This document shows positions 1 through 64,000 of a stretch of DNA of 64,000 nucleotides, piece by piece; position 1 is the stretch's first letter, and every line of letters starts with the position of its first letter. Origin of the DNA: Xanthobacteraceae bacterium (GTDB lineage: Bacteria; Pseudomonadota; Alphaproteobacteria; Rhizobiales; Xanthobacteraceae); contig JAIESI010000032.1 of the NCBI GenBank assembly GCA_019746135.1, positions 32,838 through 96,837 on the forward strand, read 5' to 3'. A model generated the notes under the pieces. That model was not told the DNA's origin. It saw only the letters and a program-made list of their open reading frames with translations, and made no database searches. The position numbers and the translations under genes were made by a program.

Positions 1-1820
1 TTGATGCGGATCTCGCGCTCCTCGATGAAGAACGCGATCTTGCGAAACGTCAGCGAAATTCGCTCGGCGAGCCGCCGTGCGCGCTCGGGCACGTCATCAC
101 CGCCGATGACGATGGCGAACTCGTCGCCGCTGAGTCGTGCGACCATGTCGCTCTTCTCGACCACCATGCCGAGGCGCTGGGCGACATCGCAGAGCAGGCG
201 ATCGCCGCTCGCATGGCCGTGGCTGTCGTTGATCTGCTTGAACTTGTCGAGGTCGAGAACCAGCAGCGCGACCTGACGCTGCTGCTGCTTCGCCGCAGCG
301 AGCGCTTTGCGCAGGTGCTCGTAAAGCGCGTAGCGGTTGGCGAGGTCGGTCAACGTGTCGTGCTCGGCGAGATAGCGCACCCGCTCGGCCTCGCGCTTGC
401 GTGCTGAAATGTCGCGCAGCAGGGCGCCGTATTGGTGACCGTCCGTGCCCTCCCAGCGGGAAATTGTCGCCTCGATCGGGAAGACACTTCCGTCCTTGCG
501 GCGGCCATCGAGCTCCAACACCTTGCCGATCGCTTCTGCTTTCCCGAAGTGCAGTTCGGCAATCGAGAACGGCCTGCCGTTCGTTTCCAGAATCCCGGCC
601 AGCGGCTGCCCAAGCATCTCCTCGTCGCGGCAGCCGAACAGCTCACGAGCGCCGGGATTCCAGACCGTCACGAGCCCGCTTCGATCGGTGCAGACGAGCC
701 CGTCGCCGAGCGACATGGCGATCCGCTGGAAGCGTTGCTCGGCGACGCCGCCGAGCAGCGTGCGGAAATCGATTTCGTCGAGCGCAACCGCGACAAGATA
801 GGCAGCGATGGCGATCTGCCACAGCGCGGTCTCAAGGATGACGGCGTATTTCACCTGCAACACGGTCGCGATTGCTTCGGCGGCAACGGCAAATGCCGCC
901 AGGCCCGCGACCCGCGCCGCAACCGAGCGGCGGCGCCACAGCAACGCCATCAGCAGCGCGAGGAGGAGGAGGCCCGCCGCCGCTGCGCCCGGAATCGGCC
1001 GCAGGATGCGATCCTGAATGATCGATTCCGCGGCCAGCAGCTGCAACAGCGGGCCCGGCATGATCTGGCCGTTCGGCACGCTGATGCGGTCGCCGAGCTC
1101 GATGGCCGTGCCGCCGACCAGGACTTTCTTGCCTTTGAGCTTTTGCAGCGCAGCCGGTTCGCCGCGCAGAGCGTCCGCATAGGACACCACGGGGATCGAA
1201 TCGGCGCGGATGCTGAAATCGATCCACAGCGGCGGGGCCGTGGTTTCGTATTTGCCGGCGATCAGCGCTCCGACCGAGGGCACGAACTGGCCGTCCAACG
1301 GCTCACCGAATGGATAGCGCCGCACCAGGCCGTCAGGCTCGACCGCCACGTTGACGAGCGCTGACCAGGACTCCTTTTCGAATTCGGGCCACGGCCGGTT
1401 GATGTGGATCAGCCGCTGGTCGCCGGTCCGGACCCATTGCTTGAAGGTCGGGAGCACCACGGATTTTCCGGCGCGATTGAGCGCGGCGGCAAAGGCTGCG
1501 TCCGACACCGGGTTTGAGGGTGCGCTGAAATCGATGTCGAGCACGATGTCGCTTGCGCCGGCGCGTGTGAGCTGCTCGATCAGCTCGCCGTGGCGTTCGC
1601 GTGGCCAGGGCCACGCGCCCATCTTGTCGATCGACGGCGGATCGATGGCCACCAGCACGGTGGTGGCGCTGGCGTCGCGCGGGAAGGCGATGAAGCGCAG
1701 GTCGGTCAGCGCATTCTGCAAAGACCGGTGACTGCCGATCAGCAGAACCACGGCAATCACGCACGCCACAAGAATATGCGGCCGACTGTCCCTCACGACG
1801 CCCCATGCCCCCGCGCTCAA
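1..1820 (-). CDS. CHASE2 - TM - PAS - GGDEF protein (putative diguanylate cyclase), C-terminus cut by window edge
   Basis: Own reverse-strand translation: N-terminal ALTDLRFIAFPRDASATTVLVAIDPPSIDKMGAWPWPR... (CHASE2-like), TM segments, PAS-like CTDRSGLVTVWNPGARELFG, then HDTLTDLANRYALYEHL...RLSGDEFAIVIGG (SGDEF variant of GGDEF). Start uncertain (GTG ~1796 or TTG ~1820). The listed ORFs here are out of frame with it. Confidence 0.82.
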   Translation of the reverse strand, partial: MSAGAWGVVRDSRPHILVACVIAVVLLIGSHRSLQNALTDLRFIAFPRDASATTVLVAIDPPSIDKMGAWPWPRERHGELIEQLTRAGASDIVLDIDFSAPSNPVSDAAFAAALNRAGKSVVLPTFKQWVRTGDQRLIHINRPWPEFEKESWSALVNVAVEPDGLVRRYPFGEPLDGQFVPSVGALIAGKYETTAPPLWIDFSIRADSIPVVSYADALRGEPAALQKLKGKKVLVGGTAIELGDRISVPNGQIMPGPLLQLLAAESIIQDRILRPIPGAAAAGLLLLALLMALLWRRRSVAARVAGLAAFAVAAEAIATVLQVKYAVILETALWQIAIAAYLVAVALDEIDFRTLLGGVAEQRFQRIAMSLGDGLVCTDRSGLVTVWNPGARELFGCRDEEMLGQPLAGILETNGRPFSIAELHFGKAEAIGKVLELDGRRKDGSVFPIEATISRWEGTDGHQYGALLRDISARKREAERVRYLAEHDTLTDLANRYALYEHLRKALAAAKQQQRQVALLVLDLDKFKQINDSHGHASGDRLLCDVAQRLGMVVEKSDMVARLSGDEFAIVIGGDDVPERARRLAERISLTFRKIAFFIEEREIRI

Positions 1821-1843
1821 TCGCGCGCTACGCGCGCGATTGA
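1817..1843. repeat. Perfect 11-bp inverted repeat with 5-nt loop (tcaatcgcgcg-ctacg-cgcgcgattga) between the FecR and CHASE2 genes
   Basis: Read directly from sequence; possible intercistronic hairpin/attenuator. Confidence 0.7.
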
Positions 1844-1853
1844 AGCTTTTCTG

Positions 1854-2795
1854 TTACGCGCGATCGCGCGGATCCTGCGGCTTGTTGCGGCGGCGACGCA
1901 CGGCGATTGCGCCGACAAACACCGTCAACCCAACCGCAAGGGGAATGGCGACGATCGTCATATTGTCCTCGACCTTCCTCTGGCGACCCATGCCGAGCTT
2001 GTCGCCCAGCCAGCCGAGCAAGCCATCGTCCCAGGAGGCGTCGCCGCCGCGATCGGGCTGGCTCCACCGTGTCGCCGCGGCGGCAGGGGCGGAGGCCGTT
2101 CGCTGCTGCGGCAGCTCCTGCGCCGTGGCGGCGGCGGAGCGCGTCACGGGCGGCATGGTGGCGGGGGGCACCGGCGGGGCTTGCGGGCTGCCCAGCTCGA
2201 TCGGGCTCATCGGCCCGGATCCGCTGAGCGCAAGGCCCGGCGTGCCGCGCAGCGAGACGGCCGCCGTCTGGCTCGGATTCACCAGGGCGCGCTGGCCGCT
2301 CTTGTAATCGGTGACCTGCACCTGGCCGCGCAGCACCTCGACACGGCTTCCGGCCTCGTCGACGGTGACGCGGAACTGCGTGCCTTTCACCACGGCGGCG
2401 AGATAGGGCGTTGACACCTCGAAGTGGCGGACGTTCTGCTTCTCAACGTCGAACAACAGCGAGCCCGAGCGCTGCAGCACGGTCGTCAGCCCGCCATTGC
2501 CGGACTTGGCGGCCGGGATCTGCATGACGGAATTCGGCGAGATCATGATGGTCTCGGCGCCGCGCATCAGCAGCACGCGGCCGTTGGCGCCGGTGCGAAC
2601 AGAGGCGCCGGGACTGAGCGCCGTGTCTGCGGAGAGCGCCACGGACTGCGCACCCGGTGCATCGATCCAGACCTCGCCGGACGACTTGCTCACCCGCCAT
2701 GACGCATCCTGCGCCGCTGCGGACGAGACGGACGCGACCACGACAAAAGCGCTCAACAGCAGCGCGCTCGACAATGACTTGATGCTGCTCAACAT
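1854..2795 (-). CDS. FecR-domain secreted protein with C-terminal TM segment
   Basis: MLSSIKSLSSALLLSAFVVVASVSSAAAQ signal peptide; ...GASVRTGANGRVLLMRGAETIMISPNS...VSTPYLAAVVKGTQFRVTVDEAGSRVEVLRGQVQV FecR signature; C-terminal hydrophobic VAIPLAVGLTVFVGAIAV. Confidence 0.88.
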   Translation of the reverse strand: MLSSIKSLSSALLLSAFVVVASVSSAAAQDASWRVSKSSGEVWIDAPGAQSVALSADTALSPGASVRTGANGRVLLMRGAETIMISPNSVMQIPAAKSGNGGLTTVLQRSGSLLFDVEKQNVRHFEVSTPYLAAVVKGTQFRVTVDEAGSRVEVLRGQVQVTDYKSGQRALVNPSQTAAVSLRGTPGLALSGSGPMSPIELGSPQAPPVPPATMPPVTRSAAATAQELPQQRTASAPAAAATRWSQPDRGGDASWDDGLLGWLGDKLGMGRQRKVEDNMTIVAIPLAVGLTVFVGAIAVRRRRNKPQDPRDRA

Positions 2796-3109
2796 CGGAC
2801 GTCCTCACCGGCTGGCAATTGGCAATTGAGGAGCGGCTACGGTCCCGCCACCGCCGGGAGGCTAGGCGAAATCATTCAACATTTGATTATTGGTGATCTG
2901 CCTCAGACTTTGAGCGTTGTTAATCATGGCAATTCCGACCTGTCCCGATCTGCGTCACCGGCGATCGATCACGCGACCTTGGTAGCCGCGGGTTAACCAG
3001 CAACAGGACCGCCGTGCGCCGGCGTGCAGACTTTACGCGTCATTTTTGACTCCCGGCCAACCTGGCGCCTTGCAGCCTGACTTGGCGCGCGTCGAAACGG
3101 GACAAGGGC

Positions 3110-3421
3110 ATGAAAGATCGCCGCACCACCTGGCGAATGGTTCCGACCGGCTACGAGGCTCGTGTCGTCGACAGCGACGGCAAGCAGGCATCTGTGCGGA
3201 TTGCCGACATCTCCGAGCGCGGTGCGAAACTCGTTCTCTCATCGCCGGAAAATCTGACCCAGGAGTTCACGCTGCTCCTGTCCCCGGACGGATTCATTCA
3301 ACGCCGGTGCAGGAGCGCGTGGCGATCGGGCGATCAGATCGGCGTCGAGTTCACGGAAATCACGCACGACGAGCGCCTGTATTCCGAGGTGGACCATCTG
3401 AAGATTGCACTGACCCGCTAG
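3110..3421 (+). CDS. PilZ-domain protein (c-di-GMP binding candidate)
   Basis: MKDRRTTWRM...ADISERGAKLVLS: RxxxR and DxSxxG PilZ motifs both present. Confidence 0.85.
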   Translation: MKDRRTTWRMVPTGYEARVVDSDGKQASVRIADISERGAKLVLSSPENLTQEFTLLLSPDGFIQRRCRSAWRSGDQIGVEFTEITHDERLYSEVDHLKIALTR

Positions 3422-3454
3422 AAAATCGATAGCGGCGCGGCGCGCGTGTGCGTC

Positions 3455-4018
3455 TCAAAACGGCTGCGTGATGCCGTCGAGCGGCGCGTCGCAGTTGACG
3501 AGATCGACCCGCTTCCAGGCGATGCGGACCGCGCCGTCCAGTTGCACCAGCCGGTGCCAGGCCGTTCCGGCGAACAGCCGCTGCTGCTCGCGCCGGTATT
3601 CGATCATCACGAACTTGGAGCGCACCGTCGCGGCGCGGCCCTCGGCGTCCTCGATGGTGACGTTGGCGACCGTGCGGCTGGTGCGCGAGCGCGGCTCCTG
3701 CGAATACATCCGCGGGCTCGCCAGCCGCCGGATGCGCGTCTCCAGCAGCCGCCGGTCGTCGTAGATCAGCGACACCGTCTCGTGCGGGTTCGCCTGGTTC
3801 GGCTCGCTCGGCACCCAGTACCAGCCGTCGGCGGTGAACAGCGCGAGCCAGTCGTCGAACTTCGCCTCGTCGAGGAGCCGCGCCTCGTGCATCAGGAACT
3901 GCTCGCAGCGGTGGATGTCGAGCGCCATCTCGGCGCGCGCTGAGCGGCCGCGCAGCGGCGTCACGCGCCGCCGGCTCGGTGCCGCGATCCGCGGACGGGG
4001 CGTTTTCTTTTTCGCCAT
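3455..4018 (-). CDS. Aromatic-ring-hydroxylating dioxygenase, beta subunit
   Basis: MAKKKTPRP...CEQFLMHEARLLDEAKFDDWLALFTADGWYWVP...RSRTSRTVANV; typical small-subunit fold family, directly 3' of the alpha subunit. Confidence 0.9.
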   Translation of the reverse strand: MAKKKTPRPRIAAPSRRRVTPLRGRSARAEMALDIHRCEQFLMHEARLLDEAKFDDWLALFTADGWYWVPSEPNQANPHETVSLIYDDRRLLETRIRRLASPRMYSQEPRSRTSRTVANVTIEDAEGRAATVRSKFVMIEYRREQQRLFAGTAWHRLVQLDGAVRIAWKRVDLVNCDAPLDGITQPF

Positions 4019-4035
4019 TTGCCGGGCCGGTTGGG

Positions 4036-5403
4036 TTACGAGGCGGCGCGCGCCGCGCGGGCGCCGTCCTGAGCGCCGACTTGAGCGCCGACTTGGCCGT
4101 TGTTCATGTAGCCCTGCCAGGCCTCGAGCATGTTGCGGATATAGACTTCGCTGGTCGAGTTGACGCCCTTGCGGCCGCCATGCGCGTCGGGCTGATCGCT
4201 CCGGTAGCCGCGGCCGACCTGCAGCCACTGCGCGCCTTCGCTGGAGAGGCCGAGATCGATGCGGTTGTAGATTTCCAGATCGTCGGTCAGCACCAGCGAG
4301 CCGGTGCCGTTGACGATGTTGGCAAAGGCGATGGTGTTGCGGAACATCTGCTCCGGGGCGCCCTTGAGACGGAAATTGTAGGTGTGCACCACGGTGCGGT
4401 TCACCGCGATCGGGTGCACCACGCGCAGTTGCTGGAACTGGCTCATCAGCGACACGTTCGGGTAGATGTTGGAGTTCCAGCGGCGCACCTCGAGGATGCG
4501 CCTGGCTTCCTCCTTGCCCTTCTTCTTCTCGAGCGCCGCGATATAGTCACGGAACACCGGATCTTTCAGCGCCGCGATGAGCTTCGAGTCGTCGTGATAG
4601 TCGCCGAGATAGCTGTGGCCGTTTGGATAGGTCCAGATGCCGACCTGTGATTCCCAGAAGCTGTAGGGCGCGCCGTTCTGGCGCATCTGGCGGATCGCGA
4701 TCTCGCCGGTGCCGTCCGAATAGACATCGTCCGATTGCGCCTGCGAGGCCTCGATCGACGAGCGGTGGGTGAAGATCGGATGCGCCGCGTCGCAGAGGTT
4801 CTCGAAATAGATCTTCCAGTTGGCGTCGTAGGCATGCTTGAACACGCCGCCGGCCGCCTCGATCTCGCCGTCCGGCGCGCGGTCCACCATGTCGTCGAGC
4901 GATGTCGCGATGTGGCCGAGCGACTCTTCGAGCGCCGGTCCGTCGGCTGTGTCGCTTGCGAACACGAAGCCGCGGTAGCTCCGCACGCGCTTGACCGGCA
5001 GCATCGCCACGCGCGGGTCCTTGGCGTCGAAATCCTGCGGGTATCCGTGGTTGAGCGGTACGCCCTTGATGCGGCCGTCGAGATGGTAGGTCCAGCCGTG
5101 ATAGCAGCAGGTGAACTCCGGCGCGTTGCCCTTGTCGGTCGCCACCACCATCGCGCCGCGATGGGCGCACTGGTTGTGGATCACGCGGACCTTGCCGTCC
5201 TCGTCGCGCACCATGACGACCGGACGGCGGCCCATCTGCGTCGCGAAATAGTCGCCGGGATTTTTGATCTGGCTCTCATGGCCGATGTAAATCCACGCCT
5301 TGCCGAAGATGTGCGCCATCTCCAGCTCGAAGATCCCCGGATCGGTGTAGATGCTCCGATGAACGCGGCCGGGCCTGAAAAAGCTCGAAAAGTCCTGGCT
5401 CAT
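4036..5403 (-). CDS. Rieske non-heme iron ring-hydroxylating dioxygenase, alpha subunit
   Basis: Rieske CAHRG-(x)n-CCYHGWTY and mononuclear iron DAAHPIFTH (DxxHxxxxH). Confidence 0.93.
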   Translation of the reverse strand: MSQDFSSFFRPGRVHRSIYTDPGIFELEMAHIFGKAWIYIGHESQIKNPGDYFATQMGRRPVVMVRDEDGKVRVIHNQCAHRGAMVVATDKGNAPEFTCCYHGWTYHLDGRIKGVPLNHGYPQDFDAKDPRVAMLPVKRVRSYRGFVFASDTADGPALEESLGHIATSLDDMVDRAPDGEIEAAGGVFKHAYDANWKIYFENLCDAAHPIFTHRSSIEASQAQSDDVYSDGTGEIAIRQMRQNGAPYSFWESQVGIWTYPNGHSYLGDYHDDSKLIAALKDPVFRDYIAALEKKKGKEEARRILEVRRWNSNIYPNVSLMSQFQQLRVVHPIAVNRTVVHTYNFRLKGAPEQMFRNTIAFANIVNGTGSLVLTDDLEIYNRIDLGLSSEGAQWLQVGRGYRSDQPDAHGGRKGVNSTSEVYIRNMLEAWQGYMNNGQVGAQVGAQDGARAARAAS

Positions 5404-5533
5404 GCGGCAAGCGTAACGCAGCGAAACGAGCGGGACAACCGGTCCGGGCGCGTGCATCCGGACCGCCTGGTGCGTCCGTTTTCGCCGTTGTTCGCAATTG
5501 AGAATAACGGCGCGGCCGGTGCCGGAATTGCTG

Positions 5534-6718
5534 CTATCCCAGCTCCTGCGCCCGGGCGAGGCTCGCGATCATCGACACGCGCATAAGGTAATCGCGGGTG
5601 CGCGCCGGGTCGGCGGCGATGGCGCGCAGGCTTGCGCCGAACTCGTCGCCCTCGGACTCCAGGTTCTTCTTGTTCTGGATCGTGTACTTCTGGATGTATT
5701 CGAGCGTCACGAGGCGCCGCTGTGTGTCGTAGCGGTCGAGATCGGCCTCGGCCGCCTTGCCATGCCACACCGGCGCAAGCCGCGCCGCGAGGTTGACGGC
5801 ATCGTGGATGCCGCCGTTCATGCCCATGCCGCCGAGCGGATTGTTGATGTGGGCGGCGTCGCCGACCAGGAATGCCCGGCCGAGCTTGAAGGTCTTGGCC
5901 ACGCGCTGGTGCACCTTGTAGAGCGTGGTGTGCGCGATCTCATAGTTCGAGATGCCTGGCACCACGCCGGCCATCAGCGACTGGGCAAATTCCTCGGTCT
6001 GCACCCGCTCGTCGCTCGCGTCCTCGTTGACCAGGAACATCGCCCGCCACAGGCCGGGAATCTGCAGCAGGAAATACCAGCGTTGCGGATCGGCGACGTA
6101 GCTCACCGATGACAGGCCGGGAATGACGCTGAAGAAATCGAACGGCGTCGAGACCACCAGCAGCCGGTCCGGCCAGGTGAAGCCGTCGAACTCGATACCG
6201 AACGCGCGCCGCACCGTGCTGCTCGCGCCGTCCGCGCCGATCAGATAGCGGCCGCGGCGGGTCTCGCGCTGCCCGCCGCGCGCGATCGTGACGTCGACGC
6301 CGGACGCGTCCTGAGACGCACCCACGACCTCGCAGCCGAACTCCAGGGCAAAGTTCGGATGGTCGCGCATCTCCTCATAGAGAATGCGCGTGAGCTTCGA
6401 CTGCTCGCTCTGCACCCGGTAGGGATGCTTCGTCGTGTCCGCGATGGCGGAAAAATTGAACTCCGCCAGGAGCCCATGCTTCTTGGTCCGATACTGGAAG
6501 GTCGGGCAGATCAACCCTTGTGCGATCAGCGGCTTCGCGGCGCCAAGCTCGTCCAGCATGTCGAGCGTCGGCGGATGAAACGTCGAGGCGCGCGATTCCG
6601 TCGAAAGGTCGGCGCCTTCCTCGAACACCGTCACCGGCACGCCGGCGCGGGCGAGATGTGCGCCGGCCACGAGGCCCACAGGCCCCGCGCCGGCAATCAG
6701 AACGCGTTCGTTGCTCAA
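5534..6718 (-). CDS. FAD-dependent aromatic monooxygenase (PheA/MhpA-like)
   Basis: MSNERVLIAGAGPVGLVAGAHLARAGVPVTVFE (GxGxxG), ...RAFLVGDAAHINNPLGGMGMNGGIHDAVNLA (GD motif). Confidence 0.92.
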   Translation of the reverse strand: MSNERVLIAGAGPVGLVAGAHLARAGVPVTVFEEGADLSTESRASTFHPPTLDMLDELGAAKPLIAQGLICPTFQYRTKKHGLLAEFNFSAIADTTKHPYRVQSEQSKLTRILYEEMRDHPNFALEFGCEVVGASQDASGVDVTIARGGQRETRRGRYLIGADGASSTVRRAFGIEFDGFTWPDRLLVVSTPFDFFSVIPGLSSVSYVADPQRWYFLLQIPGLWRAMFLVNEDASDERVQTEEFAQSLMAGVVPGISNYEIAHTTLYKVHQRVAKTFKLGRAFLVGDAAHINNPLGGMGMNGGIHDAVNLAARLAPVWHGKAAEADLDRYDTQRRLVTLEYIQKYTIQNKKNLESEGDEFGASLRAIAADPARTRDYLMRVSMIASLARAQELG

Positions 6719-6745
6719 GTTATACCCGGTCCAACGACACCAAGC

Positions 6746-7735
6746 CTAGTCGATCTTGTCGATGCCGGCCTTGCTGATGATGTCGCGATACTTGACGATC
6801 TCGTCGGCGTGAAACTTCTTCGCCTGGTCGAGCCCCATCGCCATCACCTCCGCGCCGGCCTTCTCGAAGCCCGCCTTGACCTGCGGGTCGTTGAGCGCGG
6901 CCTGGAGCTCCTTGTTGAGCCGCTCGAGGATCGGCTTCGGCGTGCCGCCCGGGGCGAGCAGCGCGAACCAGCCGTTGACCTTGTATTGCGGCAGCCCGGC
7001 CTCGGTCGTGGTCGGTGTGTCGGGGAGGGTAGGGATCCGCCTGTCGCCCGCGACCGCGAGCGGGATCGCGCCCTTGGCCTGCAACGGTCCGGCGATGTTC
7101 GGATACCACTGGAAGCCGAGCGGCACGGTGCCGGCGATCAGGTCCGGACCGTACTGGGCGATGTTGCGGTAGGGCACGTGAGTCATCTTCACGCCGGTCA
7201 CCTGGGCGAAGTACTCGCCGGACAGATGCTGCGAGCTGCCGATGCCGACCGAGCCGTAGTTGAGGCCGGGGTTCTTCTTGGCGTGCTCGATCAGGTCCTT
7301 CAGCGTCGTGATGTTCAGCGCCTTGCTCGCGGCCACCACGATGGTGAAGCCGGCGAACGGCGAGATCATCTCCAGATCCTTCAGGGGGTCGTAGCCGAGC
7401 GATTTGTAGAGCGCGAGGTTGGCCGCGACCGGTCCCGAGCCGCCGCCGATCAGCGTATAGCCGTCCGGCGCGGAGCGCGCGCCCTGCAGCGTGCCGGAGT
7501 TGCCGCCGGCACCCGGCCGGTTCTCGACGATGATCGGCTGGCCCATGTTCTTCGACATCTTGTCGAACATGATGCGGCTCACCACGTCGCTGGCGCTGCC
7601 GCCGGCGAACGGAATGACCACGGTGATCGCCCGCGTTGGATATTGCTGCGCCTCGGCCGCGCAGCCGAACACCGCGGTGAACGCGAGCGCCGCGGTTAAG
7701 TTCTTCGCCCACATGTTGAGGTTCCCGGTCTTCAT
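6746..7735 (-). CDS. Bug/TctC-family tripartite tricarboxylate transporter substrate-binding protein
   Basis: MKTGNLNMWAKNLTAALAFTAVFGCAAEAQQYPTRAITVVIPFAGGSASDVVSRI...VENRPGAGGNSGT. The longer ORF 6746-8242 is a frame extension. Confidence 0.9.
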   Translation of the reverse strand: MKTGNLNMWAKNLTAALAFTAVFGCAAEAQQYPTRAITVVIPFAGGSASDVVSRIMFDKMSKNMGQPIIVENRPGAGGNSGTLQGARSAPDGYTLIGGGSGPVAANLALYKSLGYDPLKDLEMISPFAGFTIVVAASKALNITTLKDLIEHAKKNPGLNYGSVGIGSSQHLSGEYFAQVTGVKMTHVPYRNIAQYGPDLIAGTVPLGFQWYPNIAGPLQAKGAIPLAVAGDRRIPTLPDTPTTTEAGLPQYKVNGWFALLAPGGTPKPILERLNKELQAALNDPQVKAGFEKAGAEVMAMGLDQAKKFHADEIVKYRDIISKAGIDKID

Positions 7736-7760
7736 TTTTTTTGCCTTTCGAATGATCGCT

Positions 7761-8567
7761 TTACGAACCTTTGAATTTCGCCGGACGCTTGGCGTGGAAT
7801 GCCTCCACGCCCTCCTTGAAGTCGTCCGACTGCCGCAGCCGGCTGTAGCAATGCCCCTCAAGCTCGATCGCCGTGGTGAGCATAGCATCCTCGGTGTCGT
7901 TGAGGAGCTTCTTCGCGGTGCGCTGGGCGAGCGGCGAGAAGGCGCGAAGCTCCTCCACCAGCGCGTCGGTGGCGGATTCGAGGCGGTTGTCCGGCACGCA
8001 TTCGGTGGCGATGCCCCAGTCATAGGCCTGTTTGGCCGCGATGCGGCGCGAGCGCATGACGATATCCTTGGTGCGGGTGATGCCGACGATCTTCTGCAGG
8101 CGGGCCGAGCCGCCGGAGCCGGGGATCTGTCCGAGCTTCTGCTCGGGCAGGGCATAGAGGCCGGTCTCCGAGACGAGGCGGAAGTCGCAGGCGAGCGAAA
8201 TCTCGAAGCCCACGCCGAAGCAGAAGCCGCGGTTGGCGGCAATGACCGGTTTGGAGCAGCGCGCCGGCGCGGCGATGTTCCAGGCGAGCTTGGAGACGGT
8301 TTCCGGCGTCGCCTCCATGAAGCCCTTGATGTTGCCGCCCGATGAAAAATGCTCGCCGGCTGCGCGCAGCACGATCACCCGCACGCGGGCGTCCTCGTCG
8401 AGCAGCTCGAAGGCGAGCCGGAGCTGGTCGCGCTGCGGCATCGAGATGACGTTGAGCGGCGGCCGGTCGAGAATCACGTCGGCGCGCTCGTGCGCCTCGT
8501 CGATCTCGACGCGGAAGCCGTCGGGCGACTTCATGCGGATGTCCTGGAAGACGATCGTCGAACTCAT
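7761..8567 (-). CDS. Enoyl-CoA hydratase/isomerase family protein
   Basis: RPPLNVISMPQRDQLRLAFELL...SSGGNIKGFME...GFCFGVGFEISLACDFRL crotonase signature. Confidence 0.93.
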   Translation of the reverse strand: MSSTIVFQDIRMKSPDGFRVEIDEAHERADVILDRPPLNVISMPQRDQLRLAFELLDEDARVRVIVLRAAGEHFSSGGNIKGFMEATPETVSKLAWNIAAPARCSKPVIAANRGFCFGVGFEISLACDFRLVSETGLYALPEQKLGQIPGSGGSARLQKIVGITRTKDIVMRSRRIAAKQAYDWGIATECVPDNRLESATDALVEELRAFSPLAQRTAKKLLNDTEDAMLTTAIELEGHCYSRLRQSDDFKEGVEAFHAKRPAKFKGS

Positions 8568-10111
8568 GCAGCGGTTCCCTGTGAGCGCGGTGCGCTTTTT
8601 TCCGTCTGGTATTCGCCCGCGACCAGCAGCCGGCGCAAGAGCTTGCCGACCGGCGATTTCGGGATCGCCTCGACGAACACGTAGCGGCGCGGGCGCTTGA
8701 AATTGGCAAGTCCGGACGCGCGGCAGAACTCGTCGAGCGCCTTCTCGTCCACCACCGCGCTGCGCTTGACGAAGGCGGTGACGACTTTACCCCAGCGCTC
8801 GTCGGGCAGGCCGACCACCGCGACCTCGGACACGCAATGGTGCAGCGACAGGCAGCTTTCGATCTCGACCGGCGAGACGTTCTCGCCGCCGGTGATGATC
8901 ATGTCGTCGACCCGGCCGGTGACGAACAGGTCGCCGTCGGCGTCGAAGTAGCCGGTGTCGCCGGTGAAGTACCAGCCCTGGCGCAGCGCCTTGGCATCGG
9001 CCTCGGGCCTGCGCCAGTAGCCCTCGAAGGACTCGTCGCCGGCAAGCGCGGCGATGATCTCTCCCTCTTCATTGGCCTGGGCGATGTCGTCGGGAGAGGT
9101 TGCGCCCAGGCGCACCACGCGCACCATCTGGTTGATGCCGGCGCGCCCGGCCGAGCCCGGCTTGTTCGGCGCGTTCTGGTCGATGGTGAAGGTGTAGATT
9201 TCCGAAGAGCCGTAATGGTTGACGAACAGCTCCGGCTTGAAGGCTGCGGTCAGCTCCTTCAGCAGTCCGTCGGTCATCGAGGCGCCGGCGAAGCCGATCT
9301 TGCGCACCGACGCCACGTCGGCCTGCCTGAAGCGTTCGTGATGCACCAGGTCGTGATAGAGCGTCGGCACCAGATAGAGATTGCTGATCTTCTCCTTCTC
9401 GATCAGCTCCAGCGCCCGCGCCACCTCGAAGCGCGGCAGGCAGACGAAGGCGCCGCCGACCAGCGACATGGCGAGCAGCGAGCGCACGCCCATGGTGTGA
9501 TAGAGCGGCATCACGCCGAGTGTTCGTTCGCCGTTCCGGTAAAGGTTCTGCGCGACCTGCGCCAGGGCCGCCGCCCGTTCGGCGCGCTGCCGCCGCGGCA
9601 CGCCCTTGGGCTTGGCCGTGGTGCCCGACGTATAGAGCATCACCGACCAGGCTTCCGCGTCGACGCGCGGCAGCACCGCGCCGTCGCCGGACGCGACCAG
9701 CGTCTCGAAGGTCAGGTCGGCGGCCAGTCCCGCCGCGATCCGCGGCATCGCGCCCGCGGCCTTCGAGGCCTTCACGGCCTCCGCCGACACCGCCTCGTAG
9801 ACCAGCGCCTTGGCGTCGGCATTGTCGAGGCAGTAGTCGAGCTCGTCAGCGGTCGAGCGCCAGTTCAGCGGCGTGATGATGATGCCGGCGAACTGGCAGG
9901 CCCAGTGGATGGTCGCCGCCTGCCAGTTGTTCTGCAGAACCGTGACGAGGTGGTCGCCGGGCCTGAGCTTCAGCGCGTCGAGGCCCGCAACCAGCGCCGA
10001 AATCCGCCGGTACCACTCGACATAGGTGAAGCGCACGCCGGCATCGACGATCGCGAGCGCGTTCGGGTCGCGCGCGACGCTGGCCAGGAAGCTTGTGCCG
10101 AGATCGAGCAT
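8564..10111 (-). CDS. AMP-dependent acyl/aryl-CoA ligase
   Basis: MLDLGTSFLASVARDPNALAIVDAG...VMLYTSGTTAKPKGVPRR...GWYFTGDTGYFDADGDLFVTGRVDDMIITGGENVSPVEIE. Confidence 0.94.
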   Translation of the reverse strand: MLDLGTSFLASVARDPNALAIVDAGVRFTYVEWYRRISALVAGLDALKLRPGDHLVTVLQNNWQAATIHWACQFAGIIITPLNWRSTADELDYCLDNADAKALVYEAVSAEAVKASKAAGAMPRIAAGLAADLTFETLVASGDGAVLPRVDAEAWSVMLYTSGTTAKPKGVPRRQRAERAAALAQVAQNLYRNGERTLGVMPLYHTMGVRSLLAMSLVGGAFVCLPRFEVARALELIEKEKISNLYLVPTLYHDLVHHERFRQADVASVRKIGFAGASMTDGLLKELTAAFKPELFVNHYGSSEIYTFTIDQNAPNKPGSAGRAGINQMVRVVRLGATSPDDIAQANEEGEIIAALAGDESFEGYWRRPEADAKALRQGWYFTGDTGYFDADGDLFVTGRVDDMIITGGENVSPVEIESCLSLHHCVSEVAVVGLPDERWGKVVTAFVKRSAVVDEKALDEFCRASGLANFKRPRRYVFVEAIPKSPVGKLLRRLLVAGEYQTEKSAPRSQGTAA

Positions 10112-10169
10112 GGCGGTGTGCTGGTTCCTCGGTGTTCCTTGCACCGCAAGGGTGCTACATGTCCACCCC

Positions 10170-11624
10170 ATGAATAGGCATGAGTTGCAGCCGAAGTCCG
10201 GCCGGGGTCGCGGGAACAATGCGCCGCAGCCGGTCCGCACCTTGCGCGACTGGCTCGACCACCTTGCGGCGCACGACCGGCTGGCCGTGCTTAAGCCGAA
10301 TGTCGGGCTGAAGTTCGAGCTTTCGGCTTATGCCAAGCGGCTCGATGGGCAACGCGCCACGGTGTTTCCCAAGCCCTTAGGTGACAAGCCCGGTGGCCAT
10401 CCGATCCCGGTGGTTTCCGGGCTTGTGTCCGATCGCGGCTGGATGGCCGAGGCGATGGGCGTCGAGCCGTCGGAGATGCTGGCCGAGTTCCAGAAGGCCG
10501 CGGAAAATCCGCTGCCGTGGGAGGAGGTGAAAGCGGCTCCGGCGCAGGAGGTGGTCCACCGCGGGGCAGATCTGGACCTCGCCACGATCCTGCCGCTGCC
10601 GACCCACAACGAGCACGACGGCGGTCCCTATATCGCCGCGGGCCTGATGATCGTTCGCAATCCGAAAACCGGAAAGCAGAACGTCTCGATCCATCGCTGC
10701 CAGCTCACCGGTCCCAACCGCCTGGGCGTGCTGGTGCTGCCGCGCCACACCTTCGTGTTCCAGCGCATGGCGGAGGAGGCGGGCGAGCCGCTCGATGCTG
10801 CGATCGTGGTCGGCGTCGATCCGCTGACGCTTTTGGCCTCGCAGGCGATCGTGCCGATCGACCACGACGAGCTCGAGATCGCCGGCGCCCTGCAGCACCG
10901 GCCGCTGCCGGTGGTGAAATGCGTCGCAAGCGACATCCGCGTCCCGGCCGAGGCCGAGATCGTGGTCGAGGGACGCTTCCTGCCGAACGTGCGCGAGCCG
11001 GAAGGGCCGTTCGGCGAGTTTCCGCAGTACTACGGCGAGCGCGCGCCGCGCGAGGTGATGGAGATCGTCGCGGTCACGCATCGCAAGGACGCGATCTTCC
11101 ACACCATCGTCGGCGGCGGGCTCGAGCATCAGCTCCTTGGCGGGATCCCGAAGGAAGCGACGCTGCTGACGCATCTTCGGCGCAACTTTCCGAACGTGCT
11201 CGACGTGCACCTGTCGCCCGGCGGCGTCATGCGCTTCCACCTGTTCGTCAAGATCAGGAAGACCCAGGAAGGGCAGGGCAAGAACGTGATCCTCGGCGCG
11301 TTCGCAGGCTCGTTCGACCTGAAGCACGTCATCGTCGTCGACGAGGACGTCGACATCCACAATCCGACCGAGGTCGAGTGGGCGGTGGCGACGCGCTTCC
11401 AGGCCGACCGCGATCTGGTGATCGTGCCGGACAGCCAGGGCTCCAAGCTCGACCCGTCGAACCGCGACGGCGTCGGCGCCAAGATGGGCATCGACGCGAC
11501 CAAGCCGTTCAAGGCGCCGGAGATGGTGTTCAAGCGCATCCGCGTGCCGGGCGAGGAGACGATCGACGTGGCCGAGGTGCTCAGGCGATCGGGCGGCGAT
11601 TGGCGGACGGCGCTGAAGTCCTAA
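10170..11624 (+). CDS. UbiD-family (de)carboxylase
   Basis: MNRHELQ...REPEGPFGEFPQYYGERAPREVMEIVAVTHRKDAIFHTIVGG...; UbiD EPEGPFGE motif. Confidence 0.92.
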   Translation: MNRHELQPKSGRGRGNNAPQPVRTLRDWLDHLAAHDRLAVLKPNVGLKFELSAYAKRLDGQRATVFPKPLGDKPGGHPIPVVSGLVSDRGWMAEAMGVEPSEMLAEFQKAAENPLPWEEVKAAPAQEVVHRGADLDLATILPLPTHNEHDGGPYIAAGLMIVRNPKTGKQNVSIHRCQLTGPNRLGVLVLPRHTFVFQRMAEEAGEPLDAAIVVGVDPLTLLASQAIVPIDHDELEIAGALQHRPLPVVKCVASDIRVPAEAEIVVEGRFLPNVREPEGPFGEFPQYYGERAPREVMEIVAVTHRKDAIFHTIVGGGLEHQLLGGIPKEATLLTHLRRNFPNVLDVHLSPGGVMRFHLFVKIRKTQEGQGKNVILGAFAGSFDLKHVIVVDEDVDIHNPTEVEWAVATRFQADRDLVIVPDSQGSKLDPSNRDGVGAKMGIDATKPFKAPEMVFKRIRVPGEETIDVAEVLRRSGGDWRTALKS

Positions 11625-11661
11625 TGCACCGAAACTCAATGCATGCCGGACAACTTGCCTT

Positions 11662-12396
11662 TCAGCCTGCACCCGGCCCGAGCGGCGGATCGCCCTGCCA
11701 CTGGCGCAGCGGATAGTCTGGCTGGGTGAACGAGTACATTTCGATGAGCCGGGTCTTGTTGCGCGAGGTGAGCGGCCGGAAGCCTTCGTTGGGAAAATTC
11801 GAGCCGCACGATGGCGTCGCGCTACCACACATTAAGGTATTTGGGTCCTGGTTGTGGCCCAATCCTATGGCGTGACCCAGTTCATGTGCCACGATGTTGC
11901 GCGCCCCACCAGGTAACGTCATCGGTCCCCACTGCTCGCCTGGTATTCCGATCAGAACTTTGATTGGCTGCAGCGGACCAAGCATGAACTTCGGCCAACC
12001 AAGCGCGAACGCATTGAAATTGTCCTTGGCCAAGGCCACGACGATGTCACCATCCACTTCGCGGATGCGCTGCGGCGGGTTTAGCTGGTAGCTGCGAAGT
12101 GATGGATGGAAATCGTTCGCCGGCAAAAGCCCAGTCACGTGATAGACAGCGCCCAATTGGAGCCAGCTGCGAAGCGTCGACAACTCCGCGTTCCAGAAAC
12201 CAACGGCTTCATGAACCGCCTTCAGCCGCGGATCATTGTCATCTGACACGACCACGATGGACGGTTGGTGTTGCCATAGTCCCCACGGCACGTCGCCGCG
12301 TTCCGCCGAAAAGCGCGTTTCACCCAGCAGGGATTGCGCATGAGACGCCAGCGGCAAATTTGCAGCCAACCCAGCCACGAAAGTTCTTCGGTTCAT
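11662..12396 (-). CDS. Secreted matrixin-like zinc metalloprotease, Tat-like signal
   Basis: HELGHAIGLGHN (HExxHxxGxxH) and NTLMCGS Met-turn-like segment; N-terminus MNRRTFVAGLAANLPLASHA. Confidence 0.82.
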   Translation of the reverse strand: MNRRTFVAGLAANLPLASHAQSLLGETRFSAERGDVPWGLWQHQPSIVVVSDDNDPRLKAVHEAVGFWNAELSTLRSWLQLGAVYHVTGLLPANDFHPSLRSYQLNPPQRIREVDGDIVVALAKDNFNAFALGWPKFMLGPLQPIKVLIGIPGEQWGPMTLPGGARNIVAHELGHAIGLGHNQDPNTLMCGSATPSCGSNFPNEGFRPLTSRNKTRLIEMYSFTQPDYPLRQWQGDPPLGPGAG

Positions 12397-12602
12397 GACG
12401 AGCGCCTCGGCCTTGATGTCGGATGGTGCCGACCTGGTCCCCAAGCTCTTGCCGCCACGCCAACAGCGTGCCCAAATTCAAGGCATCCACAGGCTGCAAT
12501 TGCGGCCCAAAGCCCCCTTTACCCCGGCCTGCGATTGGCGCGAGGCTTGCAGTATCGACATTGGAACACCTGCCAGGATGGCGATTTAAAGGCGGGGGGA
12601 GA

Positions 12603-14027
<1,425 letters not shown>

Positions 14028-14050
14028 ATTGGGTGTTGGACCGCTGACCG

Positions 14051-14992
14051 ATGCTTTCCCGCACCGCCGATAACCTCTACTGGCTCGCGCGCTACGTCGA
14101 ACGCGCCGAATATCTCGCGCGCATCCTCGAAGCGACCCAGCGGCTCACCGCCATGCCGCTCGAATATGTCGGCGAGACCAACGAGTGGGAATCCGCGCTC
14201 GCCACCGCCGGATGCTCCAGCGCCTTCTTCGCCGTCCATGCGGAGGCCAACGAGGAAACCGTCACCGACTTCCTGGCCTTCTCCACCTCCAACCCGTCGT
14301 CGATCCGCAACTGCTTCGAGGTCGCGCGCACCAACGCGCGCGCGGTGCGCACCGCGCTGACCATGGAGATGTGGGACGCCATCAACACCACCTGGCTCGA
14401 ATTGAAGCGCTTCGGCAACCGGCCGTCGTCGCGCGAGGAGTTCCAGCGCTTCCTCACCTGGGTGCAGGAATCCTCGCTGCGCTACGACGGCTCGGCCTAC
14501 CGGACCATGCTGCGCAACGACGCCTACTGGTTCTCCCGCCTCGGCGTCTACATCGAGCGCGCCGACAACACCGCGCGCATCCTCGACGTGAAGTACCACT
14601 TGCTCCTTCCGGCGCTGGAGCACGTCGGCGGCCCGCTCGACTACTACCAGTGGGCCGGCATCCTGCGCTCGGTCTCCGCGCTCACCGCCTATCACTGGGT
14701 CTATCGCGAAAGCCTGAAGCCCTGGCTGATTGCCGACCTCTTGATGCTCAACGAGCAGATGCCGCGCTCGCTGGCGAGCTGCTACGAGAACCTGGTGCAG
14801 AACCTCGACCGCATCGCCGGCGCCTATGGACGCCAGGGCCCGGCGCAGCGGCAGGCGCGGGCGATCCGCACCCGGTTGCAGAACAGCCGCATGGAGGAAA
14901 TCTTCCAGTCCGGCCTGCACGAGTTCATCACGTCGTTCATCACCGACAACAACAAGCTCGGCTCGGCGATCACGCAGCAGTATCTGGCGTAG
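14051..14992 (+). CDS. Alpha-E domain-containing protein
   Basis: MLSRTADNLYWLARYVERAEYLARILEATQRL..., immediately 3' of the CP-ATP-grasp gene. Confidence 0.93.
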   Translation: MLSRTADNLYWLARYVERAEYLARILEATQRLTAMPLEYVGETNEWESALATAGCSSAFFAVHAEANEETVTDFLAFSTSNPSSIRNCFEVARTNARAVRTALTMEMWDAINTTWLELKRFGNRPSSREEFQRFLTWVQESSLRYDGSAYRTMLRNDAYWFSRLGVYIERADNTARILDVKYHLLLPALEHVGGPLDYYQWAGILRSVSALTAYHWVYRESLKPWLIADLLMLNEQMPRSLASCYENLVQNLDRIAGAYGRQGPAQRQARAIRTRLQNSRMEEIFQSGLHEFITSFITDNNKLGSAITQQYLA

Positions 14993-15002
14993 TTCTTCCA
15001 CC

Positions 15003-15180
15003 GTCATTCCGGGGCGGCCCGAAGGGCCGAACCCGGAATCCAGACAAGGAAGAATTCCCGCCGAAACTGGATTCCGGGTTCGCGCCTTTCCGCCTTCGCG
15101 TTCACGCGCTTCGGCGGACTCCAGCCCGCCGTAGCTCGCAAAGCGAGCGGAGGCGGGTCGGCGCGCCCCAGAAATGACGC
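15003..15180. repeat. Dispersed MITE/REP-like element copy A
   Basis: Imperfect terminal inverted repeats (cgtcattccggggcg / gcgccccagaaatgacg); internal perfect 16-bp inverted repeat cgaacccggaatccag (15028-15043) / ctggattccgggttcg (15067-15082); core shared with 20590-20785 and 59744-59778. Confidence 0.8.
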
Positions 15181-15297
15181 CGGTGTGAGCGGCGCGCTTT
15201 ACATAACTTTACATTCGGGACAAACGCCGGAAACCGGCCATCTCCATGTTGGGTCCAGCGACAATGCTGCTGACGACCCCGACGAAGGAGATGTTCC

Positions 15298-15912
15298 ATG
15301 TCCGACCATGCAAGGCCCGATGACGCGAACCCGCCGGTTTCCGGCACCGTTTTGCCGCCCAATCGCGGCCGCCGCACCGGCTGGATCGTGGCCGCGCTCA
15401 TTGCCGCGGGCCTCACCGGGGCCGCGGCGTCGAGCGCGCTCAGCCATGGGTTCGGCTTCGGCCCTCCGGGTTTCGGCCCGGGCGGCTGGCATGGCCGCTT
15501 CATGGGCGGCCCGCTCGACCCCAAGCAGATCGAGGATCGCGCCGACCGCGCGGTCCGTCACATCGCCATCGAGATCGACGCGACCAACGAGCAGCAGGAA
15601 AAGCTGCGCAACGTCGTACGCGGCGCGGTCAGGGACATCCTGCCGATGCGCGAGAAGGCGCACGCCGCCCGCGCGCGGGCCCGCGAACTCCTGACCCAGG
15701 ACAAGATCGACCGTGCCGAGATCGAAAAGTTCCGCAGCGACCAGGTTGCGCTGGCCGATGCGTTCTCGAAACGGGTGGCGCAGGCGGTCGGGGACGCCGC
15801 TGAAATTCTCACCCCCGAGCAGCGGCGCAAGATCGCCGACCGCCTGCCGCCATCCGGCCATGGTCATGGTTTCGGCCCGGGCTTCGGCCCCGGCCCGCAC
15901 TGGAATCGGTGA
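15298..15912 (+). CDS. Spy/CpxP-like periplasmic stress protein, His/Gly-rich termini
   Basis: TM/signal plus IEDRADRAVRHIAIEIDATNEQQEKLRNVVRGAVRDILPMREK...ILTPEQRRKIADRL; HGHGFGPGFGPGPHWNR tail. Confidence 0.75.
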   Translation: MSDHARPDDANPPVSGTVLPPNRGRRTGWIVAALIAAGLTGAAASSALSHGFGFGPPGFGPGGWHGRFMGGPLDPKQIEDRADRAVRHIAIEIDATNEQQEKLRNVVRGAVRDILPMREKAHAARARARELLTQDKIDRAEIEKFRSDQVALADAFSKRVAQAVGDAAEILTPEQRRKIADRLPPSGHGHGFGPGFGPGPHWNR

Positions 15913-15924
15913 TAAAGTCGCTCC

Positions 15925-16611
15925 GTGGCCGAGCGCATTCTGCTGATCGAGGACGACCCGCGTCTCGCCGAGATGGTCAAGAATTATCTCGGCGAGGCCG
16001 GTTTTGCCGTGACGGTCGCGGGGCGCGGCAACGACGGCATCGCCCTCGAAGCGCGCGAGGCGTTCGACGCGCTGGTGCTCGACCTGATGCTTCCCGACAT
16101 CGACGGCCTCGAAGTCTGCCGCCGCATCCGCGCGCGCTCGCAGACGCCGATCCTGATGCTGACCGCGCGGGGCGATGCGATGGACCGCGTGGTCGGGCTC
16201 GAAATTGGCGCCGACGACTATTTGCCCAAGCCGTTCGAGCCGCGCGAGATGCTGGCGCGGCTGCGCGCGATCCTGCGCCGCCGCGGCCGCGAGCAGCGCA
16301 ACGACGTGCTGCGGTTCGGCCGGCTCGAGATCGACGCGGGCTCGCGCACGGCCCGGCGCGACGGCAATGAATGCGCGCTGACCGGCTATCAGTTCTCGCT
16401 GCTGCTGTCGCTCGCCCAGCATGCTGGCCGCGTCATGTCGCGTGATGCGATCATGGATGCGATGAAGCACGAGAAGCTCGACGCGTTCGATCGTTCCATC
16501 GATGTGCATATCTCCCGCATCCGCGCCGTCATCGAGGACGATCCGAAGAAGCCGCGGCGGATCGTGACCGTGCGCGGCTCGGGCTATGTGTTCGCCAAGG
16601 CGCAGGATTAA
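15925..16611 (+). CDS. OmpR-family response regulator
   Basis: MAERILLIEDDPRLAEMV...LVLDLMLPDIDGLEVC...DDYLPKPFEPREMLARLRAILRR...winged-helix IRAVIEDDPKKPRRIVTVRGSGYVF. Confidence 0.95.
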   Translation: MAERILLIEDDPRLAEMVKNYLGEAGFAVTVAGRGNDGIALEAREAFDALVLDLMLPDIDGLEVCRRIRARSQTPILMLTARGDAMDRVVGLEIGADDYLPKPFEPREMLARLRAILRRRGREQRNDVLRFGRLEIDAGSRTARRDGNECALTGYQFSLLLSLAQHAGRVMSRDAIMDAMKHEKLDAFDRSIDVHISRIRAVIEDDPKKPRRIVTVRGSGYVFAKAQD

Positions 16612-16618
16612 GCCGGCG

Positions 16619-17875
16619 ATGCGGCGTCTCTATCTGAAAATCTATCTCACCATCATCGCGAGCCTGGTGCTCGTGGTGGTGGTCGCGGCCGGCGTGTGGC
16701 GGTGGGGCGCAGGCGGCCCGCCCGGCGCGCAGGTCATCGAGGCGGCAGGCGAGATCGTCAGCCTTGCGCTGCCGCCCTCCCACGCACCGCAATTCGAGCA
16801 GCAGCGTGCGTTGGACGATCTCGCGCGGCGTTTCCGCATTGATCTCGCGCTGTTCACCCGGGACGGCCAGCCGATCGCCGCGGCCGGACAGCCGCTGCCG
16901 CCGCCGCCGGCGGACGCGGACGGCGACTGGATTCGCGGCCGCGGCGGGCCGGCCTGGGCATTCCGGCTTCCTGACGAGCGCCGGCTGGTGGTTCGCGCGC
17001 TGCCGCGCCACCGCCATCCGGCGATCCATTTCCTGCTGGCGCTCGGCGGCATTGCTCTCGCGGTTGCGGTCGCGGCCTATCCGTTCGTGCGCGGGCTGAC
17101 GCGGCGGCTCGAACGGCTGCAGGCCGGCGTCGAGAAGCTCGGCGCGGGCAACCTTGCGGCCCGCGTCGATGTCGAGGGCAAGGACGAGGTGGCGCGGCTC
17201 GCGCAGAGCTTCAACCACTCCGCCGAGCGCATCGAGGACCTGATGAAGGCGCACCGGATGCTGCTCGCCAACGCCTCGCACGAGCTGCGCACGCCATTGT
17301 CGCGCATCCGGCTTTGCATCGATCTGATGCAGCAGAACCCCGACCCGAAGTACAAGGCGGCGATCGAGCAGGACATCGCCGAGCTCGACCAGATGATCGA
17401 CGAGATCCTGCTGGCGAGCCGGCTCGGCACGATCACGGCCCCGCAGCTCGAGGAGACTGTCGATCTGCTCGCGCTCGCGGCCGAGGAGGGCGCGCGCTAC
17501 GACGACTGCCTGGTGGAGGGCGAGCCCGTCACCGTGCGCGGCGACCGGCGGCTGCTCGGCCGGATGATCCGCAATCTGCTGGAAAACGCCAGGCGGCACG
17601 GCGCGCCGCCGACCAATGTGGCGGTCCGCAGCGCCGGTGGCCGCGCCGTCATCGAGGTCATGGACGGCGGCAAGGGCGTGCCGGAGGCCGAGCGCGAGCG
17701 GGTGTTCACGCCGTTCTACCGGCTGGCCGGCGATACCGAGGGCGCGGGGCTCGGGCTCGCACTGGTGCAGCAGATCGCCCGGCTGCACGGCGGCGACGCG
17801 ACGGTCGCGCCCAAGCCCGGCCATCCGAGCTGCTTTCAGGTCGGCCTGCCCAAGCTTGCCGCCGCCAACGCCTAG
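16619..17875 (+). CDS. Sensor histidine kinase
   Basis: HAMP then NASHELRTPLSRIRLCIDLM H-box, NLLENARRHG N-box, GAGLGLALVQQIARLHGG. Confidence 0.95.
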   Translation: MRRLYLKIYLTIIASLVLVVVVAAGVWRWGAGGPPGAQVIEAAGEIVSLALPPSHAPQFEQQRALDDLARRFRIDLALFTRDGQPIAAAGQPLPPPPADADGDWIRGRGGPAWAFRLPDERRLVVRALPRHRHPAIHFLLALGGIALAVAVAAYPFVRGLTRRLERLQAGVEKLGAGNLAARVDVEGKDEVARLAQSFNHSAERIEDLMKAHRMLLANASHELRTPLSRIRLCIDLMQQNPDPKYKAAIEQDIAELDQMIDEILLASRLGTITAPQLEETVDLLALAAEEGARYDDCLVEGEPVTVRGDRRLLGRMIRNLLENARRHGAPPTNVAVRSAGGRAVIEVMDGGKGVPEAERERVFTPFYRLAGDTEGAGLGLALVQQIARLHGGDATVAPKPGHPSCFQVGLPKLAAANA

Positions 17876-17931
17876 TGCCTGGGCGTTCCTTGGGCTTGAC
17901 CGGAACGGTCCGGTTTTCAATGGTGCCAGCC

Positions 17932-18780
17932 ATGCGCATCCAGGTGTCCCACGAGACCGTCTACCGCTACGGGCAGCCGGCCAACGGCGTGATCCAGACG
18001 CTGCGGCTCACCCCGCGCCACCACGAAAGCCAGTATGTGGTCGACTGGCGGATCGACGTGTCGGAAAACTGCCAGCTCGACCAGCATGAAGACGCATTCG
18101 GCAACCTGATCCACGTGTTCAACGTCGACGGCCCGTTGCAGGAGCTGCGGGTGCTGGCGGAGGGCGAGGTCGACACCCAGGACGCGAGCGGCGTGGTGCG
18201 CGGCGCAATCGAGCGTTTCCCGCCGAGCCTTTATCTCCGCGAGACCGCGCTGACCACCGCCGATCCGGCGATCGCTGAATTCGCCGAAGCGGCCCGCAGC
18301 AACAGCCGCCCGGACGTGCTCTCGGTTCTGCATGCGCTGCTCGAGCGCATCCACGGTGACGTCTCCTATGACGAGGAGGGGCCGACCAACTCCGCGACCA
18401 CCGCGGCCGAGGCCTATGCGCTCAGGCGCGGCGTCTGCCAGGACTTCACCCACATCTTCATTGCCGCGGCGCGCAGCCTCGCCATCCCGGCGCGCTACAT
18501 CGGCGGGCACTTTTTCCGCAGCGACGGCGCCGCGGTGCAGGAGGCGGCGCACGCCTGGGCCGAGGCCTACGTGCCCGATCTCGGCTGGGTCGCGTTCGAC
18601 GCCGCGAACGGCATCTGCGCGACCGACGCGCATGTGCGGGTCGCGGTCGGCCTCGATTATCTGGGGGCTGCCCCGATGCGCGGCACGCGCTATGGCGGCG
18701 GCGACGAGGCGCTCGACGTCACGGTGCGGGTGAGTTGTCCGCTGCGGCCGTCGCACGGCCAGTCGCAAAGCCAGTCGTAG
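17932..18780 (+). CDS. Transglutaminase-family protein (N-terminal beta region plus transglutaminase core)
   Basis: MRIQVSHETVYRYGQPANGVIQTLRLTPRHHESQ...RRGVCQDFTHIFIAAARSLAIPARYIGG...AHAWAEAYVPDLGWVAFDAANG. Confidence 0.93.
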   Translation: MRIQVSHETVYRYGQPANGVIQTLRLTPRHHESQYVVDWRIDVSENCQLDQHEDAFGNLIHVFNVDGPLQELRVLAEGEVDTQDASGVVRGAIERFPPSLYLRETALTTADPAIAEFAEAARSNSRPDVLSVLHALLERIHGDVSYDEEGPTNSATTAAEAYALRRGVCQDFTHIFIAAARSLAIPARYIGGHFFRSDGAAVQEAAHAWAEAYVPDLGWVAFDAANGICATDAHVRVAVGLDYLGAAPMRGTRYGGGDEALDVTVRVSCPLRPSHGQSQSQS

Positions 18781-18792
18781 CGGATCGGTATG

Positions 18793-19824
18793 TCAGCGGA
18801 TCGCGTGGATATCCGGTGAGGCGATCCGGATCGGCTTGGCGCGCCGGTCTGCCGCCGCAGCGGCCATGATCGGCTTCGCCCGCGGCGGTTCCTCAAGCTG
18901 GCACAGCTCGTCCGCGGATCGGTCCTGCAGCCGCAGCCCGTCGAGGCTGAGGCTCGCCAGCGCCGCCGCCTGCACCGGCGCGCTTTGCAGCGACCTGGTG
19001 CTCCGCGAGTTGAGCTTCCAGTCTGCAGCCGCCGTCACCGTCGCCGGCCGTGTCGGGGTCGTGTGCTGCACATGGACGATACGGAAGCCGTTCGCCTTGA
19101 GCTCCTTGAGCAGGATCGGCAACGCATCCACCGTGCGCTGGTGGATATCGTGCAGGAGCAGGATGCCTTTGCCCTTGCCCTCCAGCCGCCGGACCGCGCG
19201 CTTGGCGACCTCGCGGGCGCTGAGCCGGAGCCAGTCGTCGGCCGGCGCGTCCGCGCCCCACACCATCAGGCCGCGCGAGGCGGCATAGGCCTCGACCGGC
19301 GCGCTATGGCCAAAGCCGGGAAAGCGAAAGAACGGCGCGACCTTCTGTGCGTCGCCGAGCGCCGCCGCGGTCGCGGCAATTCCGCCATCGACCTGCGCCT
19401 TGGCTTCCGCAAGCCCCAGCATCCGGAAGTGGAGCGGATGGCTCAGGCTGTGGGTGCCGACGGTGTGGCCGTCCTCATGGACGCGCCGCACCAGTTCCGG
19501 ATTGGCCCGCGCCATGACGCCGACGATGAAATAGGTCGCCTTCACGCACTCGGCGGCCAGGATGTCGAGAATCTTGTCGGTGTAGGGTGGCAGCGGACCG
19601 TCGTCGAAGGTGAGCACCACTTCCTTGTCGACAAGCGGCAGCGTCTCCGCATAGTTCATCGTGCCGATCTTCCGGTGCTCGGTGGGATCGACCACAATCG
19701 TGCGGCTGGTGCCGATCGCGTTTGGATTGCCCGGGCAATTGGCGGCGAAGGCGGGGACAACAAGACTGCTGAGCGCAAAGGCCGCTAGGCCTGTGCGCGC
19801 GAATCGGCAAAGTCTGATTCTCAT
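18793..19824 (-). CDS. Polysaccharide deacetylase (NodB-homology) family protein, secreted
   Basis: VVLTFDDGPLPPYTDKILDILAAECVKATYFIVGVMARANPELVRRVHEDGHTVGTHSLSHP. Confidence 0.94.
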   Translation of the reverse strand: MRIRLCRFARTGLAAFALSSLVVPAFAANCPGNPNAIGTSRTIVVDPTEHRKIGTMNYAETLPLVDKEVVLTFDDGPLPPYTDKILDILAAECVKATYFIVGVMARANPELVRRVHEDGHTVGTHSLSHPLHFRMLGLAEAKAQVDGGIAATAAALGDAQKVAPFFRFPGFGHSAPVEAYAASRGLMVWGADAPADDWLRLSAREVAKRAVRRLEGKGKGILLLHDIHQRTVDALPILLKELKANGFRIVHVQHTTPTRPATVTAAADWKLNSRSTRSLQSAPVQAAALASLSLDGLRLQDRSADELCQLEEPPRAKPIMAAAAADRRAKPIRIASPDIHAIR

Positions 19825-19882
19825 GAATGATTCTTATGGCACTCAAGATATTGCGATGGCATCGCCGTGCCTCTGAATTCAC

Positions 19883-20569
19883 ATGCATATTGAGTCGCAC
19901 CCTCCTCGGTCGGGTCTGCCAGCCGTCCGGTTCACGCCGTCGGAGCGGCGCCTGATTCGCAGGCTGCGCACGCCCTTGGCCGTGCAGCGCTATCTCAACA
20001 GGTTGCCGTACAACACCGAGACCAAGGGCGACACGCTGCGCAGCTTCCGGCAGGTGGTGCGCAGGAAAACGGCACACTGCCTGGAGGCTGCGCTGTTCAC
20101 TGCCTGCGTGCTGGACCAGCACGGCTATTCGCCGCTGGTGATGGGCCTCGAATCGATCGACGGCCTCGACCACGTGATCTTCGTCTACAAGCACCGCGGC
20201 CGCTGGGGTGCGGTGGCGCGCTCGCGCGATCCGGGCCTGCATGGTCGCAAGCCGGTGTTTCGTTCGCCGCGCGCGCTCGCCGAGAGCTATTTCGATCCGT
20301 ACATCGACCACAGCGGCCTGATCACCCGCTATTCGGTGGTGCACTTGCGCATCATGGGCCAGTACGACTGGCGGCTGTCGAAGCGGAACGTGTGGGCGGT
20401 CGAGCGGATGCTGTTCACGGTGCCGCACTGGCGGCTCAGGCGGCGCTCACGCAAGCACGTGCGGCGCGAGCGCGAGAAGTACCGGGCGTATCTGGAAAAG
20501 CACAAGAAGAAGCCGGTCTACTATCGCGGCCGGGAAAAGTGGACGGAAATCCCCAAACACTTCTTGTGA
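19883..20569 (+). CDS. Uncharacterised protein, possible transglutaminase-like cysteine fold
   Basis: RRKTAHCLEAALFTACVLDQHGY...GLDHVIFVYKHRGRWGAVARSRDPGLHG: ordered Cys-His-Asp candidates; very basic C-terminus. Confidence 0.6.
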   Translation: MHIESHPPRSGLPAVRFTPSERRLIRRLRTPLAVQRYLNRLPYNTETKGDTLRSFRQVVRRKTAHCLEAALFTACVLDQHGYSPLVMGLESIDGLDHVIFVYKHRGRWGAVARSRDPGLHGRKPVFRSPRALAESYFDPYIDHSGLITRYSVVHLRIMGQYDWRLSKRNVWAVERMLFTVPHWRLRRRSRKHVRREREKYRAYLEKHKKKPVYYRGREKWTEIPKHFL

Positions 20570-20589
20570 TTTAAACGCGAACTCTCCGC

Positions 20590-20785
20590 GGGTCGTTCCG
20601 CGGCGCCGCGCAAGCGGCGAACCCGGAATCCATACTCCGCAGCCGTGGTTATGGATTCCGGGTTCGCGAGCTTCCGCCTTCGCGCTCGCGCGCTTCGGCG
20701 GACTCCAAGCCCGCCGTAGCTCGCGTAGCGAGCGGAGGCGGGTCGTTCGCGCCCCGGAATGCCTCGCGGAGAGGGCGGCGAAACC
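20590..20785. repeat. Dispersed MITE/REP-like element copy B
   Basis: Perfect 16-bp inverted repeat cgaacccggaatccat (20618-20633) / atggattccgggttcg (20651-20666); gcgcttcggcggactccaagcccgccgtagctcgc (20690-20724) matches copy A and 59744-59778 (reverse complement). Confidence 0.8.
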
Positions 20786-20789
20786 CAGC

Positions 20790-21608
20790 TCACATGATCG
20801 CGTATTCGGAATTCTTCCGGTCCGTCACCAGCATGCAGCCGGGATAATGCGTGATGCAGAACTCCGGCTTCACCGTCGCCACCACCGACTGCGGCGTCAC
20901 CCCGCAGGCCCAGAACACCGGGATCTCGCCGGGATTGATCTGCGGCGGGTCGCCGTACTCGGGCTTCATGATGTCCTTGATGCCGATCGACTCCGGCATG
21001 CCGATATGCACCGGCGCGCCATGCACGGCGGGAAAGCGCGTGGTGATCTGGATCGCGCGGATCGCGTCGGCAGGCTTGAGCGGCCGCATCGACACCACCA
21101 GCGGGCCGTGAAACGGTCCGGCCGCCGTGGTCTCGATGCTGGTGCGGTACATCGGCACGGTGGTGCTGTTGGTGATATGGCGCAGCTCGATGCCGTCCTG
21201 CATCAGCGCGTCTTCGAACGAGAACGAGCAGCCGAGCGCGAAGATGACGAGATCGTCGCGCCAGTGCTTCATCAGGTCGGTCGGCTCGTCGATCAGCTCG
21301 CCGTTGCGGAACACCTTGTAGCGGCAGAGATCGGTGCGGATGTCGAGGTCCGCGCCGAGGGAAGGCAGATGCGGATCGCCCGGCGCGCCCGCGGCCAGCA
21401 CCGGGCAGGGCTTCGGATTGAGCTGGCAGAATCGCATGAAGTCCGAAGCAACCTTGGCCGGCAGGATCGCGAGATTGCCCTGGACGTAGCCTGGCGCCAT
21501 GCCCGAGGTCGGCCCGGTCCATTCGCCGTTGCGGATGGCGAGGCGTGCGTCGAGGCCGGTCTGCGGAATGACCGGCTGGTTGGATTTCGTGGCGGGCATG
21601 GCGGGCAT
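20790..21608 (-). CDS. DUF1445-family putative hydro-lyase
   Basis: [71 protein letters not shown]...[10 protein letters not shown]. Confidence 0.85.
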
Positions 21609-21836
21609 GCGTTGTTCCTGTGTTGGGGTGGCTCGGGCCTGACGATGCGACAAACCGGCGCTGCCGCTCTAAGCCTCATCATAGCATCGCCCTTCTGCGA
21701 TGAAACCGGTTGAAACTCCACGCAGGATCGCGTTTGCTGCAGGCCAAGAAAAACAGATCTCCATGGCGCGTCGCCATGAGCAGGTCGCAGGTTGGGATTG
21801 TTCCGGCGTCGATCCGGTCAGGGAGGACTTGCACTG

Positions 21837-23141
21837 ATGAAGAGCGTTCCATGGATAATTGCGGGTGCCGCAGGGCTGGCGTTGGCATCCGCAGGCGCGG
21901 CATTCGCGCAGCAGGCTGCCGCGCCCGCGCCGGTCAAGCTCGGCGTCGTATCGTTTCTCAGCGGTCCGGCCGCGAGCCCATTCGGCGTTCCGGGCCGCAA
22001 CGGTGCGGAAATCCTCATCGAAGCGCTCAACTCCGGCAAGGCGCCGGCCCCATACAACACCGTGGGCTTCGGCGGCGCCAAGATCGATATCAAATGGGTC
22101 GATGAGGCGGGCTCCACGGCCCAGGTCGTCACCGAATTCCGCAACCTCGTGCAGCGCGATCAGGTCGATGCGGTCGTCGGCTACATCTCGTCGGGAAGCT
22201 GCCTTGCGGTCACGCCGGTCGCCGACGAGCTGAAGGCGCTTACGGTCTATTTCGACTGCGGCACGCCGCGCGTGTTCGAAGAGAAGCCGCGGCAATATGT
22301 GTTCCGCCCGCCGTCACACGCGACGATGGATAACACCGCGGCCGCGCGCTACCTGCTTTCGAAGAAGAAGGACATCGCGCTGTTCTCGGGCATCAACCAG
22401 AACTACGCCTGGGGCCAGGATTCGTGGAAGGACTTCGTCGCCGCGATGGCCGTGCTGGCGCCCAAGGCCAAGGTCGACAAGGAGCTGTTCCCGAAGCTGT
22501 TCCAGGGCGAGTACGGCGCGGAAATCTCCACGCTGCTCACGTCGAAGTCGCAGGCGCTGCATTCGAGCTTCTGGGATGGCGACCAGGAAAGCTTCATCAT
22601 CCAGAGCGGCGCGCGCGGCCTTGCCAAGCGCATGCCCTATGTCGGCACCACGGTTGAATCGGCGATCTGGCGCCTGAAGGACAAGATCCCGGACGGCACC
22701 ATCGTCGGCGCGCGCGGCCCGCACGGACCTCTTGCCCCCGATACGCCGTTGGCCAAGTGGTTCAAGGACATCTACATCGATCGCTACGGCACGCCGCCGA
22801 CCTATCCGTCCTACCAGATGGCCATCGCGGTTCTCGGCCTGAAGGTGGCATGGGAAAAAGCGCAAGGCACCAAGGGCGGCAGCAGGCCTGGCACCGACGA
22901 AGTCGCCAAGGCCTTCAAGGGCATCGAGTACGAGAGCCCCTCCGGCCGCGTGAAGATGGCGCTCGGTGGCGGGCACCAGGGCATCCAGGACACGGCCTAC
23001 GGCACCTATCGCTACAACAAGCAGAAGCAGACGCCGGAAGTCGTCGACATCGTCCGCTACCCGGCGGAGTGCGTGAACCCGCCCTCCGACAAGACCGCGG
23101 AGGAGTGGATCAAGGCCGGAATGCCCGGCGCCAAATGCTGA
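21837..23141 (+). CDS. Branched-chain-type ABC transporter substrate-binding protein (set 1)
   Basis: Signal peptide MKSVPWIIAGAAGLALASAGAAFAQQ; periplasmic binding protein KLGVVSFLSGPAASPFGVPGRNGAEILIEALN; followed by livHMGF. Confidence 0.9.
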   Translation: MKSVPWIIAGAAGLALASAGAAFAQQAAAPAPVKLGVVSFLSGPAASPFGVPGRNGAEILIEALNSGKAPAPYNTVGFGGAKIDIKWVDEAGSTAQVVTEFRNLVQRDQVDAVVGYISSGSCLAVTPVADELKALTVYFDCGTPRVFEEKPRQYVFRPPSHATMDNTAAARYLLSKKKDIALFSGINQNYAWGQDSWKDFVAAMAVLAPKAKVDKELFPKLFQGEYGAEISTLLTSKSQALHSSFWDGDQESFIIQSGARGLAKRMPYVGTTVESAIWRLKDKIPDGTIVGARGPHGPLAPDTPLAKWFKDIYIDRYGTPPTYPSYQMAIAVLGLKVAWEKAQGTKGGSRPGTDEVAKAFKGIEYESPSGRVKMALGGGHQGIQDTAYGTYRYNKQKQTPEVVDIVRYPAECVNPPSDKTAEEWIKAGMPGAKC

Positions 23142-23256
23142 CGATGTGCTGACGACGACCGTCTGAGCACCACGTGCTGAACATTCTGCTCTGAACGATT
23201 GCGGCGGGGGCCATCCCGGTCCCCGCCGTTCCTTTCGGTAACCCGCAGGTCGAAAC

Positions 23257-24153
23257 GTGCTCACCGCCTTCGCCATCCTGACCGATGGTCTGGTCTACGC
23301 GGCCTACCTGTTCCTGGTCGCCGTCGGCCTCACGCTGATCTTCGGCGTGATGAAAATCCTCAACGTGACGCACGGCTCGTTCTACGCCTTCGGCGCCTAC
23401 GGCGCGGCGACCGCGGCGGGCATCTGGTACGAGCGGGGCCTGCCCGACGCGGGCGGCTTCCTGTTCATGGTCGCGCTGGCCATGCTGATCGGGCTTGTGA
23501 TCGGCATCGTGCTGGAGCGCGGCATTCTCCGGCTGGTCTACGGCCGCGACGAGGTCGTGGTCGTGCTCGTCACCTACGCCGTGTTCCTCATTCTCGAGGA
23601 TGTCATCGTCCTGGTGTGGGGCGCACAATCCTATTCTGCCTATCAGCCGATGGTCGCGGCGGGCTCGATCGACATCGGCGACCTGACATTGTCGAACTAC
23701 GACATCGGCCTTGTGGTGCTTGCGGCAGCACTCGCCGCGCTCGGTTACTGGGCGCTGAAATACACGCGCTACGGACGGCTTCTCACCGTCGTGATCTTCG
23801 ACCGCGAAACCGCGGCCGCCTATGGCGTCAACGTGAAGGTCATCTTCACCGTGACGTTCGTCATCGGCGCGATGCTTGGCGCGCTCGGCGGCGCGGTGAT
23901 GGCGCCGAAGATTTCGGTGACGCTCGGCATCGGTGTCGAGGTGATCGTCATCGCCTTCGCGGTGGTGGCGATCGGCGGCATGGGTTCGATCGAGGGCGCG
24001 CTGATCGGCGCCCTGATCGTCGGCATCACCCGCGCCGCCGCGGTGCATCTCGTGCCGCAGCTCGAGCTGTTCGTGATCTACGCCGTGATGGCGCTGGTTC
24101 TGGGCTTCCGTCCTTACGGCCTGTTCAGCCAGGCCCAGCCGCGAAAGATATGA
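23257..24153 (+). CDS. livH: Branched-chain amino-acid-type ABC permease LivH (set 1)
   Basis: GLTLIFGVMKILNVTHGSFYAFGAYGA...AIGGMGSIEGALIGALIVG. Confidence 0.93.
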   Translation: MLTAFAILTDGLVYAAYLFLVAVGLTLIFGVMKILNVTHGSFYAFGAYGAATAAGIWYERGLPDAGGFLFMVALAMLIGLVIGIVLERGILRLVYGRDEVVVVLVTYAVFLILEDVIVLVWGAQSYSAYQPMVAAGSIDIGDLTLSNYDIGLVVLAAALAALGYWALKYTRYGRLLTVVIFDRETAAAYGVNVKVIFTVTFVIGAMLGALGGAVMAPKISVTLGIGVEVIVIAFAVVAIGGMGSIEGALIGALIVGITRAAAVHLVPQLELFVIYAVMALVLGFRPYGLFSQAQPRKI

Positions 24154-25100
24154 CCATGCGCGCCGGATCGACGCTGTTCGGAGCCCTGGCCTTTGTCGCG
24201 ATCGCCGCAGTTGCGCCATGGCTGCCGCCCTGGCTCGTGTCGCTGGCCACCATTGCGTTTGCCAATGCGCTGGTGGTGCTCGGGTTGATCATTCTGTGGC
24301 GCACGGGGCTCGTGCCGTTCGGACAGGCGCTGTTCTACGCGGTCGGCGCCTATGCGGTGGCCCTGATCGGGCGCTACACGCCGATCCGCGACGTGTTCGT
24401 CGTGGTGCTGGCAGGCGCCGTCTGTGCCGGCGTGGTCGCCTACATCGTCGGATTTCTGCTCGCGCGCTATCGCGAGATCTTCTTCGCGATGCTGAGCCTG
24501 GCGATGTCGATGATCCTCTACGGCATCCTGGTGAAGACCGAGACGCTCGGCTCGACCGACGGATTTCACGTGGAGGCCGGCACGTTTCTCGGCTATCGCC
24601 CGGACGGGCAGGGGCGCAACCTCGCGATCTACTGGCTGGTGCTGGGCTTCTGTGCCGTCGCCGCGTGGGTGGTGGCGCGCTACTTCCGCTCGGTCGCCGG
24701 CTCGCTGTGCAATCCGATCCGCGACAACGAGATCCGCGTCGAGTTCCTCGGCATCTCGGTGGACCGGCTGATCCATCTCAAGCTCGTCGTTTCCGGGGTG
24801 CTCGCGGGGATCGGCGGCGCGCTTGCGGCGCTGGCCGTGCAGCACGTCGATCCGGCGATGGCTTACTGGACCACGTCGGGCGGATTCGTGTTTGTGACGA
24901 TCCTCGCCGGCGCGGGCTCGGTTGCGGCGGCGTTCGTCGGCTCGCTGGTGTTCGAACTGGTCCGCTCGGTCGCGGTCACGCTGGTGCCCGGCGAATGGCA
25001 GATGATCCTCGGTACGGTGCTGCTGCTGACCATCCTGTTCCTGCCGGAGGGCCTGGGCTCGCTCGTCTCCAGGTTCCGTCGCAAGGGCACGGCGCCATGA
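24150..25100 (+). CDS. livM: Branched-chain amino-acid-type ABC permease LivM (set 1)
   Basis: ATGA overlap with livH; TGLVPFGQALFYAVGAYAVALI...FLGISVDRLIHLKLVVSGVLAGIGGALAAL. Confidence 0.92.
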   Translation: MTMRAGSTLFGALAFVAIAAVAPWLPPWLVSLATIAFANALVVLGLIILWRTGLVPFGQALFYAVGAYAVALIGRYTPIRDVFVVVLAGAVCAGVVAYIVGFLLARYREIFFAMLSLAMSMILYGILVKTETLGSTDGFHVEAGTFLGYRPDGQGRNLAIYWLVLGFCAVAAWVVARYFRSVAGSLCNPIRDNEIRVEFLGISVDRLIHLKLVVSGVLAGIGGALAALAVQHVDPAMAYWTTSGGFVFVTILAGAGSVAAAFVGSLVFELVRSVAVTLVPGEWQMILGTVLLLTILFLPEGLGSLVSRFRRKGTAP

Positions 25101-25110
25101 GAGCCGCACC

Positions 25111-25905
25111 ATGAGCGATATTCTCACCGTCAAGGACCTGGAGAAGACGTTCGGCGCGGTGGTCGCGGCCCGCGACATCTCCGTGTCGGTGCCGGCGCAT
25201 CAGACCGTCGGGATCATCGGCGCGAACGGCGCAGGCAAGACCACCTTCGTCAACATGATCACCGGGCATCTGGCGCCGTCGAAGGGCTCGATCCGGTTCG
25301 AGGGCAAGGACATCACCGGGCTGCCGTCGCGTCAGATCACCCGGCTCGGCATCTCGCGCTCGTTCCAGGTCGCGCAGGTGTTTCCCACCATGACCGTGAT
25401 CGAGAACATGCGGATCGCGGCCGCCATTGCCCGCGGCCGCGACAGCATGCTCGACCGCCTGCTGACGCCGCTCGATGCGGCGGAGACCGCATCCGAGACC
25501 GACGCCGCGCTCGAACTGTTCCAGATCGCTCGCTACCGCGATGCTCGGGCCGCCACCTTGCCGCAGGGCGTCCGCAAGCTGCTCGACATCGCTATGGCGA
25601 TCGCCGGCGCGCCTCGCCTTCTTCTGCTGGACGAGCCGACCAGCGGCATTTCCATCGAGGAAAAGTTCGACCTGATGGAAGTGGTGATGTCGGCGCTGAA
25701 GACGCGAAAGATCACCGTGCTGTTCGTCGAGCATGACATGGACATCGTCGGCCGCTTTGCCGATCGCGTGCTGGCCTTCTACGACGGCACCGTGATCGCC
25801 GACGAGAAGCCCGAGGCGGTGCTGGCCAACCCGCAAGTGCAGACGCTGATCAGCGGCACCCAGCGGGCGCACCTGGGGGCGAACTCGGGGGCCGTCGATG
25901 TTTAA
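25111..25905 (+). CDS. livG: ABC ATPase LivG (set 1)
   Basis: GIIGANGAGKTTFVNMITG Walker A; LLLLDEPTSGI Walker B. Confidence 0.93.
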   Translation: MSDILTVKDLEKTFGAVVAARDISVSVPAHQTVGIIGANGAGKTTFVNMITGHLAPSKGSIRFEGKDITGLPSRQITRLGISRSFQVAQVFPTMTVIENMRIAAAIARGRDSMLDRLLTPLDAAETASETDAALELFQIARYRDARAATLPQGVRKLLDIAMAIAGAPRLLLLDEPTSGISIEEKFDLMEVVMSALKTRKITVLFVEHDMDIVGRFADRVLAFYDGTVIADEKPEAVLANPQVQTLISGTQRAHLGANSGAVDV

Positions 25906-26539
25906 CGTGTCCGACCTCAACGTCTCGATCGGCCCGGTGCCGATCATCCGCAACGTCTCGCTGGCGATGGAAGAGGGTGAAATGTGCGGCCTGATCGGCC
26001 GCAACGGAGCGGGCAAGACCACGCTGATGCGCGCCCTGATGGGCGCATTGCCGGCATCCGGCACGGCGTCGCTCGGCGACGTCGAGCTTCTGGCGCGGCC
26101 GGGCCATGAGCGCGTGCACCACGGCATCGGCTACATGCCGGAGGATCGCCGGCTGGTGCCGCAGTTCACCGTCGAGGAGAACATCCGGCTGCCGACCTGG
26201 ACCACGAAGGCCGACGGCGTCGAGGAGCGGCTCGCCTGGATATTCACCATCATGCCCGAGGTCGAGAAATTCCGCGCCCGCCGCGCGCTGGAATTGTCCG
26301 GCGGTCAGCAGAAGATGGTGGCGCTGGCGCGCGCGTTGATGGCGGGCCGCCGCATCCTTCTGCTCGATGAGCCGTTCGAAGGCCTCGCGCCCGCGCTGGC
26401 CCGCCGCCTTGGCGAGGTGATGGCCAACCTCAAGAGCCAGGGCGTGTCGGTGCTGATCGCGGAATCGAACGAGGTGCACGTCGCCGACCTGCTTTCGCGC
26501 GCCTTCCGCATCGAGCGCGGCGCGGTGGCGGCCGTCTGA
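25898..26539 (+). CDS. livF: ABC ATPase LivF (set 1)
   Basis: GLIGRNGAGKTTLMRALMG; LSGGQQKMVALARALMAGRRILLLDEPFEGLAP. Confidence 0.93.
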   Translation: MFNVSDLNVSIGPVPIIRNVSLAMEEGEMCGLIGRNGAGKTTLMRALMGALPASGTASLGDVELLARPGHERVHHGIGYMPEDRRLVPQFTVEENIRLPTWTTKADGVEERLAWIFTIMPEVEKFRARRALELSGGQQKMVALARALMAGRRILLLDEPFEGLAPALARRLGEVMANLKSQGVSVLIAESNEVHVADLLSRAFRIERGAVAAV

Positions 26540-26856
26540 GCGCGCCGCACGCCCGGGGGAGCGAGCGGTCGCTTTTGCCGCATTTTTCTGCATCGGCGGG
26601 CCGTTGGCAGCCTTGAAAATTGGTGGCAGTCTATCCCCGCAAAGGACGCTGATGGCGGACGCGGTGGTGCGCGGTTCGTAGGGGGCATCAGAGGAGTTCT
26701 TGAGAGCCGCACCGCTCTTTATTTGTTATTTGCTATCGGACAGACCCTTCAAGCGAGCAGCAGCCGGTTCAACGGCGGCGCGGGAGTTCGGGATTCGCCG
26801 GACCGCTCGTGGCGATGACCGTAATCCCTTCGGGCGGACCAGAGAGGGGATGCATC

Positions 26857-28173
26857 ATGGCTGACGACGCTCGGGAGCAACATAGACGGGACCAAGATAA
26901 ACGTAGCCAGGACTTCTGGTATCGCGGCAAGGTGACCCGCCGCCGCGTGATCGGTTACGGCGTATCGGCCGGCGCGCTCGGCGCGACCATGCTGGTGCCG
27001 GCGCCGTGGCAGGCGGCGTTCGGCCAGGCCAAGCCCTACAAGATCGGCTCGGAGCAGCCGCTGTCCGGGGCGGGCGCGGCGGGCGGCAAGACCGCGCTGG
27101 TCGGGCTGCAGATGGCGGTCGACCGCATCAACAGGATGGGCGGCATCAACGGCCGGCCGGTCGAGATCGTCGTCGCCGACGACGAGTCCAAGCCCGACGT
27201 CGGCCGCCGCAAGGTCGAGAAGCTCCTGGTCGAGGACAAGGTCGACGCCCATGTCGGCGGCTTCCTGTCCAACATCTGCCTCGCCTGCATGCCGGTGTTC
27301 GAGGAGCACAAGGTGCTCAACATGATCAGCGTGTGCCTCGACACCACGCTGACCACCACCAAGTGCAACAAGTACAGCTTCCGTCCCTATGACTACGCGC
27401 CGTCGCAGGCGGTGGCGTTCGCGCCGACGCTGACCAAGATGGGCAAGCGGTGGCACATCGCCTATGCCGACTACTCCTGGGGCCAGTCCACCAAGGACGC
27501 CTACGTGGAGCAGATCAAGAAGGCGGGCGGCGAGATCGCCGGCATGACGGGCATTCCGCTCGGCACCGCCGACATGACGCCGTTCCTCTCGAAGATCACC
27601 GGGAATTTCGACGGCCTGTTGGGCATCTTCTTCGGCAAGGACGGCGTGACGATCGGCAATCAGGCGTTCGATCTCGGCCTCACCAGGAAGTACAAGTGGG
27701 CGGGCGACGGCGCGATCGCCGAGTCCACCAATATCCCGGCGCTCGGCAACAAGATCGAGGGCTTCATCGGCATCAATCGCTATGTGCCGACGCTGGAAGC
27801 CCCGCTCGACACGCCGGCGCACAAGAGGTTCTGGGACGACGCCAAGGCGCGGCTGTCCAGGATCGACTCCTCGAACCCGGATCCCGACCGCTACGTGCAA
27901 TCGAACTATGAGGCGATGAACGCCTTGAAGATCGGTATGGAGAGCTCCAAGTTCCGCGGCCGCGAGGACACCGACAAGCTGATCGCCGCGCTCGAGGGGC
28001 TCGAGATGAAGGAGGGCGACGACTTCCCGCAGGGCGACAAGACGCTCCGCAAGGAAGACCACCAGGCGTTCCTGCGCCAGTTCATCTTCGAGATGAAGGG
28101 CGGCAAGCCGAAGATCCTCGAGGTCGTGAACAAGGACAAGACGATCTTCCCGCCAGCCTGCAAGTTCGCCTAA
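26857..28173 (+). CDS. Branched-chain-type ABC substrate-binding protein with Tat-like signal (set 2)
   Basis: KVTRRRVIGYGVSAGALGATMLVPAPWQAAFGQAKPYKIGSEQPLSGAGAAGGKTALVGLQMAVDRINRMGG. Confidence 0.9.
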   Translation: MADDAREQHRRDQDKRSQDFWYRGKVTRRRVIGYGVSAGALGATMLVPAPWQAAFGQAKPYKIGSEQPLSGAGAAGGKTALVGLQMAVDRINRMGGINGRPVEIVVADDESKPDVGRRKVEKLLVEDKVDAHVGGFLSNICLACMPVFEEHKVLNMISVCLDTTLTTTKCNKYSFRPYDYAPSQAVAFAPTLTKMGKRWHIAYADYSWGQSTKDAYVEQIKKAGGEIAGMTGIPLGTADMTPFLSKITGNFDGLLGIFFGKDGVTIGNQAFDLGLTRKYKWAGDGAIAESTNIPALGNKIEGFIGINRYVPTLEAPLDTPAHKRFWDDAKARLSRIDSSNPDPDRYVQSNYEAMNALKIGMESSKFRGREDTDKLIAALEGLEMKEGDDFPQGDKTLRKEDHQAFLRQFIFEMKGGKPKILEVVNKDKTIFPPACKFA

Positions 28174-28185
28174 GTGCAGGCCTAA

Positions 28186-28976
28186 GTGCAAGTCGCAACG
28201 TCACAAGTCGCTTCCTCCCCGGCCGAGAGCCGGGGAGGCGAGGCGGTCCCTGTGCTCCGCACCGAGGGGCTGACCATCCGCTTCGGCGGATTGACCGCGC
28301 TTAACAACGTCAATGTGGGCATCGGCCGCGGCGAAATCCGCGCCATCATCGGCCCGAACGGTGCCGGCAAGAGCACGTTCTTCAACTGCGTCACCGGCGT
28401 GCTGCGCCCGACCTCGGGCCGCATCCTGCTCAACGGCAACGACATCACCGGACAGCCGCCCAATCTGATCTCGCGCTCGGGCGTGGCGCGCTCCTACCAG
28501 ATCACCAACATCCTGCCGAACGCGACCACGCTGGAGAACGTCCGCATCGCCGCGCAGTCGCGCCGGCACGGCTGGAACATGTTCCGGCATTACACCGAGT
28601 TCCGCGACATCATCGACAAGGCGCAGGCGGTGCTCGCCTCGGTCGGGCTTGCCGGCAAGGCCGACGAGCTTGCGTCGAACCTGTCGCATGGCGAGCAGCG
28701 CAACCTCGAGATCGGCATCGCGCTCGCGACCGAGCCGCAGCTTCTGTGCCTCGACGAGCCGACCGCCGGCATGAGCGCCGCCGAGACGCACGACACCATG
28801 CAGCTGGTGCGCAAAATTTCCAAGGACCTGACGATCCTGATCGTCGAGCACGACATGCAGCTCGTGATGGAGCTCGCCGACCGCATCACCGTGTTTCACT
28901 ACGGCGAGGTGCTGGCCGACGGCCCGCCGGCGGAAATCCAGAGCAATCCGCGCGTCCAGGAGGTCTATCTCAAGAC

Positions 28977-28980
<4 letters not shown>
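28186..28980 (+). CDS. livG: ABC ATPase LivG (set 2)
   Basis: AIIGPNGAGKSTFFNCVTG; LSHGEQRNLEIGIALATEPQLLCLDEPTAGM. Confidence 0.93.
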
Positions 28981-29711
<731 letters not shown>

Positions 29712-29712
29712 C

Positions 29713-30609
29713 ATGGCATCGGTGCTCGCGGTCTTTGCCGACATTCCCTTCGACCAGATCCTGATCCAGACGGTGAACGGCATCGTCACCGGCATGATCC
29801 TGGCGCTGATCGCCTCCGGGCTGACGCTGATCTTCGGCATCATGGACGTGGTGAACTTCGCCCATGGCGAATTGTTCATGCTCGGCGCCTATCTCGGCGT
29901 GGTCGTGCTCTCGCTCACCGGCAGCTTCTGGCTCGCGCTGATTCTCGCCACGCTCATTGTCGGGATTTTCGGCGCAGCGATGCAGATCACCACGCTGCGC
30001 CCGCTGATCGGCCGCGATCCGCTCACCACCATCCTTGCGACCTTCGGCGTGTCGCTGATCCTGCAGAACTACGCGCTCTGGCAGTTCGGTCCGGTGGCGC
30101 GCAAGATCAACGAGCCGTTCACCGGCCATTTCCAACTCTTCTATCTGGAGTATCCGTGGTACCGCATCATGATCGCGGTGCTGTCGGCGGCGATCATCGG
30201 CGGCTTCTGGCTGTTCCTGAAATACGGCAAGTACGGCATCTGGATCAGGGCGACCACGCAGGACCGGGTGATGGCGCAGGCGATGGGCATTCCCGTGCCG
30301 CTCGTCCACACCGCTGCGTTTGCGATCGGCGCGGCGATGGCGGCGGCAAGCGGCGTCCTGTTCGGGCCGCTGGTCGGCGTCAATCACACCATGGGGCTCG
30401 ACTGGGTGCTGAAGGCCTTCATCGTCGTCGTGGTCGGCGGCATGGGCAATCTCGGCGGCTCGATCGCGGCCGCGATCTTCATCAGCCTGCTGGAGGCCTA
30501 CGCCTCGATCTGGGTGAGCCCGGCGCAGGCGGTGATCGTCTCGTTCGTCGTCCTGATCCTCACGCTCCTGTTCCGGCCGACCGGCCTGTTCGTGCCCACG
30601 CCCAAATAA
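29713..30609 (+). CDS. livH: Branched-chain ABC permease LivH (set 2)
   Basis: GLTLIFGIMDVVNFAHGELFMLGAYLG...VVVGGMGNLGGSIAAAIFI. Confidence 0.93.
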   Translation: MASVLAVFADIPFDQILIQTVNGIVTGMILALIASGLTLIFGIMDVVNFAHGELFMLGAYLGVVVLSLTGSFWLALILATLIVGIFGAAMQITTLRPLIGRDPLTTILATFGVSLILQNYALWQFGPVARKINEPFTGHFQLFYLEYPWYRIMIAVLSAAIIGGFWLFLKYGKYGIWIRATTQDRVMAQAMGIPVPLVHTAAFAIGAAMAAASGVLFGPLVGVNHTMGLDWVLKAFIVVVVGGMGNLGGSIAAAIFISLLEAYASIWVSPAQAVIVSFVVLILTLLFRPTGLFVPTPK

Positions 30610-30619
30610 TTGCGCCCCA

Positions 30620-31582
30620 ATGACCGACAAGCGCCACACCATCGTCTACTGGACCGGCTTCTGCGTCGTCATGGCGCTGCTGATCGCAGCGCCCTTGGTG
30701 CTGCCGGAGTTCTGGCGGCGCTTTCTCACCGAGATCCTGATCTGGGGCCTGCTGGCGATGTCGTCCGACATCCTGATCGGCTACACCGGCATGGTCTCGT
30801 TCGGGCACTCGGCGTTCTTCGGGCTCGGCATGTATGGGGCCGCCGCGGCGCTGCTGATGGTCGCGCCGCCCAATCTGCTTCTGGCGCTGATCTTCGGCCT
30901 CGTCGCCGCCGCCCTGGTCTCGACCTTCGTCGCCTATTTCTCGACGCGGCTGCGCGACATCTACTTCGCCATCACCACGCTCATTTTCTCGCAGATCTTC
31001 TACGTCATCATCTTCACCTGGACCGAGGTCACCGGCGGCGAGAACGGCCTGTCGTTCCGCCGCCCCGCGCTCGGCATTCCCGGCATCTGGACCACGCCGT
31101 TCACCTCCGAGACGCTGCACTGGTTCGTGCTGGCGGTGGTGGCGGCGTCCTACCTGATCCTGCGCCGCATCACGCAATCGCCGTTCGGCATGGTGCTGCA
31201 GTCGATCCGCGAGAACGAGCCGCGCACGCGCGCCATCGGCTATCCGGTGGAGCGCTACAAGATCATGGCGGTCATGCTGTCCGGCCTGTTCGCGGGCCTC
31301 GCCGGCGTGCTCTACGCCATCCAGAACCGCTTCGCCGCGCCCGACTTCGTGTTCTTCCTGATCTCGGGCGAGGCGGTGATCTTCAACGTCATGGGCGGCA
31401 TCGGCACCCTGGTCGGGCCGATCGTCGGGGCCGGGACGTTCCTGCTGCTGCGCGAATTCCTCGGCCGGCTGTTCGGCGAGCAATTCCCTTACCTGATCCC
31501 GCTCGGCTTCATCTTCATCGTCATGATCATCTTCCTGCCGCAGGGCATCCTCGGCTTCGCGCGGCGGTGGCTGAACCGCTAA
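30620..31582 (+). CDS. livM: Branched-chain ABC permease LivM (set 2)
   Basis: ILIGYTGMVSFGHSAFFGLGMYGAAAALL...SIRENEPRTRAIGYPVERYKIMAVMLSGLFAGLAGVLYAI. Confidence 0.93.
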   Translation: MTDKRHTIVYWTGFCVVMALLIAAPLVLPEFWRRFLTEILIWGLLAMSSDILIGYTGMVSFGHSAFFGLGMYGAAAALLMVAPPNLLLALIFGLVAAALVSTFVAYFSTRLRDIYFAITTLIFSQIFYVIIFTWTEVTGGENGLSFRRPALGIPGIWTTPFTSETLHWFVLAVVAASYLILRRITQSPFGMVLQSIRENEPRTRAIGYPVERYKIMAVMLSGLFAGLAGVLYAIQNRFAAPDFVFFLISGEAVIFNVMGGIGTLVGPIVGAGTFLLLREFLGRLFGEQFPYLIPLGFIFIVMIIFLPQGILGFARRWLNR

Positions 31583-31589
31583 GGCACAC

Positions 31590-31790
31590 TCGCGCGTCCC
31601 GGGCGCACTGCAGCACGAAGTGATGCGCTGCAGACCCGGGACCCCGGTCTCCGCCTTTTCGGCGAAGGCAACTGGGGTCCCGGATCAGCCATAGCGCGTC
31701 GAAGACGCGCGTGAACGCGCTTATGGCACCGCTGCGCTTCGCTTCGCGCTGCACCGCGTCCGGGACACGTGTGGCGCCAGCCGTTGCTTC
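31590..31790. repeat. Dispersed inverted-repeat-rich element (different type, carries 33-nt module shared with 59707)
   Basis: gggaccccggtct...aactggggtccc inverted arms; ccatagcgcgtcgaagacgcgcgtgaacgcgct (31689-31721) is identical to 59707-59739. Confidence 0.7.
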
Positions 31791-31838
31791 GTGTAACATC
31801 CAAAGCAGAAACATTCGAAAATCCGGGAGCGAACAATC

Positions 31839-34175
31839 ATGGCCAAATTCGGAATCGGACAGGCGGTCACCCGCGTCGAGGACCAGCGCTTCCTCACGGG
31901 CCAGGGCCGCTATGTCGACGACATCGTGCTCCCGGGCATGACCCACGGCGTCAACGTGCTCTCGCCGCACGCGCATGCCAGGATCAAGCGCATCGACGTG
32001 TCCAAGGCCAAGGCCGCGCCGGGCGTGCTGGCGGTCCTGACCGGTGCCGACGCCAAGGCCGATAAGCTTGGCGCCATCACCGCACACCTGATGCCGGAGG
32101 ATTTCGGCGCGCCGAAGGGCCACCGCACCTTCCAGCCGCTGCTTGTTTCCGACCGCGTGCGCCATGTCGGCGACCGCGTCGCCTTCGTCGTTGCTGAGAC
32201 GCTCGAGCAGGCGCGCGACGCGGCTGATCTCGTCGAAGTAGATTACGAGCCGCTTCCCGCTGTGATCAACATCGAGGACGCGGCCAAGCCCGACGCGCCG
32301 AAGGTGTGGGACGACAACCCGCAGGGCAACAACGCCTTCCGCCTGATGTTCGGCGATCAGGCGGCGACCGACGCGGCCTTCGCCAAGGCCAAGCACGTGG
32401 TCAAGCTCCGCGTCGAGAACAACCGCATCTCGCCGGTGTCGATGGAGCCGCGCGTCGCGATCGGCGACTACGACAAGGCCAACGACTTCTACACGCTCTA
32501 TGCCGCCTCGCAGAACCCGCACGGCTGCCGCATGGAGCTCTCGCACATCTTCCACATGCCGGAGAACCAGATCCGCGTCGTGTCGCCCGATGTCGGCGGC
32601 GGCTTTGGCCTCAAGGGTGGTGCGTTCCCGGACGATCTCCTCGTCATGTGGGCGTCGAAGAAGCTCCGCCGTCCGGTGAAGTGGGTCGCGAGCCGCAGCG
32701 AGAGCATGCTCAACGACCACCACGCCCGCGAGATGGTCTATTACGGCGAGCTTGCGCTCGACGAGCACGGCAAAATTCTCGCGCTGCGTTCGAAATCGCT
32801 GTTCCAGATGGGCGCATATTTCGTCGGCGCGGCGCTGGCGGCCGGCGCATTCTCGATCCGCTTCGTGCCCGCGGCCTACGACATCCAGACCATGCACATC
32901 ATGTCGCAAGGTGTGTTCACCAACACCTCGCAGAGCGGGCCCTATCGCGGCGCGGGTCGTCCGGAGGCAGCCTACTTCATGGAGCGGCTCATTGAGCATG
33001 CCGCGCGACAGATCGGCATGGAGCCTGCGGAAATCCGCCGCCGCAATCTCATTCCGCCGAACAAGCTGCCGTACACCACGCCGACCCACTGGGTGTACGA
33101 CTCCGGCGAGTTCACGCGACTGATGGACAAGTGCATCGAGCTGAGCGACTGGAAGGGCTACAGTGCGCGTAAGCGCGAGTCGCAGAAGAACGGCAAGCTG
33201 CGCGGCCGCGCGGTGAGCTTCTACATCGAGTTCGGCGGCATCTTCAACGAACGCATGGAGCTGAAGTTCGATCCCTCCGGCGCTCTCACGGTCTATGGCG
33301 GCACCCATTCGCACGGTCAGGGCCACGCCACCGTGTTCGCGCAGCTCGCGCATGAGCTGCTCGGCGTGCCGTTCGAGCAGATCCGCTATGTGCAGGGCGA
33401 CACCTCGCAGGTCCAGATCGGCCGCGGCACCTATGGCGCGCGCAGCATGGTGGTCGGCGGCAATGCGCTCAAAGCCGCGGCCGACGCCATGATCGAGAAG
33501 GGCAAGAAGCTCGCCGCCGCGATGATGGAGGCGGACGCCGGCGACATCGAGTTCAAGGAAGGCACGTTCCTCGTCACCGGCACCGACAAGCAGATCAAGC
33601 TCGTCGACGTCGCCAAGGCCTCCTACGCGCCGATGGGGCCGCTGACCAACAAGTTCGGCATCGGCCTCGATGCCGCCGGCAGCTTCGATCCGACGCCGCC
33701 GAGCCATCCCAACGGCTCGCACGTGGTCGAGCTCGAGGTCGATCCGGAGACCGGGGAGGTGACGATCGACCGCTTCTTCGTCATCGACGACCTCGGCCGC
33801 ATCATCAACCCGATGATCGTCAAGGGGCAGCAGCAGGGCGGGGTGGTGCAGGGCATCGGCCAGGCGCTGCTCGAGCACCAGGTCTACGACCGCCAGAGCG
33901 GCCAGCTCCTGACCGGAAGCTTCATGGACTACGCCATGCCGCACGCGGCGCAGATGCCCAACGTGGACTGCGCGCTGGAGGAGATTCCGTGCAAGACCAA
34001 CCCGCTCGGCGTGAAGGGCATCGGCGAAAGCGGCACGATCGGCGCGCCGCCGACCATCATGAACGCGCTGATCGATGCGCTCAGCCCCCTCGGCGTCGAT
34101 CAGATCGACATGCCGGCGACGCCGCTGCGCGTGTGGGAGACGATCCAGCGCGCGAAGAAGGCTAAGGCGGCGTAG
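31839..34175 (+). CDS. Xanthine dehydrogenase / CoxL-family molybdopterin-binding large subunit
   Basis: MAKFGIGQAVTRVEDQRFLTGQGRYVDDIVLPGM...VGGGFGLKGG...GPYRGAGRPEAAYFMERLIEHAARQ...LGVKGIGESGTIGAPPTIMNALIDAL. Confidence 0.94.
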   Translation: MAKFGIGQAVTRVEDQRFLTGQGRYVDDIVLPGMTHGVNVLSPHAHARIKRIDVSKAKAAPGVLAVLTGADAKADKLGAITAHLMPEDFGAPKGHRTFQPLLVSDRVRHVGDRVAFVVAETLEQARDAADLVEVDYEPLPAVINIEDAAKPDAPKVWDDNPQGNNAFRLMFGDQAATDAAFAKAKHVVKLRVENNRISPVSMEPRVAIGDYDKANDFYTLYAASQNPHGCRMELSHIFHMPENQIRVVSPDVGGGFGLKGGAFPDDLLVMWASKKLRRPVKWVASRSESMLNDHHAREMVYYGELALDEHGKILALRSKSLFQMGAYFVGAALAAGAFSIRFVPAAYDIQTMHIMSQGVFTNTSQSGPYRGAGRPEAAYFMERLIEHAARQIGMEPAEIRRRNLIPPNKLPYTTPTHWVYDSGEFTRLMDKCIELSDWKGYSARKRESQKNGKLRGRAVSFYIEFGGIFNERMELKFDPSGALTVYGGTHSHGQGHATVFAQLAHELLGVPFEQIRYVQGDTSQVQIGRGTYGARSMVVGGNALKAAADAMIEKGKKLAAAMMEADAGDIEFKEGTFLVTGTDKQIKLVDVAKASYAPMGPLTNKFGIGLDAAGSFDPTPPSHPNGSHVVELEVDPETGEVTIDRFFVIDDLGRIINPMIVKGQQQGGVVQGIGQALLEHQVYDRQSGQLLTGSFMDYAMPHAAQMPNVDCALEEIPCKTNPLGVKGIGESGTIGAPPTIMNALIDALSPLGVDQIDMPATPLRVWETIQRAKKAKAA

Positions 34176-34282
34176 CGAGCGGCGCTGCGGCTCTCACCGC
34201 AGCGCGGGTGTGGTCGTCCGAAGGACGGCGGCCGGCGATCGCGCCTTTGCCCCCTTTGGGCTTTCTTTGCTAGACTGTGCCC

Positions 34283-34507
34283 ATGACCAAGCTTCTCGAA
34301 CAGGCTGTGGAAGCCGCCCGAAAGCTGTCTCCAGAGGCGCAGGACGACATCGCACGGGCCATCATGCAGCTTGCCGGTCAAGGCGACGTTGTTCCGCTCA
34401 CCGATGACGAACGTGCGGCCATCGCGCGTTCCAAAGCCGCTGCAGCGCGTGGCGAATTTGCGACGGACGATGAGGTTCGTGCGGTGTGGGCCAAGCACGG
34501 CCGATGA
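34283..34507 (+). CDS. Antitoxin of ParE-type TA pair
   Basis: MTKLLEQAVEAARKLSPEAQDDIARAIMQLAGQGDVVPLTDDERAAIARSKAAAARGEFATDDEVRAVWAKHGR; overlaps toxin start (ATGA). Confidence 0.82.
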   Translation: MTKLLEQAVEAARKLSPEAQDDIARAIMQLAGQGDVVPLTDDERAAIARSKAAAARGEFATDDEVRAVWAKHGR

Positions 34508-34800
34508 GGCTGCGCTACACCCGACCAGCGCTTGCCGATCTCGATTCCATCCTCGATTACATCGCAGCTCACTCGCCACAAGGCGCAACGCGGGTTCACG
34601 CGCGTATTCAAGCCATTATCGGCTTGTTGCTGTCTCATCCTCGCATCGGTGCTCAAACCGAGGACAAGACCGTGCGCCGTATTCCGGCAACGCCATATCC
34701 GTATCTGATTTTTTACGAGGTCTCCGGCGACGAAATTGTCGTCCATGCCGTGCGTCACAGCGCGCGCGATCCGTCCGATTTGCCGGGCGCGAACGAATAG
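34504..34800 (+). CDS. ParE/RelE-superfamily toxin
   Basis: MRLRYTRPALADLDSILDYIAAHSPQGATRVHARIQAIIGLLLSHPRIGAQTEDKTVRRIPATPYPYLIFYEVSGDEIVVHAVRHSAR. Confidence 0.88.
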   Translation: MRLRYTRPALADLDSILDYIAAHSPQGATRVHARIQAIIGLLLSHPRIGAQTEDKTVRRIPATPYPYLIFYEVSGDEIVVHAVRHSARDPSDLPGANE

Positions 34801-34927
34801 AACTCGCGTTTGATCCCGAACGGCGCTTTAGCGATCGACGCCAAGTGTCTGTCCGCAAATGGATTATTGCCCAGCAGGCGCGCGTCTGGACTGGTGCTAA
34901 GTGTATCCCGTTACCGGAAAAAATTAT

Positions 34928-34940
34928 AAGATAGTATCTT
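34928..34940. promoter_or_regulatory. Palindrome AAGATA-G-TATCTT in the AT-rich leader of the GntR gene; candidate autoregulatory operator
   Basis: Perfect 6-bp inverted repeat 35 bp upstream of the GntR start. Confidence 0.35.
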
Positions 34941-34974
34941 TACTACCTTAGCCCCGAGGCGTACCCTCCCGATC

Positions 34975-35799
34975 ATGGTCGCCCAGCCGCAACCGCTCGC
35001 CAGCAAGCTTCCCGGCCGGATTTTCTTTCCCGGCCGCTCGGCCTCGCTGTCGTCGCAGATCATCGCCGACGTGCGCGACGCGCTGTTTGCGAAAAAGCTC
35101 AAGCCGGGCGATGTGCTCGGCACCGAGAACGAATTCGCCGAGCGCTACGGCGTCTCGCGCATTGTCGCGCGCGACGCGCTGCGCACGCTCGAGGCGCTCG
35201 GCGTTGCCGAAATCCGCATGGGGAAGGGCGGCGGCGCGCGGGTCGCGCGCGGCAACCCGAAGCTGTTCGCCGAGGCGCTCGCGGTGCAGCTCGATCTGAC
35301 CGGCGTCAGCGTCGCCGAGATCATGGACGCGCAGCGTGCAATCGAGTGCCTTGCAGCCGAGCTTGCGGCGGAGAACGCCACCGAGGCGGATATCGCCAAG
35401 CTTCGGATGCTCATCGCCGACGCCGAAGCGAACCTGCACGACGTCGAACGCACCACCCAGCTCGGCGCGGAGTTTCATCTTGCAGTCGCCGAGGCCTCGC
35501 ACAACCGCGTGCTGGTGGTTCAGCTCGTCTCGCTGCAGCATGTGTCGTGGCCGCGGCGCAACCCGACCATGACGCCGAATGTCGCGCGCCGCATTGCCGA
35601 CGTGCACAAGGAGCTCCTGGCGCTGATCGAGATCCGCGACGCCGCGGGCGCGCGCAAGCTGATGGACGACCACGTGAAGATGATCCGGACCCGCCGCGTG
35701 ACCGAGGACGCCAGGCGCGCGCCGCTCGGCTCCCGTTCGCGAGGGAGCCGGGGGAAACTGCGGATCGACGACGGAGACGGCCCAATCGACTGCTGCTGA
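34975..35799 (+). CDS. GntR-family (FadR/FCD) transcriptional regulator
   Basis: LSSQIIADVRDALFAKKLKPGDVLGTENEFAERYGVSRIVARDALRTLEALGVAEIRMGKGGGARVA wHTH; FCD-like helical C-terminus. Confidence 0.93.
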   Translation: MVAQPQPLASKLPGRIFFPGRSASLSSQIIADVRDALFAKKLKPGDVLGTENEFAERYGVSRIVARDALRTLEALGVAEIRMGKGGGARVARGNPKLFAEALAVQLDLTGVSVAEIMDAQRAIECLAAELAAENATEADIAKLRMLIADAEANLHDVERTTQLGAEFHLAVAEASHNRVLVVQLVSLQHVSWPRRNPTMTPNVARRIADVHKELLALIEIRDAAGARKLMDDHVKMIRTRRVTEDARRAPLGSRSRGSRGKLRIDDGDGPIDCC

Positions 35800-35870
35800 A
35801 ACCCGCGCTTGATCCCAAGGCCAGGAAACCGGTTCTCGGAGATCATGCGCAACGAAGAAGGAGAGGAAAC

Positions 35871-36752
35871 ATGGCCAAGGAAAAATTCATCATCGAGCCG
35901 CACTTCCGCCTGCATGAGTGGGTGGCGGAGGAGAAGGGCTACTTCAAGGACGAGGGGCTCGACTATGAGTTCCGCGAGCTCGTGCAGTCGAGCGACGGCG
36001 CGTCGCAGCAGCTCGGCGACAAGGTCGGTGCGATGCAGACCTTCGAGCGCGGCCGCAAGTCGGATATCTCCTGCGCCTGCCACTGGACGGTGAACGTCGC
36101 CGCCACCAAGGGGCACGGCAAGCTCTACGGCGATGTCTATCAGGTCTCGACCTGCGGCATCTTCGTGCCGCCCGACTCCAAGGTGAAGACGCCGGAGGAC
36201 CTCGCCAGCGTGCCGATCTCGGTCGGCTATCAGTCCGGCAGCCACTACGCCACCATCCAGGCGCTCGTTCAGTTCATGCCGCAGGACAAGATCAATCTGT
36301 CGTTCAAGGACGGGCTGGTGTTCGGCCGCATGGAAAAGCTGCTCAACGGCGAGGTGCCGGCCTGCACGCTGTTCTCCGGGCCGTATTACTTCGCCGAGCA
36401 GTTCGGCTTCCGCAAGGTGGTCGACTGCACCTTTATGATGGCGACGATGCTCACCGGTGACCCCGACATGGAGGACGTGCAGAAGTTCTTCCGCGCGTTG
36501 CGGCGGGCGCAGGCCGACATCGATCTGCGGCCCGAGCTCTACACCAAGCACTACAAGAACGAGTTCCCCAAGCGCTTCCATGACAAGATGGATACGCGCC
36601 GCTGGGGCCCGGGCGAGCGCATCGTGTTCGAGCCTTATTCGCGCGAAATCTTCGAGGACTCGCGCACCTGGATCCATGAGCACGGCATTTTCGAGGGCAA
36701 CGATCTCGGGTCGCAGACCTACGAGAAGGCGGTCGTGCGGCTGACGGCCTGA
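35871..36752 (+). CDS. SsuA/THI5-like substrate-binding-fold protein without obvious signal peptide
   Basis: MAKEKFIIEPHFRLHEWVAEEKGYFKDEGLDYEFRELVQSSDGASQQLG...SDISCACHWTVN...LNGEVPACTLFSGPYY. Confidence 0.75.
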   Translation: MAKEKFIIEPHFRLHEWVAEEKGYFKDEGLDYEFRELVQSSDGASQQLGDKVGAMQTFERGRKSDISCACHWTVNVAATKGHGKLYGDVYQVSTCGIFVPPDSKVKTPEDLASVPISVGYQSGSHYATIQALVQFMPQDKINLSFKDGLVFGRMEKLLNGEVPACTLFSGPYYFAEQFGFRKVVDCTFMMATMLTGDPDMEDVQKFFRALRRAQADIDLRPELYTKHYKNEFPKRFHDKMDTRRWGPGERIVFEPYSREIFEDSRTWIHEHGIFEGNDLGSQTYEKAVVRLTA

Positions 36753-36798
36753 GCGGCGGTCCACGCGCGATCGAGCGTGGCGCGGTCCCTTCGGAGAA

Positions 36799-36845
36799 CG
36801 CGTAGGGTGGGCCCGGCGCTGGCGCGCCTTGGCCCACCCTACGCG
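36799..36845. terminator. 15-bp perfect stem (cgcgtagggtgggcc / ggcccaccctacgcg), 17-nt loop, between convergent genes
   Basis: Directly visible inverted repeat between 36752 stop and 36871 stop (convergent); also resembles the common GTAGGGTGGGC dispersed REP type. Confidence 0.6.
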
Positions 36846-36870
36846 CTACGATTGCTACTCCGTTGACCCG

Positions 36871-37608
36871 TCAGACCTTCGCCTCCGCCACGCGCAGACC
36901 GATGTAGCGGTCGAGCGTGGCGTGATCCTTCAGCAGGTCCTGCGAGCGGGCGCGGTGCACGATCGCGCCGCGCTCCAGCAGGATCGCATCCTCCGTGAGC
37001 GACAGCGCGATCTCGGCGTGCTGCTCCACCAGGATGACCGCGGTGCCTTCCTCGGTGATCATCCGGCGAAGGCCCCGCACCAGCTCCTCGACGATGATCG
37101 GCGCGAGCCCCTCCAGCGGCTCGTCGAGCAGGAGCAGCGCCGGGTTGGTCATCAGCGCCCGCGCGGTTGCCAGCATCTGCTGCTCGCCGCCCGAAAGCTG
37201 GTTGCCTTTGGAAAGCCGGCGCTCCTTGAGGCGGGGGAAGAGCTCGAACGCCGCATCGAGGTCCCAGCGGCCGGGCCGCGAGGCGACCGTCAGGTTCTCC
37301 TCGACGCTCAGGTTGGCAAAGATCTCGCGCTCCTGCGCCACCCAGCCGATGCCGGCCTGGGCGCGGCGGTGCGGCGCCATCCGGCTGATATCCTTGCCGC
37401 GCCAGACGATCGCGCCACGGCGCAGTTGCGTGAAGCCCATCAGGGTCAAAAGGAGCGTGCTCTTGCCGACGCCGTTGCGCCCCAGCACCGCGAGGCTGCC
37501 GTGCTCGGCGATCTCGAACGACACGTCGTCCAGCACCACGGCCTCGCCGTAGCCGGACCGCACGTTCCTGAAGGCGAGGAGCGGCTCAGCCGATCTTGAG
37601 TCAGCCAT
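36871..37608 (-). CDS. livF: ABC ATPase LivF (set 3)
   Basis: AVLGRNGVGKSTLLLTLMG; LSGGEQQMLATARALMTNPALLLLDEPLEGLAP. Confidence 0.93.
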   Translation of the reverse strand: MADSRSAEPLLAFRNVRSGYGEAVVLDDVSFEIAEHGSLAVLGRNGVGKSTLLLTLMGFTQLRRGAIVWRGKDISRMAPHRRAQAGIGWVAQEREIFANLSVEENLTVASRPGRWDLDAAFELFPRLKERRLSKGNQLSGGEQQMLATARALMTNPALLLLDEPLEGLAPIIVEELVRGLRRMITEEGTAVILVEQHAEIALSLTEDAILLERGAIVHRARSQDLLKDHATLDRYIGLRVAEAKV

Positions 37609-38365
37609 GCGCTCCCCCCAGATACACCTCGCGGACGCGCGGATCGGCGGAAATCTCGTCGGGCGTGCCCTCGAGCAGGATGCCGCCCGACACCATGACG
37701 ATGATGCGGCTTGCCAGGCGGAACACCAGCTCCATGTCGTGCTCGATGAACAGCACGGTGATGTCCTTCGACAGGCTGTTGATCGCGGTGAACAGCTCGG
37801 TGCTCTCGTCGCGCGGCACGCCCGCGGCCGGCTCGTCGAGCAGCAGCACCTTGGGTTTGGTCGCCAGCGCCAGCGCGATCTCGAGTAGCCGCTGCTGGCC
37901 ATAGGCGAGCTCGCGCGTCTCGCGGGTGCAGACCGGCGCGAGCAGCAGCGATTTGAGGATGTCGTAGGCCTCGTCGACCGCGGTGCGATAGTCGGCGGTG
38001 GTGCGCCAGAAGGTCCGCGAAATCTTCTCGCGCTCGCACACCGCAAGCGTCACCGCCTCGAGCGGATTGAGGTGCGGAAACAGACTGTTGATCTGGAACG
38101 TGCGAACCAGGCCGCGGCCGACCCGCGCCTCGGGAGTGAGCGCCGTGATGTCGTCGCCGCCGAGCAGGATGTGGCCGCCGTCGGGACGCAGCATGCCGGT
38201 CATCAGGTTGATCAGCGTGGTCTTGCCGGCCCCGTTCGGCCCGATCAGGGCGTAGCGCACGCCCTGCGGCAGGGCGATGCCGATCTCGTTGGCGACCACC
38301 AGCGAGCCGAAGCGCTTGTTGAGGCCGCTGGTGGAAAGGGCGGGCGCACTGGCTGGCGGATTCAT
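37601..38365 (-). CDS. livG: ABC ATPase LivG (set 3)
   Basis: MNPPASAPALSTSGLNKRFGSLVVANEIGI...ALIGPNGAGKTTLINLMTG; KVLLLDEPAAGVP. Confidence 0.93.
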   Translation of the reverse strand: MNPPASAPALSTSGLNKRFGSLVVANEIGIALPQGVRYALIGPNGAGKTTLINLMTGMLRPDGGHILLGGDDITALTPEARVGRGLVRTFQINSLFPHLNPLEAVTLAVCEREKISRTFWRTTADYRTAVDEAYDILKSLLLAPVCTRETRELAYGQQRLLEIALALATKPKVLLLDEPAAGVPRDESTELFTAINSLSKDITVLFIEHDMELVFRLASRIIVMVSGGILLEGTPDEISADPRVREVYLGGAHG

Positions 38366-39405
38366 GCGCCGCGCCTCCACGGTGGCGGCGAGGTAAGCCA
38401 GCCGAACCAGCGCTGGCCGCGCTCGGTGCTCATGAGCCGCGAGAGGCCACCGAGGATGCCGTTCGGCAGGAACAGCACGACCGCGATCAGCAGCAAGCCG
38501 ATCGGCAGGTACCAGTATTGCGGGTTGACGCCGGAGAACCAGTCGCGGGCGATCATGAAGATGATCGCGCCGATCAACCCGCCGTAGAGCCTTCCGGCGC
38601 CGCCGAGGATCAGCATCACCAGCACGTCGGCCGATCGCTCGAAGCTCAGCACGCCCAGCGACACCGTCTCGGTGGTTTGGGTCAGGATCGCGCCGGCGAT
38701 ACCGGCCATCGCCGCCGAGATGGTGTAGATCATGCGCAGATGCGGCCGGCTTTCCGCGCCGATCGCGCGCATGCGCACCGCGTTTTCGCGGATGCCGCGC
38801 AGCGACAGCCCGAACGGCGAGTTGATCAGGCGCCGGCTCACGAGGAACAGCACGAACAGCACGATCAGCGAGTACCAGTAGGCGGTGACGCCCCAGAGAT
38901 CGAACTTGAACAGGCCGAGCAGCGGCCACATCTTGACGCCCTGCAATCCGTCGGCGCCGCCGGTGAGCCAGCTCGCACTGTTGGCGAGCTCGAGCAGGAG
39001 GAGGCCGAAGCCGAGCGTGATCATGATCAGCGCGAGATGCCGGAAACGGGCGATGATGAAGCTCATGGCGTAGCCGAGGAGGCCGGCCGCGGCCCCCGAC
39101 AGCAGCAGGCCGGTCAACGGCTCGCCCCAGCCGTGCTTGGCGAGGAGCCCCGCCGCATAGGCGCCGAACCCGAAGAAAGCGGCGTGGCCGAGCGAGACGA
39201 TCCCGGCGTAACCCAGGATCAGGTCGAGCGAGAGCGCAAACAGCGCGGTGATCGCGATCTGGCTCGCGAGTTGCAGGTAGTTCGGCGTCACGAAGTAGGG
39301 CAGCAGGGCGCAGAGCCAGAACACGATCTCGATGGTGCGCCAACGGGACTGCTGCTCCAGATATTGCTGCGGGCCCGCAAAGCCGGAGACGGATGCGGTC
39401 GTCAT
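38362..39405 (-). CDS. livM: Branched-chain ABC permease LivM (set 3)
   Basis: LILGYAGIVSLGHAAFFGFGAYAAGLLAKHG...VLMLILGGAGRLYGGLIGAI. Confidence 0.93.
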   Translation of the reverse strand: MTTASVSGFAGPQQYLEQQSRWRTIEIVFWLCALLPYFVTPNYLQLASQIAITALFALSLDLILGYAGIVSLGHAAFFGFGAYAAGLLAKHGWGEPLTGLLLSGAAAGLLGYAMSFIIARFRHLALIMITLGFGLLLLELANSASWLTGGADGLQGVKMWPLLGLFKFDLWGVTAYWYSLIVLFVLFLVSRRLINSPFGLSLRGIRENAVRMRAIGAESRPHLRMIYTISAAMAGIAGAILTQTTETVSLGVLSFERSADVLVMLILGGAGRLYGGLIGAIIFMIARDWFSGVNPQYWYLPIGLLLIAVVLFLPNGILGGLSRLMSTERGQRWFGWLTSPPPWRRGA

Positions 39406-40268
39406 ACGCGCCTCCCGAAGATGCCGGCCGGCCGCCACATCAGGAGGCTGATCATCACCAGATAGATCAGGAAGGAGCCGATGGCGGGGAAATAGTACTT
39501 GCCCGCCATGTCGCTGATGCCGAGCACGACCGCCGCCACAAACGAGCCGCCGATCGAGCCGAGGCCGCCGACCGAGACCACGATCAGCACATAGACGAGA
39601 TAGGCGAGCGCAAACGACGGATCGAGGCCGACGATGTCGATGGCGAGCGAACCGCCGAGGCCGGCGAGCCCGCTGCCGAGCGCGAAGGTGACGGCGAAGG
39701 CGCCGTCGACGTTGATGCCGAGCCCGCGCGCCATGCGCTGGTTGTCGACCGCAGCGCGGACCTGGGCACCGAAGCGGGTGTATTCCAGCGCGATCACCAG
39801 AACTGCGGTCACGATCAGCGCGAAAACGATCAGAAAGATGCGGTAGTTGCCGAGCGTCACCCCGCCGACCTGGATCGAGCCGCGCAGAAAGCTCGGCAGC
39901 TGCACCGGCTGCTGCATGGTGGTGTAGATCAGCGCCGCGACCGCGATCGAGACGAACACCAGCCCGATCGTGAGCAGGCATTGGTCGAGATCGCTCGCCC
40001 GGTAGAGGCGATGGAACATCGTGCGCTCGAACACGACGCTGATCGCCGCGGTCACCACGAACGACACGGGGAGGGTGGCGAGGAACGGCCACCCGGCGTG
40101 ATTGATCAGCGTCACCGTCACATAGCCGCCGATCATTGCGAAGGTGCAGTGCGCGAGATTGACGAAGTTCATCATGCCGAGCGTCACCGACAGCCCGACC
40201 GACAGCAGGAACAGCAGCATGCCGTAGGCGAAACCGTCGAACAGCACGCCGGCCAGCGATGTGAGCAT
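39402..40268 (-). CDS. livH: Branched-chain ABC permease LivH (set 3)
   Basis: GLSVTLGMMNFVNLAHCTFAMIGGYV...VSVGGLGSIGGSFVAAVVLG. Confidence 0.92.
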   Translation of the reverse strand: MLTSLAGVLFDGFAYGMLLFLLSVGLSVTLGMMNFVNLAHCTFAMIGGYVTVTLINHAGWPFLATLPVSFVVTAAISVVFERTMFHRLYRASDLDQCLLTIGLVFVSIAVAALIYTTMQQPVQLPSFLRGSIQVGGVTLGNYRIFLIVFALIVTAVLVIALEYTRFGAQVRAAVDNQRMARGLGINVDGAFAVTFALGSGLAGLGGSLAIDIVGLDPSFALAYLVYVLIVVSVGGLGSIGGSFVAAVVLGISDMAGKYYFPAIGSFLIYLVMISLLMWRPAGIFGRRV

Positions 40269-40308
40269 TTACGGTCGTCCCCCTCGGCGGCCGTGCACCG
40301 TTGTCCCG

Positions 40309-41490
40309 TTATTGCCTCGGCATCCGTGCCTTGAACGGGTCCTTCATGTTCTCCTGCTTGTCGAACTCGACGTTGACGAGCTGGCCACCCACCTTCTCGA
40401 CGCGCCGGATATAGACGGTCTGGACCACGTCGCGGGTCTCGGGATCGATCGACATCGGGCCGCGCGGGCTTTCCCACTTGAGCCCCTTGGCCGCGGCGAT
40501 CAGCGCATCGCCGTCGGTGTTGCCGTTGGTCTTCTTCAGCGCCTCGTAGATCACGTGCATGCCGTCATAGCCGCCGACCGAGAACATGTCGGGGTTGCGC
40601 TTGAACTCGGCGTTGTAGTCGGCGACGAACTTCCGGTTCTTCGGCGACTGGTGATTGTGGTCGTAGTGGAACGCGGTGATGAAGCCCAGGCCGGCGTCGC
40701 CCATGCCCTTGAGCGCCTCGTCGAAGGTGAGCTCGCCCTGGCCCAGCACCTTGGTCTTGTTCAGGTCGATGCCGCGTTCGGCCACCGCCTTGCCGATCGC
40801 CGCGGGCTGCGGGCCGCCCGGCACCCAGATGTAGAGCACGTCGGGATTGAGGTCCTTGGCGCGCTGCAGGAACGCGGTGAAGTCCTGGTTTGCCACCGGA
40901 TAGCGCGCCGAGCCGATGATCTCGCCGCCGGCCTCCTTGAACGCGCGCTGGAACGCGCCTTCGCCGTCGTGGCCGGGGCTGAAGTCGGAGACCAGCGTAT
41001 AGGCCTTGCGGGCGCCGCTCTTGTAGGCCCAGGTGCCGAGCGCCTCGTTGACCTGCGGCACGGTGAAGGACGTGCGCACCATGTAGGGCGACTTGGTGGT
41101 GATGATCGAGGTCGCGGCGTTCATGTTGACCATGAACTTCTTCGCCTGCGCCGACACATCGGCGGCCGCGAGCGCGTTCGGCGTGAGATCGAAGCCGGCG
41201 AGCATGTCGACCTTGTCGCGGACGATGAGCTCCTGGGAGAGGCGTTTGGCGACGTCCGGCGCAACGCCGCCATTGTCCTTGCGGATGATCTCGATCTTTT
41301 TGCCGGCCACCGTGTCGCCGTGCTCCTTCATGTAGAGCTTGATGCCGTTGTCGATCTGCGCGCCCGGATCGGCGAATTGTCCGGAAAAGGACATGACCAC
41401 GCCGATCTTGATGGTGCCCTGAGCCTGGGCGGCCGTGGCCGCCAGCAACACTGCCGCGGTGACGGCAAGTCCGGTCATTGCGCGTCGCAT
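40309..41490 (-). CDS. Branched-chain-type ABC substrate-binding protein (set 3, paralog A)
   Basis: MRRAMTGLAVTAAVLLAATAAQAQGTIKIGVVMSFSGQFADPGAQIDNGIKLYMKEHGDTVAGKKIEIIRKDNGG. Confidence 0.92.
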   Translation of the reverse strand: MRRAMTGLAVTAAVLLAATAAQAQGTIKIGVVMSFSGQFADPGAQIDNGIKLYMKEHGDTVAGKKIEIIRKDNGGVAPDVAKRLSQELIVRDKVDMLAGFDLTPNALAAADVSAQAKKFMVNMNAATSIITTKSPYMVRTSFTVPQVNEALGTWAYKSGARKAYTLVSDFSPGHDGEGAFQRAFKEAGGEIIGSARYPVANQDFTAFLQRAKDLNPDVLYIWVPGGPQPAAIGKAVAERGIDLNKTKVLGQGELTFDEALKGMGDAGLGFITAFHYDHNHQSPKNRKFVADYNAEFKRNPDMFSVGGYDGMHVIYEALKKTNGNTDGDALIAAAKGLKWESPRGPMSIDPETRDVVQTVYIRRVEKVGGQLVNVEFDKQENMKDPFKARMPRQ

Positions 41491-41725
41491 GAGGTTCCCT
41501 CCCAAAGCTTCGATCTTCTTGTTTTGCCGCTATTTATCCCGGCCTCGTCGCGATCCGCAATGGCCGCTGGCTTGTCGATTGCCCTGCGCCAATCTGTCCA
41601 CGTCATGGCCGCGACAAGCGGGCATGACGGCGGTGGATTCTGGCTGCGGACAGCAACAGGACCGGCTTCGGTATGCGCCAAAGCCGGTCCCGAGGACATG
41701 AGGATGCTGCGAATATGCGGCGGCC

Positions 41726-42907
41726 CTACTTCGGCATCCGCGCCTTCACCGGGTCCTTGACGTTCTCGACCTTGTCGAAGGCGACGTTCTGCGGCTCGCC
41801 GTTCACCTTCTCGACCTTGCGAATGTAGATCGTCTGCACCACATCGCGGGTTTCGGGATCGATCGACATCGGGCCGCGCGGGCTGTCCCACTTCAGGCCC
41901 TTGGCGGCGGCGATCAGCGCGTCACCGTCGGTCTTGCCGCCGGCTTTCTTCACCGCTTCGTAGATGACGTGCATGCCGTCATAGCCGCCGATCGAGAAGA
42001 AGTCCGGGTTGCGCTTGTGCATCTCGTTGAACAGCTTCACGAACGCGACGTTCTTCGGGTTCTTGTCGGTGTACTCGTAGTGCCAGGCGGTGATGATGCC
42101 GAGGCTCGCGTCGCCCATGCTCTTCAGCGCCTGCTCGGCGGTGGTCTCGCCGGAGCCGAGGATCCTGGTCTTGTTCGGGTCGACGCCGCGCTCGGCGAAG
42201 GCCTTGCCCAGCGCCGCGGGCTGCGCGCCGCCCGGCACGAAGATCATGATCGATTCCGGGTTGAGGTCCTTGGCGCGCTGGATGAACGCGGAGAAGTCCG
42301 GGTTCGCCACGGGGAAGCGCACCGAGCCGGTGATCTCGCCGCCGCCTTCCTTGAACGCGCGGTGGAAGCCCGCCTCGAAATCGTGGCCCGGACCGTAGTC
42401 CGTCACCATGCTGTAGGACTTTTTGATGCCGGCCTTCTTGGCCGCCCAGGTGCCGAAGGTTTCGGCCACCTGCGGCAGCGTCACCGAGGAGCGCACCGAG
42501 TAGGGCGACTTGGTGGTGATGATCGAGGTCGCCGCGTTCATGATCACCATGAACTTCTTCGCTTCGGCCGACACGTCGGAGGCCGCGAGCGCGTTCGGCG
42601 TCAGCACGAAGCCGGCGAGAATGTCGACCTTGTCGCGGACCACCAGCTCCTGCGCCAGGCGCTTGGCGACATCCGGCGCCATGCCGCCGGAGTCCTTGAC
42701 GATCAGCTCGATCTTCTTGCCGCCGACGGTGTCGCCGAACTGCTTCATGTAGGTCTGGACGCCGTTGCGCATCTGGATGCCGGCGTCGGCGAACTGGCCG
42801 GACAGCGTCATGATCACGCCGACCTTGATCGTGTCCTGCGCCGCGGCCTGCGTCATGGTGACGGCAAGCGCGGTGGCGCTCAGAAGTCCGATTAGCGATT
42901 TGCGCAT
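41726..42907 (-). CDS. Branched-chain-type ABC substrate-binding protein (set 3, paralog B)
   Basis: MRKSLIGLLSATALAVTMTQAAAQDTIKVGVIMTLSGQFADAGIQMRNGVQTYMKQFGDTVGGKKIELIVKDSGG; clearly paralogous to 40309-41490. Confidence 0.92.
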   Translation of the reverse strand: MRKSLIGLLSATALAVTMTQAAAQDTIKVGVIMTLSGQFADAGIQMRNGVQTYMKQFGDTVGGKKIELIVKDSGGMAPDVAKRLAQELVVRDKVDILAGFVLTPNALAASDVSAEAKKFMVIMNAATSIITTKSPYSVRSSVTLPQVAETFGTWAAKKAGIKKSYSMVTDYGPGHDFEAGFHRAFKEGGGEITGSVRFPVANPDFSAFIQRAKDLNPESIMIFVPGGAQPAALGKAFAERGVDPNKTRILGSGETTAEQALKSMGDASLGIITAWHYEYTDKNPKNVAFVKLFNEMHKRNPDFFSIGGYDGMHVIYEAVKKAGGKTDGDALIAAAKGLKWDSPRGPMSIDPETRDVVQTIYIRKVEKVNGEPQNVAFDKVENVKDPVKARMPK

Positions 42908-43048
42908 TCAATTCCTCCCGTTGGAAGGCCGATTTGGCCATTTTTTCCAACGGTAAGGCCTGCCTGTACGGAGGTCAATTTGCCGCGGTGCCGCGCCCTC
43001 GGACCGAAGCCGGTGGGCCGTTGCCCGCCGGTCAATTCGACGTGATGC

Positions 43049-44005
43049 TCAGTCGAGCTTGATGTTCAGCTTCCGGATCAGCGGCGTCCACTCCGCGCCG
43101 GTCCTGCGCATGACCGCCGCCATGTCCTCGGACGAGGTCGGGGTGGGGTCGTAGCCGATATTGATGAAGCGCTGCTTGAGCGCCGGATCGCCGACGATCC
43201 TGCGCAGCTCGGATGAAAGCAGCGCGACCGTGTCCTTCGGCGTCTTGGCCGGCACATAGAGCATGAAGTGCACGCCCGCATCGAGGCCGGGCATGCCCTG
43301 CTCGGTGGTGGTCTTCACGTCGGGAACGAGCTCGGAGCGCTTCCCGGCGATCACCGCCAGCGCCTTGAGCTTGCCCTCCTTGACCAGCGGCAGCACCGAG
43401 CCCGCGGCGAAGCTGCCGAGGTCGATGCGGCCGGCGATCAGGTCGGTCACCGCCTGGGCGCCGCCGCGATAGGCGACGTGGACGAACCTGCCGCCGCTTC
43501 GCGCGGCGATTTCCTCGACCGCGAGGTGCTGCAGCAGGCCGTAGCCCGCGGTGCTGAAGTTGATCCCGTCCGGCTTGCTCTTGCTCCAATCGATCAGCCC
43601 CTTGAGGTCGCCGGGCGGATTGGCGCTCGCGGTCACCAGCAAGGTCGGCGTGATGCCGATGCCGCCGATCGGCGTGAGATCGGCGATCGGATCGTAGCCG
43701 AGCCTGGAAAAGCTCGCCGTGAAGGTGGCGATGACCGCGGCGTTGTTGAGAAGCGTGCAGCCGTCGGCCGGCGCGTTGACCACCGCGAGCGTGCCGACAT
43801 TGCCGGTGGCGCCGGCGCGGTTCTCGACGATCACCGGTTTCTTCAGCGCAGCCTCGAGACGCTCGGCGATGAGGCGCGAGGCGACATCGGTCGCGCCGCC
43901 CGCCGGATAGGGCGTGATCAGCCGGATCTGCTGGCAGTTCAATTCGGCCGCCAGCGCGCTTGTCGTGCCAAGCGCGAGTGCAATCGTCATGGCGATGAGA
44001 CGCAT
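43049..44005 (-). CDS. Bug/TctC-family substrate-binding protein
   Basis: MRLIAMTIALALGTTSALAAELNCQQIRLITPYPAGGATDVASRLIAERL...VENRAGATGNVGT. Confidence 0.9.
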   Translation of the reverse strand: MRLIAMTIALALGTTSALAAELNCQQIRLITPYPAGGATDVASRLIAERLEAALKKPVIVENRAGATGNVGTLAVVNAPADGCTLLNNAAVIATFTASFSRLGYDPIADLTPIGGIGITPTLLVTASANPPGDLKGLIDWSKSKPDGINFSTAGYGLLQHLAVEEIAARSGGRFVHVAYRGGAQAVTDLIAGRIDLGSFAAGSVLPLVKEGKLKALAVIAGKRSELVPDVKTTTEQGMPGLDAGVHFMLYVPAKTPKDTVALLSSELRRIVGDPALKQRFINIGYDPTPTSSEDMAAVMRRTGAEWTPLIRKLNIKLD

Positions 44006-44039
44006 CGCAACCTCCAATATCGTTTGTTGTTGTTGGTCG

Positions 44040-45182
44040 TCAGTTCTTCAGATGCGGCATGACCTCGGACGCGAACATCTCCATGTTCCGCTTGGTCAGC
44101 TCGTCCGACAGCGTGCCGAACTGCAGCATGGTGATGAGCTTGCCCGCGCGGGTCTCGTCGCGCAGCTTGGCCAACTGGTCGCGCACCGTCTTCGGGCTGC
44201 CGACGATCACCGTGCCGTTTTCGGCCAGTTCTTCGAAGGTGAGCCGTTTCTGCGCGCCGAGCGCCTTGCGCATGCGCATCGTGTTCTTCATCGACGGCAG
44301 CGACATGTAGCCCGGCGGCAGCAGCATCTGGAACGGCACCGCCAGGAAGTCGTTGAACAGCGTCTCGACGCCTTCCTTCGCCTCTTTGCGGGCGCGCTCG
44401 TCGGTGTCGGCGACGTAGACCGGCGAGGCCCAGCCGATCTGGCTCGGCAAGGCTTCGTAGCCGTATTGCTTGGCCTGCTCGCGGTAGACGTTGAGGTAGC
44501 GCGCCACGAGCTCGCGGCTCGAGAACGTCACCAGGAACGGATACTTGCGCTCAGGTGCTGCCGCCCACTTGACCGTCTCCGACGAGCCCATCGACGGGAT
44601 CCAGATCTCCGGGTGCGGGCTCTGATAGGGGCGGGGCCACAGATTGACGTAGCGCAGATTGAAGTGCTCGCCCTCGAAGCTGAACGGCCCCGGTCGTGTC
44701 CACGCCTGGACAATGAGATCGTGCGCCTCCTGGTATCGCTCGTGCGACCAGTACGGGTTGATGCCGGTCGCGTGATACTCGTTGCCGATGCCGCGGACGA
44801 AGCCGGTGATGATCCGGCCGCGCGACAGGTTGTCGAGCATCGCGAACTCTTCGGCGATGTTGACCGGGTTGTTCACCAGCGGCAGCGCGCGGCCGATGAT
44901 CGCGATCTTCGCCTTGGTGGTGCGGGCGATCAGGTTGCTGGCAATGAGGTTGGGCGCCGGCATCATGCCGTAGGCGGTCTGGTGGTGCTCGTTGACCGCG
45001 ATCACGTCGAAGCCGAGCTTTTCGGCATAGACGAGCTGATTAATGTAGGATTCGTATTCGTCGGCGCCCTTCTTCGGATCGTACAGATTGTTGGGCAGCA
45101 CCACCCAGGCGGCGCGATGCTTGTGGCGCTCGACCATGTCGAGCGGGCGGTACGGCATCAGATGGAAGAATGTGAACTGCAT
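44040..45182 (-). CDS. LLM-class (luciferase-like) flavin-dependent monooxygenase
   Basis: MQFTFFHLMPYRPLD...FDVIAVNEHHQTAYGMMPAPNLIASNLIARTTKAKIAIIGRALPLVNNPVNIAEEFAMLDNLSRGRIITGFVRG. Confidence 0.92.
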   Translation of the reverse strand: MQFTFFHLMPYRPLDMVERHKHRAAWVVLPNNLYDPKKGADEYESYINQLVYAEKLGFDVIAVNEHHQTAYGMMPAPNLIASNLIARTTKAKIAIIGRALPLVNNPVNIAEEFAMLDNLSRGRIITGFVRGIGNEYHATGINPYWSHERYQEAHDLIVQAWTRPGPFSFEGEHFNLRYVNLWPRPYQSPHPEIWIPSMGSSETVKWAAAPERKYPFLVTFSSRELVARYLNVYREQAKQYGYEALPSQIGWASPVYVADTDERARKEAKEGVETLFNDFLAVPFQMLLPPGYMSLPSMKNTMRMRKALGAQKRLTFEELAENGTVIVGSPKTVRDQLAKLRDETRAGKLITMLQFGTLSDELTKRNMEMFASEVMPHLKN

Positions 45183-45961
45183 CAGCGTGTCCCCGCATAC
45201 AGGCGGCTGATCTCCTTGGCGGTGATCTCCGGCTTCTCGACCGCCGGCACGTGGCCGCATTCGGGTATGACCTCGACGCGGCTGCCGGGGATTTTCTCGC
45301 CCCAGCGCGCCGCGTAGGCGCTCGGGAACAGCTTGTCCTCCTTGCCCCAGACGATCAGCGTCGGCACCGCGATGCGGTGCAGCCAGCGCTCGAGCGAGGG
45401 ATTGTACCAGCGCGGCTCCCAGCCGAATTTCGTGGCGGCGAAGCGGTTGGTCAGCATGATGTCGGCCTGCTCGTCGGTGAGCTGCATCGACAGGATCTGG
45501 TCGGGGATCTTCTGGTTGAAATAGAGGTTGCGGATCGATTCCTCGGCGTCCCAGATGAAATTGTCGCCGGCCGGCATGCCCTTGATGCGGATGCCCGCAG
45601 GGCCGAGCAGCGACAGCGACTTCAGCCGCGTGCAGTTGCGCACCGCGACCTCGGCTGCGGCCCAGCCGCCGAGCGACTGGCCGACCAGGTGCACCGGATG
45701 CGCGCTCAGCTCATCGATGAAATCGAGGTAGTACATCGCGAGATCGCCGATGTTGCGCATCCAGGCCGGGTTGTCCGAGGTGCCGAACCCCGGATGCTCG
45801 GGCACGAACACCTCGAAATTCTTGGAAAGAAGATCGAACACCGGCAGCCACACCGGAAGACCGTTGGCCCCGTGCAGAAACAGCAGCGGCGGTCCCGATC
45901 CGCCGCGCAGCATCCGCACATTGACGTCACGGACCTTGTGCTTCGTTTCCGTCCCCGGCAT
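45182..45961 (-). CDS. Alpha/beta-fold hydrolase
   Basis: PPLLFLHGANGLPVWLPVFDLLSKNFEVFVPEHPGFGTSDNP...VHLVGQSLGGWAAAEVA; ATGA overlap with the LLM gene. Confidence 0.93.
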   Translation of the reverse strand: MPGTETKHKVRDVNVRMLRGGSGPPLLFLHGANGLPVWLPVFDLLSKNFEVFVPEHPGFGTSDNPAWMRNIGDLAMYYLDFIDELSAHPVHLVGQSLGGWAAAEVAVRNCTRLKSLSLLGPAGIRIKGMPAGDNFIWDAEESIRNLYFNQKIPDQILSMQLTDEQADIMLTNRFAATKFGWEPRWYNPSLERWLHRIAVPTLIVWGKEDKLFPSAYAARWGEKIPGSRVEVIPECGHVPAVEKPEITAKEISRLYAGTR

Positions 45962-46310
45962 GCGCCGCTCCTCCGCCTTTGGTTGGCAGGACTGTAGCTT
46001 GTCTCTACGATGAACAGAAATGCCGGACTGCCGGGGAGTGATGACCTTGAAGCATGCAATCGAAGCGGAACGGCCAACCGTCGCAGCGAACGCCAGGCTC
46101 GGTTATGTGAGCGATGTTGCGGCGGCTCGCTCCGGCAAGGCTTCGCAGAAACGCAATCATGGATCACTCCGGCCCGTGATGACCGGCGCAAGCCTGACGT
46201 GGTGCCGCTTCGGCGCAAGCGGCCGATTTACAGCGGGGCCCGGATTGCCGAAAATCTTGTAGTGTGAATCCTGTATAAGATCCGCCGACCGCAACCAACG
46301 GAATGAGCCG

Positions 46311-47864
46311 ATGTCCAGTGCCGATGCCGAACGCTTCCGCCTGCGCCGCTTCGTCGAGCGGCTGGTGCAGCTTGGCGAGTGCGAGATCCACGACAAGCCG
46401 ATCGATCTCGTCGACGTGGCGGCGGTGCTCGACGGCAACACCAGGGCGACCTGGTTCAAGGCGGTCGGGCCGGAGAAGGCCGAGCTGATCGGCAACGTCA
46501 TGGGCTCGCGCAAGCGGCTGGCCCTGGCGCTGGATACCGACGAAGCGGGGCTTTTGCCGGAGATCACCCGGCGGCTCGGCAGCCCGCACAAGCCCATCAA
46601 GGTCGCGGCGGCCGACGCGCCGGTGCAGCAGGTGGTGAAGAAGGCCGAGGAGGCCGACCTCTGTGCGCTGCCGGTGCATCTGCAGCACGGCGAGGACGGC
46701 GCGCCGTACATCTCCGCGGGCCTCGATGTCATGCAATTCCGCGACACCGGGCACACCAATATCGGCTGCCGGCGGATCATGCTGCGCGGGCCGCGCACCG
46801 CGGGCATCGACATGATCGCGCCGAGCGACGCGCGCGCGATCTATCTCGAAGGCGTGGCGAAGGGCGAGAAGACGCCGGTGGCGTATGTCGTCGGCTCCAC
46901 GCCGTGCGACTTCATGGCGGCGGTCTGCATGAATCCGCCGATGGACGAGCTCGAGGTGCTGGGTGCGTTGCGCGGTGCGCCGGTTCCGGTCGTCAAATGC
47001 GTCACCAACGACATCTTCGTGCCGGCCGACGCCGAATACGTGCTCGAAGGCTATCTCGACAGCAAGGGCCACGTCGAGCCGGAAGGGCCGTACGGCGAAT
47101 ATGTCGGCTATTACGGCGTGGTGAAGCGCAATCCGGTGTTCCATCTCACCGCGATCACGCACAGGAAGGACGCGCTGTTCCAGACCGTCACCATCGGCGG
47201 CAAGCATCTCGGCCGCACCGACACCGCGCAGCTCACCACGGTGAAGACCGAGTCCGCGGCCTGGGCGGGCCTCGTCACCGCGGTGCGCGAGCCGGTGGCC
47301 TGCTTTGCCACGCCGTCGAGCGGCGGCATGTACAACGTCCGCGTCTCGATCCGCCAGCGCGTGCCGGGCGAGGCGCGCAACGCCATCGCCGCGGTGTTCG
47401 GCAGCATGGCCGAGGCCAAGCAGGTGTTCGTGTTCGACGACGACATCGACGTGTTCTCCGACGAGCAGTGCGACTGGGCGCTGGCGACGCGCTATCAGGG
47501 CGACCGCGACACGCTGCAGGGCTCGGGCTTCCGCGTGGTGCCGCTCGATCCGTCGCTCGGCGGCCAGCGCGTCGGCGCCAAGATCGGCTTCGACTGCACC
47601 ATCCCGTTCGGCAAGCGGCAGTCGCTGGAGTGGGGCGTCCCGGTGGCGCCGGTGATGCCCAAAGAAACCGCGAAGCCGAACGGCGGCGGGAAAAAGTCGG
47701 TGGCGGATACGCTCGCGGCCGGACCTGCGAGCTTCCTCGAGTTGATGGTCGCGGCCGGCTCCCGCGACGGCCGCGAGATCGTGCGCGAGCTCGACGTGCT
47801 TTATGCGGCCGACAAGCTCACGCGCAACGAGACCGGCCGTTATATTTTGAAAAGCGCCGGATAG
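46311..47864 (+). CDS. UbiD-family decarboxylase (second copy in window)
   Basis: MSSADAERFRLRRFVERLVQLGECEIHDKPIDLVDVAAVLDG...VEPEGPYGEYVGYYG...ITHRKDALFQTVTIGGKHLGRTD. Confidence 0.93.
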   Translation: MSSADAERFRLRRFVERLVQLGECEIHDKPIDLVDVAAVLDGNTRATWFKAVGPEKAELIGNVMGSRKRLALALDTDEAGLLPEITRRLGSPHKPIKVAAADAPVQQVVKKAEEADLCALPVHLQHGEDGAPYISAGLDVMQFRDTGHTNIGCRRIMLRGPRTAGIDMIAPSDARAIYLEGVAKGEKTPVAYVVGSTPCDFMAAVCMNPPMDELEVLGALRGAPVPVVKCVTNDIFVPADAEYVLEGYLDSKGHVEPEGPYGEYVGYYGVVKRNPVFHLTAITHRKDALFQTVTIGGKHLGRTDTAQLTTVKTESAAWAGLVTAVREPVACFATPSSGGMYNVRVSIRQRVPGEARNAIAAVFGSMAEAKQVFVFDDDIDVFSDEQCDWALATRYQGDRDTLQGSGFRVVPLDPSLGGQRVGAKIGFDCTIPFGKRQSLEWGVPVAPVMPKETAKPNGGGKKSVADTLAAGPASFLELMVAAGSRDGREIVRELDVLYAADKLTRNETGRYILKSAG

Positions 47865-47869
47865 CGCTC

Positions 47870-49675
47870 ATGGCGCGATCGGAGTCTTTGCTTGGCAACG
47901 ATCAGGTAGTCCAACTCGCTTTCTCGCTTCACGAGAATAGAGGTGTCTATTCGCTTTTGATTGGTTCGGGTATGTCCCGGGCTGCCGAGATTCCAACCGG
48001 TTGGGAAATCACTATCGACCTGATTCGACGAGTTGCGTTGGCACGGGGCGTCAAAGAGCAACCCGATTGGGCCGCCTGGTACAATGACGAGGTCGGTGAG
48101 GAGCCCAACTACTCAACCCTTCTCGCAGAGCTGGCCTCAACGCCCATGGAGAGGCGGTCCATCCTTCACGCATATATAGAACCCACGGACGAAGATCGAC
48201 GAGAAGGCCGCAAGATTCCGACGGCTGCTCATCGGTCCGTCGCGGAGCTCGTTCGCGCAGGCTATATTCGGGTCGTTATCACTACCAATTTCGACAGGCT
48301 CATCGAGAACGCGTTGCGCGACGCGGGCGTCGAGCCCACGGTCGTGTCCTCGCCTGACGCGTTGTCCGGCGCTGAATCAATGGCGCACAGCACTTGCTAC
48401 ATCCTCAAACTTCACGGGGATTACAAGGACACACGAATTCTCAATACGGACGAAGAATTGAGCGCATATCCGGAAGTCTACGGAAATTTACTCGATCGAA
48501 TCTTCGATGAATACGGCCTGATCGTTTGTGGCTGGTCTGGCGAGTGGGATCATGCGTTGCGGGCCGCGTTTCTGCGCGCGCCAAACCGTCGATATCCACT
48601 ATATTGGACCTCACGATCGGCGCTTCGCTCGGCCGCGAAGCAGGTCGCGGATCACCGCAAGGCCCGTGTTGTTACTATAGCCGATGCGGACTCATTTTTC
48701 ACGGCGCTTCGGCAGCGGGTCGAAACGCTGGAGCAGACCCGCCGGCAGAATCCGCTTAGTGTGGAGCTGTTGGTTAGCACAGCAAAACGGTATCTCGCGC
48801 GATCCGAATATCGAATCCAGCTTGACGACCTTGTTGCCCAAGAAACTGAGCGAGTACTCGCCGCAATTGCTGTTCCGGCGCTTGCACCGCATGACGCTGT
48901 CGATCGCGTTCATTTCCTTACAAGAATTCGAACCTATGAAGGGGTCGTTGAAGCGCTTGTACGCATGGTCGGCGTCATGGGGCGGTGGGGCGACGGAAGT
49001 GAAACACCGCTTGTCCTGGACCTCATCCGCACGCTTTGCGCGGATGCCGATCGTGTCGGTAGCGGGACAAACGTATGGCTAAGTTTGCGTAGATATCCTG
49101 CGGTTTTGATCTTCACGGCCTACGGGCTTGGTTTAACGGTCGCGAGGCGATGGAGCGTGCTGCACGAGTTGTTTGCGGCCCAGGTCGCAAGGGAAGGTAA
49201 GCAGCAACATAGAGCCGTAGACGCGTTGTTCCTGTGGGCTTGGGGTGACGGAGCGGATGATGGATTGTGGAATTTCGTTTGGAGCACACCCGACAAGAAA
49301 GTCAGCAAATTAACACCGCTCAGTAGCTATCTATCCGGGCTGTTCAGCGAGTGGGGAAAGTCGTTTACGAGTCTCACTCCCGACCTGGAGTTTCTCTACG
49401 AGAGGTTTGAGCTGCTGGGCTCGGTCGCTCATTTGGAGGCAACCGAGCAATCCGACCTTGAGAAGGCTATGGCGGACAACCGTCCCAATAGTTGGGTTTG
49501 GGCTCCCGTCGGGCGTTATGCTTGGCACACCTCAAATTTCGAGCGGCTACTGCAGGAGATTGGAGAAGAGCCGTTCCGACGCGAACTATTGGACGCGGGC
49601 TTTGCGCGAGGTAACGAGACGTTCCTTGGGCTAGCGGTCGAGAATATCAAACGTATTGCTAGAAGGGTCCGTTGA
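47870..49675 (+). CDS. SIR2-domain protein, stand-alone, candidate anti-phage NADase
   Basis: Y(S)LLIGSGMSRAAEIPTGWEI (GAGxS-like), VVITTNFDRLIENAL, YILKLHGDYKD, YGLIVCGWSGEWDHALRAAF; long helical C-terminal extension. True start inferred at ATG 47870, not the 46379 ORF start. Confidence 0.85.
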   Translation: MARSESLLGNDQVVQLAFSLHENRGVYSLLIGSGMSRAAEIPTGWEITIDLIRRVALARGVKEQPDWAAWYNDEVGEEPNYSTLLAELASTPMERRSILHAYIEPTDEDRREGRKIPTAAHRSVAELVRAGYIRVVITTNFDRLIENALRDAGVEPTVVSSPDALSGAESMAHSTCYILKLHGDYKDTRILNTDEELSAYPEVYGNLLDRIFDEYGLIVCGWSGEWDHALRAAFLRAPNRRYPLYWTSRSALRSAAKQVADHRKARVVTIADADSFFTALRQRVETLEQTRRQNPLSVELLVSTAKRYLARSEYRIQLDDLVAQETERVLAAIAVPALAPHDAVDRVHFLTRIRTYEGVVEALVRMVGVMGRWGDGSETPLVLDLIRTLCADADRVGSGTNVWLSLRRYPAVLIFTAYGLGLTVARRWSVLHELFAAQVAREGKQQHRAVDALFLWAWGDGADDGLWNFVWSTPDKKVSKLTPLSSYLSGLFSEWGKSFTSLTPDLEFLYERFELLGSVAHLEATEQSDLEKAMADNRPNSWVWAPVGRYAWHTSNFERLLQEIGEEPFRRELLDAGFARGNETFLGLAVENIKRIARRVR

Positions 49676-49766
49676 TCGCCGCCGAGATCGCGCGGGCGCT
49701 GGATGTTCTCTATCCACCAACAGGTTGACGCGTAACGAAGCCGGCTCCTACGCGCCGAAGAGCTAA
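49676..49766 (+). pseudogene. Degenerate 3' end of a UbiD-family gene (frameshifted remnant)
   Basis: gagatcgcgcgggcgctggatgttctctat... encodes EIARALDVLY then, after a 1-nt loss, RLTRNEAGSYAPKS*, matching the intact gene's EIVRELDVLYAADKLTRNETGRYILKSAG*. Confidence 0.75.
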
Positions 49767-50009
49767 ATTGGGAGCCGGCGCCCCAGGTCGATTCACGTGC
49801 GGCATCGGCGGTGGCCAGTCGAGGGAGGGCAGGCGAGGGAATACGATCTCTCTATTCGACCGTAACGCTGGGGGCGCGGTCATGATGTCGCGCCATCGTG
49901 CCGTTTCCGACCGTATGTAGGAAGCCTCCTTGGTGGTCAGCGTGTCGAAGGTTTCCAGGACCAGCGCATTCAACTGCTGCCGCAACACGTCAAACATCTG
50001 CATTCCCAA
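49710..50009 (-). CDS. Hypothetical small ORF
   Basis: MGMQMFDVLRQQLNALVLETFDTLTTKEASYIRSETARWRDIMTAPPALRSNREIVF...; amino-acid composition plausible but no recognised family; overlaps the UbiD remnant. Confidence 0.3.
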   Translation of the reverse strand: MGMQMFDVLRQQLNALVLETFDTLTTKEASYIRSETARWRDIMTAPPALRSNREIVFPRLPSLDWPPPMPHVNRPGAPAPNLALRRVGAGFVTRQPVGG

Positions 50010-50144
50010 GCCGTGGCCTTACGAGAACGCGACCACCTGCGGTCTTGCGGCAGGCCCTCGCGGCAAGAAAACCGATCGCTCCAAATCGCAAATGCGCTAG
50101 TTATGGATGGGCGCGACCAGCGATTCGCTCCAGAGGGAGGATCG

Positions 50145-50414
50145 ATGCGTTACGGCAAACAGACGTTGCGCGCATCTGCGATGATCGCATTGGCAATTCC
50201 GAATGTCCTGGCAGCGTGTGCGACCAATGAAAATCAGGGAGCGAGGAGTATGTTCGAGCCGCAGGCCGCCGCTCTCGAGCGTTACGATCGATCATCTGCC
50301 AATTATCGACAGTGTGTTTTGACCAACGAAGCCAATCCAAACCGGTGCGAGTGGCAGCGCAATCTGATGGAAGCGGATCATAGGCAATTGCATGCCTCGC
50401 TTCAGCAGAAGTGA
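50145..50414 (+). CDS. Small putative lipoprotein
   Basis: SD-like gagggagg before ATG; MRYGKQTLRASAMIALAIPNVLAACATNENQ with lipobox-like LAAC. Confidence 0.55.
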   Translation: MRYGKQTLRASAMIALAIPNVLAACATNENQGARSMFEPQAAALERYDRSSANYRQCVLTNEANPNRCEWQRNLMEADHRQLHASLQQK

Positions 50415-50432
50415 TGTTGGGCCGAAGCTTTG

Positions 50433-50596
50433 GAGCATGATCCCGAAAAGTGTGAAGCGGTTTTCGGACAAGATCATGCTCAGACAAGAAGCATGATTCC
50501 GAAAAAGCCTGCCTCGGACTTGATCCGGTGAAGCGGTTTCCCGCCTTCGCGAAGCCCGCTTCGGCGGGCGAAGCAAGGTCGGACAAGGATCATGCT
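50433..50596. repeat. Dispersed palindromic repeat (gagcatgatc-ccgaaaa ... ttttcgg-acaa-gatcatgctc) with degenerate second unit
   Basis: First hairpin 50433-50481; related aagcatgattccgaaaaa at ~50488 and ggatcatgctcgag at ~50587. Confidence 0.75.
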
Positions 50597-50947
50597 CGAG
50601 CAAGCAGCCGAAGCGCGATGACGCGTCGAAGCAAAGTCATCCCGTGTTAGGCCACGCGCGAGATCGCGGATTCATCGTCGCCGTTTCGATCGAGCCACAC
50701 GATCCGCTTCTGAATATTCGCAGCAGATATTTTTCTTGATCTGTGTCCCGGCGAGCTGATTCGCGCCGCGATGGAATTTGACATTGATAGTCAATTAAGA
50801 ATCAGTGAATTATCCCCAGTAAGATTCGGTAATTTGTCCCCAGGCTTTTTGGCGTCCGTACGGCTTGTCGCATGTGTGCGTCGGCCTTCCGAACGAACGC
50901 GGTCAAAGGCCTTCACTTTCTCGCGAATGTTAACAGCAGGGGTGGCC

Positions 50948-52246
50948 ATGTCGCATTGGTCTCCGCGTCCGATCTCGTTATTCGGGCGCGCATCCGTGAT
51001 CGGGCTCGTTTCGCTGAGCGTGCCCCTGCAGGCTTTCGCGGCCGGATCGAACACGAGCGGCGTGGCGCCCATCCCCACGACGCCCACGCCGGTGGTGACC
51101 AGCCAGCCGCAGGTGGGATTGATCTCGGACGCGACCTGCGCCCAGCAGCTCGATACCCTTGGCATCGTCGCGGAGAGCGTCGCGATGGGCCTCGAGATCG
51201 GGGGCCTTGGCGCTGAAGTCACTGCACAAGCCGCGGGAGTCGGGCCAACCCAACAAGCAGCCGAAGCCGCAGCGATCGGCCTTCAGATCGGCGCTCAGGG
51301 TGCTGCAGCAGCAGCTTTGGCCGCTCAGGTCAGGCAATCGCAGTTGCCGAGTTGCGAACAGGAATTCACCGGCACGGTGAAGGTCAGCAATGGCGGCCTG
51401 AATGTCACCGGTCAGTCCATCTTCAACAACACCGTCGGCATCATCGGCAATCTGAATGCCAGCCAGAATGTCACGGCAACCCAGGTCCAGGCCACGCAGG
51501 GCATTGCCGCCCATGGCGGCGCAATCTGGCTCGGCGATCCCGGCGGCCTGACCTATTCCAGCGGCATTACGCTCGGTGGCGGTGCGCTTTCGGGCGCAGG
51601 CACCGGCGGCGCGCAGGCTTTTACCGGCGACGTCAGTGCGGTCGCGATCGGCAACGGCGCCAGCGCGTTCGCCGTGAACAGCACCGCGCTCGGCACCAAT
51701 GCCAGGGCCGGGGCGGTCAGCGGCAGCGGCACCAATTCCACGGCTATCGGCGCCAATTCCAGCGCGGCGTTCAACAACTCCGCAGCGTTCGGCAGCGGCG
51801 CAACCGCGGTCCGTCCCAATCAGCAGGTGTTCGGCACGAGGTCGAACACCTACACGATGCCCGGCCTCACTTCGCCCGCCAGCCGGGGTGCCCAGTCGGG
51901 CCTGCTGCAGCTGCCGACCACGGACGCGATGGGCAATCTCGCGTCGGATGGCGGCGAGACCTTCAGGGCGATCTCGAGATTGCGCGCCGGCGTTGCCCTC
52001 TCGCTGGCCGCGACCCCTGCGGTGCTGGCGGCCAACGAGAAGTTCGGCATGCGCGTCGGCTGGGGCACGTTCGACGGCGCCAATGCACTGGGCTTCAGCG
52101 CGACCGGTGTTCTCGCCGAGGGGCTTTTTTCGAAGCGCGACCGGCTGACGCTCGATGGCGGTGTCGGCTTCGGCTTCGGCGAATTCATGGGCTACCGCGA
52201 GAACGCCGTCGTCGGCGGTCGCGCCGGCCTTCAGCTGACGTGGTGA
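50948..52246 (+). CDS. YadA-like trimeric autotransporter adhesin
   Basis: Signal ISLFGRASVIGLVSLSVPLQAFAAGS; YadA head-type repeats AVAIGNGASAFAVNSTALGTNARAG...NSTAIGANSSAAFNNSAAFGSGAT; C-terminal membrane-anchor-like ISRLRAGVALSLAATPAV...GGRAGLQLTW. Confidence 0.85.
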   Translation: MSHWSPRPISLFGRASVIGLVSLSVPLQAFAAGSNTSGVAPIPTTPTPVVTSQPQVGLISDATCAQQLDTLGIVAESVAMGLEIGGLGAEVTAQAAGVGPTQQAAEAAAIGLQIGAQGAAAAALAAQVRQSQLPSCEQEFTGTVKVSNGGLNVTGQSIFNNTVGIIGNLNASQNVTATQVQATQGIAAHGGAIWLGDPGGLTYSSGITLGGGALSGAGTGGAQAFTGDVSAVAIGNGASAFAVNSTALGTNARAGAVSGSGTNSTAIGANSSAAFNNSAAFGSGATAVRPNQQVFGTRSNTYTMPGLTSPASRGAQSGLLQLPTTDAMGNLASDGGETFRAISRLRAGVALSLAATPAVLAANEKFGMRVGWGTFDGANALGFSATGVLAEGLFSKRDRLTLDGGVGFGFGEFMGYRENAVVGGRAGLQLTW

Positions 52247-52256
52247 GGACAGCGGA

Positions 52257-52910
52257 ATGTTTGGCCGCATGAGCGAGAGGCTTTGCAGCGCAATGAGCAG
52301 CCGTGAGCCGGCGCGACTGAGAGTCGCGAAAAAACTTCGGGCGCTTTCGTTGGCGATGACCATGGCCGCCTCGATTGCGGTCCCCGCCAGCGCGCAAGTG
52401 GCGGAGCCCGGAATGCCGAACGGCATGCAGCTCCTGATGATGATCAAGACCACGCTGATCGCCTACAGCCAGGCCAACACGACCGGAAACTACAGCGTTC
52501 TGCGCGATCTGGCGGCGCCGGCCTTCCAGCAGGTCAACTCCGTCGCGCGTCTGAGCGAAATCTTCCGCGACGAGCGCAGCAAGAATCTCGATCTTTCGCC
52601 GGTGGTTCTGCTCCGGCCCGAGCTGCTTCGCCCCGTCGTCGTCGACGACAACGGCCTCCTGAATGTCGAGGGCTATTTTCCGAGCAAACCGCAGATGGTG
52701 CATTTCAAGCTGGTGTTTCAGAGCGTCGCGCAGAAGTGGCGGCTCGTCGCGCTTGGCGTCACCACGGTTTCCGCCACGCCCATGGCCGCGAATGATCCCA
52801 AGCGCGAAAACCCCGCAGCGCGGCCGGCCGAGAAGGCAAAAGTGACGGCTGGCGAATTTGTTCAGAACTGGGCCGGCAACTGGCCCGCTTTGCAAGCCGG
52901 GTTCCGTTGA
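52257..52910 (+). CDS. Secreted hypothetical protein, possible NTF2-like fold
   Basis: Signal-like LSLAMTMAASIAVPASAQ; LLMMIKTTLIAYSQANTTGNYSVLRDLAAPAFQQ...VHFKLVFQSVAQKWRLVALGV; 10 bp after the YadA-like gene. Confidence 0.65.
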   Translation: MFGRMSERLCSAMSSREPARLRVAKKLRALSLAMTMAASIAVPASAQVAEPGMPNGMQLLMMIKTTLIAYSQANTTGNYSVLRDLAAPAFQQVNSVARLSEIFRDERSKNLDLSPVVLLRPELLRPVVVDDNGLLNVEGYFPSKPQMVHFKLVFQSVAQKWRLVALGVTTVSATPMAANDPKRENPAARPAEKAKVTAGEFVQNWAGNWPALQAGFR

Positions 52911-53040
52911 GCAGCGGCCGTGTTGGCCGCGATGCGTCCGCGCAGCTTCTGTCGTGTTCGAGTGGAGATGCTTCACGTGCTGAGCGCCTGCGCCCGGTTC
53001 GGCGCCCAGGTGTCCGGCGCAAGGAAAAAATGACAACGCG

Positions 53041-56000
53041 ATGAACACACGAACTCGACAGATCAAGGTTTACGCGGGGCGTCGGGCTGGAGCTCTCGGC
53101 CGGGAGGTCGCAGCCTCATCGAGGCTGGGCCGCAAGCTCGCAACCTGTGTGACCTTCGTCAGTTTTCTGATGGCAACAACTGCGCTGCCGGTTTGGGCAG
53201 AAGGCGGAGATGGTGGCAGTGACGGCGTCAATGCTGGTGGCGCGGGCGGAACTGGATTTGTCGGAAATGCCGGCGGCACCAGCTTAACACCCGCTGGCGG
53301 CGGCGGCGGCGGCGCGGGCGGCGGAGCCGGCGGCGGCAGTGCAGGGGGAGGCGCAGGCGGAGCCGGCGGCGCTAACGGCAACGGCGCAGGCGCAGCGAGC
53401 ATCACCAATGCTGCGCCACTCGCGGGTGGCGACGGCAGCAGCGGTGGCGACGGCCCGCCGGCTGGCAGCGGCGGCGGCGGTGGCGGCGGTGCGGGCGGTT
53501 ACGGGGCCATCGTCACCGGCGGCGGCGCGAGCAGCAACAGCAGCACGATCACGGGCGGCGACGGCGGGGCAGGCGGTGCATCCGGGGGCAGCTTGAACAA
53601 TCGCGGCGGCAACGGCGGCGACGGCGGCGTCGGCATTGAATTTACGACGAGCGGTGCCACCTTCACCAACTCCGCGGGCGCAACCGTGACGGGCGGCAAC
53701 GGCGGAGCTGGGGGAGCGGCCTTCGGGTTCGGAACGGCCGGCATTGCAGGCTCTGGCGGCGCCGGCATCGTGGGTTCAGGTCTCACGATCATCAACAGCG
53801 GGACGATATCCGGCGGCTTGTCAGGGACCGGCCTGACCCGCGCCGACGCCATCACCTTCACCGGCGGCGCCAACGTTCTCGAGCTGCAGCCCGGGAGCTT
53901 CATTGCCGGCAATGTGGTCGTTCAAGCCGGCACCGGGACGCTCCGGCTGGCCGGCACCGGGAGCGGCGCTTTTGACGCCTCGTCGATCGGCCCGGCGGCC
54001 CAGTACCGGGGCTTCGGCAGCTTCGAGAAGACCGGCACCAGCACCTGGTCCTTGACCGGAACAACGACGGCGCTGACGCCCTGGACGATCAGCGGCGGGA
54101 CTTTGTCCATCACGGCGGACGGCAGTCTCGGTGCGAGTGGCGGCGTTCTCACCATGGACGGCGGCACCCTGCAGTTTCTCAACACCACCACCAGCACCCG
54201 CAACGTCACGCTGACCGCCAACGGCGGCACGTTCAACACCTTGGGCTCCCCCGTGACGCTCGGCGGCACGATTTCCGGCGTGGGAGGCAGCCTGACCAAG
54301 ACCGGCCTCGGCATCCTGACCCTCTCGGGAACGAGCACCTATGACGGCGCGACGACGGTCGAGCAGGGCACCCTGCAGGCGGGCGCCAACAATGTCTTCA
54401 GTAACGTGAGCGCGTTCGAGGTCAAATCCGGCGCCGTGCTCGATCTGAACGGTTTCAATCAAACCCTGACCTCGCTCGCCGGCGCGGGCAACGTCACGCT
54501 GGGCGCGGGCACGCTGACGACCGGTGACGCCACCAACACGACGCTGTCCGGTGCGATCTCGGGGACCGGCGGTCTCAACAAGGAAGGCACCGGTATCTTC
54601 ACGTTGTCCGGCGCCAACAATTATTCCGGCACGACGAATATCAACGCCGGCACGTTGCAGGCCGGCGCGGCAAGCACCTTCTCCTCCGACAGCGCCATCG
54701 TGGTGGGCGCCGCCGGAACGCTCGACCTCAACGGGTTCAACCAGTCGATCGGCTCGCTTGCCGGCAGCGGTGCAGTCACGCTGGGCGCTGGAACGCTGAC
54801 GACCGGAAACGACAACACCAACACGGCGTTCTCGGGAACCATGACCGGCACCGGCGGCTTGACGAAGGTCGGCACCGGCATCTTCACGCTGGACACGGCG
54901 GTCGCCTATACCGGCGCGACCAACGTCGATGCCGGCACGTTGCGAGCGGGCGCTGCGAACGTCCTGGCGCCCGGCAGCGCCTTCACCATCGCATCCGGCG
55001 CGACCCTCGATCTGAACTCCTTCTCCCAATCCATCGCCTCGCTCGCCGGTGCCGGCGACGTGACGTTGGGCATCGCCACGCTGACCGCCGGGTCCGGCAA
55101 CACCAGCACGACGTTCTCCGGAAACATTTTCGGCACCACCGGCGGATTGACCAAGGTCGGCACCGGCACGCTGACGCTTTCGGGCACGGGCGGCTACACC
55201 GGTGCAACGAACATCAGCGGCGGGACGTTGCTGGTCACCGGCGACTACGCGGGCTCGCCGTTTGTTGTCAATTCGGGCGGCACGCTTGGCGGCAGCGGCT
55301 TTGTAGGCGCAACCACCGTTGCGGGCGGCGGCACCCTGGCGCCGGGAAGCTCGACCGGCCTGAACGTGAACGGGACGCTGACATTCAATTCCGGCAGCAC
55401 CTATGCCGTCGGAGTTTCCCCGACTGCTGCCGACAAGGTTGTCGTCGCCGGCACGGCCTCGCTCGCCGGCACGGTCCAGGCCACGTTCCAGGGCGGCACC
55501 CTCACACCGAAGACCTACACGATCCTGACCTCGGCCGGCCTGGGCGGCACGACATTCGACACGCTCACGGCTGTCGGTGCGCCGGCCGGTTTTGCCCTGG
55601 CCCTGAGCTATACGGCGACCGATGCGCTGCTGAGCTTGACTGCTGCGCTTGGTCAGGACGTCCCGCTGAACCGGAACCAGCAGAACGTCGCAAGCGCGAT
55701 CAATTCGTTCTTCAACGGCGGCGGCACCTTGCCGCCGGAATTCCTGGCGATCTACAGCCTGACCGGAAAGGGCCTGCAGACCGCGCTCTCGCAGCTTTCG
55801 GGCGAAGGCGCGACGGGCGCGCCCCGCGGCGCCGCGATGATGACCGGTCAGTTCCTTGGGCTGATGCTTGATCCATTCGTCGACGGCCGGACTGGCGGCG
55901 CATCGAGCGGCGGCCGGATCGGCTTCGCGCAGGAAGACACGTTGCCGGATGCCGCACTCGCCTACGGGACGGCACCTCCGCGGTCGCCCCGGCTCGAGTC

Positions 56001-56844
56001 GTTTGACCGCCGCTGGGGGTCGTGGGCCGCGGGATTTGGCGGCTCGGGCGGCATCAGCGGCGACGCGGCGACCGGTTCGAACGACCTCAACATGACCACT
56101 TACGGCGTCGCGGTCGGGCTGGATTATCGCTTTTCATCGGACACCGTTGCCGGCTTCTCGTTTGCCGGCGGCGGAACCAATTGGGGGCTGCCGCAAGGCC
56201 TCGGCGGCGGCAGCAGCGACGCATTCCTGTTCGGCGCATACGCCGCCACGCGGTTGGGCCCGGCCTATCTCGCGACGTCGTTTGCATTTGCCAACCATTG
56301 GGTCTCAACCGATCGCACCGGCGTCAACGGTAATCGGCTGAAGGCCGACTATACCGGCCAGAACATCGGCGGCCGGATCGAGGGCGGCTACCGGTATGGC
56401 AACGTCTCGGGGGGCATCACGCCCTACGCTGCGGCGCAGGTCCAGGTGTTCCAGGCGCCGAGCTACACCGAGATCGACACGGACGGCGGCCCGTTCGCAC
56501 TTCACTACAATGCGAAGAACTCGACGGACTGGCGGACCGAGTTCGGTGCGCGCTTCGACGCGGCGCAAGCCGTCAATCCAACGACCGTTCTGACCTGGCG
56601 CAGCCGTCTGGCCTGGGGTCACAGCTGGACGAGCACGCCTTCACTCAACGCGGGTTTCGTGGCGTTGCCCGGCGCAATCTTCACCGTGACGGGCGCGGCG
56701 CCAGCCAAGGATGTTTTGCTCGCCTCGGCGGGCTTCGACCTGAGCCTGACCAGTGGCGTCACACTCTTGGGCAAGTTCGACGGTGAGTTCGGCAGCGGCA
56801 CCCAGATTTTCAGCGGAACGGCTGCGCTGCGCTACCGATGGTGA
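53041..56844 (+). CDS. Type Va autotransporter with Gly-rich N-terminus, passenger repeats and C-terminal beta-domain
   Basis: Gly-rich N-terminus; repeated TGGLTKVGTGIFTLSG...NINAGTLQAGA passenger strands; C-terminal beta-barrel ending FSGTAALRYRW. Confidence 0.93.
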   Translation: MNTRTRQIKVYAGRRAGALGREVAASSRLGRKLATCVTFVSFLMATTALPVWAEGGDGGSDGVNAGGAGGTGFVGNAGGTSLTPAGGGGGGAGGGAGGGSAGGGAGGAGGANGNGAGAASITNAAPLAGGDGSSGGDGPPAGSGGGGGGGAGGYGAIVTGGGASSNSSTITGGDGGAGGASGGSLNNRGGNGGDGGVGIEFTTSGATFTNSAGATVTGGNGGAGGAAFGFGTAGIAGSGGAGIVGSGLTIINSGTISGGLSGTGLTRADAITFTGGANVLELQPGSFIAGNVVVQAGTGTLRLAGTGSGAFDASSIGPAAQYRGFGSFEKTGTSTWSLTGTTTALTPWTISGGTLSITADGSLGASGGVLTMDGGTLQFLNTTTSTRNVTLTANGGTFNTLGSPVTLGGTISGVGGSLTKTGLGILTLSGTSTYDGATTVEQGTLQAGANNVFSNVSAFEVKSGAVLDLNGFNQTLTSLAGAGNVTLGAGTLTTGDATNTTLSGAISGTGGLNKEGTGIFTLSGANNYSGTTNINAGTLQAGAASTFSSDSAIVVGAAGTLDLNGFNQSIGSLAGSGAVTLGAGTLTTGNDNTNTAFSGTMTGTGGLTKVGTGIFTLDTAVAYTGATNVDAGTLRAGAANVLAPGSAFTIASGATLDLNSFSQSIASLAGAGDVTLGIATLTAGSGNTSTTFSGNIFGTTGGLTKVGTGTLTLSGTGGYTGATNISGGTLLVTGDYAGSPFVVNSGGTLGGSGFVGATTVAGGGTLAPGSSTGLNVNGTLTFNSGSTYAVGVSPTAADKVVVAGTASLAGTVQATFQGGTLTPKTYTILTSAGLGGTTFDTLTAVGAPAGFALALSYTATDALLSLTAALGQDVPLNRNQQNVASAINSFFNGGGTLPPEFLAIYSLTGKGLQTALSQLSGEGATGAPRGAAMMTGQFLGLMLDPFVDGRTGGASSGGRIGFAQEDTLPDAALAYGTAPPRSPRLESFDRRWGSWAAGFGGSGGISGDAATGSNDLNMTTYGVAVGLDYRFSSDTVAGFSFAGGGTNWGLPQGLGGGSSDAFLFGAYAATRLGPAYLATSFAFANHWVSTDRTGVNGNRLKADYTGQNIGGRIEGGYRYGNVSGGITPYAAAQVQVFQAPSYTEIDTDGGPFALHYNAKNSTDWRTEFGARFDAAQAVNPTTVLTWRSRLAWGHSWTSTPSLNAGFVALPGAIFTVTGAAPAKDVLLASAGFDLSLTSGVTLLGKFDGEFGSGTQIFSGTAALRYRW
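54286..55250 (+). repeat. Tandem ~94-96-codon repeats inside the autotransporter passenger
   Basis: G-G/S-L-T/N-K-x-G-x-G-I/T units start at 54286, 54568, 54853 and 55141 (spacing 282, 285, 288 nt). Confidence 0.85.
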
Positions 56845-57001
56845 CAACGATGATGCTGCTGGCCTGCAGCCACAGGGTAAGGCGGTTCGGCCGCGTCGCA
56901 ACTCCTCCTGCGGCGTGCAGGATCGTTTAACCCGAAGGCTCCCGCTGGCCCGGTGCGCCTGAAATCAGGGGGCGCCGGGCCGAGCGCACGCTGTCCGGCG
57001 T

Positions 57002-58696
57002 TCAGTCCTTGCCCGCCACCGCCATCGCGGCGCGCCAGGCGAACACCAGCGCAGGTCCGAGCGTAATGCCCGGGCCCGGATAGGTGCCGCGCATGATCGA
57101 CGCCATGTCGTTGCCGCAGGCGTAGAGGCCGGGGATCGGCGCGCCGTTGCCGTCGAGCACGCGGCCGTCGGCGTCGGCCTTGAGCCCGATGCTGCTGCCG
57201 AGCGTGCTGGGATAGACCGCCATCGCGTAGTAGGGCGGGGTGGCGATCGGGCCGATGCACGGGTTGGGTCCGTGCTTCGGGTCGCCGTTGTTGCGGTCGA
57301 ACTCGGTCGAGCCCTTGCCGAAGTCCAGGTCCTCGCCGGTCGCGGCGTAGCGGTTGTTGCGGGCAATCTCCTCGTTGAGGCCCGCGGCATCGACGCCGAT
57401 CGCCTTGGCGAGCGCCTCGGCGGTTTTCGCTTCGACCAGATAGCCGTTTCTGATCATCCGGCCGAAGCTCTCCCGGTTGGGCGGGATGCGGCCGAGGCCG
57501 TATTTGTGCAGAAACCCGGCATCGCACACGAGCCACGCCGGAATGGTCGGTACGCTCGCGTGCGAGCGATGCATGCCGAGCACGAAGTCGTGATACGACA
57601 CCGCCTCGTCGACGAAGCGCCGGCCCGCGGCGTTGACCGCGATCAGCCCGGGCTTGGAGCGGTCGAGCGCGAGATGCGGATAGGCGCCGCGGCCGCCCTT
57701 CAGCCACGCGGTGCGCGACACCGGAGTCCAGAACACCGGCTGCTCATGATCGTCCTCGACCGCCGCGCCCGCCGCGCGCGCGATGCGCATGCCGTCGCCG
57801 GCCGCGCCGGCAAAGGCCACGGCGTCGGCGAGCGGCGGCGTCACGTGGTCGTTGAGCCGCACGGTGCTGCCGCCGAAGCCGCCGGTCGCGAGGATGACGC
57901 CGCGGCGCGCCGTCACGCGTTGCTGCCTGCCGTTGCTGCCGATCACCGCACCGGTCACGCGGCCGTCCTCGACGATCAGCTCCTGCAACGCCGCATTCAA
58001 CCGGATCGGCACCCGCTGGGCTTTGAGGCTCATCAGCAGTCGCGCGGCGAGCGCATTGCCCATCAGCAGCCGCGTGCCGCGGCGATGGCGCAGGCGGTCC
58101 CGCGCCTGACGCCAGACCAGCGACACGGCCTTGCGTAATGACGCGATCGAGCCGAACGGCCGGGCCAGCGGCTCGATGTCGTCGCGGCCGATCATCATGC
58201 CGCCGAGCGCCATGAACTCGCCGATCGGCGGCCGCAGCAATTTGAAATCGTTCCCCAGCAGGCGGCCGTCGAACGGCAGCGGCGCCAGCGCCCGGCCGGC
58301 AAGCGTCGCGCCCGGTCGGTTGACCAGATAGTCCGGATGCCTGGTGTAGGCGGAGAACTTCACCTCGCTGCGGCGCTCGAGATATTCGACCACGTCCTTG
58401 CCGGTCTCGAGATAGATGTCGCGGCGGTTGTCGGTCGCCGGACCGATGATCGCATCGAGGTAGCGGCGGGCGTCGTCGGTGGTGTCGGTGAAGCCTGCCT
58501 CGCGCGCCTGCCGCGTGCCGATCACCCAGATCGTGCCGGCCGAGGTCGCCGTGGTGCCGCCGACCTGGGCCGACTTTTCGCAGAGCAAAACGTCGAGGCC
58601 TTCCAGCGCGCAGGTGAGCGCCGCGGTCATGCCGCCGGCGCCTGCGCCGACGACCAGCGCATCGACCGTGAGCGCGTCCTGGTCCGGGGACGCCAT
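57002..58696 (-). CDS. FAD-dependent 3-ketosteroid delta1-dehydrogenase / fumarate-reductase-like flavoprotein
   Basis: ALVVGAGAGGMTAALTCALEGLDVLLCEKSAQVGGTTATSAGTIWV; C-terminal LYACGNDMASIMRGTYPGPGITLGPALVFAWRAA. Confidence 0.92.
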   Translation of the reverse strand: MASPDQDALTVDALVVGAGAGGMTAALTCALEGLDVLLCEKSAQVGGTTATSAGTIWVIGTRQAREAGFTDTTDDARRYLDAIIGPATDNRRDIYLETGKDVVEYLERRSEVKFSAYTRHPDYLVNRPGATLAGRALAPLPFDGRLLGNDFKLLRPPIGEFMALGGMMIGRDDIEPLARPFGSIASLRKAVSLVWRQARDRLRHRRGTRLLMGNALAARLLMSLKAQRVPIRLNAALQELIVEDGRVTGAVIGSNGRQQRVTARRGVILATGGFGGSTVRLNDHVTPPLADAVAFAGAAGDGMRIARAAGAAVEDDHEQPVFWTPVSRTAWLKGGRGAYPHLALDRSKPGLIAVNAAGRRFVDEAVSYHDFVLGMHRSHASVPTIPAWLVCDAGFLHKYGLGRIPPNRESFGRMIRNGYLVEAKTAEALAKAIGVDAAGLNEEIARNNRYAATGEDLDFGKGSTEFDRNNGDPKHGPNPCIGPIATPPYYAMAVYPSTLGSSIGLKADADGRVLDGNGAPIPGLYACGNDMASIMRGTYPGPGITLGPALVFAWRAAMAVAGKD

Positions 58697-58699
58697 GCC

Positions 58700-59710
58700 C
58701 TACACCCGCCACAGCAGGGCGCGGGCCAGCGGCTCCGGCAGACCAAGCGCGTTGACGATCAGGCCGGTGTCCACCGACACCATCAAGGCGCCGACAACCG
58801 AGATCGCGGTGCCGGCGAGCACCAGCGGCCCGATGACCTCGTGGGCGGGGTTGAGCCAGGTGGAAAACAGCATCCGGAACACCAGCGAGAATTGCAGCAG
58901 CGGCATCACCAGCATCACCGGCGCAACCGCGACGCCGGCGAAGAAAAAGCCTTGCGCCGCCGCCACGAACACCCCGGAGGCCGCGAACCAGCGCGCGTTG
59001 AGCGGGCTCATCGAAAAGACGTTGCGCCGGACCGCGGGCAAAATAAGGGCCAGCGCCGCCACCGCCGTGGCTGCGGCGTAGGAGATCAGCCCGCCGAGAA
59101 TGCCGGTCGCCGGACCGGTGTTTTCCAGCGCGAAGCGCGCCATCACCGGCGTCGAGCCGTAGGAGACGGCCGCGAGCGAAGCGAACAGATAGCCGGCGAC
59201 GTAACGGGGCGCGAACTTCGGCGCATCGGGTTCTGCAGGGCTTGTTGCCGCGGTGCGGGCCGGCGCCTGCTGGGTGATGACGGAGCCGCCGATGATCAGC
59301 GCGCCGCCGATCATCTGCAGCAGCGTGCACGGCTCGTGCAGCACCACGACGGCCATGACCATGGTCACGACCACCTGAAGTTGGACCACCGGCGCGGTCA
59401 GGTTGACGCCCGCCTCGGCATTGGAGCGAAAGTTGCAGTAGCGGCCGATGATGAAATGCACGACGCCGACCGCAGCCATCCATGCGGTGGCGGCCATTGG
59501 AAACTGCGGCAGGCGCAGCAGTTCGCCGGTCAGGAACGCCAGCGGCAGGAAGCAGACCACGCCAAGCGGGACGGTGACGGCCATTCCCTGGATCGGGGTG
59601 CCGCTGACCACACCGCGCCGCGCCATGGCGGTGTTCAGGGCGAACGACGCCGCCGACAGAATCGCGAAAATGGCTCCCAGCACTGAAACCCCTCGACTGC
59701 TTCGCCCCAT
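58700..59710 (-). CDS. EamA/DMT-superfamily transporter
   Basis: Two five-TM halves; LGAIFAILSAASFALNTAMARRGV...LHEPCTLLQMIGGALIIGGSVI. Alternative GTG start at 59683. Confidence 0.88.
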   Translation of the reverse strand: MGRSSRGVSVLGAIFAILSAASFALNTAMARRGVVSGTPIQGMAVTVPLGVVCFLPLAFLTGELLRLPQFPMAATAWMAAVGVVHFIIGRYCNFRSNAEAGVNLTAPVVQLQVVVTMVMAVVVLHEPCTLLQMIGGALIIGGSVITQQAPARTAATSPAEPDAPKFAPRYVAGYLFASLAAVSYGSTPVMARFALENTGPATGILGGLISYAAATAVAALALILPAVRRNVFSMSPLNARWFAASGVFVAAAQGFFFAGVAVAPVMLVMPLLQFSLVFRMLFSTWLNPAHEVIGPLVLAGTAISVVGALMVSVDTGLIVNALGLPEPLARALLWRV

Positions 59711-59880
59711 AGCGCGTCGAAGACGCGCGTGAACGCGCTGGTGGCGAGCTACGGCGGGCTTGGAGTCCGCCGAAGCGCCCAGGCGCGACCCGGCTTCGCT
59801 CGCTCTGCGAGCTACGCCGGGCTGGAAGTCCGCCGTAGCGCGCAAGCGCGAAGGCGGAAGATGCGCGTCGACGCGCTGCT
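59707..59880. repeat. Composite dispersed repeat (modules from two repeat types)
   Basis: 59707-59739 identical to 31689-31721; 59744-59778 identical to the reverse complement of 20690-20724. Confidence 0.75.
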
Positions 59881-59904
59881 ACGCGTCGCAGTCTCGATGC
59901 TGCC

Positions 59905-60134
59905 AGATCGCTGAGAAACTGTCCTGCGCGGTTTTCGAAGGTCAGTCCCTCGCGGCCTTTGAGAGCCTCGCGGCCGCCTGCGAGGCGGCGTCGAAGAGTG
60001 CGGCGGTGACCCGCGTGATCGCGACCACCGGCCAGCGGCCCATGAGCGCCGACGACTGGCAGCTTTTCAAGAACCCGTCGCCCGAGACCTGGCCCGCTGT
60101 TTCGAGGCTGCTTGCTGACGGCGGTATGCCATAA
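59905..60134 (+). pseudogene. Possible truncated ORF fragment downstream of the composite repeat
   Basis: EKLSCAVFEGQSLAAFESLAAACEAASKSAAVTRVIATTGQRPMSADDWQLFKNPSPETWPAVSRLLADGGMP*; the only upstream start of the listed ORF (59760) lies in repeat sequence. Confidence 0.35.
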
Positions 60135-60222
60135 GGTCAGCCCTTGACCGGTCTGACGTGCAAGACTGCGCTGGTCTGGTCAGTCCGGGGCAGCGACAGA
60201 CAGGCGGGAGGGGAAGACTAAG

Positions 60223-61209
60223 GTGTCCAACAAGCCGATCGTCGTCGATTTTCACGCGCACATTCTCGAGCCGCATGTCCTGAAGGTGTCGTCGGGCCGT
60301 ACGGTGACGACCGGCTTTGGCGCGATCGCCGAGCTGCCGCGTCCGGCGGGCTCGCGCCGCGAGCAGTGGTACAAGCAGATGATGGAGCCCGAAGCCCATC
60401 TCGAAGGGCTGGCCAGGATGGGCGTGGACGTTTCGGTGATTTCGTCCTCGACCGTGATCCAGAACACCGCCTGGGCCGACGCCGGCACCGGACTGGAGCT
60501 CGACCGGCGCTGCAACGATATGATCGCCGATTGGGTCCGCCGCTATCCCGGCCGGTTCGTCGGTACGTTCACGATCCCGCTCAAGGATCCGCACCTTGCG
60601 CTGTCGGAAATGGAGCGCGCGGTGAGAGAGCTTGGCCTGCGGATCGCCAATCTGCCCGCCAATGTGGAGGGCGTGTATCTCGGCGAGCCGCGTTTCCGGC
60701 CGTTCTGGGAGGCGGCGAACGAGCTTGGCGTCATCGCCTTCATCCATCCTGACGGCGTGCTCGATCCGTGGTTTCAGAAATACAGCCTGTGGAATTCGGT
60801 CGGCCAGCCGATCGAGGAAGCCAAGGTGATGTCATCGCTGATCTACGAAGGCATCCTCGAAGCGTTTCCGGATATCAAGATCGTCATGGCGCACGGCGGC
60901 GGGTATATGCCGCACTACCACGGGCGGCTGGATCGCAACGTCAGGAACCGGCCCGACACGATGGCCAACATCAGCCACCCGCCGAGCTGGTATCTCAAGC
61001 GGTTCTACTACGACACATGCGTCTATGACCCCGTGACGCTGGACGCGCTGATCACGCGGGTCGGAGCGGACCGGATTCTGATGGGCTCGGATTTTCCGGT
61101 CGGCGAGACCGATCCCGTGGGGTTTCTCCGGCGCTGCGAGACGGTCGACGATCGCGCCTTCGCGCTGATCTCCGGCGAAACGGCCCGCGAGCTGCTCGGC
61201 CTGCGTTGA
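60223..61209 (+). CDS. Amidohydrolase-family (ACMSD-like) metal-dependent hydrolase/decarboxylase
   Basis: KPIVVDFHAHILEPHVL...GVIAFIHPDG...IVMAHGGGYMPHYHGRLDR...DRILMGSDFPVGETDPVGFL. Confidence 0.93.
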   Translation: MSNKPIVVDFHAHILEPHVLKVSSGRTVTTGFGAIAELPRPAGSRREQWYKQMMEPEAHLEGLARMGVDVSVISSSTVIQNTAWADAGTGLELDRRCNDMIADWVRRYPGRFVGTFTIPLKDPHLALSEMERAVRELGLRIANLPANVEGVYLGEPRFRPFWEAANELGVIAFIHPDGVLDPWFQKYSLWNSVGQPIEEAKVMSSLIYEGILEAFPDIKIVMAHGGGYMPHYHGRLDRNVRNRPDTMANISHPPSWYLKRFYYDTCVYDPVTLDALITRVGADRILMGSDFPVGETDPVGFLRRCETVDDRAFALISGETARELLGLR

Positions 61210-61267
61210 CGCGATGGCTGTTGCGGCCGGCCGCGACTGACGCCATCGCGGCTCCGCCACAAGCGGA

Positions 61268-62176
61268 TCAACCCCTCGCCTTGGCCTGCTCGGCGAGAAA
61301 CCGCCGCAACCGCTCGCGCACCGCGTCGGCGCTCTGCGGCGTCCACTTGCGGAAGCCCTCGCCGGTCCGCATGCCGAGCTTGCCCTGCGCGACCAGGTCC
61401 TTGATCAGCCGGGTCGGCTCGGTGCCGCGGTCGAGATCGGCCATCAGCGTGTTCTGGATGTCGAGCGTGAGGTCGACGCCGACGAGGTCGGTCTGCTCCA
61501 TCGGCCCGAGCACGGCCATTCGCGCGCCGAAGCCGCTTTTCACCACCTCGTCGATGGTGTCGGCGTCGCAGACACCCGCGGCGATCAGCGCGATCGCCTC
61601 GCGCTTCAGCGCATGCTGCAGCCGGTTGCCGACGAAGCCCGGAATGTCCTTCTTGACGTGGACCGGCTTGCGCCCGGCGTCGCGCAGCAGCGCCATGGTC
61701 TTCTGCACCGCTTCAGCGCTGGTGAACTCGTTCTGCGTGACCTCGACCAGCGGCACGAGGTGCGGCGGATTCCAGAAATGCGTGCCGATCACCCGGCCGC
61801 GATGCCTGAGCTTCTCGCCGATCCGGGTCGACGGGATCGCCGAGCTGTTGCTCGCAAGGATCGTGTCCGGCGCGGTCAGGCCTTCCAGCTCGGCAAACAG
61901 CTGCTGCTTCAGCGGCAGCTTTTCCGGCGCGGCCTCGAACACGAACGACACGTCCTGCATGGCCGGCGCCAGCTGCTCGTGCGACGAGATGCGAGCGAGC
62001 AGCGCCGGATCGCCGTCGAGCAGGGCGCGGGCGCTTTCCAGGCGCTCCGGCATGGTTTTCCGCCATTCCGCCGACGGATCGTAGACGCGGACGGTGTGGC
62101 CCGCGACGGCCAGGAGGTAGGCGATGCCGTGGCCCATCAGGCCCGCGCCGATCACTCCGATGGTCTGGCCGCTCAT
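61268..62176 (-). CDS. 3-hydroxyacyl-CoA dehydrogenase (NAD-binding)
   Basis: MSGQTIGVIGAGLMGHGIAYLLAVAGHTVRVYD...ILASNSSAIPSTRIGEKLRHRGRVIGTHFWNPPHLVPLVEV. Confidence 0.94.
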   Translation of the reverse strand: MSGQTIGVIGAGLMGHGIAYLLAVAGHTVRVYDPSAEWRKTMPERLESARALLDGDPALLARISSHEQLAPAMQDVSFVFEAAPEKLPLKQQLFAELEGLTAPDTILASNSSAIPSTRIGEKLRHRGRVIGTHFWNPPHLVPLVEVTQNEFTSAEAVQKTMALLRDAGRKPVHVKKDIPGFVGNRLQHALKREAIALIAAGVCDADTIDEVVKSGFGARMAVLGPMEQTDLVGVDLTLDIQNTLMADLDRGTEPTRLIKDLVAQGKLGMRTGEGFRKWTPQSADAVRERLRRFLAEQAKARG

Positions 62177-62359
62177 ATCGCTTCCTCTCGTCGCCTTGTC
62201 CGGTGAGTTCCGACCGTTAACGGCTGCGCAACGCTGTTTGTCAACACCTCCGCAAGCCTGTTCGTCAACGGAAACGCAAGCCGGATGCGCCATGTTCGCC
62301 GCCATCAAGCGCCGTCATGTCAACAAGAGGCGCATCGGGCGTTTACGGGGAGTCGGGGA

Positions 62360-63301
62360 ATGTTCGGCGCGATTTCACGCGTCCTGCTGCTGCTTGCGGC
62401 GATCACGGCCGTGGCGGTCACGGAAGCGCATGGCGGCCCGATGTGGCCGGCGACGATCCATCGCGAGGACGTCGACGTGTCGCGCTATCCGTGGTCGGCC
62501 GTCGGCAAGCTGTTCAACGAGACCGGGTCGTCGTGCAGCGGTGTGCTGATCTCGCGCGACGAGATCCTCACCGCGGCGCACTGCCTGTTCAACTACCGCA
62601 CGCGGCGGTTCATCCAGGCCTCGGCGCTGCATTTCCTGGTCGGCTACCGCACCGGGCGCTATGCGGCGCATGCGCGGATCGCACGCTATGACATCGGCCC
62701 GGGCTTCGATCCCGAGCGCTACGACCAGACCTCGGGTTCGGATTGGGCGGTGCTGACCGTCACCGAGGCGTTGCCGGAGCACATCGAGCCGCTGCGGCTT
62801 CGCCGCGACGCGGCACCGGCCGGCACCAAGGCGGTGCTGGCGGGCTATCCGCAGGATCGCGCCTTCGCGCTCACCGCCGACCGCGATTGCGAGCTGCGCG
62901 AGAAGGTCGGCGGCGGACGGCTGATGCTGCACACCTGCCGCGGCGTCAAGGGCACGTCGGGCGGGCCGATTCTCGTGGGCGAGGCCGGCAAGGACATGCA
63001 GATCGCGGCGATCCAGATCGCGACGTTCCGTCACGAGGGCGTCGACAAGATGCTGGCGATCCCGGCCGAGGCGATCCTGCGGCTTGGCGGCAACGGCGGG
63101 GAAGCTTCGCGCAGCCATGAGCCGGCGTTTCCAATGGCGCCGCAGTGCTTCGGCTTGCGCGACATCGGGCTGATCGATGTTCAGCTCAGGCTTGGCCTCG
63201 ATCTGTTCGAGACCGCTGCGTCGAGCCGCGGGCCGAGCGAGCAGCGCGTGGCGGACGCCGCCTGGATCGCCTTTGAGGCGTTCTCTATTCCGGTGCCCTA
63301 G
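62360..63301 (+). CDS. Secreted trypsin-like (S1) serine protease
   Basis: SSCSGVLISRDEILTAAHCLFNY (His), SDWAVLTV (Asp), CRGVKGTSGGPILVG (Ser; GTSGGP). Confidence 0.92.
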   Translation: MFGAISRVLLLLAAITAVAVTEAHGGPMWPATIHREDVDVSRYPWSAVGKLFNETGSSCSGVLISRDEILTAAHCLFNYRTRRFIQASALHFLVGYRTGRYAAHARIARYDIGPGFDPERYDQTSGSDWAVLTVTEALPEHIEPLRLRRDAAPAGTKAVLAGYPQDRAFALTADRDCELREKVGGGRLMLHTCRGVKGTSGGPILVGEAGKDMQIAAIQIATFRHEGVDKMLAIPAEAILRLGGNGGEASRSHEPAFPMAPQCFGLRDIGLIDVQLRLGLDLFETAASSRGPSEQRVADAAWIAFEAFSIPVP

Positions 63302-63743
63302 GCCCGTCGCCCCACTGTACCAGCTCGAGGGTGATGCCCTCGGGACCCTCGAAGAGCCGCAGCTTCCGGCTGATATAGTCCATCTCGTCGCTCAGCATGG
63401 TGACGCCGTTGGCCACGAGGTGCGCGGTGGCCGCCTCGATGTCGTCGACGCGGAACCCGAGGTGGTTGAATCCACGTTGCCGCAGATTCGTCGGGTGCGC
63501 ACCCGGATCGGCCCCCGGGGTCGGCTCGAACACGAGCAGCTGGATTTCGAAGCGAGGATTCGCTCCCTCAAGCGCGAGCGTGATGTGCTGCGCTTTCATG
63601 CCCGGCATGCCCATGTACCGGGCGGGAACGCCGCCGTCGATCGTCGCGACGTGCTCCTTTCGGAAGCCGAGGAGCGCGAAGAATGCGATCGCCCGTTCGG
63701 TGTCGGCCACCGCGATAGTAACGTGATCCGGATTGAGGAACAT
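63285..63743 (-). CDS. VOC/glyoxalase-family protein
   Basis: MFLNPDHVTIAVADTERAIAFFALLGFRKEHVATIDGG...GFNHLGFRVDDIEAATAHLVANGVTMLSDE. Confidence 0.92.
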   Translation of the reverse strand: MFLNPDHVTIAVADTERAIAFFALLGFRKEHVATIDGGVPARYMGMPGMKAQHITLALEGANPRFEIQLLVFEPTPGADPGAHPTNLRQRGFNHLGFRVDDIEAATAHLVANGVTMLSDEMDYISRKLRLFEGPEGITLELVQWGDGPRAPE

Positions 63744-64000
63744 CTCGCTTGCTCCTTCTCGTCAACGCATCGGGCGGCGCCCGCTCACCTGTGCCGAGTA
63801 AGCTGCCGGCATCCCACGATACGCGAGTTCGCAGTCACCTCCATGGGGCACATCTCAATCGTGTCCGGCCCGGTCAGACGAAGCCGTCGTCATCGACCAT
63901 GTCTGTGGTTCTGCGATCCTCCCGGGGTGCTGTCCGAAAAGTGGTTGGAATTCGGCGTGGCGCGATCTCCGATAACATGAGGGTATCGTTTCAGGCTGCG

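Follow-up and report, generated by a model that had tools for sequence, protein, structure and literature searches.

A SIR2-family gene lies between an intact ubiD gene and a decayed ubiD 3'-end stump in a Xanthobacteraceae bacterium

We analysed a 64,000-nucleotide stretch of DNA from a Xanthobacteraceae bacterium (hereafter the window), in which a ubiD-family decarboxylase gene, a SIR2-family gene and a short remnant of a ubiD 3' end follow one another on the plus strand. The ubiD gene (46311–47864) is intact. Its ORF ends with the TAG at 47862–47864, and its product carries the N, Rift and C domains of UbiD (Pfam). Orthologues of this gene are present in 9 of the 10 other genomes of the genus, with 81–88% identity at the DNA level, and judged by this identity to relatives, the gene is native to the genus. 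No identity step that could mark a crossover was observed within ubiD upon comparison to the relatives. The last ∼6 codons are unlike those of every orthologue in the genus, and the DNA alignments of the window gene to its orthologues end at about 47837–47855. This divergent end of ubiD, at about 47846–47864, marks the left junction.

The ORF of the SIR2 gene (47870–49675, plus strand; 601 amino acids) begins with the ATG at 47870, 5 bp past the ubiD stop, and ends with the TGA at 49673–49675; an earlier note on this DNA had placed the start codon and the ubiD stop (47864) at the same positions. The protein matches SIR2_2 of Pfam and belongs to PDC-S65, for which PADLOC lists a candidate family of single-gene anti-phage SIR2 systems. 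Both of the PDC-S65 profiles matched it over its full length (E-values of 2.8e-217 and 4.8e-198), the stronger of the two matches covering residues 9–598. We found no paper that names PDC-S65. The protein consists of an N-terminal SIR2 domain of the NADase type and a helical C-terminal half, and its structure model has a mean pLDDT of 80.7. The catalytic motifs are intact (TTNFD with N140 and KLHGDY with H182), and both N140 and H182 are invariant across nine aligned members of PDC-S65. The gene product is most likely a putative NAD-consuming abortive-infection effector. SIR2 is also a probable second gene of the ubiD transcript.

We compared the SIR2 protein to characterized systems. The fold of its SIR2 domain model matched those of SPARSA (8y80; E-value of 8.5e-10), DSR2, KomC and ThsA, and the best PDB matches by sequence (8jkz, 8jl0 and 8in8) point to the same relatives. 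The N-terminal SIR2 domain with the TTNFD and KLHG motifs is common to the window protein and to SPARSA/Sir2-Ago, DSR2, ThsA and KomC. The C-terminal half of the window protein, on the other hand, is a helical domain of its own; the full-length TM-scores are low (0.3–0.4), and the SIR2 domain alone is shared. DSR2 is also longer (about 1000 residues compared to 601), and unlike in Sir2-Ago, no Argonaute was identified among the scanned ORFs near the SIR2 gene. From the other members of PDC-S65, the window protein differs only by about one terminal residue that was lost at the junction: its homologues terminate with RMRW* or a similar sequence, and the window protein is one residue shorter and ends at the stump. 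Among the loci compared, a flanking ubiD stump was found at the window copy alone.

The composition of the SIR2 gene is foreign. Its GC content is 0.563 with a GC3 of 0.60, compared to GC contents of 0.63–0.68 and GC3 values of 0.88–0.91 in three upstream genes, which bears out the AT-richness and the weaker codon bias that the earlier note had judged by eye. Of the 399 genomes of the bacterial family, only 11 contain a relative of SIR2, and the ten other genus genomes all lack one; the note had proposed to check for such an absence. The PDC-S65 relatives share 45–61% identity with the window protein and are scattered over Proteobacteria and beyond. As the closest relative found is only 61% identical, no donor is in sight. 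A donor having ubiD followed directly by SIR2 was found neither in the 399 family genomes nor in the genome collection. A search for this SIR2 family in phages gave no match, and it was found in 35 plasmid records and at 5 loci on viral contigs. The family is present on some mobile DNA, and no donor of the window gene was seen among these copies. The foreign composition, the absence of the gene in the ten genus genomes and a best relative of only 61% identity support the view that SIR2 is a recent foreign acquisition.

A PDC-S65 variant that is 53.0% identical to the window SIR2 was observed in Afipia, Bradyrhizobium, Rhizorhabdus and Sphingorhabdus. Its matches (loci L108–L112, L136–L139, L152, L170 and L173) have the same ends and identical 30-nt flanks. 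Since the identity, the ends and the 30-nt flanks are the same across four genera, the sequences suggest a mobile island that has spread recently.

The third feature is the 91-bp stump (49676–49766, plus strand; EIARALDVLY..TNRLTRNEAGSYAPKS*), which begins at the SIR2 stop codon. It aligns with the last ∼95 nt of ubiD with a local score of 29, and its frame is broken by one internal 1-nt deletion. As judged from the alignment (GCCGCCGAG versus GGCCGCGAG), one nucleotide has probably also been inserted at the left edge of the stump. The background for this score, which was defined by the 64-kb window and by codon shuffles, is much lower: 5,000 codon shuffles scored 8.9 on average (sd 1.5) and never above 17, and the stump is the best match to the ubiD tail outside ubiD on both strands of the window, the next non-overlapping place scoring 17. 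We also searched the 3 kb behind each of 92 other genes (from the window and the related loci) with the gene's own tail. Only one of them exceeded the stump, with a score of 58, and this gene is followed by a genuine tandem paralogue; the next score was 22. The ubiD tail stump is real, and the remnant with a single 1-nt deletion that the earlier note had described behind the SIR2 stop is confirmed.

The tails of several genus-level ubiD1 genes score 29–36 against the stump, compared to about 8–12 for the tails of the paralogue ubiD2. In a likelihood placement, the distant orthologues of the family were rejected (delta lnL > 11), and the placements that remained were the window gene itself and the genes of loci L040, L043, L046, L047 and L198, 91 bp being too short for a firm phylogenetic placement. 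On these comparisons, the stump derives from a ubiD that belongs to the same clade at the genus level. An origin from ubiD2, whose tails score at background, was rejected. Nor was the stump copied recently from the intact tail, a reading that we rejected as well: the stump is identical to the intact tail of the window at 54 of 83 positions (65%), no closer than to the tails of other species (at best 58 of 83). Short DNA matches of 49672–49708 in many genomes of the family lie within genes that have nothing to do with ubiD (for TRAP transporter receptors and an oxidoreductase, and a peroxidase-like gene) and were dismissed as chance matches of GC-rich coding sequence. Third codon positions hold 11 of the 20 differences of the stump from the intact tail. 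As most of the differences lie at third positions, the stump diverged largely as part of a working gene and decayed afterwards. The V of LDVLY and the S of the KS end are, within the genus, common to the stump and the intact tail of the window alone, and these two residues are a weak hint that both tails may be of one lineage.

A once-coding, diverged ubiD1 tail of the genus type could also have been left by a second ubiD1 that once stood here in tandem. SIR2 would have replaced or entered this copy, all but the last ∼28 codons of which were then deleted. This reading, which the earlier note had given as its alternative, is the main rival to the acquisition anchored in ubiD that is proposed below, and it accounts for the anatomy of the locus nearly as well. 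Tandem paralogues are common nearby: the region 40309–42907 holds a tandem pair of similar periplasmic binding-protein genes, and tandem copies occur in the relatives too. Moreover, the only background score above that of the stump came from a tandem paralogue. However, none of the 9 genus orthologues and none of the 10 other orthologues of the family has a second ubiD1-type tail in its vicinity, and the paralogue that lies downstream in the genus is a different gene, ubiD2. The scheme also requires an extra duplication and a deletion that ended precisely at SIR2. On balance, we regard a deleted tandem ubiD as somewhat unlikely. In several relatives, ubiD2 follows ubiD1 in the same orientation at a distance of 7–22 kb, and the host genome carries its ubiD2 on another contig (G000:C370:44977-46497).

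The DNA behind ubiD was compared to that of the relatives. In two of them, G006 and G007, the ubiD stop is followed, immediately or within a few bases, by the stop of a convergent FAD-dependent oxidoreductase gene, which represents the empty arrangement. The same gene (57002–58696, minus strand) lies 9.1 kb beyond ubiD in the window. As ubiD abuts this gene in the two relatives, all of 47865–57001 is extra in the window, and not SIR2 alone. The earlier note had considered that in the relatives the ubiD tail might continue into the sequence after 49766, and this was not the case: in these two simplest loci ubiD meets the gene at 57002, and therefore 49767–57001 is also extra. This latter part contains non-coding DNA, REP-like repeats, a YadA-head protein gene and a PATR autotransporter gene. 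It has no match in the ten other genomes of the genus except for the repeats and one patch of 69% identity; the same was observed for the block 50942–56844, which encodes the YadA-head protein, an unassigned 206-aa protein and the PATR autotransporter. The REP-like repeat (gcatgatcccgaaaagtgtgaagcggttttcggacaagatcatgctc) at 50425–50600 occurs 40 or more times in the host genome, and related copies are present in the relatives.

The left and right flanks of the insert give the same ranking of the relatives, and therefore the locus itself is native. A chimeric contig, misassembled at SIR2, might be considered as the assembly is in 395 contigs with an estimated contamination of 8.5%. But the sequences to the left and right of the insert have the same relatives as their matches, ranked alike, and a chimera would not put a ubiD tail of the same clade exactly at the SIR2 stop, which makes such an artefact very improbable.

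We looked for signs that the ubiD 3' end is used repeatedly as an insertion site. In nine orthologous loci of the genus, ubiD is followed by genes for a metallo-hydrolase, Bug receptors, an alpha/beta hydrolase, a hydroxyacyl-CoA dehydrogenase, an FAD oxidoreductase and a DMT exporter (some of these names were read from the sequence without a family search), and neither defence cargo nor an integrase was recognised among them. A second ubiD tail was absent from all the 19 other orthologues (nine from the genus and ten from elsewhere in the family) for up to 12 kb downstream, some of the contigs ending earlier; the sole raised score, 24 in L046, came from a full ubiD2 paralogue. No additional close ubiD was found in 347 further genomes of the order, and we found no paper on ubiD as an insertion site. 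The place after ubiD is a point of gene turnover and not a defence hotspot.

The same question was asked from the side of the SIR2 family. In 77 distinct PDC-S65 loci, together with redundant copies, the tail of the upstream gene was searched for downstream of the SIR2 gene, and none had a convincing flanking repeat; the tail scores were 14 or lower, values that the shuffles of these loci reached as well, as compared to 30 in the window. None of the 77 has a ubiD within ∼6–8 kb on either side. A family-wide habit of insertion of this kind was therefore rejected. Thus, the proposal of the earlier note that a defence gene had inserted at the ubiD 3' end stands as to the foreign acquisition and the stump, and fails as to the ubiD 3' end being a site for defence cargo.

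The order of an intact gene, cargo and a displaced tail is exactly what is left by integrations into icd (e14 type) or tRNA genes, where a complete gene is followed by the cargo and a remnant of the gene tail. SIR2 could accordingly have been carried in as cargo by a small integrative element, whose own tail restored ubiD and displaced the old tail, and whose integrase was lost later. A direct repeat of the gene tail is present at both ends of SIR2, and 8 nt (CGAGATCG) are common to both tails where the homologous stretch begins. However, the repeat has diverged to the 65% identity given above, the cargo is a single gene, and no second occupied ubiD tail was found among the 19 orthologues. The 1.8 kb that separate the two tails contain no integrase, the 96.8-kb contig (C394) as a whole lacks a tyrosine integrase (PF00589), and the window has no tRNA gene. 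Together with the absence of flanking repeats at the 77 loci of the SIR2 family, these results make an integrative element improbable. A variant of it, in which the ubiD 3' end would serve as the attachment site for a family of small integrase-free defence cassettes mobilised in trans, the window being one decayed example, is very unlikely.

The locus is a scar left by a single horizontal gene transfer, which involved a known kind of defence gene. Our preferred explanation and the simplest one, held tentatively and at a little below even confidence, is that the PDC-S65 SIR2 gene was gained horizontally by a recombination anchored in ubiD, which left the resident tail as a decayed stump; the order of events and the route are inferred. 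The incoming DNA would have carried the 3' part of a ubiD followed directly by SIR2, and homologous recombination would have occurred within ubiD. At the resident ubiD tail, the non-homologous end of this DNA would then have been attached by illegitimate joining. The outcome would be a complete ubiD, SIR2 and the resident tail as a stump, which would have decayed since. At the locus, the new DNA adjoins a homologous gene that could serve as the anchor and has a displaced 3' end behind it, the order being the intact ubiD, SIR2 and the stump of a same-clade ubiD. Several points count against the anchored acquisition: such illegitimate junctions are rare, ubiD has no identity step that would mark a crossover, and no donor with ubiD followed directly by SIR2 was found.

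Homology-facilitated illegitimate recombination has been documented in bacteria (PMC3240628), and it was proposed for the T6SS loci of Vibrio, in which new modules have displaced 3' ends and orphan genes behind them (PMC5361080). As in those T6SS effector loci and Rhs, a new module in the window is joined to a conserved upstream gene, and the old 3' end is left downstream (PMC5361080). The window differs from the Vibrio loci in that a defence gene is joined to a metabolic one, and in having one stump only, with no donor or series of intermediates found.

On the anchored acquisition, the scar would be a readable case of a single defence gene entering the chromosome without integration machinery of its own, with a housekeeping gene as the anchor. 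One such case was found here; if arrivals of this kind are frequent, surveys limited to integrase-bearing islands would overlook them.
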